This document shows, one piece after another, positions 1-35,553 of a stretch of 35,553 nt of DNA. The DNA comes from Comamonadaceae bacterium (lineage in GTDB: Bacteria > Pseudomonadota > Gammaproteobacteria > Burkholderiales > Burkholderiaceae_C): positions 1 to 35,553 of the forward strand of contig QYPX01000243.1 in NCBI GenBank assembly GCA_007280205.1, written 5' to 3'. The position numbers were made by a program, and so were the translations under genes. The notes under the pieces are model-generated. The model made no database searches. It had not been told where the DNA came from and was given only the letters and a program-made list of their open reading frames with translations. Positions within the stretch are counted from its first letter, which is position 1. Each line of letters opens with the position of its first letter.

Positions 1-1965
1 CCTGCCGGTCAGCTTGGCCTGGTACATGGCCTGGTCGGCCTGGCGCAGCAATTGATCGGCTTCGATGGGCTGCGCCTGCGGGTAAAACGTGACCCCGATG
101 CTGGCCGAGACCTGAAGATGGAGATCGCCCAGCTGCACCGGCTGTGCCGCAGCCGTCAGCAGCCGGTTCAACATAGGCACGCTGGCATCGCCATCGGCGA
201 GGTCGATCAGGACCGCCACAAATTCGTCGCCGCCGATTCGCGCCAGCGTATCGCCTTCGCGCAAGCCCTGCTTCATGCGCGAGGCCAGGGCGATCAGCAG
301 TTGGTCGCCGGTTTCGTGCCCGTGCTGGTCGTTGACGCTCTTGAAGCCGTCGAGGTCAAGATAAGCCAGCGCCAGCGTCTGGGCGCGCCGCTCGGCACTG
401 GCCATGCCCTGGTGCAGGCGATCCGACAGCAACAACCGGTTGGGCAGACCGGTCAAGGCATCAAAGTGCGCCATATGCTCCAACTGGTTCTGGTGCTCCT
501 TGAGCTTGGTGATATCGGTAAACAGGGCCACATAATGCTGCGTCTTTGCGTCACTGCCGTAGACCGCCGTGATGGTCAGCATCCCGGCATAGATTTCACC
601 GTTCTTGCGCTTGTTCCAGATCTCGCCGTACCAATGGCCCTTGTCGATCAGGTCACGCCACATGGCGACGTAATAGGCATCGTCCTGGCGCCCCGATTTC
701 AGCAGCCGCGGGTTCTGGCCAAGCACCTCCTCGCGGTCATAGCCAGTTATGCGCGTGAACGAATCGTTGACGTTGAGAATGGTGCCGCTCGTGTCGGTGA
801 TGATGATGCCCTCGCGCGCATAGGTAAACACGCTGGCGGCCTGGATGAAGCTCTCGGCCTTCTTGCGCTCCGTGACGTCGCGCGCCGCCGCAAAGACACC
901 GAGCACCCGACCCTGCTCGTCACGGTAGACGCTGGCGTTGTAGAGCACATCGGTGATCCGGCCCGAACTGTGTCGGATCGCCAGCGGGTAGTCGATCACA
1001 AAGCCTTTGGCAAAGACCTGCTGGTAGCCTTCGCGGGCCTGCACCGGGTCGGTAAAGTAGTCGCCAAAGTCGGTGCCTATCAGTGCCTCGCGCGCGAGGC
1101 CCGTCACGCTGACGCTGGCCTCGTTGACGTCGGTGATCTTGCCCTCGGCGCTGATCGTCACCAGTGGGTCGAGGCTGGCTTCAAGCAGACTGCGCGCGTA
1201 GTGGGCCGCTTGCTTGAGGGCTTCCTTGCGCTGTGCCAGGCTATCCATCATGAGATTGACGGCGCCTGCAATTTCAGAGAACTCGTCGGCGCCCTGACTC
1301 ACGATGCGGTAAGCCAAGTTCCCGGTGGTGACCCGATTCGCACCTTCATGCAGCAGCGCCAGACGCCGACGAATCAAACCACCGATTTGCACGGCATTGA
1401 GAACGATGACCACGGCGAGCAACAGCGCCAGCGCGCCAGAGACCGCGATGAAACGTTGCTGGGACTGCTGCACCTGTCTTGAACTCGACTCTTGCAGCGC
1501 ATCAATCGCGTTGCGAACGTCGGTGGCCTTCAACAGCAACTGGCTGTACAGCCTCTTGTCGAGTTCCTCAAAGACCTCGCGGTTGCCAGAAGACGACTTC
1601 AGCGATGGGGTGTTGTCGACGACACGATGGAAAACAAGCGCAGTTTCGTCGACGGTCCGACGTATCTGCTCCACTGCCTTTTGACCTGCCTCGTCTCGGA
1701 ACTGAGAGCTGGCCCGGCGCAGCAGTTGGTCAGACTGCAGCTTGCTTTCATCCCACAGCAAGCGGAACCGGTCTTCGCGGTGGAGAAAGTACCGATCCCT
1801 GAACGAAGCACGTTCGAAGAAATTGTCGTGGATCGACTTGACAAGAACGTCGTTGTTCTGTGTCTCAACATACGCAGAGAAGTTCCAAACCAGCACCGGC
1901 ACCAGAAAGACCACGGCTGCGACAGTCGCCGCCGCGCTGAGCCAGAGTCGCTTCGCAATGCGCAC
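1..1965 (-). CDS. Membrane diguanylate cyclase, HAMP-PAS-PAS-GGDEF, 3' end outside window
   Basis: Synthesises c-di-GMP from two GTP in response to a signal sensed by its periplasmic or PAS domains. The 655 visible codons read without a stop. They show a first membrane helix at about residues 8-28, a periplasmic region of about 140 residues, a second helix at about 172-195, a HAMP-like linker, two PAS domains (about 255-375 and 378-500) and a GGDEF domain. The GGDEF signature is intact at residues 578-582, and a RxxD inhibitory site (REGD) lies five residues before it, so product inhibition is likely. The frame is open at the window edge just after GGDEF, so an EAL domain could follow. The proposed start is a GTG 8 bases after the stop of the substrate-binding protein gene. 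The Shine-Dalgarno is weak, which points to co-translation. The start is uncertain; the family call is firm. Confidence 0.88.
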   Translation of the reverse strand, partial: MRIAKRLWLSAAATVAAVVFLVPVLVWNFSAYVETQNNDVLVKSIHDNFFERASFRDRYFLHREDRFRLLWDESKLQSDQLLRRASSQFRDEAGQKAVEQIRRTVDETALVFHRVVDNTPSLKSSSGNREVFEELDKRLYSQLLLKATDVRNAIDALQESSSRQVQQSQQRFIAVSGALALLLAVVIVLNAVQIGGLIRRRLALLHEGANRVTTGNLAYRIVSQGADEFSEIAGAVNLMMDSLAQRKEALKQAAHYARSLLEASLDPLVTISAEGKITDVNEASVSVTGLAREALIGTDFGDYFTDPVQAREGYQQVFAKGFVIDYPLAIRHSSGRITDVLYNASVYRDEQGRVLGVFAAARDVTERKKAESFIQAASVFTYAREGIIITDTSGTILNVNDSFTRITGYDREEVLGQNPRLLKSGRQDDAYYVAMWRDLIDKGHWYGEIWNKRKNGEIYAGMLTITAVYGSDAKTQHYVALFTDITKLKEHQNQLEHMAHFDALTGLPNRLLLSDRLHQGMASAERRAQTLALAYLDLDGFKSVNDQHGHETGDQLLIALASRMKQGLREGDTLARIGGDEFVAVLIDLADGDASVPMLNRLLTAAAQPVQLGDLHLQVSASIGVTFYPQAQPIEADQLLRQADQAMYQAKLTGR

Positions 1966-1972
1966 GATATGC

Positions 1973-2965
1973 CTAGCGTTTCAGCTTGACCGCCTCGGGC
2001 TTGACTGCCCTGAGACTGTCAACGTGGATGTACTCCGCATAGTTTGGCATGACCGTCTTGTCGGTCAGCTTGTTCTTCATGGCCCATCTTGTCTCATCCT
2101 CCAGCGTAATCAACAGATTCTGATCCAAGCGAACTTGATAGCTAAAGGCGTCCCACACTTCCTTGACCAGTTCCTTGTCAACCTTGATCGCCGCAGTCAC
2201 GATGTCCTGCGCCTGCTCTGGCTGTCTTGCCACAAAATCCTCCGCCTGAATCAGGGCGCGCAGGAAGCGCTTGAGAGTTTGAGGGTTTTGCCGGACAAAG
2301 TCCTGCATCGCCGCGATGTTGAAGGTCTCGGTATAGATCTGCCGGTCGTAGAAAATGACCGCTTGCGCTCCAAGCTGGCGTCTGATCTGGGTCAACGGAT
2401 AGTTCCAGGTCGCGACGGCGTCGACTTTCTTGGTCAATAGAGCGTCCTGCATTTCGTCCGGTTTGAGGGGGACCGGCGCTATTTGCTGGCGCGTCAATCC
2501 TTGCGCAGTCAAAAACGAATCAAGAAAGAAGTCGGAGGTTGTGCCCGGCGTGAAGCCGACGCGCTTGCCTTTGACGTCGCCGGGCCGGGCGATGCCTGCG
2601 TCTCGTCTTGCCAGCACCGCGTCGTTCACGCTGCTCGACTCGATATTGGCAATAACGAAGATCCTGTCACCCTTGAGCACGCTGAACATGACCGGGGTTT
2701 CTGCCACCGTAGCAAAGTCCGCCTTGCCATCCAGGACCGATTGCAAAGCCTCTTTGCCAAAAGTGTGCATCAGCGGCTGGACGTCGAGCCCCTCGTTCAG
2801 GAAATAGCCCTTGCTTAGCGCAACGTGAACAAGGGTACTCTGTGGCTGGCCGGTCAAGGCCACGGTGATTTTCTGCCGCACTTCGGAGTCAGCGGCCGGG
2901 AGTGGCGCCCGATCGCAACTTGCCAGGGTGACTGCGCAGCATACCGCGACAAGCATTCGCCACAT
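1973..2965 (-). CDS. Periplasmic substrate-binding lipoprotein, NMT1/SsuA-like
   Basis: A 330-residue ABC-type solute-binding protein of the NMT1/THI5/SsuA superfamily, whose members bind small organic ligands such as alkanesulfonates, nitrate or pyrimidines. The N-terminus is a lipoprotein signal with lipobox LASC, so the mature protein would be anchored through Cys. Family features include a TGQPQSTLVHVALSKGYF-like opening, GLDVQPL, and the GKRVGFTPGTTSDFF segment of the ligand cleft. A TTG five codons upstream would extend the frame, but the AAAGGAG Shine-Dalgarno sits inside that extension and is correctly spaced for the ATG used here. No permease or ATPase gene lies nearby. The next gene downstream is the diguanylate cyclase, so the protein may deliver a ligand signal rather than feed a transporter. 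The ligand cannot be read from sequence. Confidence 0.85.
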   Translation of the reverse strand: MWRMLVAVCCAVTLASCDRAPLPAADSEVRQKITVALTGQPQSTLVHVALSKGYFLNEGLDVQPLMHTFGKEALQSVLDGKADFATVAETPVMFSVLKGDRIFVIANIESSSVNDAVLARRDAGIARPGDVKGKRVGFTPGTTSDFFLDSFLTAQGLTRQQIAPVPLKPDEMQDALLTKKVDAVATWNYPLTQIRRQLGAQAVIFYDRQIYTETFNIAAMQDFVRQNPQTLKRFLRALIQAEDFVARQPEQAQDIVTAAIKVDKELVKEVWDAFSYQVRLDQNLLITLEDETRWAMKNKLTDKTVMPNYAEYIHVDSLRAVKPEAVKLKR

Positions 2966-2970
2966 ACCGA

Positions 2971-2978
2971 CTCCTTTC
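2971..2978 (-). promoter_or_regulatory. Shine-Dalgarno that fixes the start of the lipoprotein gene
   Basis: On the minus strand these bases read GAAAGGAG, ending 5 bases before the ATG at 2965. This near-perfect anti-16S match excludes the upstream TTG at 2980, because translation from that codon would begin at the site itself. Confidence 0.7.
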
Positions 2979-3117
2979 AACGAAGTTCGAAGTCCTTCTT
3001 TATAGCTTAATCGGCCTCCCTTGAATAGTCGCCCCCAGCTTCTTGGGGCACTTCAGTGCCATCCGCCAGCCTTGGCTGTGCGGCACCTCCATCCTGAAAT
3101 TTCCGCCAATTCTGAGC

Positions 3118-4091
3118 TTACTGCTCCATGGTAAAGCCGGAGGCCTTGATCGGAGTTTCCCAGCGCTTGAGATGCGCCGCCTGCAAAGTGGCCAGCGCTT
3201 GCGGACCGGCAAAAGCGGGAGTGAGACCCAGGGCGCGCACTCGCGCCTGAAAGTCCGGATTGTTCAAAGCCTGGGCGACGGCATCGCTGATCTTCTGGGT
3301 TTTGTCTGCCGGCATGTTGGCCGGACCGTAAAGACCAAAAAACGCATCGGCCACCACGTTGTAGCCCAGTTCCTTCAGCGTTGGCACCTCAGGCAGGGCG
3401 GCGGAGCGGCTCTCGCCGGTCACGGCCAGGATCCGCAACTTGCCGCTGCGGTGGTGTTCAATGGTCTCGGATGCGGTGTCAACCATCAGCGGGATCTGGC
3501 CTCCCAGCAGGTCCTGCGCCGCAGGGGCGCCGCCCTTGTAGGCCACGTGCGTCAGCGGTATGGCGGTTTCCTGCCCCATCAGCAATCCGGTGAATGGGGC
3601 ACGGTACCGGCACCTGAAGTGGCGTAATTGGCCTTGCCGGGATTGGCTTTCAGCCAGGCGAACAGTGCCTTGATGTCGCCAGCGGGTGCGCCCGGCCCCA
3701 CGGTGAGGGCGAAATCAAAACTGGTAGTGCGTGCAATCGGTGTGAAATCACGCACCGGGTCATAGCCCAGGTTCTTTAACAGCCAGGGCAGGATGACGAG
3801 CGCGCCACTGGCAGCCAGCACCAGCGTGTTGCCATCGGCTGCTGCGCGCTTGACTTCACCCAGCGCAACGCGACCGGCCGCACCCGGCTTGTTGTCAACG
3901 ATAACGTTCTGGTCCAGTGCCACTTTCATGCGCTCGGCCAGCAGTCGCGCCACCACATCGACCGAGCCGCCAGGCGGGAAACCGACCAGAATCTTCATCA
4001 CCGGTTTGTCCTGAGCGCGCAGCAATGCAGGAGCCGCCAGCAAACCCAGCGCCGCAGCACTGGCCAGAGTTTGAAATTGTCGTCTTTGCAT
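3118..4091 (-). pseudogene. Bug/TctC-family tripartite tricarboxylate solute-binding protein, frameshifted
   Basis: Periplasmic solute receptor of the Bug family, usually binding carboxylates or other small organics for TTT transporters. The N-terminal piece starts MQRRQFQTL, a signal peptide with a Tat-like RR, and has the family's ILVGFPPGGSVDVVARLLAE, NKPGAAG and GPGAPAGD segments. It runs to GAGTVPH and then hits a stop after four off-frame residues. The C-terminal piece continues in another frame with LTHVAYKGGAPAAQDLLGG and PEVPTLKELGY. Restoring one A in the AA run at 3593-3594 (plus strand) would join them as GTVPHFTGLLMG, giving a 324-residue protein of normal family length. The start has an AAGGA Shine-Dalgarno. 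It may be a recent pseudogene or a sequencing error. It is divergent from the amidohydrolase gene. Confidence 0.85.
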
Positions 4092-4207
4092 CTTGAATCC
4101 TTGTGGAAAGTGAGTCGTGGAAAACTGCCTGTCAGTTTGCTTGAACGCCAAAAATATTCTATTGGGGTTTTCAGCAGCTATTATTCGCAGCAACCTGGAG
4201 CCAAACC

Positions 4208-5194
4208 ATGCCTGTCATTGACGTCCACACCCATATGTTCACACCCAAATGGCTTGAACTGCTCAAGAGCGAGGGTGGCATCTACAACATCAAGACCCGA
4301 CCCGATGGGCAGCAGGAGGTGTTCCGCGGCAACACGCCGGTGGTGATTCCGCAGCGCGGTCATTTTGACTACGAACTGCGCATCAAGCACATGGACGCGG
4401 CCGGCATCGACATCTCCATCGTTTCACTGACCTGCCCGAATGTGTACTGGGGCAATGAAGAAATCAGCTGTCGTGCAGCAGTGGAGTCCAACGACACCAT
4501 GGCGCAGGCACAGACCACTTACCCTGATCGAATTCGCTGGTTCACTTCCCTGCCCTGGGAATACCCGCAACGCGCGGTGGAGGAGTTGGCACGCAGTTGC
4601 GACAAGGGCGCGGTGGGGGTGATGGTGCTGGCCAATGTGGCAGGCCGCAGTCTGACCGACCCGCTTTTTGCGCCGATCTGGGCCGAGATCGACCGTCGCG
4701 CGCTGCCGGTGCTGGTGCATCCCACCGACCCGCCGGGCGTGGACATGATGGACATGACCAAGTTTGATCTGAGTTGGTCGGTCGGCTTCATGTTTGACAC
4801 CACGCTGGCCATCACGCGCATGATTTTCGAGGGCTTCTTCGATCAATATCCGAATCTGAAAATCATCGCCTCTCATGGTGGCGGCACGCTGCCCTACCTG
4901 ATTGGCCGCTTTGAAAAGGGCGACGAGGTGGAAATACCGCAGCGCCGCCAGATGAAGCGCAAACCGAGCGACTACCTGCGCCACATCTACTACGACAGCA
5001 TCACCTACAACCTGGGCGCCTTGCAGTATCTGGTCTCGGTCGTCGGCGCCGAGCACGTGATGCTGGGTACCGACTGGCCGCATCAGGTACACGACACCAA
5101 GGGTGCCTTCACCAACACGGCTGCCTTGCCGCAGGCCCAGTGCGATGCGATTCGGGGAACGAACGCGCTGCGGGTTTTCAATATCAGCGCTTGA
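4208..5194 (+). CDS. Amidohydrolase family 2 (ACMSD-like metal-dependent hydrolase/decarboxylase)
   Basis: A 328-residue TIM-barrel amidohydrolase resembling aminocarboxymuconate-semialdehyde decarboxylase and gamma-resorcylate decarboxylase, which decarboxylate or hydrolyse aromatic-derived acids in the cytoplasm. Metal and catalytic positions are all visible: the HxH pair at H7 and H9 (DVHTHMF), H171 (LVHPTDPPG), H223 (SHGGGTLPYL) and D289 (GTDWPHQ). The length is typical. The start follows a TGGAGCC ribosome site. It is co-directional with the sulfatase 20 bases downstream and divergent from the broken Bug receptor. That arrangement suggests a small catabolic module: uptake, desulfation, ring or side-chain processing. 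The actual substrate is unknown. Confidence 0.87.
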   Translation: MPVIDVHTHMFTPKWLELLKSEGGIYNIKTRPDGQQEVFRGNTPVVIPQRGHFDYELRIKHMDAAGIDISIVSLTCPNVYWGNEEISCRAAVESNDTMAQAQTTYPDRIRWFTSLPWEYPQRAVEELARSCDKGAVGVMVLANVAGRSLTDPLFAPIWAEIDRRALPVLVHPTDPPGVDMMDMTKFDLSWSVGFMFDTTLAITRMIFEGFFDQYPNLKIIASHGGGTLPYLIGRFEKGDEVEIPQRRQMKRKPSDYLRHIYYDSITYNLGALQYLVSVVGAEHVMLGTDWPHQVHDTKGAFTNTAALPQAQCDAIRGTNALRVFNISA

Positions 5195-5214
5195 ACGCGT
5201 TGGAAAGTCGTCCG

Positions 5215-6564
5215 ATGACCGCTGCCGCAGCGCGCCCCAACATCATCTTCATTGTTTGCGATGACCTGGGCTTTGCGGACCTGGGTTGCTATGGCGGGCG
5301 CGCCGCCAGATTCGGCCCGGTCTCGCCGGTACTGGACGATCTGGCCGCGCACGGCCTGCGGTTCACGCAGGGCTATGCCAATTCCCCGGTCTGTTCGCCG
5401 ACACGCTTTGCCCTGATGACCGGGCGCTACCAGTACCGTCTGCGTGGCGCAGCAGAAGAACCGATCAACAGCAAGAGCCGTGGCAGTGCGACCCTGGGAC
5501 TTCCGCCACAGCACCCGACGCTGCCATCGCTGCTGCGCGCCGGCGGCTACCGCACGGCATTGATCGGCAAGTGGCACCTGGGGTATCCGCCGAGCTTCGG
5601 CCCTTTGCAATCGGGTTACGAGGAGTTCTTCGGACCGATGGCCGGCGGAGTTGACTACTTCACTCACTGCAATTTCACCGGCGCGCACGACCTGTGGCGC
5701 AGCCATGAAGGCGTCGAGCAGGAACACGCGGAGGAAGGGTACCTGACAGATCTGATTTCCGACCATGCGGTGGACTACGTGCAGCGCATGGCCCCTGACG
5801 CCAAAGCCGGTAAGCCCTTCTTTCTGAGTCTGCATTACACGGCACCGCACTGGCCGTGGGAGACCCGCGATGACGCCGCACTGGCACAGGAGATCCGCAG
5901 CAACATCATCCACTTGCAGGGTGGCAACATCCACACCTACCAGCGCATGATCCACCACATGGACGAGGGGATCGGCAAGCTGATGGCCGCGCTGCGGTCC
6001 CAGGGTTTGACGGACAACACGCTGGTCGTCTTTACCAGCGACAACGGCGGTGAGCGCTTTTCAGATAACTGGCCGTTGGTCGGCGGCAAGATGGACTTGA
6101 CCGAAGGAGGTATCCGGGTGCCGTGGATTGCGCACTGGCCAGCGGTGATTGCGTCAGTAAACTGCAGTGAACAGCACTGCATGACGATGGACTGGTCGGC
6201 CACGATGCTTGACGTTGCGGGGGTCACGGCGGACCCGGCCTATCCGCTCGATGGCATTTCGCTGCTGCCTGTGCTGCAGGACGCGCGTCAGCGATTCGAG
6301 CGGCCTCTGCATTGGCGCATGAAGCATCGCCATCAGCGTGCCCTGCGCGACGGCGACTGGAAGTATCTGCGCGTCGATGACAACGATTACCTCTTCCATC
6401 TCCCGTCAGATGAACGCGAACGCGCCAATCTCGGGCCGCAGGAGCCAGAGCGACTGACCGCCATGCGCCAAGCCTGGGAAGCCTGGAACGCCACCATGCC
6501 AGCCATTCCACCGGATGCCACGGTGAGCCTGGGCTATTCAGAAAAAGACATGCCCCAGCGCTAG
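5215..6564 (+). CDS. Sulfatase (formylglycine-dependent sulfuric ester hydrolase)
   Basis: A 449-residue alkaline-phosphatase-superfamily sulfatase that would cleave sulfate esters. It shows the N-terminal metal-binding PNIIFIVCDDLGFADLGCYG, the modification signature CSPTR with the formylglycine Cys at residue 60, followed by TGRYQYR, a GKWHLG segment and the later FTSDNGG metal site. No signal peptide precedes PNIIF, so it looks cytoplasmic, unlike most secreted arylsulfatases. The frame could begin earlier at 5140, but that would overlap the amidohydrolase. The ATG at 5215 has GGAAAG upstream and starts 20 bases after the amidohydrolase stop. Cys-type sulfatases need a formylglycine-generating enzyme or anSME, and none is encoded here. 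It converges on the SDR gene downstream. Confidence 0.9.
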   Translation: MTAAAARPNIIFIVCDDLGFADLGCYGGRAARFGPVSPVLDDLAAHGLRFTQGYANSPVCSPTRFALMTGRYQYRLRGAAEEPINSKSRGSATLGLPPQHPTLPSLLRAGGYRTALIGKWHLGYPPSFGPLQSGYEEFFGPMAGGVDYFTHCNFTGAHDLWRSHEGVEQEHAEEGYLTDLISDHAVDYVQRMAPDAKAGKPFFLSLHYTAPHWPWETRDDAALAQEIRSNIIHLQGGNIHTYQRMIHHMDEGIGKLMAALRSQGLTDNTLVVFTSDNGGERFSDNWPLVGGKMDLTEGGIRVPWIAHWPAVIASVNCSEQHCMTMDWSATMLDVAGVTADPAYPLDGISLLPVLQDARQRFERPLHWRMKHRHQRALRDGDWKYLRVDDNDYLFHLPSDERERANLGPQEPERLTAMRQAWEAWNATMPAIPPDATVSLGYSEKDMPQR

Positions 6565-6587
6565 CCAAGGGCCACCGCGACCCTTGA

Positions 6588-7436
6588 TCAATCGACAAAG
6601 AAGTCCGGAATGAAGTGCTTGGTGCCGGGCGTGACCGAATACTTTTCCAGGTCCGTGATGCCGTGCTCTGCCAGCACCTCGTCGTCGATGTAGAAATTGC
6701 CGCTGACCGAATTGTCACGGGTCAGCATCAGGTAGGCGGCGTCGGACAGGATTTCGGGTTTGCGGCACAGGGCAATGTCAACGCCGGGAATCATCTGCAT
6801 GGCCGCGGTGGCGATGGCCGTGCGTGGCCACAGACTGTTGACGCCAATGCCGTATTTCTTGAACTCGCCGGCGTGGCCCAGCGTGCACATGCTCATGCCG
6901 TACTTGGCCATGCTGTAGGCGGTGTGGCCCTGGAACCAGTGCGTCTTCATCGACAGCGGCGGTGACATGGTCAGCACCTGCGGGTTGCGCCCGGCGGCGC
7001 CCGACTTCTTCAACTCTGCCAGACAGGCCATGGTGCACAGGTAGGTGCCACGCGCGTTGACGCCGTTCATCAGGTCAAAGCGCTTCATCGGCGTGGCCTC
7101 GGTATTGGTCAGGCTGATGGCGCTGGCGTTATTGACCAGGATGTCGATGCCACCGAAGGCGGCGACCGCCTTGGCGACGGCGGCAAAGACCGCCTCGTCG
7201 TCGCGAATGTCCACTGCCAGCGGCAAGGCCTGGCCACCGGCCGCCTCCACTTCCTTGGCGGCGCTGTAAATCGTGCCGGCCAGTTTCGGGTTGGTGTCGG
7301 TGGTCTTGGCAACAATGACGATGTTGGCACCGTCCATTGCGGCGCGCTTGGCTATGGCCAGACCGATGCCGCGGGAGGCACCGGTAATGAATAGTGTCTT
7401 ACCCTTCAAACCGGCGCCCGGCTGTGCTGTGCTCAT
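6588..7436 (-). CDS. Short-chain dehydrogenase/reductase, HSDL2-like
   Basis: A 282-residue classical-fold SDR. It has the cofactor loop TGASRGIG (residues 18-25), the VDIRDD segment, NNASAI, an altered Ser region (TMSPPLS) and the catalytic YSMAK motif. The SPPL segment and NSLWPRTAIAT match the hydroxysteroid-dehydrogenase-like 2 group rather than FabG. HSDL2-type proteins are linked to fatty acid metabolism, though their reaction is poorly defined. It is the last gene of the acyl-CoA degradation operon, 18 bases after the enoyl-CoA hydratase, and converges on the sulfatase gene. Oxidation of a hydroxyacyl or branched intermediate is an inference from context. Confidence 0.85.
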   Translation of the reverse strand: MSTAQPGAGLKGKTLFITGASRGIGLAIAKRAAMDGANIVIVAKTTDTNPKLAGTIYSAAKEVEAAGGQALPLAVDIRDDEAVFAAVAKAVAAFGGIDILVNNASAISLTNTEATPMKRFDLMNGVNARGTYLCTMACLAELKKSGAAGRNPQVLTMSPPLSMKTHWFQGHTAYSMAKYGMSMCTLGHAGEFKKYGIGVNSLWPRTAIATAAMQMIPGVDIALCRKPEILSDAAYLMLTRDNSVSGNFYIDDEVLAEHGITDLEKYSVTPGTKHFIPDFFVD

Positions 7437-7454
7437 GTTCTGCTCTCCTGTGGT

Positions 7455-8219
7455 CTAGACTTTTGAAAAATCGGGTTTGCGCTTTTCCAGAAAGGCGGTA
7501 AAGGCCTCGCGCGCCGCTGGCTCGGTGAGCAGGCGGGCAAAGCTGGCGCCCTCTTCAAGCAAGCGCTCGGCAACGATGCCGCTCTGGCTTTTCTTCAGCA
7601 GACGCTTGGTCTCGATCAGCGAGCCCAGCGGCTTGGCCGCCAGTTTGCGCGCCTGGCGTTGCGCCAGCGCAGAGGCCTCGCTCGGCGGAACGATGCGACT
7701 GACGAGCCCCATCTCCAGTGCCGTTTCAGCCAGAAAAGGCTCGCCCAGCAGCAGGGCTTCAGCGGCACGCCCGTAGCCCATGAGTTGCGGCGCCAGATAG
7801 CTTGATGCCGCCTCCGGACACAAACCAAGATTGACGAACGGCATGGAAAAAGCCGCGTTGTCCCCGGCATAAACCAGATCACAGTGGAACAACATGGTGG
7901 TGCCAATGCCGACGGCCGGACCACAAACGGCGGCCAGCAAGGGCTTCGAAAAAACACTGATGGCACGCAGGAACTGGAACGCCGGCGACTCTTCACCGCT
8001 GGAAAGCCGGTTCAGGAATTCACCAATGTCGTTTCCTGCGCTGAACACGGTCTCGTGCCCCTGAATCACTGCGGCACTCAGCGTCGCATCGGCGTCGGCC
8101 TGCGCCAGTGCCTGGGCCATGCCGGCGTACATGGTTCGCGTCAGGGAGTTCTTCTTGTCGAGCCGGTTCAGGGTGATGGTCAGCACACCACCCGACTTGT
8201 CTATCAGTAATTCACTCAT
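7455..8219 (-). CDS. Enoyl-CoA hydratase/isomerase (crotonase family)
   Basis: A 254-residue crotonase-fold protein acting on enoyl-CoA esters. It shows SAGNDIGEF and the oxyanion-hole segment CGPAVGIGTTML. It also has a NLGLCPEAASSYL stretch whose PE..SS pattern is reminiscent of delta3,delta2-enoyl-CoA isomerases (ECI/PECI) rather than plain hydratases. An isomerase handling unsaturated fatty acids is therefore a real alternative. The frame is open 33 codons further upstream. The start chosen gives the standard MSELLIDKSGGVLTITLNR opening and lies 13 bases after the preceding isomerase stop. Confidence 0.87.
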   Translation of the reverse strand: MSELLIDKSGGVLTITLNRLDKKNSLTRTMYAGMAQALAQADADATLSAAVIQGHETVFSAGNDIGEFLNRLSSGEESPAFQFLRAISVFSKPLLAAVCGPAVGIGTTMLFHCDLVYAGDNAAFSMPFVNLGLCPEAASSYLAPQLMGYGRAAEALLLGEPFLAETALEMGLVSRIVPPSEASALAQRQARKLAAKPLGSLIETKRLLKKSQSGIVAERLLEEGASFARLLTEPAAREAFTAFLEKRKPDFSKV

Positions 8220-8232
8220 GCTGCGGTCCCGG

Positions 8233-8826
8233 TCAGGCGGCCAGTGCTTCGCGCACAAAATCGAGGCGGTCCTGGCCCCAGAACATCTGCTCTGCGACAA
8301 AGAAAGTCGGGGCGCCAAAGATGCCGCGCGCCACCGCCGCTTCAGTGTCAGCCTTCAATTTGTCTTTGACACCCTGTTCGCCGGCCAGTGCCAGCAAGGC
8401 AGGCGCGTCAAAGCCGGCAGCCTGCAACACGGTGGCGACGGTGGCCGGGTCATTCATGTTCTGGGCCTCCACCCAGATCGCGCGGTACATGGCAGTGCAA
8501 TAGTCCATGAAGCGCGGATCGTTGCGCAACTGCAGGCCAACCGCGATGCGCATCAGGGTGATGGTGTTGATCGGGAAAAACGGATTGATCTTCAGTGGCA
8601 CGCCGTAACGTTTGGCAAAGCGGGCAAAGTCGCCAAAGATGTATTTGCCTTTTGCGGGTACGCTGGCCGGAGAGTGATTTCCGGTGGCGACAAAGACGCC
8701 ACCCAGCAGCATCGGACGCCAGACCACCGTGGCCCCGGTATCGCTTGCAAGTGCGGTCAACTGGGTCGAAGCGAGGTAGGCAGCGGGGCTGCCGAAGTCA
8801 AAGTAATACTCAAGGGTCTTGCTCAT
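8233..8826 (-). CDS. 2-hydroxychromene-2-carboxylate isomerase / kappa-GST-like DsbA-fold protein
   Basis: A 197-residue DsbA-family protein. The N-terminal EYYFDFGSPAAYLA carries the catalytic Ser (S13) in place of the CxxC of oxidoreductases, and FGAPTFFV gives the cis-Pro loop. Characterised members isomerise 2-hydroxychromene-2-carboxylate in naphthalene degradation using glutathione. Many relatives in beta-oxidation clusters have unknown substrates, and no naphthalene genes occur here, so a different CoA- or glutathione-related isomerisation is likely. The start ATG at 8826 has GGAGA upstream. Longer in-frame starts would overlap the preceding SDR. Confidence 0.82.
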   Translation of the reverse strand: MSKTLEYYFDFGSPAAYLASTQLTALASDTGATVVWRPMLLGGVFVATGNHSPASVPAKGKYIFGDFARFAKRYGVPLKINPFFPINTITLMRIAVGLQLRNDPRFMDYCTAMYRAIWVEAQNMNDPATVATVLQAAGFDAPALLALAGEQGVKDKLKADTEAAVARGIFGAPTFFVAEQMFWGQDRLDFVREALAA

Positions 8827-8851
8827 TTTGTCTCCATTCATAAATAGCCTG

Positions 8852-9586
8852 TCAAAACTTTTCCAGCCAGGGACGCAGATCCAGCTCGTGCGTCCAGGCA
8901 TCAAACGGCTGGCAGTGCAGCATCCAGTACTGGTCCGCAATATGCTCCGGATTCAGGATGCCGTCCTGCGCCTTCAGGGCGTAGCGATCCGGAAAATTAT
9001 CGCGGATGAAAGCGGTGTCGATGGCGCCGTCGATCACCACATGCGCCACATGCACACCCAGCGGTCCGAGCTCACGCGCCATGCTTTGCGCCAGCGCGCG
9101 CAGCGCATGCTTGGCACCGGCAAAGGCGGCAAAATTGGCGCTGCCACGCAGCGAAGCCGTGGCACCGGTGAAGAGAATGGTCTGCGCTCGTTGCGGGCTG
9201 GTGCGTGCAACCATGCGTTTGGCAACTTCGCGGCCGTTGAGAAAACCGCCGAAGCAGGCCATCTCCCAGATTTTGAAATACTTGCGCGCCGTCTCCTGCA
9301 GGACGCTGCTGGGCGCATTGGCGCCGATGTTGAAGACCAGCACTTCGATCGGTCCGATGGTCGCTTCGATTTGCTCCACCAGCGCCACCACCTCTTCTTC
9401 CTTGCGCGCGTCGCTGGCAAAGCCATGCACTGTGCCACCCTCAGCGCGGATGGCTTCGAGCAGGGGCTGCAGCTTGTCCAGACTGCGCCGGGTCACGCAG
9501 GCGGTGAAGCCCTCGCGCGCAAAACGCCGGGCGATGGCGCCGCCCGTGGCGTCACCCGCACCGATGACGAGGGCTACTTTGTTCAT
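8852..9586 (-). CDS. SDR-family protein with Phe in place of the catalytic Tyr
   Basis: A 244-residue Rossmann-fold SDR relative. It has a degenerate cofactor loop (VIGAGDATGGAIARRF), an FNIGANA segment in the position of NNAG, and FTGATASLRG. In the place of the catalytic YxxxK it reads FAGAK (codon TTT for Phe), so the proton-relay Tyr is absent. It may use another residue, bind substrate without redox chemistry, or be a specialised subfamily. Its ATG overlaps the thioesterase stop as ATGA, so the two are translationally coupled. The tail has an unusual WTHELDLRPWLEKF ending. Reaction unknown; a step on acyl-CoA intermediates is inferred from the operon. Confidence 0.82.
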   Translation of the reverse strand: MNKVALVIGAGDATGGAIARRFAREGFTACVTRRSLDKLQPLLEAIRAEGGTVHGFASDARKEEEVVALVEQIEATIGPIEVLVFNIGANAPSSVLQETARKYFKIWEMACFGGFLNGREVAKRMVARTSPQRAQTILFTGATASLRGSANFAAFAGAKHALRALAQSMARELGPLGVHVAHVVIDGAIDTAFIRDNFPDRYALKAQDGILNPEHIADQYWMLHCQPFDAWTHELDLRPWLEKF

Positions 9587-10403
9587 TCTTTGTAGTAGAC
9601 GATCTGGCTGGTGGTTGCCAGCAACAGACCGGCCTCGCTCCACAACTGCGAAGTCTGATCGAAAAATCCGTTGCGAAAGGTCTGCGCACGCGCCTGACCG
9701 AGCAGGTAACCCGTGCCCGCTTGCCGCAACTGCGCACCATCGGCATGAAAATAGACCGTCATTGACACGGTACCGGCGGGAATGCGCAGGGCGCGACGCA
9801 GGTAAACGCGGGGAAAGAAGACGTCGGCCATGGCAGAGAGCGAGCAGAAGTCAAGCCCGCGCGGCGGCATGTCGCGCATCCAGAGCCGTGACAGGCTGCT
9901 GTCACCGCGGCCATCCCACTCGGTCGGAAAAGCACCTTCGACAAAGCGCATGTCGTAGCGATGGACCCACTCAACCCCGGCCATCGGTTTTTCTTCCGGC
10001 AAGCCGGCCGGTAGTGCGACGCTTGGCATCGCTGTGTCTTCGCTGCCCCAGGTCGGTCGCCGCACCGCCGTCAGCGCCGTGGCCGTCAGCATCACTTCTT
10101 GCACACCCGACGCGTTTGGCTGCGTCATTTCGATCGTCCAGTGCTGGGTCGAGCGGTTCGTGCGTTGCGCTGTGGCTTTGATCCTGAAGGCGCCTGCGAG
10201 CAAGGCGCCCGCATAGTTCACAGTGAGGGTACCGGCTCACCCAAGAGCGAGGGATGCTGCAACACAGCGTTCAGTGCGGTGGCGGCAGTGACGCCGCCGA
10301 ACGGGCCGACCATGTTCCAGTAGGCCGCGGACGTGGTCCCGCCATAGACGCCTGGCTCCAGCGGCGTGAGTTGCAGTGCAAGGTCAAACGGGTGCTTCTT
10401 CAT
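9583..10403 (-). pseudogene. TesB-like acyl-CoA thioesterase (double hotdog), frameshifted
   Basis: Hydrolyses acyl-CoA to free acid and CoA. The N-terminal part (MKKHPFDLALQLTP, YWNMVGPFGGVTAA) is the first hotdog and ends with GEPVPSL and a stop. The C-terminal part continues one frame over with NYAGALLAGAFRI, DFCSLSAMADVFFPR and SMTVYFHADG, typical of the 4HBT_3 group. Adding one G to the GGG run at 10227-10229 (plus strand) rejoins them as GEPVPLTVNYAG, giving 273 residues, the usual family length. It could be a pseudogene or a homopolymer error. Both halves are otherwise well preserved, which favours a recent loss or an artefact. It sits between thiolase and the SDR, overlapping the latter by ATGA. 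Confidence 0.82.
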
Positions 10404-10456
10404 CACCACAGTATGCCCGCGACGCTACCCTGGCGCAGTCCGGTGCGTGACGCGCT

Positions 10457-11653
10457 TCAGACGCGCTCAAAAATCCCGGCTGCGCCCTGCCCCATGCCAA
10501 CGCACATCGACACCATGCTGTAGCGCAGCTTGTTGCGATGCAGTGCGTGGATCGCGGTGGCCGAGCGTATCGCGCCGGTGGCTCCGAGCGGGTGCCCCAG
10601 GGCGATGGCACCGCCCATGGGATTGACCTTGGCCGGGTCCAGACCGAGCGTGTTGATGACGGCCAGCGATTGCGCTGCGAAGGCTTCGTTGAGTTCAATC
10701 CAGTCAATGTCGTCCTGCTTCAGACCGGCGTAGCGCAGCGCCGCCGGAATCGCCTCGATCGGGCCAATGCCCATGATGTGCGGCGGCACACCCTTGGCAG
10801 CAAAGCTGACGAAGCGTGCCAGCGGCTTCAAGCCAAAGCGCTTGACGGCCGACTCGCTGGCCAGGATCAGCGCGCCGGCACCGTCCGAAGTTTGCGAACT
10901 GTTCCCCGCTGTGACTGAACCGCGCGCAGCAAATACCGTCTTGAGTTTGGCAAGACCTTCGAGCGTGGTGTCGGCGCGTGCACCTTCGTCAAGACTGACC
11001 GTGCGCTTGGTCTCGATGACGCCACCGCTTTGCAGATCGGGTGAGCGGTCAATCACGTCAACCGCTGTGATTTCGTCGCTGAACTGGCCGGCTGCCATGG
11101 CCGCCAGCGCTCTCTGGTGCGAGGCGACGGCGAACTCGTCCTGTGCCTGACGGCTGACTTTCCATTGCGTAGCTACTTTTTCGGCGGTCAGGCCCATGCC
11201 GTAGGCAATGCCGATGTTCTCGTCGTTGTTGAACATGGCCGGCGACAGCGAGGGCGCATTGCCCATCATGGGCACCATGCTCATGCTCTCGACACCGGCG
11301 GCGATCATCACATCAGCCTCACCAACACGAATGCGATCCGCCGCCATCTGCACCGCGGACAGCCCGGAAGCACAAAAACGGTTCACGGTGATGCCGCCGA
11401 CACTGGTCGGCAGACCCGCCAGCACGGCGCCGATGCGCGCAATGTTCAAGCCCTGCTGCCCCTCGGGAATGGCGCAGCCGCAGATCAGGTCTTCAATCGC
11501 TTTCGGGTCCAGCGTCGGCACCTGCGCCAGCGCTGCCTGCAGCACATTGACCAGCAAGGCGTCCGGCCGCGTGTTGCGGAAATAGCCGCGGTGCGAACGG
11601 CCAATCGGCGTGCGCGTGGCGGCAACGATATAGGCTTCTTGGATTTGTTTCAT
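10457..11653 (-). CDS. Acetyl-CoA acyltransferase (thiolase, FadA-like)
   Basis: A 398-residue degradative thiolase that cleaves 3-ketoacyl-CoA with CoA to acetyl-CoA and a shortened acyl-CoA. Visible are the opening AYIVAATRTPIGR, the nucleophile Cys at about residue 94 in NRFCASGLSAVQ, NEAFAAQS, GHPLGATG with its His, and the C-terminal CVGMGQGAAGIFE holding the second Cys. The length is standard. An AAAGGA Shine-Dalgarno precedes the ATG. It is the expected partner of the fused dehydrogenase/hydratase encoded before it, from which it is separated by a 118-base hairpin repeat. Confidence 0.95.
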   Translation of the reverse strand: MKQIQEAYIVAATRTPIGRSHRGYFRNTRPDALLVNVLQAALAQVPTLDPKAIEDLICGCAIPEGQQGLNIARIGAVLAGLPTSVGGITVNRFCASGLSAVQMAADRIRVGEADVMIAAGVESMSMVPMMGNAPSLSPAMFNNDENIGIAYGMGLTAEKVATQWKVSRQAQDEFAVASHQRALAAMAAGQFSDEITAVDVIDRSPDLQSGGVIETKRTVSLDEGARADTTLEGLAKLKTVFAARGSVTAGNSSQTSDGAGALILASESAVKRFGLKPLARFVSFAAKGVPPHIMGIGPIEAIPAALRYAGLKQDDIDWIELNEAFAAQSLAVINTLGLDPAKVNPMGGAIALGHPLGATGAIRSATAIHALHRNKLRYSMVSMCVGMGQGAAGIFERV

Positions 11654-11708
11654 ACAGGTCCTTTAACAGATCACTCACTCAAACTATGCTGTGGCGTTCG
11701 CTGCTGAG

Positions 11709-11826
11709 AAAGCGTAGCGAGCAAGCCTCAGGCTAGGCGGACGGAGCGCAGCAACCGGAACGTACTTCCTGTACGTGAGGATTGCGAGCACCGCCCAACG
11801 ACGCATGAGGCTTGCGCAGTAGCTTT
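11709..11826. repeat. Long imperfect hairpin repeat between dehydrogenase/hydratase and thiolase genes
   Basis: An imperfect palindrome of 118 bases. The apex is ACGTAC (11760-11765), loop TTCCT, GTACGT (11771-11776). Outer arms pair as AAAGC/GCTTT and GCAAGCCTCA/TGAGGCTTGC, with interrupted pairing between. It begins one base after the stop of the dehydrogenase/hydratase gene. There is no T run, so it is not a classic terminator. It resembles the REP/BIME-like interspersed elements of proteobacterial genomes and could stabilise the upstream mRNA or reduce readthrough to thiolase. No second copy was found in this window. Confidence 0.7.
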
Positions 11827-11827
11827 A

Positions 11828-14227
11828 TCAATTGCGAACTGGCTTGCCGGTGGACATCATGCCCATGATGCGTTCCTGTGTCTTGGGATGCGTCAGCAGC
11901 GAGCAGAATGCCTTGCGCTCCAGCGCCATCACATACTCTTCTGTCACCAGACTGCCGGCATCAACATCACCGCCGCACACGACTTCGGCGATCAGGCCGG
12001 CAATGTGGAAGTCGTGCGCGCTGACAAAGCCACCGTCGCGCATGTTGACAAGCGAGCCTTTGATGGTGGCCACACCACTGCGACCCGCCACCGGGAACAG
12101 GCGCTTGTGCGGCGCCCGGTAGCCGGACTTGAACATGGCTTTGGCCTCGTTGATGGCGACAAACAGCAACTCGTCCTTGTGCGCCACGATCACGTCGCTT
12201 TCCAGCACATAGCCGAGCTTGCGCGACTCCAGCGCACTGGTTCCGACTTTGGCCATGGCCGCAGCCGTAAAGCCTTCGGTCAGGAAGGGCAGCAAGTCCT
12301 TGCCGGTAGAGGCGGCCGCATTCTCGGCGGCGCGCCTGGCGATGTAAGTCAGACCGCCGGCACCGGGTACCAAGCCGACACCCACTTCGACCAGGCCGAT
12401 ATAGCTTTCCATGGCGACAACCCGCTTGGCTGAATAGACCGCCAACTCGCAACCACCGCCCAGCGCCAGACCACGCACCGCCGACACCACAGGCACATTG
12501 GCATAGCGCAGCCGGAGCATGGCCTGCTGCATCTCGGCCTCGGCGCCGTCAATCGCGGCAGCGCCACCGATCATGAAGGCCGGCAGCATGGCTTGCAGAT
12601 CGGCACCGGCCGAGAACATCTCGTCGCTCGACCAGACCACCAGCCCCTGGTAGCTGGCCTCGGCCAGTTCAATGCCTTGCAGCAAGCCTTCAACCACACC
12701 GGGACTGATGGCGTGCATCTTGGTCTTGATGCTGGCGATCAGCACTTCATCGTCGAGTGTCCACAAACGGATGGCTTCGTCCTCATGCAAGGTCTTGCCG
12801 GCGGTCTGCGCCGAGGGCGCGTTGGCGCCCAGCACGCTTTCCGGGAAGTGTTGCCGCGCATAGACCGGCAGGCTGCGTGGCAGCACAAATTGTCCGGTCG
12901 ATGGGTTCCAGGAACCTTGCGGCGTGTGCACGCCACCGGCGTCAGCCACCGGCCCTTGGAAGACCCAGTCCGGCAGCGGCGCCTTGCACAGCGCCTTGCC
13001 GGCGTCAATGTCTTCCTTGACCATGTTGGCCACCATCAGCCAGCCCGCTTCCTGCCACAACTCAAACGGGCCCTGCTTCATGCCAAAACCCCAGCGCATG
13101 CAGTAGTCCACGTCGCGCGCGTTGTCGGCAATCGAGGCCAGATGCACCGCGCAGTAATGAAAACTGTTGCGCAGAATGGCCCACAGGAATTGCCCTTGCG
13201 CACCCTCGCTGTTGCGCAGCAGTTGCAGGCGCTCGGCCGCCGGTTTTTTCAGCATGCGGGCGTAGACTTCATCGGCCTTCTGGCCGGCAGGTACGTACTC
13301 ACCTGACTCCAGTTCGAAGCGCAGCACATCGCGCCCGACCTTCTTGAAAAAGCCTGCCTTGGTTTTTTGCCCCAGGTTGCCCATGTCGAGCAAGGTCTTG
13401 AGCACCTCAGGCGTGGCAAAACTCTCATAGAAAGGATCAACTTCAAGACTGAGCGTGTCCTGCAGGGTCTTGATGACATGGGCCATGGTGTCCAAGCCCA
13501 CCACGTCGGCGGTGCGGAAGGTGCCGGAGCTGGCGCGACCAAGCTTTTTGCCGGTGAGGTCGTCCACCACGTCGTAGCTGAGGCCAAAATTGGCCACCTC
13601 TTTCATGGTGGCAAGCATGCCGGCAATGCCAACGCGGTTGGCGATGAAATTGGGCGAGTCCTTGGCGCGCACCACGCCTTTGCCCAGCACGCTGGTAACA
13701 AAAGTTTCCAGATCATCCAGGATTTGCGGCTCGGTGGTGGGCGTGTTGATCAGTTCCACCAGCATCATGTAGCGCGGCGGATTGAAGAAATGGATGCCAC
13801 AGAAGCGTGGCTTGATCTCCTGCGGCAATGCCTCACTGAGCCGTGTAATCGATAGCCCCGAGGTGTTGGAGGCAACGATCGCGTGCGGCGCCAGAAAGGG
13901 AGCGATTTTTCGGTACAGGTCGAGCTTCCAGTCCATGCGCTCGGCAATCGCTTCGATCACCAGATCGCAGTCCTTGAGCAGTTCCAGGTGTTCCTCGTAA
14001 TTGGCCTGGACGATCAGCGCAGCGTCGGCCGCGACACCCAGCGGCGCGGGTTTGAGCTTCTTCAAACCATCGACCGCCTTGCTGACGATGCCATTTTTGG
14101 GTCCCTCTTTGGCACTCAGGTCAAACAGGATGACCGGCACCTTGACGTTGACCAGGTGCGCCGCAATCTGCGCCCCCATCACGCCGGCACCCAGGACGGC
14201 AACTTTTTTGACATTGAAGCGGGACAT
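11828..14227 (-). CDS. 3-hydroxyacyl-CoA dehydrogenase / enoyl-CoA hydratase fusion
   Basis: A 799-residue bifunctional beta-oxidation enzyme with the dehydrogenase first, the FadN-like order rather than that of FadB/FadJ. Residues 7-18 form the NAD loop (VAVLGAGVMG). The catalytic dehydrogenase region has FCGIHFFNPPRYMMLVE, and NFIANRVGIAGM opens the C-terminal dehydrogenase domain. The last third carries the crotonase domain with GLALGGGCELAVYSAKR and ESYIGLVEVGVGLVPGAGG, which includes the hydratase glutamates. The start chosen gives MSRFNVKKVAVLG with AGGAACC upstream. An open frame to 14293 would overlap the DUF2147 stop. It hydrates enoyl-CoA and oxidises L-3-hydroxyacyl-CoA with NAD. 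Confidence 0.93.
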   Translation of the reverse strand: MSRFNVKKVAVLGAGVMGAQIAAHLVNVKVPVILFDLSAKEGPKNGIVSKAVDGLKKLKPAPLGVAADAALIVQANYEEHLELLKDCDLVIEAIAERMDWKLDLYRKIAPFLAPHAIVASNTSGLSITRLSEALPQEIKPRFCGIHFFNPPRYMMLVELINTPTTEPQILDDLETFVTSVLGKGVVRAKDSPNFIANRVGIAGMLATMKEVANFGLSYDVVDDLTGKKLGRASSGTFRTADVVGLDTMAHVIKTLQDTLSLEVDPFYESFATPEVLKTLLDMGNLGQKTKAGFFKKVGRDVLRFELESGEYVPAGQKADEVYARMLKKPAAERLQLLRNSEGAQGQFLWAILRNSFHYCAVHLASIADNARDVDYCMRWGFGMKQGPFELWQEAGWLMVANMVKEDIDAGKALCKAPLPDWVFQGPVADAGGVHTPQGSWNPSTGQFVLPRSLPVYARQHFPESVLGANAPSAQTAGKTLHEDEAIRLWTLDDEVLIASIKTKMHAISPGVVEGLLQGIELAEASYQGLVVWSSDEMFSAGADLQAMLPAFMIGGAAAIDGAEAEMQQAMLRLRYANVPVVSAVRGLALGGGCELAVYSAKRVVAMESYIGLVEVGVGLVPGAGGLTYIARRAAENAAASTGKDLLPFLTEGFTAAAMAKVGTSALESRKLGYVLESDVIVAHKDELLFVAINEAKAMFKSGYRAPHKRLFPVAGRSGVATIKGSLVNMRDGGFVSAHDFHIAGLIAEVVCGGDVDAGSLVTEEYVMALERKAFCSLLTHPKTQERIMGMMSTGKPVRN

Positions 14228-14249
14228 GATGGTTCCTGAAAATAATGAA

Positions 14250-14702
14250 TTAGGGGACGCGAACCCAGGTCTGGGTGCGTCCAAAAAACGCAATTGAGCC
14301 GCGTACTTCGAGCTTTTTCCCCGCTTCGATCGGCGTCATGCGCAGCGTGTATTCCTTGCCATTTTCCGGGTCCAGGATCTTGCCGCCTTCCCACAGGTCT
14401 TTGTCCGCAAGCTTCTTTGCGCCACGAATGATCTCCAGTCCCAGCATCGGCTTGTCCTTGCGATCGTCGGTGCATTCCTTGCAAAGGCCCTTCTGGTCAG
14501 CGTCCTTGCGCAGCAATTTTTCGACCCGACCACTCAGCACGCCATTGGTCTCGGTGACCTGAATCTGGCTTTTGACCTCACCGGTCTTGTCATCAATGGT
14601 GTGCCAATTTCCCACCGGCGTCATCTGAGCCTGTACACCCACGCTCACGCAGAGTGCCGCAAGGAAAAAAGTGCCACGGGCAATGAATTGAGTACTCTTC
14701 AT
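14250..14702 (-). CDS. DUF2147 secreted protein
   Basis: A 150-residue exported protein of the DUF2147 family. A Sec signal peptide covers about residues 1-25, ending VQAQ. The mature part opens PVGNWHTIDDKTGEVKSQI, the family hallmark, followed by DRKDKPMLGLEI, GGKILDPENGKEY and FGRTQTWVR, consistent with a small periplasmic beta-barrel. No enzyme residues are recognisable. It sits 34 bases after the acyl-CoA dehydrogenase stop and 22 bases before the dehydrogenase/hydratase start, wholly inside a cytoplasmic beta-oxidation operon. A role in periplasmic handling of fatty acids or related ligands is only a guess from context. Confidence 0.85.
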   Translation of the reverse strand: MKSTQFIARGTFFLAALCVSVGVQAQMTPVGNWHTIDDKTGEVKSQIQVTETNGVLSGRVEKLLRKDADQKGLCKECTDDRKDKPMLGLEIIRGAKKLADKDLWEGGKILDPENGKEYTLRMTPIEAGKKLEVRGSIAFFGRTQTWVRVP

Positions 14703-14736
14703 AAAGTGTCTCCAAAAGTTGACTTGTAAATCGCGT

Positions 14737-16533
14737 TCAAAGCAACGCCGCATCAGTATCCATCAATACCTTGCTACCGGTGCGGGCCGTTCGCATCAAG
14801 GTGGCGGTCTCGGGAAACAGTTTCGCAAAATAGAAGCGCGCCGTCTGCAGTTTGGCCAGGTAGAACGTGTCAGTATTGCCGGCCGCAATCTGGCGCAGGG
14901 CCACTTGCGCCATGCGTGCCCAAAAGTAGCCAAAGACCAGGTGCCCGGCAACGCGCAGGTAGTCCACAGCAGCGGCCCCCACCTCATCGGGATTCTGGAA
15001 GCCCTTAAAACCGATCTCGGTGGTGAACTTGGTCATCTGCTCGCCCAGCACGGCGATCGGCGTGATGAACTCGGCCATTTTTTCGTTGACGCCTTCTTCT
15101 TCCACCAGTTTGGCGACCATCTTGCCAAACTTGCGCAGCGTGGCGCCGTTGTTGCCGAGGATCTTGCGGCCCAGCAAGTCCAGCGACTGGACGGTGTTGG
15201 TACCTTCGTAAATCATGTTGATGCGGGCATCGCGAACGAACTGCTCCATGCCCCACTCCTTGATGAAGCCATGGCCACCGAAGACCTGCAGACAGGCCGA
15301 AGTCGAGGTCCAGCCGTTGTCGGTCAGAAAGGCTTTGACGATAGGCGTCAGCATGGCCAGCAGCTCGCCGGAGTCCTTGCGCACCTTTTCATCCGGATGG
15401 TTGTGCTCTTTTTCCAGCAGCATCGAGCTAAAGCACATCAGGGCGCGGCCGCCCTCGGCGTAGGCCTTGGCGGTGAGCAGCATCTTGCGCACATCGGGAT
15501 GAACAATGATGGGGTCAGCCGGTTTGTCCTTGGCCTTGGCGCCGGTGAGGGAGCGCATCTGGATGCGGTCCTTGGCATAGACCAATGCATTCTGGTAAGC
15601 CACCTCGGTCAGGCCGAGGGACTGGTTTCCAACGCCAAGACGCGCGGCGTTCATCATCACAAACATGCCGTTCATGCCTTTATTGGGTTGACCCACCATG
15701 GTGCCGATGGCACCGTCAAGGACGATCTGCGCTGTCGCGTTGCCGTTGATGCCCATTTTGTGTTCCAGGCCGCCACAGTAGATGCCGTTGCGCGCGCCCA
15801 GGGAACCGTCTTTGTTGACCAGGAACTTGGGCACGATGAACAGGCTGACGCCCTTGATGCCGACCGGCGCGTCGGGCAAACGGGCCAGCACCAAGTGGAT
15901 GATGTTGGCTGTCATGTCCTGTTCGCCGGCGCTGATGAAAACCTTGTTGCCGGTGAGCTTGAACGTGCCGTCCGCTTGCGGCTCCGCCTTGGTCCGCATC
16001 AGGCCCAGATCGGTACCACAGTGCGCCTCCGTCAGACACATGGTGCCGGTCCACTGGCCGCTGGTCATCTTGTGCAGGTAGGTCTGCTTTTGCTCCTCGG
16101 TGCCGTGCGTGATCAGGGAAGCGTAGGCACCGTGCGTCAAGCCCGGATACATGGTCCAGGCCTGGTTGGCGCTGTTCAGCATCTCGTAAAAGCACTGATT
16201 AACGACGAGTGGCAGCCCCTGCCCACCAAACTCGGGCTCACAGGCCAGGGCCGCCCAGCCCGCTTCTATGTACTGGGCGTAAGCCTCTTTGAAGCCCTTG
16301 GGTGTCGTCACGGCGTGCGTGGTCTGGTCGATCGAACAGCCCTCGGTGTCACCACTGACATTGAGCGGAAAGACGACTTCGGCGGCAAATTTTCCGCCCT
16401 CTTCGAGCACGGCGTTGATGGTATCGGCATCGACCTCAGCATGTTTGGGAATTTGCTTGAAATCGTCGACCACATTGAGCACTTCGTGCATCACAAATTG
16501 CATGTCGCGCAGGGGCGGGGTATAGGAAGGCAT
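14737..16533 (-). CDS. Acyl-CoA dehydrogenase, long form with C-terminal extension (DmdC-like)
   Basis: A 598-residue FAD enzyme that oxidises acyl-CoA to trans-2-enoyl-CoA. It belongs to the approx. 600-residue group with an extra C-terminal domain, which includes DmdC and many beta-oxidation enzymes. Visible are the N-terminal domain (VMHEVLNVVDDFKQIP), the FAD/substrate segments EFGGQGLPLVVNQ, TGTMCLTEAHCGTDLGL and GNKVFISAGEQDM, then FGGHGFIKEWGMEQFVRDAR and the catalytic Glu in MIYEGTNTVQSLDL. It is the first enzyme gene after the TetR gene, whose stop is 5 bases upstream of its ATG. A very long open frame on the opposite strand is a GC-driven shadow. Confidence 0.94.
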   Translation of the reverse strand: MPSYTPPLRDMQFVMHEVLNVVDDFKQIPKHAEVDADTINAVLEEGGKFAAEVVFPLNVSGDTEGCSIDQTTHAVTTPKGFKEAYAQYIEAGWAALACEPEFGGQGLPLVVNQCFYEMLNSANQAWTMYPGLTHGAYASLITHGTEEQKQTYLHKMTSGQWTGTMCLTEAHCGTDLGLMRTKAEPQADGTFKLTGNKVFISAGEQDMTANIIHLVLARLPDAPVGIKGVSLFIVPKFLVNKDGSLGARNGIYCGGLEHKMGINGNATAQIVLDGAIGTMVGQPNKGMNGMFVMMNAARLGVGNQSLGLTEVAYQNALVYAKDRIQMRSLTGAKAKDKPADPIIVHPDVRKMLLTAKAYAEGGRALMCFSSMLLEKEHNHPDEKVRKDSGELLAMLTPIVKAFLTDNGWTSTSACLQVFGGHGFIKEWGMEQFVRDARINMIYEGTNTVQSLDLLGRKILGNNGATLRKFGKMVAKLVEEEGVNEKMAEFITPIAVLGEQMTKFTTEIGFKGFQNPDEVGAAAVDYLRVAGHLVFGYFWARMAQVALRQIAAGNTDTFYLAKLQTARFYFAKLFPETATLMRTARTGSKVLMDTDAALL

Positions 16534-16538
16534 GCTGG

Positions 16539-17252
16539 TTACTCCTTGGAAACTGAGTTCGATTGGGTGGAAGGGGACGACACGCAGGCCTTGGCTTTGC
16601 CATAGCGTGTCAATATGTTTTCAAAGCCCTGGTTGGCATGATTGATGGAGCGCGGATGCTTCAGAAAGCGCGCTTCGTAGTGCAAGGCCAGGATCAGTCC
16701 GTGAATTTCAAAGGCCATTTGTTCTTCGTCCGCATCGGCAAGGAGATGTCCCTCTTGCTTGGCCTGCACAACAGCGCGGTACATGGCGGCAAGCCAGGTC
16801 CTGACGGAACTGGCCAGGGCTTCGCGCACCGGGCCCGGGCGATCATCAAATTCGACCGCCCCGCTGATGAAGATGCAACCCGACTGGAGTTCAATGGCAA
16901 CGCGCTTCATCCAGTTGGCAAACAGGGCGCGCACCCGCGGCAAGCCGCGCGCCTCATCCATGGCCGGAAAAAAAACTTCGTCAGAAAAACGGGCGTAGTA
17001 CTCTCGGATGACCGAGATCTGCAGTTCTTCACGCGATCCGAAATGGGCAAAAACGCCTGATTTGCTCATCTGCGTCACTTCAGCCAAAGCACCAATGCTC
17101 AGGCCTTCAAGTCCGATCTGCGCCGCCAGACCGAGCGCAGCGTCGACGATGGTCTGCTTGGTTTGCTGCCCCTTTTGCATGACGCGCCCAGCACCGGATG
17201 CACTGCGGCCCTTGCCTGGCACAGCCTTGAGCGGAAACTTGGAAGTGATCAT
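16539..17252 (-). CDS. TetR-family regulator of the acyl-CoA degradation operon
   Basis: A 237-residue TetR/AcrR repressor. The DNA-binding helix-turn-helix is at residues 51-71 (LSIGALAEVTQMSKSGVFAH). The C-terminal ligand domain has SGCIFISGAVEFDDRPGPVR. It is the first gene of the operon and its stop is 5 bases before the acyl-CoA dehydrogenase start, so it probably autoregulates and represses the whole set. The ligand is likely an acyl-CoA, by analogy with FadR/PsrA-type TetR proteins. An alternative start at residue 25 (MQKGQQTKQ, 17180) would also leave the fold intact. A perfect 12-base palindrome lies 16 bases upstream of this start. Confidence 0.88.
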   Translation of the reverse strand: MITSKFPLKAVPGKGRSASGAGRVMQKGQQTKQTIVDAALGLAAQIGLEGLSIGALAEVTQMSKSGVFAHFGSREELQISVIREYYARFSDEVFFPAMDEARGLPRVRALFANWMKRVAIELQSGCIFISGAVEFDDRPGPVREALASSVRTWLAAMYRAVVQAKQEGHLLADADEEQMAFEIHGLILALHYEARFLKHPRSINHANQGFENILTRYGKAKACVSSPSTQSNSVSKE

Positions 17253-17268
17253 GTTGCCGAATAAAAAC

Positions 17269-17280
17269 GAACGATCGTTC
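17269..17280. promoter_or_regulatory. Palindromic operator, probable TetR binding site
   Basis: GAACGATCGTTC is a perfect 12-base inverted repeat starting 16 bases upstream of the TetR-gene ATG. Position and size fit an autoregulatory operator of a TetR dimer controlling the beta-oxidation operon. That this protein binds it is inferred. Confidence 0.6.
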
Positions 17281-17350
17281 TATTCTGCAACAGTTTCTTG
17301 ATTACAGGTGGGATGGCCCCAGGATCTAGAGGTGATTTTCTAAGGAAAGC

Positions 17351-17364
17351 GCGGGTTTACCCGC
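17351..17364 (-). terminator. Possible terminator after slmA
   Basis: GCGGG-TTTA-CCCGC forms a compact 5-bp stem 27 bases beyond the slmA stop. On the minus strand it is followed by GCGCTTTCCTT, only modestly T-rich, so this is a weak intrinsic-terminator candidate. Confidence 0.4.
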
Positions 17365-17391
17365 ATGTCTGCGAGATTGGCACCGAAAAAG

Positions 17392-18081
17392 TCAGAGTAT
17401 CAGTGCGAGACTGGACTCCAGGTGCTCCGAGGGCAGCCTCTTGAAGCCCGACCTGGCAAAGCGCTGCAAACGCCCGGCGACGAAGGCGCTCAGCACCGAG
17501 GCACGGACTTGCGTGTCGACGCTTGGGGTAGCCGAGCCGCTGGCGTCCGCAACGCTGCGCAAACTCTGCTTGAGCGCCGCTTCGATCTTGTCAAAAAACT
17601 GGTTCATGCGCTGCTGCAGACGCTCATTCTCAAAAACCAGTGCATCACCCACCATGACACGGGTCATGCCTGGATTCTTCTCGGCAAACTGCACCAGCAT
17701 GACAATGATCTTGGCCGCCTGACGGGCGCCACTCTGGGCATCTGGTGCGAGTTCCGCCGGGTTGGATGCGCTCTCACGCTCAACAATCTGGTTCACCAGC
17801 GAGAAAACGGTCTGTTCAATGAAATCGATCAAGCCTTCGAACATCTGGGCTTTGCTGGCAAAGTGACGATACAGCGCGGCCTCGCTCACGTTCAGACGCG
17901 CCGCCAATGCGGCCGTCGTAATGCGCTCTGCGCCGGGGTGCTCCAGCATGGTCGCCAGCGCCTGCAGGATCTGCACGCGCCGCTCGCCGGGCCGGGGCCG
18001 CTTGCGCACAACAGGTGCGACCACCGGGCTTGCCGAGGTGGCCTGTGGAGCGGCTGCAGGGGTAGGTTCGAGGTCGGACAT
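17392..18081 (-). CDS. slmA: Nucleoid occlusion factor SlmA (TetR family)
   Basis: A 229-residue TetR-fold protein matching SlmA, which binds chromosomal sites and blocks FtsZ assembly over the nucleoid. After a Pro/Ala-rich N-terminal tail of about 30 residues come RVQILQALATMLE, the HTH (ITTAALAARLNVSEAALYRH, residues 54-73) and the FASKAQMFEGLIDFIEQ stretch very like E. coli SlmA. The ending RLQRFARSGFKRLP is also family-typical. It lies downstream of argB, an arrangement I recall from Burkholderiales. A generic TetR repressor is the alternative but less likely. Confidence 0.85.
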   Translation of the reverse strand: MSDLEPTPAAAPQATSASPVVAPVVRKRPRPGERRVQILQALATMLEHPGAERITTAALAARLNVSEAALYRHFASKAQMFEGLIDFIEQTVFSLVNQIVERESASNPAELAPDAQSGARQAAKIIVMLVQFAEKNPGMTRVMVGDALVFENERLQQRMNQFFDKIEAALKQSLRSVADASGSATPSVDTQVRASVLSAFVAGRLQRFARSGFKRLPSEHLESSLALIL

Positions 18082-18167
18082 GGTGCACCAGGCGAAATGA
18101 TAATTTCATTCTCGCACAGGGGGGCCAAGGGTTTTCGAGGGGGCAGCGCGGCTTATGCCGAGCATCC

Positions 18168-19432
<1,265 letters not shown>

Positions 19433-19501
19433 GTTCAATACCATCCTGTTAATAAATACTCCCCGATAACCCTGCAGTCGGCAGGCAACCTACTTCTGGT
19501 T

Positions 19502-20062
19502 CTAATGAGTCACATTATCTCTCATAATGACCTTCAGCGCGGTTGACATAAGGATCTTGATGTCAAACCAGAAGGACTTCTTATTCAGATATTCAATATC
19601 AAGAGCAAGCTTTTCGGTAATCGGCAGTTCATCGCGTCCGTTCACCTGAGCCCAGCCCGTCAGACCCGGCAACAGCGTTTGAACACCGTGGCGGGTACGC
19701 AACTCAATCAAATCATGCTGGTTAAACAAGGCGGGCCGCGGACCGACGAAACTCATATCACCCCTGAATATGCTCCATAACTGCGGCAATTCATCCAGGC
19801 TGCTCGTGCGCAGGAAACTGCCAATGGGAGTCAGGTAGGCATCGGGGCTGCTCAACAAGTGCGTAGCCACCACCGGTGTACCGATTCGCATGCTGCGAAA
19901 CTTGGGCATGCGGAATGTCTTGTTGTTGCGCCCAACTCGATCCGACCAGTACAGAACAGGCCCTTTTGAGGTGATCGCCACTGCCAGAGCCAGCAAAATC
20001 AGTGGCAACAACAGCAGAAAAGCTGCGAGAGCAGACAACAGCAGATCGAATATCCGTTTCAT
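19502..20062 (-). CDS. Initiating sugar-1-phosphate transferase (small PglC-like phosphoglycosyl transferase)
   Basis: Transfers a sugar-1-phosphate from a UDP-sugar to undecaprenyl phosphate at the inner membrane, starting the repeat unit. The 186-residue protein is the minimal form: one N-terminal re-entrant helix (residues about 4-30, IFDLLLSALAAFLLLLPLI), GPVLYWSDRVGRNNKTFRMP, KFRSMR, and the catalytic Asp-Glu pair in SSLDELPQLWSIFRGDMSFV followed by GPRP. The ATG overlaps the preceding glycosyltransferase stop as ATGA, fixing the start at 20062 despite an open frame to 20134. A WbpV-like epimerase/reductase encoded two genes earlier suggests that the first sugar is QuiNAc or FucNAc. Confidence 0.9.
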   Translation of the reverse strand: MKRIFDLLLSALAAFLLLLPLILLALAVAITSKGPVLYWSDRVGRNNKTFRMPKFRSMRIGTPVVATHLLSSPDAYLTPIGSFLRTSSLDELPQLWSIFRGDMSFVGPRPALFNQHDLIELRTRHGVQTLLPGLTGWAQVNGRDELPITEKLALDIEYLNKKSFWFDIKILMSTALKVIMRDNVTH

Positions 20063-20865
20063 GGTTTTTGAAGGAGTTGCAGTTTCCAGTACGCCGCCGA
20101 CAGGAAGAATCGCACGATACTGCTTAAATGCCATTTCAAATACCTGAGCTCACGATGACTCTGGCGCCGCGCATGATGCGTGACACTGACTGTAGGACAA
20201 AGCATCGTTTGGTATCCCTGGAGTTTCAGTCTGGCACAAATATCAACATCTTCATAATAGAGGAAATAGCGCTCGTCAAACCCCTTGAGTTGTGCAAAAA
20301 CCCCTCGCGAAAACAACATGAACATGCCGCCAACCCAGTCCGGGTAAACGCACTGCGCCTCCAGCGGATAGTCTTGCGCCCAGCCAATTCCAAAAAGCTT
20401 GGCCAACAACTTGAGCGGACTCGGAAAACAGCGTGCCGTTACCTCCAGATCGCCATTTTCCGCCTTGACCAGGGGGGCAACCACGCCGACCGAAGAATCC
20501 TCCAGACAGGCGAGCAGGTGCTTGAATGGATTGGAATCAAGTCGGATATCGGGGTTGAGGACACAGAAATAGCGACCCCTGGCATGGCTGAAAGCCTGAT
20601 TCTGGTTGGCAGCAAAACCCTTGGGAAAGGTATTTTCGAGCACGCTTATGGGAAAAGAATAAGTGGCCGGGTCAAACGGCAGAGTCTCCTCAAGATTGAG
20701 CGTAAGGATCAATTCGATTCGAAGGCCCTGGCAGTGCGCCTGCAGCCCGTCGAGCAGGTCCATGACAAGCCCGATCTGAGCGTGGCTCACAACGGATATC
20801 GAGATTTCAGGCGCGGTCGAATCAAGGTAATCTGCCGCCGGCTGCAGGACCCCGGTTGCGCTCAT
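20059..20865 (-). CDS. Family 2 glycosyltransferase, rhamnosyltransferase-like
   Basis: A 268-residue GT2 enzyme that adds a sugar to the lipid-linked oligosaccharide on the cytoplasmic side. It shows a GT-A opening (EISISVVSHAQ), NTFPKGFAANQNQAF, the nucleotide/metal segment VLNPDIRLD, and GGMFMLFSRGVFAQLKGFDE followed by RYFLYYEDVDICARL, the ED motif typical of WbbL-type rhamnosyltransferases. The C-terminus is hydrophobic and basic, suiting membrane association. It starts in an ATGA overlap with the epimerase gene and ends in another with the sugar transferase gene. dTDP-rhamnose, made by the locus, is a plausible donor. Confidence 0.87.
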   Translation of the reverse strand: MSATGVLQPAADYLDSTAPEISISVVSHAQIGLVMDLLDGLQAHCQGLRIELILTLNLEETLPFDPATYSFPISVLENTFPKGFAANQNQAFSHARGRYFCVLNPDIRLDSNPFKHLLACLEDSSVGVVAPLVKAENGDLEVTARCFPSPLKLLAKLFGIGWAQDYPLEAQCVYPDWVGGMFMLFSRGVFAQLKGFDERYFLYYEDVDICARLKLQGYQTMLCPTVSVTHHARRQSHRELRYLKWHLSSIVRFFLSAAYWKLQLLQKP

Positions 20866-21821
20866 GGCCTGTGCATCCCTGCGACGGTGCGACGCAAGCC
20901 CTCGTCCATCGAAACTGGCGGCTGCCATGCCAGAACGCGGCGCGCCTTCGAAATGTCCACCCGCAAGTTGCCACAGACGCGTTGTATGACATCGCCCCTG
21001 CCAAGCGCTCTGCCGACGAACTGCAGGGCGGAAACCGGCACCGGCACCAGACGAGCGGCAACGCCAAGTGCCTGGGCCAGACCACGAACCAGGTCGGGAC
21101 TGGAAATATCCTGCCCATCACTCACCAGAAAGGTCGTGTTCGCTGCCTGTGGATGGTCAACGCAAGTTGCAATGAAACTGACCAAATTGTCCATCGCCAC
21201 CATGCTGCGCAGGTTGTGCACACAAGCCAGCGGCAGGGGCCAACCACGCTGTACCGCCCGCATAAGCGCCGCAAAATTGGCCCTGACCCCAGGGCCGTAG
21301 ACCAATGGCGGGCGGATGATGACAACCTCCAGACCACTCTGTTCGGACAGGAGAAGCAACCCCTGCTCCGCTTTCAATTTGGAATTGGCATAAGGGTTGT
21401 GGGGATTGGGTGGATCGGCCTCAGTGAAAGGCTTGCCGATGTCGGTTTGCACCCCGTTGACGCCGATGGAACTCAGGAAAACGAAGCGGCGCACACCAGC
21501 GGCGACGGCCTGGCGCGCCAGCTCCAGCGTGGGAGTCACGTTGACCCGATCGAACTCGGTTGCCGACATGGCCTTGTCGTCATTCAAGACATGCACCCGT
21601 GCTGCTGCATGCACGATCACCTCAACGCCCTCCAGCGTTGCTGCCCTCAACCTTCCGGCGGTCATGTCACCGCCCGCCACATAGCGCGCACCAGCCAGTC
21701 GAATGGCTGGGGTCGCACGCATCATGGCGATGACTTCAGTCGCATCAAGACCGACCAGATGGGCTACCAGGGCTTGTCCGACAAATCCGGAGGCGCCAGT
21801 GACAAGGATTCTGCGAGTCAT
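20862..21821 (-). CDS. NAD-dependent epimerase/dehydratase, WbpV/WreQ-like
   Basis: A 319-residue extended SDR acting on a nucleotide sugar. It has the cofactor loop TGASGFVGQ near the N-terminus, HAAARVHV, the Ser region FLSSIGVNG and catalytic NPYANSKLKAEQGL (YxxxK), then RPPLVYGPGVRANF. The VNG...PFTEADPP...PYxxSKxxAE pattern is that of WbpV/WbpK and WreQ, 4-reductases/epimerases making UDP-QuiNAc or UDP-FucNAc, commonly encoded beside the initiating transferase as here. The required 4,6-dehydratase (WbpM-like) is not in the window. The frame is open far upstream, but the ATGA overlap with the preceding gene fixes the start. Exact product uncertain. Confidence 0.85.
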   Translation of the reverse strand: MTRRILVTGASGFVGQALVAHLVGLDATEVIAMMRATPAIRLAGARYVAGGDMTAGRLRAATLEGVEVIVHAAARVHVLNDDKAMSATEFDRVNVTPTLELARQAVAAGVRRFVFLSSIGVNGVQTDIGKPFTEADPPNPHNPYANSKLKAEQGLLLLSEQSGLEVVIIRPPLVYGPGVRANFAALMRAVQRGWPLPLACVHNLRSMVAMDNLVSFIATCVDHPQAANTTFLVSDGQDISSPDLVRGLAQALGVAARLVPVPVSALQFVGRALGRGDVIQRVCGNLRVDISKARRVLAWQPPVSMDEGLRRTVAGMHRP

Positions 21822-22783
21822 GCGCGCTCTCCTGCAACTGGCTTTCGCAGCGCCAACAGCAGACAGGAAATGAAGAACCAGACCTGGTCGAGACGCCTGC
21901 GCCGGCAATGTCTGGCCTGCAAAGCCAACCACAGGCAGCCAAGGCGGCCGCCCCGCAAGCCTTTCTGCACCACGGGCAGTGAAGACGCACCAACCACGTC
22001 TGCGATCAGAAGCGATTGCTCGAACCCGTATCCGCTGAGAACTTTTTGCGCGCGCAGCCAGAATGACCGCCACCCCGCGTTAACACCAATTTGGTTGTTC
22101 GCATGCTGCCGATATTGCATGCTGGACCATGGGTCTACTACCCAAGACAAACCGCGTGACCTGGCAAAGGCGTAGGTCAGCCAGTCGTGATAATCAATGG
22201 CCGACAGGCGACGGTCGCCTTGGCGCACGAGTTCCTGCAGTGCTATCGCCAGGCTGCGCTGGATGACGTAGGTGCATCCGGGCCCTGCCGATTCAAAGAC
22301 ATAGTCCCACTTCCGCTGCGGTGATGCCTTGTTGACGAGGCAAGTCTTGCCAGAGGGCCAAAATGCGGTGAAATTGCTTGAGTAAGCGGCGGCATCGAGT
22401 TTCTTGATAAGGCAATGCGCGCGCCACAACTTGTCGGCATGCCAAAGATCATCCTGATCCGCGAAGCTCAAGTAGTCAAATTCCATCAGGTTCACGTCCC
22501 TGAGCAAGCGGTAAAAATTCCTTCCGGGACTGCCAAAATGGTTGCCCAATGGAAGCAAGGTGATGCGGGGCTCGGATGCAGCCCAGCCGGCAAGAAGTTC
22601 CTCCGTGCCGTCCGTCGACCGATCAACATTGATGAAGAGCTGCAAGGCAACCTCCTGCTGCGCCAAAATCGAATGTATCTGGTCGGCCACAAACGCCATT
22701 CCATTGAACGCCGCCATGCACACCGCAAAACGCGGTTTCTGCGGTATCTCGTCCTCAGACAGCGTTTGCGCAATATCCCTCAT
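21818..22783 (-). CDS. Family 2 glycosyltransferase
   Basis: A 321-residue GT-A enzyme. It opens with PRFAVCMAAFNGMAFVADQI, then FINVDRSTDGTEELL, NHFGSPGRNFYRLL and FADQDDLWHADKL, giving the metal-binding DQDD of rhamnosyl- and related transferases. Later ADIDYHDW-type sequence (SAIDYHDWLTYAFA) and YRQHANNQIG match the same group. The C-terminal segment is Arg-rich and then hydrophobic, consistent with membrane association. It starts 6 bases after the preceding GT2 stop and ends in an ATGA overlap with the epimerase. Donor and acceptor unknown. Confidence 0.86.
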   Translation of the reverse strand: MRDIAQTLSEDEIPQKPRFAVCMAAFNGMAFVADQIHSILAQQEVALQLFINVDRSTDGTEELLAGWAASEPRITLLPLGNHFGSPGRNFYRLLRDVNLMEFDYLSFADQDDLWHADKLWRAHCLIKKLDAAAYSSNFTAFWPSGKTCLVNKASPQRKWDYVFESAGPGCTYVIQRSLAIALQELVRQGDRRLSAIDYHDWLTYAFARSRGLSWVVDPWSSMQYRQHANNQIGVNAGWRSFWLRAQKVLSGYGFEQSLLIADVVGASSLPVVQKGLRGGRLGCLWLALQARHCRRRRLDQVWFFISCLLLALRKPVAGERA

Positions 22784-22789
22784 GACACC

Positions 22790-23629
22790 TCAGGCCTGGC
22801 GGCCAGCACCGTTTTGGCCGGAACGAACTTTCCAGCAAGCGACGTTTGCAAGTCGCCGCACATACTTCAGCAATGCAAGTAACTCCAATAAGTGACCAAG
22901 CAACCAAGACACTTTGTCCTCGACCCGCAGTTGGCGATAATTTGCCATGTCAGATTTGGTCATCTCCCACAAATTGGAGCTCAACCCGCTGGACCCGTAT
23001 GGCATTTTGTAGGTCGCCGCCAGCTTGATTTCGAGTCGATCGATACGCCCCCCCTCGCAAACAATTTCCAGCCATAGCAGTCTATCCTCCATATAGCGTT
23101 GCCCCTCTGCAAATCGCTGCCTGATATCCCTGCGCAGCATGACGGACGGTGTGATGAACCTGTTGGCCCATAACAAGGACCAGCGGCTGATCCGGCTTGC
23201 TGAAAACCGGGGCACGCCCCAGTCAGCTTTGGCATTGGCATCCAACAGCACTCGGTGCCGATGACTGCACAGGTCCACTTCGGGATGCGCCTGCATATAA
23301 GCAAGCTGCAGTTCCAGCTTTCTAGGGTGCCAGACGTCGTCGGCGTCCAGGAAGGCAATATAGGGTTGGCTTGCGCAATGCCATCCCGCGTTGCGGGCGC
23401 TCGCCACGCCCTGATTCCTCTGAAAATGCAGCAACTTGATCCATCCAGGATAGGCGTCTGCCATTTCTCGCAAGATCTGCCCTGTCGAATCCGAACTGGC
23501 ATCGTCAATCAGGATCACTTCGGTCGGACATGCAGTTTGCGAAAGCACCGAACCAAGGGTCCGTCTGATCGACGCCGCGCAGTTGAAGCATGGAATCAAG
23601 ACCGTGACTGGAACTTTGCCTTCAACCAC
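22790..23629 (-). CDS. Family 2 glycosyltransferase
   Basis: A GT2 enzyme of 279 residues from a GTG start. It has VTVLIPCFNCAASIRRTLGS, VILIDDASSDSTGQIL, GVASARNAGW, and the donor-site FLDADDVWHPRKL. The mid-region EDRLLWLEIVCEGG fits the acceptor side. The GTG at 23629 overlaps the TGA of the preceding gene and has GGGGG about seven bases upstream. A longer GTG start at 23677 is possible but would add 16 non-family residues. Sugar specificity cannot be deduced. Confidence 0.84.
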   Translation of the reverse strand: MVEGKVPVTVLIPCFNCAASIRRTLGSVLSQTACPTEVILIDDASSDSTGQILREMADAYPGWIKLLHFQRNQGVASARNAGWHCASQPYIAFLDADDVWHPRKLELQLAYMQAHPEVDLCSHRHRVLLDANAKADWGVPRFSASRISRWSLLWANRFITPSVMLRRDIRQRFAEGQRYMEDRLLWLEIVCEGGRIDRLEIKLAATYKMPYGSSGLSSNLWEMTKSDMANYRQLRVEDKVSWLLGHLLELLALLKYVRRLANVACWKVRSGQNGAGRQA

Positions 23630-24662
23630 GGCCAGCCCCCAGAAACAGCGCTTTTGTTCTCTCGAACCACCCTCCACCCGGTCGGACCCGCAATAACCTG
23701 AGCAGCCACAGTTTCACCCTGACATCGACGGCAGACGTCGAACCAAAGCGGGCATTCAATCGATGCCATCTCGCGCAAATCCCTGGGGACTGTGCCGCAA
23801 CACGGTAATACAGGCGGGTCATGTGGTCAAGAATGACGGCCCTCGCCTCGCCCTGGCTGCTCTGCAACAAGGCCGTGAAGGCACTGTCCACCATCTGCAT
23901 ATCGATCACCGGCATCGCCATTTCGCGAATTTTCAGGACTTCCTCGACCAGTTCGCGTCTGAGCCCGAGGGAATCAGAAACAAATTCGCCATAACGGTGC
24001 CGGATGCGCTGTGTGAATTGCTGCTGCCGCAAGAAATCCCGACTCGAAATCTGGTGAGGATGCTGCCTGTACATCAGCAGCACCTCGGGCACATTGGCCA
24101 TCCGGCAATTCAGGCGCGCAGCCCTCTCCCACAAGTCGTAGTCCTCGCATTTTTCCCATCGGCCGTCGTACATCAACTGCCGAGCCAGCGTGGTCTTGAT
24201 CAAGACCGTCGGATGGGCAAACATGGTACCGAACATCAATCCCATCTTGATCGCTTGATCCGACTGCGGGTGTCGAAGCACACGCCGGTCCCGGGTTCCG
24301 AAAAACTGCGCCCAACTGCCACAGATATCTGCATCGGTATGCTCAATCCACTGGAGTTGCCTTGCAAAGCGATGCGGCAAAGCGATGTCATCTGCGTCCA
24401 TGCGCGCAATCCACTGGCCTCGCGCCATCCTGATTCCCTCATTCAGTGTCTCGACCAGCCCGCGATTTTCCCTGGAGACCAGAACCACCCGCTGATCCTG
24501 GCCGAACCGCTGCAGTAGTTCCAGTGTGCCATCCGTCGAACCATCATCAATGATGATGAATTCAAAATCGGTGAAGGTCTGCCCCAGAATGGACTGGACG
24601 GCGGCCTCAAGATACTTACTGCCATTGAATACCGGGAGCAGCACTGACAACAAGGGCGTCAT
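23622..24662 (-). CDS. Family 2 glycosyltransferase
   Basis: A 346-residue GT2 enzyme. It has LLSVLLPVFNGSKYLEAAVQ, FIIIDDGSTDGTLELL, RENRGLVETLNEGI, and the DxD-type ARMDADDIALPHRF, followed by HPTVLIKTTLA and CEDYDLWERAARL. This is the common GT-A layout for adding hexoses or deoxyhexoses to surface oligosaccharides. The C-terminal 100 residues are basic and lack clear membrane spans. It lies 22 bases after the GT11 gene and overlaps the next GT2 by eight bases. Substrates unknown. Confidence 0.88.
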   Translation of the reverse strand: MTPLLSVLLPVFNGSKYLEAAVQSILGQTFTDFEFIIIDDGSTDGTLELLQRFGQDQRVVLVSRENRGLVETLNEGIRMARGQWIARMDADDIALPHRFARQLQWIEHTDADICGSWAQFFGTRDRRVLRHPQSDQAIKMGLMFGTMFAHPTVLIKTTLARQLMYDGRWEKCEDYDLWERAARLNCRMANVPEVLLMYRQHPHQISSRDFLRQQQFTQRIRHRYGEFVSDSLGLRRELVEEVLKIREMAMPVIDMQMVDSAFTALLQSSQGEARAVILDHMTRLYYRVAAQSPGICARWHRLNARFGSTSAVDVRVKLWLLRLLRVRPGGGWFERTKALFLGAGRG

Positions 24663-24684
24663 AAGCTGCCCACCACATTAGCTG

Positions 24685-25560
24685 TCATAAAGAAATCCAC
24701 CCTTGAGGAATCAGGTCGGATGTGTCGATATCCTGCAGGAACCATTTTTTCGGAGTCAGCACCATCTTGTCGACATTGGAATTCAGCCACGCCGCCCACC
24801 AACTGAAGGAACTATTGGCGATGATGTTATGCCTGCACAGACTCATCAACTGCATGTCAATATAGCCATTCGCCCCGGTATTGTTCTCCACATAGCAATG
24901 CGGATGCGACATCTCCAGATTGCTCTTCACCCATTTCATATCGTCGGAAAACACATAAAAAACAGGTCTCTCAATGCGCTGCGCGACATATTCAATAGCG
25001 ACCCGATAGTACTCAAGCGAGCACAACCCATGCTTCTCATTGATGATTGAATTGTTGGCGAAGTCATTCCTTCTGATATGCAAACTCACCGAATTTTCAT
25101 CGCCAATCCGGTCTGCCGTTGCCAGGTTCAAATCGCGCAGGGGTTGTTTGAATGCAAAACACTCCCGAATACCTGACTCGAATCTGGAAAAATATTTCTC
25201 ACTTTGCCAATAGCCCCGGATGTAGGACTGATCGGGTATTTCCAGCAGTTGCGGGGAAAAGTGAAAGTGTGGCTCTTCAACATAGTGCCGATAGAATCTG
25301 CCCTGCGGGTTTAACAATCTTGAGATTCTTTGCACCAGCTGGAACCTGTGCAATCCGAGGATGGAATCAGTTTCTGCGGGACCGGCTTGCATCGCCCGGA
25401 TATCAAATACCCGGCCCAGTTCATAGCCGTTATGAATATGCAAACTGCTGTCGTTCAACTCCAGTTTGAGACTGATCCCCAATCGGGTCGCCGTCGCCAG
25501 ACCGAAGGCGTATTGGAACATCTGGTTACCCAGTCCCCCTGAGAGATGCACAATAATCAC
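24685..25560 (-). CDS. Alpha-1,2-fucosyltransferase, GT11
   Basis: Transfers L-fucose from GDP-fucose, usually alpha-1,2 to galactose, during assembly of the repeat unit. The 291-residue protein has the GT11 opening IVHLSGGLGNQMFQYAFG, GYWQSEKYF, the donor-site SLHIRRNDF (HxRRxD-like), YYRVAIEYVAQ, VFSDDMKWVK and SLCRHNIIANSSFSWWAAWL. Length and motif order match FutC/WbsJ-type enzymes. It starts 3 bases after the flippase stop. gmd and fcl in the same locus would supply its donor. alpha-1,2 linkage is the family rule but is not proven here. Confidence 0.92.
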   Translation of the reverse strand: MIIVHLSGGLGNQMFQYAFGLATATRLGISLKLELNDSSLHIHNGYELGRVFDIRAMQAGPAETDSILGLHRFQLVQRISRLLNPQGRFYRHYVEEPHFHFSPQLLEIPDQSYIRGYWQSEKYFSRFESGIRECFAFKQPLRDLNLATADRIGDENSVSLHIRRNDFANNSIINEKHGLCSLEYYRVAIEYVAQRIERPVFYVFSDDMKWVKSNLEMSHPHCYVENNTGANGYIDMQLMSLCRHNIIANSSFSWWAAWLNSNVDKMVLTPKKWFLQDIDTSDLIPQGWISL

Positions 25561-25563
25561 CCC

Positions 25564-27051
25564 TCAATCTCCCCGCAAAGCCACTGAAAGCAGACGCGCC
25601 AGCGCGGAGCTGTGGCGCAACAAGGACCCAACGACCCCGGCTGCGATGATCAATCCAAGAAGCAGCAGTCCGATATTGTTGGCGAGCCCGTCGACCCTTG
25701 GCGGCATCAGAAATGACAGCGACAGGCAGATTGCCAATACCAAGGTCGCAAACAACCAGCGTCCGATGTCGAACTTGACGGGCAACAAGATCTGCATCTG
25801 TATCACCATCGAAAGGCATGCCACCGCGCTGGCGCTGACCAATACCGCGGACAGAGACTCCACCCTTCCATCACGGCCACAAAAAAGCACCAAGCCAGAC
25901 CATAGCACCAGAGTGGCAAGTGCGTAAGGCAGGATGACCTTTCGCGTGCGTCCCTCGATCTGTGCCGCATAAGACCACAGGTTGGCAGTGCAGCGGAAGA
26001 ACTCGATCAAGACCCCCCACATCACAAAAACGACCGCCCGATGGTACTTCTCGTCGGCCAGAACAGCCACCAACGAGGAAGAAAAATAGATGTTCAAACC
26101 GGCCAGCACGGCGTAGATTGGCCATACCACGTTAACAAGATCAGAGAGCAACAATGCTTTGTCCGATCTGGATTTCCTGTCTCCCCTATGACGAAAAAAA
26201 TAGGGGCTCAGTAATTGCATGAACAGTGTTTCCACGATGGCCCATAGCTGGGCCGCAATACTCAAGCCAAGTGCCAGCAATCCCAGATCGGCGATGCCCC
26301 ATACCGTGCCCACCCAAAATCGGTAACTTGTGCTTTGAAGCCACATGAAACCCGCGGCGACGGCCAGCGGGAGGCAATAGGACAGCACGGTCTGTCGATC
26401 CAGCAGCAAGGTGTTTGCATCCGGTTCCGAGGCAGGCGCTGGGCGGGTCGCTTGTCGCCTCTTCAAGACCGATCGGGCACCGACCGCACCGATCAGCATT
26501 CCCGCCGCCTGTCCGCACAACCACGACCATCCGGTATGAAACTGATAGACCAAGCAGACCGAAACGATCAAGCCCGAAACGGAAGTCACCGCCATCCATA
26601 GGACGCTTCTCCCGCGAAGACCAATCATGTTCAATATGTAAATCAATGTCGCGTTCCAGGTTCCGAAGTAAACCACCGCAGACACTGTTGCCGCGGCCGA
26701 AATGGTGGCTGCAACCGAGCTACCGAGGTCCGGGAAAATCATCCACCAGGACATCACTGTCAACGCGGTCGCCGCGGCAATCAGAACCAGGTACCTGTTG
26801 TAGCCGGCAAGGCGACCGAAAAGTGATCCATCGTCGGACCAGGCGTGCGTATGCCGGTTGATGTGCTGCCCTACCGGGCTGATCAGCAACAAGCCAAACA
26901 GCCCCTGAAATCCGACGAGCAAAGCGTAGATTCCGAATTCTGCCGATTCCAGCGACGCAGTCATGATGCGCAGACTGGCAATGGCTACCAGCGCCGTCAC
27001 GACACGACCGGCGAGCACCCAGGCGAATTCAGATCGCAGTAGCAAGATCAC
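25564..27051 (-). CDS. wzx: Wzx-like polysaccharide flippase
   Basis: An integral membrane protein of about 495 residues with about 12-14 hydrophobic segments, including GRVVTALVAIASLRIM, FGIYALLVGFQGLFGLLL, IYILNMIGLRG and LLLLGLIIAAGVVGSLL. It belongs to the MOP/PST exporter superfamily that moves undecaprenyl-linked oligosaccharides to the periplasm. It is the only flippase candidate in the locus. No ATG exists at the beginning. A GTG at 27051 is chosen over a TTG two codons earlier. Both lie inside the end of the GT10 gene, whose stop is at 27029, so the two are coupled. A Wzy polymerase is a less likely alternative, because the N-terminal third matches exporters. Confidence 0.78.
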   Translation of the reverse strand: MILLLRSEFAWVLAGRVVTALVAIASLRIMTASLESAEFGIYALLVGFQGLFGLLLISPVGQHINRHTHAWSDDGSLFGRLAGYNRYLVLIAAATALTVMSWWMIFPDLGSSVAATISAAATVSAVVYFGTWNATLIYILNMIGLRGRSVLWMAVTSVSGLIVSVCLVYQFHTGWSWLCGQAAGMLIGAVGARSVLKRRQATRPAPASEPDANTLLLDRQTVLSYCLPLAVAAGFMWLQSTSYRFWVGTVWGIADLGLLALGLSIAAQLWAIVETLFMQLLSPYFFRHRGDRKSRSDKALLLSDLVNVVWPIYAVLAGLNIYFSSSLVAVLADEKYHRAVVFVMWGVLIEFFRCTANLWSYAAQIEGRTRKVILPYALATLVLWSGLVLFCGRDGRVESLSAVLVSASAVACLSMVIQMQILLPVKFDIGRWLFATLVLAICLSLSFLMPPRVDGLANNIGLLLLGLIIAAGVVGSLLRHSSALARLLSVALRGD

Positions 27052-28048
27052 TCGCAATCGTCTTCACGATGGTCTCAGCGAAAGCTTCCGCACTAAACAG
27101 TCGTGCGCGGTCACCAGTCAGGAATGCCGCGATGCGTTCCTGGTAAGCAATGTATTCGGACTCGGTCATTGAAACCAGAAAGTTGTACAGTGCCGCATTA
27201 TCCGCAAACTGTCGGCGGTCGATAAAGCAATCGCCCGGAATGTAAGTCGTGACGTTTGACGCACCCCAATACACGGGGAGGCAGCCGGCGAAGAAGCTGT
27301 CCCATATTTTTTCAGTGATATAGCCCGGAAGATCGCGAACATTTTCATAGCAGATACTGAAGCGGTACCGTCCCATCGTCTCGAGCTTGCTGGCGACCTT
27401 ACCGCGATAGGAAGGAAAATAGACTTTGCCTTTATCTTTAGGGAAGTGGCTTCTCAACACTCTAATGACACGATCAGTCAGACCAGGCATTGCTGGGGGT
27501 GCATCCCACCCCACTCCAAACAAATCAAAATCCCGTGGCGCATGCTGTTCAAACCAACGAATCGTTTTTACACGTTCAGAATAAAGCTCAATCTCAACGT
27601 GTTGTGAGACTGTTTTATTGGCGGAAATCAAGCAACAGAACCTATCTCTACCCAGCCAACCGCGAGAGCTATTCTCAACGATCTTATTCGGAAGATTGAT
27701 CTTGATGAATTTCTCTCCATCCGCCAAGTCATCACGCCAAGTAAAAACCAGTCGGTACTTTGCGAGATGTCGTTTACTTTGATTAATCGATCTAATTTGC
27801 GGCGACTCATACAACATCACATACTTTGGAACCTTGCCTTTCAAGGCTTTCTGTACATTCAAATGAAGCTCAAAATCAATTGAATTCGCCACGCCTACAT
27901 CCGACGTGTTCAGCTCAACACCCTTCTGTGCAAATTGATCTCTTAACATCCAAAATGGATAATACCAATTGTCCGGATTGCCATCCTTACCAGAATCGAA
28001 AATTGAGTTATTGAGATGTCCGGAACCAACAAGATGCGCAGACCTCAC
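27029..28048 (-). CDS. Alpha-1,3/4-fucosyltransferase, GT10
   Basis: Transfers L-fucose from GDP-fucose to GlcNAc- or Glc-type acceptors. The C-terminal half contains the GT10 hallmark: RFSICYENVRDLPGYITEKI, then DSFFAGCLPVYWGASNV, YIPGDCFIDRRQF. The N-terminal half has PKYVMLYESPQI and LVFTWRDDL, typical of bacterial members. At 339 residues the length is normal, and no heptad-repeat tail as in Helicobacter FucT is present. The start is a GTG overlapping the acetyltransferase stop as GTGA. The N-terminal half is visibly more AT-rich than the C-terminal half. It implies a second fucose residue, next to the GT11 one. Confidence 0.9.
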   Translation of the reverse strand: MRSAHLVGSGHLNNSIFDSGKDGNPDNWYYPFWMLRDQFAQKGVELNTSDVGVANSIDFELHLNVQKALKGKVPKYVMLYESPQIRSINQSKRHLAKYRLVFTWRDDLADGEKFIKINLPNKIVENSSRGWLGRDRFCCLISANKTVSQHVEIELYSERVKTIRWFEQHAPRDFDLFGVGWDAPPAMPGLTDRVIRVLRSHFPKDKGKVYFPSYRGKVASKLETMGRYRFSICYENVRDLPGYITEKIWDSFFAGCLPVYWGASNVTTYIPGDCFIDRRQFADNAALYNFLVSMTESEYIAYQERIAAFLTGDRARLFSAEAFAETIVKTIASDLATAI

Positions 28049-28635
28049 TTGGACAACTCACTCAGGTTAGAAATAATCGACTCTGCTGCCTTTTTATCCT
28101 TCTCCCACCACTTGGTCGACATGAGTACACGTCGCCAATCTTCATCAAATCGATATTTAACTATTCTAGCTGGAACACCTGCCACAACCGCGTAATCAGG
28201 TACGTCTCTACTGACAACTGCGTTTGCGGCAATCACTGCGCCTACACCAACTCGAACACCTCTCAGTACAATTGCATCGACACCAATCCAAACATCACTC
28301 TCAATAATGCAATCCCCTTTAGTCAACTCTTCGTAAACATCCCTATAGAAATGTGATGACGTCGACACATTCATCAAACCATGCTCTCCTGGACCAATCG
28401 ATACATTATTTCCAATTGAAACGTACCGACCAATACATGCACGCGTTACCGAGCATCTGTCACCAATGTACGTATAGCTACCAATTGATGAATTATCATC
28501 AATTTGAGTCAATCGACCAATTGCGATATGATGCCCAAGAAGTGATTTCGGCGATACATAAATTGAATTAATAGAATTTCTTCTTCGCAACTTCTGCAAA
28601 GCAATATAAATAATTCTTTTCAGTCTCCAAATCAT
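28045..28635 (-). CDS. Left-handed beta-helix O-acetyltransferase (CatB-like)
   Basis: A 196-residue hexapeptide-repeat acetyltransferase that probably acetylates a sugar of the polysaccharide using acetyl-CoA. Isoleucine-rich hexapeptide turns run from about residue 33 (IAIGRL, SSIGSY, TYIGDR, ACIGRY, VSIGNN), interrupted by the active-site loop containing EHGLMNVSTSSHFY with its catalytic His. They then resume (VWIGVDAIVLRGVRVGVGAV) and close with VVAGVPARIVKYRF. The coding sequence is strongly AT-rich; 28561-28620 is only 14 of 60 G+C. It starts 3 bases after the methyltransferase stop and overlaps the GT10 start. Confidence 0.88.
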   Translation of the reverse strand: MIWRLKRIIYIALQKLRRRNSINSIYVSPKSLLGHHIAIGRLTQIDDNSSIGSYTYIGDRCSVTRACIGRYVSIGNNVSIGPGEHGLMNVSTSSHFYRDVYEELTKGDCIIESDVWIGVDAIVLRGVRVGVGAVIAANAVVSRDVPDYAVVAGVPARIVKYRFDEDWRRVLMSTKWWEKDKKAAESIISNLSELSK

Positions 28636-28638
28636 TAC

Positions 28639-29172
28639 TTAAACTTTATTGCATTCAATGTTTAAACTAATCAAACTTCCATTTTCCTTGTCCATATGCG
28701 GAATATAGGCCTGCGAATAGTCATCCACAGCCGCATGTTCCGTTTTCCGCCAATCATAATGTCTGACATTGATAAAACCTGCCTGTCGCAGCGCCTCTGA
28801 CAGCGAATCAAAGTCGAAAACGTTGTAGTGAATGTTGTAAAGATAATCCCCGCGGCCAAACAGTGCGCCAATCACCATATCGAGTTTGCCGTAGCGCCGG
28901 TATAAGTCGCACAACATGGAGAAGTTTGGCACGGAGATTCTAAGGACACCGCCCGGCTGCAACACTCGTCGCCATTCAGTCAGAACTCGTCCAACCTCTT
29001 TCCGTTTGAAGTGTTCAAGCACATGGCAGTTGTAGATCAACTCAATACTGTCGTCAGGGATGAATGAAAGATTGTCTATGGTCGCCACATGATCCACATG
29101 GGGATACTCAACGGCATCAATGTGAACAAAGCCGGGGAGATGTCTCTTGCCACAACCCAGATGTAGTTTCAT
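28639..29172 (-). CDS. Class I SAM-dependent methyltransferase
   Basis: A 177-residue small methyltransferase. The SAM loop is at the very N-terminus (KLHLGCGKRHLPGFVHIDAV). It is followed by IELIYNCHVLEHFKRKEV and WRRVLQPGGVLRISVPNF, the motifs of the Methyltransf_11 group often found in surface-sugar loci. A C-terminal domain is short. It may methylate a sugar hydroxyl of the repeat unit, but the target is not deducible. It lies 50 bases after the gmd stop and 3 bases before the acetyltransferase, and is moderately AT-rich. Confidence 0.85.
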   Translation of the reverse strand: MKLHLGCGKRHLPGFVHIDAVEYPHVDHVATIDNLSFIPDDSIELIYNCHVLEHFKRKEVGRVLTEWRRVLQPGGVLRISVPNFSMLCDLYRRYGKLDMVIGALFGRGDYLYNIHYNVFDFDSLSEALRQAGFINVRHYDWRKTEHAAVDDYSQAYIPHMDKENGSLISLNIECNKV

Positions 29173-29222
29173 TTTCTTTTTTTCCAGTCAGCGATTTTTG
29201 TGTCGAACCCAGAAAACGGTCA

Positions 29223-30443
29223 CTATTCACTCACGAAAGCCGTGTCAAACCCGTGCAACTTTAGCAAAGCGAATTTCTTGGCCTCAGCCAGATCCACCGC
29301 CACCATCTCCTGCACCATCTCATCAAGCGTGATCTCCGGCACCCAGCCCAGTTTTTCCTTGGCCTTGCTCGGATCCCCGAGCAGGGTTTCGACTTCGGTG
29401 GGACGGAAGTAGCGCGGGTCAATGCGGATGACCGGGATTTCCGAAGGCATGGATTGCACTTCGGAGCCCGCAATGACATCTTTAACGCCCGCAATGACAT
29501 CTTTAACGCCTGCCATCACAGGCTGAGGGTTTGTCCAATAACCGATTTCGTTGACGCCTTCACCCTCCCAGCGGATCTGCATTCCCAAGGCAGCGGCTGT
29601 TTTCTCGATGAACTGGCGTACGCTGTATTGCACGCCAGTGGCAATCACGAAGTCTTCGGGCTTGTCCTGCTGCAGCATCAGCCACTGCATGCGAACGTAG
29701 TCCTTGGCATGGCCCCAGTCGCGTAGCGCATCGATGTTGCCCATGAACAGGCACTCTTCAAGTCCCTGACTGATGTTGGCCAGGCCGCGGGTGATCTTGC
29801 GGGTGACGAAGGTTTCACCGCGGCGTGGGCTTTCGTGGTTGAACAGGATGCCGTTGCAGGCATAAATGCCATAGGCTTCGCGGTAGTTGACCGTGATCCA
29901 GTAGGCGTACATCTTGGCCACCGCATACGGACTTCTGGGGTAGAAAGGGGTGGTTTCCTTTTGCGGGGTTTCCTGCACCAGGCCGTAGAGTTCAGACGTC
30001 GAGGCCTGGTAGAAGCGGGTCTTACCCTCCAGTTTCAGGATGCGGATGGCCTCCAGAATGCGCAGGCTGCCCAGCGCATCAACGTCCGCCGTGTATTCCG
30101 GGCTCTCAAAGCTCACCGCCACATGAGACTGGGCGCCCAGGTTGTAGATTTCATCAGGCTGCGTTTCCTGAATGATGCGAATCAGGTTGCTGGTGTCGGT
30201 GAGATCGCCATAGTGCAATTTGAAATTGGCGTTCTCTATGTGTGGATCCTGGTAGATGTGATCGACACGCTGGGTGTTGAAAGAGCTGGCGCGACGCTTG
30301 ATGCCATGCACAACATAGCCTTTTTCCAGCAGAAACTCGGCGAGGTAAGAGCCGTCCTGGCCGGTGATGCCGGTGATCAGAGCAACCTTTGGTTGCTTTG
30401 CAGTGCCAAGTGCGGAGGATTGAGTGCTGGGTGGGTTAGTCAT
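29223..30443 (-). CDS. gmd: GDP-mannose 4,6-dehydratase with in-frame repeat insertion
   Basis: Converts GDP-D-mannose to GDP-4-keto-6-deoxy-mannose, the first step to GDP-L-fucose. It has the NADP loop [30 protein letters not shown], the catalytic STSELYG and [15 protein letters not shown], then RNEF-region equivalents and [20 protein letters not shown]. At 406 residues it exceeds the usual approx. 370. About 13 residues are an N-terminal extension. Roughly 20-24 residues (about 309-332) are an insertion made of 7-residue repeats ([21 protein letters not shown]) encoded by a short palindromic DNA repeat. The insertion sits just before the conserved [10 protein letters not shown] segment, so the enzyme may tolerate it as a surface loop. 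It follows fcl by 15 bases. Confidence 0.95.
29449..29519. repeat. Repeat-derived insertion with 21-base tandem duplication inside gmd
   Basis: Bases 29449-29478 read ATGGATTGC...CGGAGCCCGCAATGACA, a mutated copy of the palindromic element at the fcl-gmd junction. A 21-base unit, GCCCGCAATGACATCTTTAAC, is present exactly twice (29466-29486, 29487-29507), followed by a decayed third start (GCCTGCCATCAC, 9 of 12 matching). Because 21 is a multiple of three, the gmd frame is kept. Confidence 0.8.
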
Positions 30444-30457
30444 GATGGCGCCTGGTT

Positions 30458-30512
30458 GTCATGCCGGGCTCGATCCGGCATCCAAGGATTGCGGGTCGGA
30501 GCCCGCAATGAC
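30458..30512. repeat. Double-hairpin palindromic repeat at the end of fcl
   Basis: Two adjacent perfect inverted repeats: ATGCCGG (30461-30467) with CCGGCAT (30475-30481), and ATTGCGGG (30488-30495) with CCCGCAAT (30502-30509), the whole flanked by GTCAT/ATGAC. This is the layout of short interspersed palindromic repeats that I recall from beta- and gammaproteobacterial genomes. It provides the last 17 codons and stop of fcl, and lies just upstream of the gmd start, where an RNA hairpin could modulate gmd expression. Confidence 0.8.
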
Positions 30513-31469
30513 AGCTTGGTAATGTTGAAGGAAATCCTGATACGCGAGAGACAATCCTCGTGCCAAATCGATGTGGGCGTGCCATCCCAGCGCATTGAGG
30601 CGGCTGCTGTCCATCAGCTTGCGCGGTGTGCCATCCGGTTTGCTGGAGTCAAACTCAATGCGGCCGGAGAACCCGACAGCCCGGCCGACCGCCTGCGCCA
30701 GTTCGGCGATAGTGACGTCTGAGCCGTAACCGACGTTGATCTGGCTTTGCATCGGTTGGGTCTGTGCCTCATGCGTGGCTTTGGGCAGATTCATCACAAA
30801 CACGCTGGCTGCTGCCATGTCGTCGACATAGAGGAATTCACGCTTTGGCGAGCCGCTGCCCCAGATGGTGACACTTGGAGCATTGTGGGTCTTTGCTTCA
30901 TGGAAGCGCCGGATCAGTGCCGGAATCACGTGAGAGTTTTCTGGATGGTAGTTGTCGCCCGGGCCGTACAGGTTAGTCGGCATGACGCTGCGGTAATCAA
31001 CACCATATTGGCGGTTGTAGCTTTCGCACATCTTGATGCCGGCGATCTTGGCGATGGCGTAAGGCTCGTTGGTGGGCTCCAACGGGCCAGTCAGCAAGGC
31101 GGATTCGCTCATGGGCTGGGGCACCGCTTTGGGGTAGATGCAACTGGAGCCCAGAAACAAAAGTCTCTTGACACCGGCGCACCAGGCCTGGTGGATGACA
31201 TTGCACTGCACCATCAGGTTCTGGTAGATGAATTCGGCCGGATAGGTGTTGTTCGCATGAATGCCACCGACTTTGGCAGCAGCCAGATAAACCTGCTCCG
31301 GTCTTTCAGCTTCAAAGAAAGCCCGGACGGCCGCCTGATCGCACAAATCTAGTTCACGATGAGTGCGCGTCACCAGATGGGTCTGCCCCTGCCGCAGCAG
31401 GGACCGCACAATGGCCGAGCCGACCATGCCCTGGTGGCCAGCAACATAGATTTTCGGTTGATCGAGCAT
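30459..31469 (-). CDS. fcl: GDP-L-fucose synthase
   Basis: Bifunctional 3,5-epimerase/4-reductase giving GDP-L-fucose. The 336-residue protein has [45 protein letters not shown] with the active Cys, the catalytic [18 protein letters not shown], and [20 protein letters not shown], all standard for Fcl/WcaG. ATG at 31469 follows the rfbC stop by 7 bases; an open frame to 31610 is not used. The final 17 residues (from about 320, [14 protein letters not shown]...) have no Fcl counterpart and are translated from the interspersed palindromic repeat, so the native C-terminus was replaced or extended. Confidence 0.95.
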
Positions 31470-31476
31470 GAACTGG

Positions 31477-32046
31477 TCAAATCCCTTCAAACAGCGGCGC
31501 ATCCGCCAGCGACAGACCGGTCTGGTCTTTGGCCGACACCAGCGGAGAAGAACCTGATAAGGGCCAGGCGACGGCCAGTGTCGGGTCATCCCAGGCGATG
31601 CAGCGTTCAAACTGTGGTGCGTAGTAATCGGTCGTCTTGTAGAGAAATTCTGCCGATTCGCTCAGTGTCAGGAAGCCGTGCGCAAAACCGGTCGGCACCC
31701 ACATCTGGCGCTTGTTCTCTTCGGTCAATTCGGCGCCAACCCATTTCCCAAAAGTGGCGGACGACTTGCGCAGATCCACTGCCACGTCGAAGACCGCGCC
31801 ACGCACCACCCGCACCAGTTTGCCCTGTGCCTGCTCGATCTGGTAGTGCAGACCCCGCAATACGCCTTGGGCGGAGCGCGAATGATTGTCTTGTACAAAA
31901 TTGACGCTCAGGCCCGTCGCCTTCTGAAAGGCGCTCTGATTGAAACTCTCGAAGAAGAAGCCGCGCGCGTCACCAAAGACCCGGGGCTCAATGATGAGGA
32001 CGTCGGCAATCGCCGTGGTGATGATCTTCATGACTGTTTCGGCCAT
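31477..32046 (-). CDS. rfbC: dTDP-4-dehydrorhamnose 3,5-epimerase
   Basis: Third enzyme of dTDP-L-rhamnose synthesis. The 189-residue cupin has [39 protein letters not shown] with the catalytic His, [35 protein letters not shown] and YKTTDYYAP containing the catalytic Tyr. The ATG shares one base with the rfbA stop (TGATG), a coupling signal. A second ATG at 32031 (MKIITTAI) would also give a family-like start. Confidence 0.95.
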
Positions 32047-32939
32047 CAGGGTTCGTGGCGATGGCGTTCACTGAGCAAGCGCAACAGGTATTGACCGTAA
32101 CCATTCTTGGCCAGCGGTTGCGCCAGCTTTTCCAGTTGCGCGTCACCAATGAAACCGTTGCGCCAGGCAATTTCTTCCACGCACGCCACTTTCAGGCCCT
32201 GGCGTCGTTCCAGGGTCGCAATGAACTGGCTGGCTTCGAGCAGGCTGTCGTGGGTTCCGGTATCGAGCCAGGCATAACCACGCTGCATGATTTGCACATT
32301 GAGCTTGCCCTGATCCAGATAGGCCTGATTGACAGCCGTGATTTCCAGTTCGCCGCGGGCACTGGGCTTCACCGCTTTGGCGATATCGACCACCTGCGTA
32401 TCGTAGAAGTACAGGCCAGTGACGGCGTAATTGCTTTGCGGATGGAGAGGTTTTTCTTCAATGCTGCTGGCCCTGCCCTGCGCGTCAAACGCCACGACGC
32501 CGTAGCGCTCCGGATCCTGTACGTGGTACGCAAAAACCGTCGCTCCATCCACTTTTTTGTCAGCTCCGGCCAGCAAGGGACCGAAATCGTGACCGTAAAA
32601 AATATTGTCCCCCAGCACCAGTGCACTTGGCGCATTGCCCAGAAACTGGTCGCCAATGATGAAAGCCTGCGCCAGGCCATCCGGACTGGGCTGCACGGCG
32701 TACTGAAGGTTCAGACCCCACTGCGAACCGTCACCCAGCAGCTGCTGAAAACGTGGCGTGTCCTGCGGTGTGCTGATCACCAGAATGTCGCGTATGCCCG
32801 CGAGCATGAGGGTGCTCAAGGGGTAATAGATCATCGGTTTGTCGTAAACCGGCAGCAGTTGCTTGCTCATCGCCAAAGTGGCCGGGTGCAATCGCGTACC
32901 GGAGCCGCCTGCCAGGATGATGCCTTTACGTTGTGTCAT
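32046..32939 (-). CDS. rfbA: Glucose-1-phosphate thymidylyltransferase
   Basis: Makes dTDP-glucose from dTTP and glucose-1-phosphate, the entry step of the rhamnose pathway. The 297-residue protein has the nucleotide loop [73 protein letters not shown] and [18 protein letters not shown]. The ATG at 32939 has AAGG upstream at normal spacing. A TTG six codons earlier would overlap the rfbD stop and is less likely. The order B-D-A-C is the common one. Confidence 0.96.
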
Positions 32940-32953
32940 TTCTTGCCTTCGAA

Positions 32954-33844
32954 TCAAAGCGTTTCGGCCAGCATGCGGTTCACACCCTCTTGCCAGGATG
33001 GCAAATGCACGCCAAAAGTGGTTTGCAACTTGCGCGTATCGAGCCGCGAATTATGCGGCCGCTGCGCGGCGGTCACGAAGGCGCTGCTCGGCACGGCCAG
33101 CACTTCTGACGCTTTCAGCTGAAGCCCGGGCTGCAAGCGCTGGGCCTCTGCCAGCACGTGCTTTGCATAGCCCCACCAGCTGGTCTCGCCACTGGCCGCC
33201 AGATGGTACAGCCCGGCGTTGGCGGGTACACGCAATACCTGCCGCAGGGCATGCGCAGTCACGTCGGCCAACAGTTCAGCACCGGTAGGGGCGCCGATCT
33301 GATCGTCAATCACGGTCAGACGCTCACGCTCCTGCGCCAGCCGCAACATGGTCCTGGCAAAGTTGCCACCGCGCGCCGCGTAGACCCAGCTGGTCCGAAA
33401 AACAAGGTGTTTCTGGCAGGCCGCCTGAATCAGTTGCTCACCTTCGAGCTTGGTCTGGCCATAGACGCTCAGCGGCGCGGGCGTGTCGTTCTCACTCCAG
33501 GCGCGGCTGCCACTGCCGTCAAAGACATAGTCGGTGCTGTAGTGCACGAACCATGCCCCAAGACGCTGAGCCTCTTGCGCCAGCAATCCCGGCGTCGTCG
33601 CATTGAGCGCACGGACCAGATCGGGCTCGCTCTCAGCTTTGTCCACAGCGGTGTGCGCCGCAGCGTTGACAATGATGTCGGGCTGTACGTCCCGCACGGT
33701 GTCGAGCAAGCCAGCGGGATTGCCGAAATTTCCGCAATAGTCGCTGCTGTCGTGGTCCAGCGCCACCACATCGCCCAGAGGCGCCAGGCTGCGCTGCAGT
33801 TCCCAACCGACCTGGCCACCCTTGCCGAACAGAAGAATCTTCAT
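32954..33844 (-). CDS. rfbD: dTDP-4-dehydrorhamnose reductase
   Basis: Final NAD(P)H-dependent reduction to dTDP-L-rhamnose. The 296-residue protein has [50 protein letters not shown], the catalytic [14 protein letters not shown] (YxxxK) and [19 protein letters not shown]. The start is fixed by an ATGA overlap with the rfbB stop. An open frame to 33931 lies inside rfbB and is ignored. Confidence 0.96.
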
Positions 33845-34905
33845 GCCCGTCCAGCGTAGTTCGTCTGTACCCACTCGCGGTAGGCGCCGCTTTGCACATG
33901 CGCCACCCAGTCCGGGTTGTCCAGATACCACTGCACCGTCTTGCGGATGCCGGACTCAAAGGTTTCAGCCGGCTTCCAGCCCAGTTCACGCTCGATCTTG
34001 CTGGCGTCAATCGCATAGCGTCGGTCGTGGCCCGGGCGGTCCTGCACATAGCTGATCTGCGCCTTGTAGCTGACCCCGTCGCTCCTGGCACGCAATTCGT
34101 CAAGCAAGGCACACACGGTGTGCACGATCTCGATGTTGGGCTTCTCGTTCCAGCCACCCACGTTGTAGATTTCACCCACCTGACCAGCCGCCAGCACCCG
34201 GCGAATGGCGCTGCAGTGGTCCTTGACGTAAAGCCAGTCCCGTACCTGCAGACCATCGCCGTAAACCGGCAAAGGCTTGCCCGCCAGCGCATTGACGATC
34301 AGCAAGGGAATCAATTTTTCCGGAAAATGCAGTGGCCCGTAGTTATTGCTGCAGTTGGTGGTCAGCACCGGCAGTCCATAAGTGTGGAGCCAGGCCCGCA
34401 CCAGGTGATCACTCGCCGCCTTGCTGGCAGAGTACGGACTGTTGGGCTCGATCTTGTTGGTTTCGGTAAAAGCGGCTTCGGTGGGCGACAGGCTGCCGTA
34501 CACCTCGTCGGTCGAAACATGCAGGAACCTGAAGGCCGCACGATCACTCTCGGGCAAACCCTGCCAATAGGAACGCACACTCTGCAGCAGGCGCATGGTG
34601 CCGACCACGTTGGTCTGGATGAAGTCCTCGGGGCCATGGATGGAACGGTCCACATGACTCTCTGCGGCGAAATTGAGTACAGCGCGCGGCGCGTATTGCG
34701 TCAGCAGCTTGTCCAGCAGGGCCGAGTCACCAATATCGCCTTGTACAAAGACGTAACGGGCGTCGCCCTGCAGGCTCGCCAGATTTTCGGGATTACCGGC
34801 GTAAGTGAGTTTGTCCAGATTGAGGACAGGCTCGTCCGTCTGCCCCAGCCAGTCGAGCACAAAGTTGGCGCCAATAAAGCCTGCGCCGCCAGTAACCAGA
34901 ATCAT
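33841..34905 (-). CDS. rfbB: dTDP-glucose 4,6-dehydratase
   Basis: Dehydrates dTDP-glucose to the 4-keto-6-deoxy intermediate. The 354-residue protein has [39 protein letters not shown], the catalytic [13 protein letters not shown] and [17 protein letters not shown], then [18 protein letters not shown]. It is the first gene of the polysaccharide operon. GGGGGGAAACA before the ATG supplies a G-rich ribosome site. Only about 43 bases separate it from the upstream terminator, so its promoter must lie in or over that hairpin. TATGAT at 34933-34938 (minus strand) is a possible -10 box, without a convincing -35. Confidence 0.97.
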
Positions 34906-34948
34906 TGTTTCCCCCCGATTGGATCGGCAACCATCATAAAAGCAAAAA

Positions 34949-34964
34949 GGGCGCTCAAGCGCCC
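34949..34964 (-). terminator. Rho-independent terminator after the fatty acyl-CoA reductase gene
   Basis: GGGCGC-TCAA-GCGCCC is a perfect 6-bp GC stem (8 bp if the T-A loop pair is counted loosely). On the minus strand it is followed by TTTTTGCTTTT. It lies 28 bases after the upstream gene's stop and insulates that gene from the rfbB operon. Confidence 0.85.
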
Positions 34965-34992
34965 CCGGATTATCGCCGCTGGCGCGCCACGC

Positions 34993-35553
34993 TCAGAAGT
35001 GGATTCCCCGCATCATCTGCTGCAAGGCAATCGCCTCGTGCGACAGTTGCTGTTTGACCGGCTTGTCCCCCGGCTTGGCGCCTTTGGCCGCGCCAGAGTC
35101 AGGGAACATGCGAAAACTCGTGTTCATGGCGATTTGCGCAACACGCGGCAACAAGGCGTGCAGCAACTGCCCGGTAATGCCGAGCCGAGTGGCAACGCGC
35201 ACCGGTTTGAAGATACAGGCCTGCGCGATCATGTCGGCTGCCTCTTCCGGCGCCAGCGTTGGCACGTTGTTGTACAGGCCAGTGGGTGCAATCATGGGCG
35301 TGCGCACCAGAGGCATGTTGATCGTGGTGAACGAAATGCCCTGGTCGGCAAACTCACTGGAGGCACAGCGCGTCCAGGCATCCAGTGCCGCCTTGGAGGC
35401 AACATAGGCGCTAAAGCGCGGGGCGTTGGTCAGGACACCGATCGAGCTGATGTTGACCACATGACCCTTCTTGCGCGCCACCATGCCTGGCAGGAAACCC
35501 ATGGTGACACGCAAGCAGCCAAAATAGTTCAGCTGCATGGTGCGTTCATAGTC
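34993..35553 (-). CDS. Fatty acyl-CoA reductase (FAR)-like protein, C-terminal SDR part, 5' end outside window
   Basis: The frame is open to the window end, giving 186 codons of a larger protein. Sequence includes MQLNYFGCLRVTMGFLPGM, GHVVNISSIGVLTNAPRFSA, the catalytic YVASKAALDAW, INMPLVRTPMIAPTGLYN and VPTLAPEEAADMI. I recognise this as the C-terminal SDR domain of the approx. 660-residue Marinobacter-type alcohol-forming fatty acyl-CoA reductases, which also have an NAD_binding_4 half that would lie beyond the edge. Such enzymes reduce fatty acyl-CoA to fatty alcohol with NADPH, often for wax esters. The tail LSHEAIALQQMMRGIHF is basic-hydrophobic. A stand-alone SDR is possible because only this part is visible. 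Confidence 0.75.
   Translation of the reverse strand, partial: DYERTMQLNYFGCLRVTMGFLPGMVARKKGHVVNISSIGVLTNAPRFSAYVASKAALDAWTRCASSEFADQGISFTTINMPLVRTPMIAPTGLYNNVPTLAPEEAADMIAQACIFKPVRVATRLGITGQLLHALLPRVAQIAMNTSFRMFPDSGAAKGAKPGDKPVKQQLSHEAIALQQMMRGIHF

Follow-up and report, generated by a model that had tools for sequence, protein, structure and literature searches.

A palindromic repeat that lies alone inside a protein-coding gene is hard to interpret, as insertion preference and survival are inseparable in a single case. The locus described here raises this problem for an enzyme gene: how did repeat DNA come to lie in the reading frame of gmd, why in one loop, and what does it do to the protein? 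Palindromic repeats within genes, both REPs and Rickettsia palindromic elements (RPEs), are established (cited sections of PMC3733652 and PMC2229807); what is new here is a single enzyme loop that carries different REPs in many species. Among close relatives this loop forms a natural series (empty, with one REP, with a dimer, with three REPs, in several types and frames, and with tandem growth), and these natural alleles make the entry of REPs, their exchange and their effect on the enzyme directly testable. Among the open-licence PMC papers listed by searches for gmd or Rhodoferax together with REPs, and by searches for palindromic repeats within genes or coding sequence, none describes a REP hotspot in a Gmd loop.

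A repeat-derived segment in gmd

The window, i.e. the whole stretch of 35,553 nucleotides that was analyzed, belongs to a draft genome of 4.19 Mb (G000, the focal genome; 276 contigs, 84% complete) and contains a minus-strand run of nucleotide-sugar genes: rmlB, rmlD, rmlA, rmlC, fcl and gmd. The gmd gene (29223-30443, minus strand) is an open frame of 406 residues (P0001) that was identified from its invariant alignment columns and from scores of 580 bits against the equivalog model TIGR01472 (cut-off 415) and 510 bits against PF16363. Its translation and alignment retain the catalytic motifs S/T-x-E, YxxxK and GxxRR, whose roles are described in the cited section of PMC3584063. By equivalog model and active-site residues, the gene is predicted to encode a GDP-mannose 4,6-dehydratase.

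Loop lengths and an AlphaFold model delimit an extended loop just before the DPRYFRP segment (29433-29534, minus strand; P0001 residues 304-337). When aligned with homologues, the focal loop is 75 residues long as compared to 45 in the closest empty relatives, a gain of 30, and it exceeds the E. coli-type loop (57) by 18; the first-pass annotation had rightly seen a longer loop here but put the excess at 20-24 residues. Within the loop, a 27-base stretch (GTCATTGCGGGCTCCGAAGTGCAATCC; 29451-29477 on the minus strand, in the sense orientation of gmd) encodes VIAGSEVQS, is followed by ATGCC and is a decayed CGTC-type REP monomer. It is identical at 24 of 27 positions to the right arm of a head-to-head REP dimer at the end of fcl (30458-30512), and it comprises one monomer, i.e. 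half of that dimer, with a mutated 3' stem half. Its local alignment to the REP consensus scores 39, as compared to a mean of 15.8 (sd 2.0) and a maximum of 27 for 1000 dinucleotide shuffles, which rules out a chance or low-complexity likeness. Taken by itself, the monomer shows no gain in folding over shuffles (z +0.56), as opposed to the fcl-end dimer (z -5.69), and the whole 83-base tandem region of gmd folds somewhat better than shuffles (z -2.09). The in-frame insertion of an interspersed palindromic repeat, as first proposed for this segment, is borne out by this identity and by the genomic copies described below. The narrower proposal that the segment is a copy of the fcl-end element holds as to relatedness, but not as to copying from that neighbor in particular; another genomic copy may equally have been the source.

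The segment also contains the 21-base tandem expansion claimed for it: TRF detects an array of period 21 (29466-29510, minus strand; 2.1 copies, 100% matches) that repeats the left arm of the REP and a spacer, and in the codon listing a diverged extra unit (VMAGVKD) adjoins this perfect tandem. Left-arm units number three in focal gmd, two in G091 (locus L119) and G013 (L010), and one in G089 (L120), a comparison of species and not of strains; the nearest relative has one unit fewer. A length-variable tract had been suggested, and unit number does differ between related species, with no sign that it is used as a switch. An on/off switch is an unsupported role for the tandem because 21-base steps preserve the frame.

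The repeat family of the focal genome

The cited sections of PMC3733652 describe CGTC-tagged REPs, including intragenic ones, as having a TGTC or CGTC end, a stem of ~8-9 bp that starts with A and T, a short loop and a CCA tail, and as forming head-to-head dimers in many copies, some of them in genes or at gene ends. The repeat studied here matches this description in tag, stem, loop, CCA tail, dimers and copy number. The 27-base pattern GTCATTGCGNNNNNNGNNNNGCAATCC, which the gmd copy itself fits, has 46 exact matches in the focal genome (counted without listing their positions), and its reversed control has none. The 67-base element used as a query gave at least 52 genome matches at E<=10 and 40 at E<=1.6e-6 (40 of 128 candidates scored), the gmd copy not being among those listed. 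An inverted second arm lies within 75 bases in 24 of 39 copies, namely those of the window and of 38 sampled loci of the focal genome. The tag is TGTC in the gmd copy and CGTC or TGTC ahead of most copies; a stem of 8-9 bp with an A-T start and a short loop is present in family copies (ATTGCGGG...CCCGCAAT), the 3' half being the mutated one in gmd. The loops measure 5-6 bases, as compared to 4-5 in the cited sections of PMC3733652, and the unpaired CCA tail is retained (CAATCCA in the gmd copy). On its tag, stem, CCA tail and many interspersed, mostly head-to-head copies, the focal repeat is assigned to the CGTC-tagged class. Twenty ORFs that span REP copies near the listed element matches (38 loci and the window) were compared with Pfam; nine matched, none of them interrupted by the REP, and the other 11 may be spurious. 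REP-like arms also occur in regular 42-base-spaced arrays at four loci of the focal genome (L191, L188, L189 and L205), 42 being twice the 21-base step of gmd.

REPIN/RAYT systems, in which paired inverted REPs occupy many sites (PMC3116915, PMC8266576), resemble the focal family in this pairing. Here, however, the only RAYT-like match of the focal genome, one to NF047646 (C145:5241-5636), reaches 68.5 bits, below the cut-off of 80, in an assembly that is 84% complete, and in place of the GTAG-type tag of RAYT-mobilised REPs the tag is GTC, mostly after C or T. The match lies ~19 kb from the sole element match on that contig among those listed (40 of 128 candidates scored). Across the genus, 81 of 89 genomes have an NF047646 match, 57 of them above the cut-off, and G090 has none despite 105 repeat matches. 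These comparisons establish no link between the repeat and a RAYT gene.

Palindromic elements within protein genes of Rickettsia were reportedly described by Ogata et al. in 2000. The likeness to such elements pointed out in the first-pass annotation is sound, as the focal repeat too lies in frame within a working enzyme gene, and RPE-4 and RPE-6 of R. conorii, together with Neisseria dRS3 (CGTC-1), are placed in the CGTC class in the cited sections of PMC3733652. The focal repeat does not match the RPE type of 105-146 bp (length as given in the cited section of PMC2229807), a long unit inside many different protein genes, whereas here the unit is 27 bp long and its target is one loop.

Repeats in the same loop of related bacteria

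The comparison drew on 40 relatives, on 80 contigs from named genomes (the best 80 among 592 confirmed stretches), on 89 members of the genus and on 399 family genomes as sources of Gmd homologues. A gmd match was present at E<=1e-80 in 55 of the 89 genus genomes (truncated or distant matches, e.g. G053, G088, G054 and the second matches of G014 and G101, being left out) and at E<=1e-165 in 118 of the 399 family genomes, from which 27 new loci and 20 regions were read. The DNA of 187 distinct loops, which are nearest matches and form a non-random set, was scored against four REP consensus types. Fifteen loops contain REP DNA, with scores of 32-76; the sixteenth scores 23 and the highest of 18,700 shuffles 31, so that the lowest filled loop (L238, 32) is barely above the top shuffle of any loop. 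Thirteen filled loops come from 12 genus genomes (G000, G013 twice, G016, G019, G043, G071, G073, G078, G089, G090, G091 and G104) and two from other genera of the family (L210 in G276 and L238 in G258), i.e. 14 genomes in three genera, and most of the surveyed genomes look draft or metagenome-assembled.

The first or best REP is sense-oriented in all 15 filled loops, the second arm of the L010 dimer being antisense, and the inserts span four REP types, three frames, one dimer (L010) and one triple insert (L210; scores 38, 51 and 55). Type A is read as VIAGS.PQSM and type B as VIASEARQSM, whereas type C is read in a frame other than that of A as HSREGGNP(CP), and type D (L131) in a frame other than those of A and C as SLRGSEADAAIHA. 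Homologues with a like peptide carry repeat DNA, and the element has further copies in the focal genome; neither of the two outcomes that the first-pass annotation had named as refuting was observed. We take the type C inserts (GTCATTCCCG...CGGGAATCC, coding for HSREGGNP) to have the form of Neisseria dRS3; their setting differs, being the gmd gene of Rhodoferax-type bacteria and of a relative. Within the genus, type C loop inserts sit in genomes that have type C pattern matches (10 in G013, 20 in G019, 1 in G016 and 3 in G104, gmd included); the focal genome has 0. Unrelated inserts lie between similar flanks in L040 and L165. Empty alleles make up 25 of 126 loop rows, and loops with neither a scored REP nor another recognised insert range in length from 45 to 71. 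Some REP-rich genomes have an empty gmd (G007 with 92 copies, G095 with 49), so that filling is not predicted by copy number by itself, and the draft genome G091 holds both a filled and an empty copy. The cited sections of PMC3733652 note one same-site case, recB of two Xanthomonas species, other such genes being hit at different sites; here, in contrast, a single enzyme loop contains REPs of four types across 14 genomes and three genera, with one triple insert and 21-base tandem growth.

The repeats are largely confined to this loop within the gene. At 198 gmd loci (216,489 bp of gmd), counted without ten loci that repeat others and without the REP and RAYT loci, 19 REP matches scoring at least 32 lie inside gmd, 17 of them in the loop, and the other two fall in a pair of G013 gmd copies with internal deletions; one member of this pair is also filled in the loop. 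The remaining 716,718 bp at these loci contain 20 matches outside gmd.

State of the enzyme and history of its alleles

Pairwise substitution rates are similar with and without the insert: the filled pair L001-L119 has a dN of 0.044 and a dS of 0.61 (dN/dS ~0.07), and the filled-empty pair L001-L039 a dN of 0.043 and a dS of 0.71 (dN/dS ~0.06). These low ratios indicate that gmd is under strong purifying selection outside the loop. The AlphaFold model of the focal enzyme (mean pLDDT 73.5; numbering is that of P0001 minus one), for which the best solved-structure matches are the Gmd structures 7kf3 and 1db3, positions the insert between strands 299-302 and 335-340. Within the insert, pLDDT falls below 50 at residues 316-331, as it also does in the conserved stretches 156-169 and 194-210; the structural argument is weak because low pLDDT is not specific to the insert. 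Read in this way, the model suggests that the insert forms the tolerated tip of a hairpin, away from the catalytic core.

A codon tree of 45 gmd rows, built without the loop columns (L131, L165, L167, L171, L145, L173 and the family-level loci were left out), intersperses filled alleles with empty ones and implies at least 10 filled/empty changes, though its bootstrap had not settled. Supported mixed groups join L001 and L119 (filled) with L039 (empty; 100/99, inner order not resolved), L120 (filled) with L020 and L141 (empty; 97/92), and L043 (filled) with L147 (empty; 99/98). With 12 filled and 21 empty rows (12 rows of other loop lengths being excluded), a single filled clade is rejected (delta lnL 299, AU p 0.0001), as it is when the 3' part is tested by itself (p 0.008), and a single clade is rejected for type A (p 0.0006) but not for type C (p 0.15); these p-values lean low because a first tree had been seen before the groups to be tested were named, and the gene tree itself may be misled by recombination.

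Explanations of the filled loop

We consider it likely that a CGTC-tagged REP entered the gmd loop, decayed there and grew by tandem duplication, and that this loop is a tolerated site that repeatedly receives or exchanges REPs. A REP copy would have been inserted, without loss of frame, into the gmd loop that precedes DPRYFRP, point mutations would have eroded it, and 21-base tandem duplication would then have lengthened the segment. The loop presumably tolerates inserts because it forms the tip of a hairpin and no part of the catalytic core; repeated entry or exchange may have come about by new insertion, by recombination between the ends of REPs or by the transfer of gmd alleles, and selection would have removed inserts that landed elsewhere in the gene. 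The inserted peptide itself is most likely neutral or nearly so.

How many insertions this history involved is bound up with a rival reading, in which a single ancient insertion made the extended loop (GYW[LT]NPP...P.EVPV) and was followed by descent, replacement of the REP core, allele transfer and deletions back to the empty state. We give this reading a substantial chance, though one well short of even. After the REP, 13 of the 15 filled loops have the sequence CCATGCC regardless of type or frame, whereas in the focal genome the gmd copy is the only one of 39 read that has it; the extended loop may therefore be partly shared by descent with its REP cores replaced, which would leave few insertions that are truly independent. 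The similar flanks of L001, L119, L120, L010, L043, L121, L122 and L040 (whose insert is unrelated), the two left-arm units common to L119 and L010, and the stretch ATGCCCCC(C)GGAAGTCCC shared by L043 and L210 point in the same direction. Against a single origin, rows with this flank type do not form one clade (AU p 7e-6; 3' part alone p 5e-5), left junctions and frames vary, and type C loops and L124 do not have the NPP left flank. The stretch in L210 has one C more than in L043 and adjoins its REP in a different frame, which suggests that the frame may be re-set downstream of the REP. A bolder reading, that the loop serves as a landing pad in which REP cores are repeatedly swapped across genera through common ends (GTCATT, AATCCATG) with the frame re-set just downstream, mobile-like repeats thereby rewriting one part of a conserved surface-sugar enzyme again and again, is on the whole unlikely. 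The C run after ATGCC can be ruled out as a general frame setter, as its lengths do not track frame: it is 5 in L043, L121 and L122 and also in L173, which is in another frame, 6 in L210 and L158, 7 in L012, and 4 in L023, L238 and L131.

That the loop is a selected, adjustable part, in which repeat number or REP type tunes the assembly, stability or regulation of Gmd, would agree with the variation in unit number among relatives, the confinement of REPs to one loop and the single orientation of the first REP. We nevertheless hold it to be improbable: no peptide is conserved across four types, three frames and the unrelated inserts of L040 and L165, empty alleles are common, and the filled-empty comparison is as low in dN/dS as the filled pair L001-L119. 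The orientation is partly explained by survival, which is lowered in antisense because type A, read by hand, contains a stop in one of its three frames on that side. An assembly or binning artefact might be suspected in a draft of 276 contigs that is 84% complete, since short repeats break assemblies, but the inserts lie in frame in open genes, several on long contigs (L121 on 263 kb, L012 on 117 kb and L124 on 122 kb), and a usual read exceeds the 45-base tandem in length, so that we regard this as very improbable. Ordinary variation in loop length, with REP likeness arising by chance or from low complexity, fits the natural range of Gmd loops (45 to 71) and has next to no chance of being correct given the focal score of 39 over a shuffle maximum of 27 and the clear gap between the fifteenth and sixteenth loops (32 vs 23). 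Of these readings, we prefer that of a tolerated loop that repeatedly receives or exchanges REPs.

The end of fcl and further observations

The fcl gene (30459-31469, minus strand), which by its NF047922 score (519 bits, cut-off 500) is predicted to encode a GDP-L-fucose synthase of 336 residues, has a REP-coded tail. The last 17 residues and the stop codon are supplied by the head-to-head dimer (arms 30458-30483, plus strand, and 30486-30512, minus strand), and the NF047922 match stops at residue 318. Among 117 distinct fcl ends, five carry REP DNA in several frames with scores of 37-55 (the focal gene, L040, L138, L131 and L012), an example of a REP-made C-terminus being DFLKTVIPAYAGIHLPA; by eye, L210 and L158 have Fcl tails that resemble these, with scores below that needed for listing.

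Several loops resemble repeats without reaching the REP score. Loops of length 51 (AVIAGTTQET, AVVPGALRE) look by eye like decayed REPs and were left uncounted, and repeat-like inserts occur in L125 and L126 (SVPSPQSSSEP) and in L076 (SPITNHESPIT). The genomes G093 and G097 have 64 and 128 matches of a TCATTCCCG-type pattern, with many closely spaced inverted pairs among the matches listed, and their gmd loops are of the 54-length type with no REP score. Two neighboring gmd copies of G013 (locus L173, at G013:C437) share the same internal loss (~residues 60-200) and have a REP stretch in its place, and one of the two also carries a type C REP in the hotspot loop. Finally, Rfam reports a match to the sRNA sX9 (RF02228, a family described from Xanthomonas) in the window at 11702-11776 on the minus strand, with 48.8 bits at a gathering threshold of 44.
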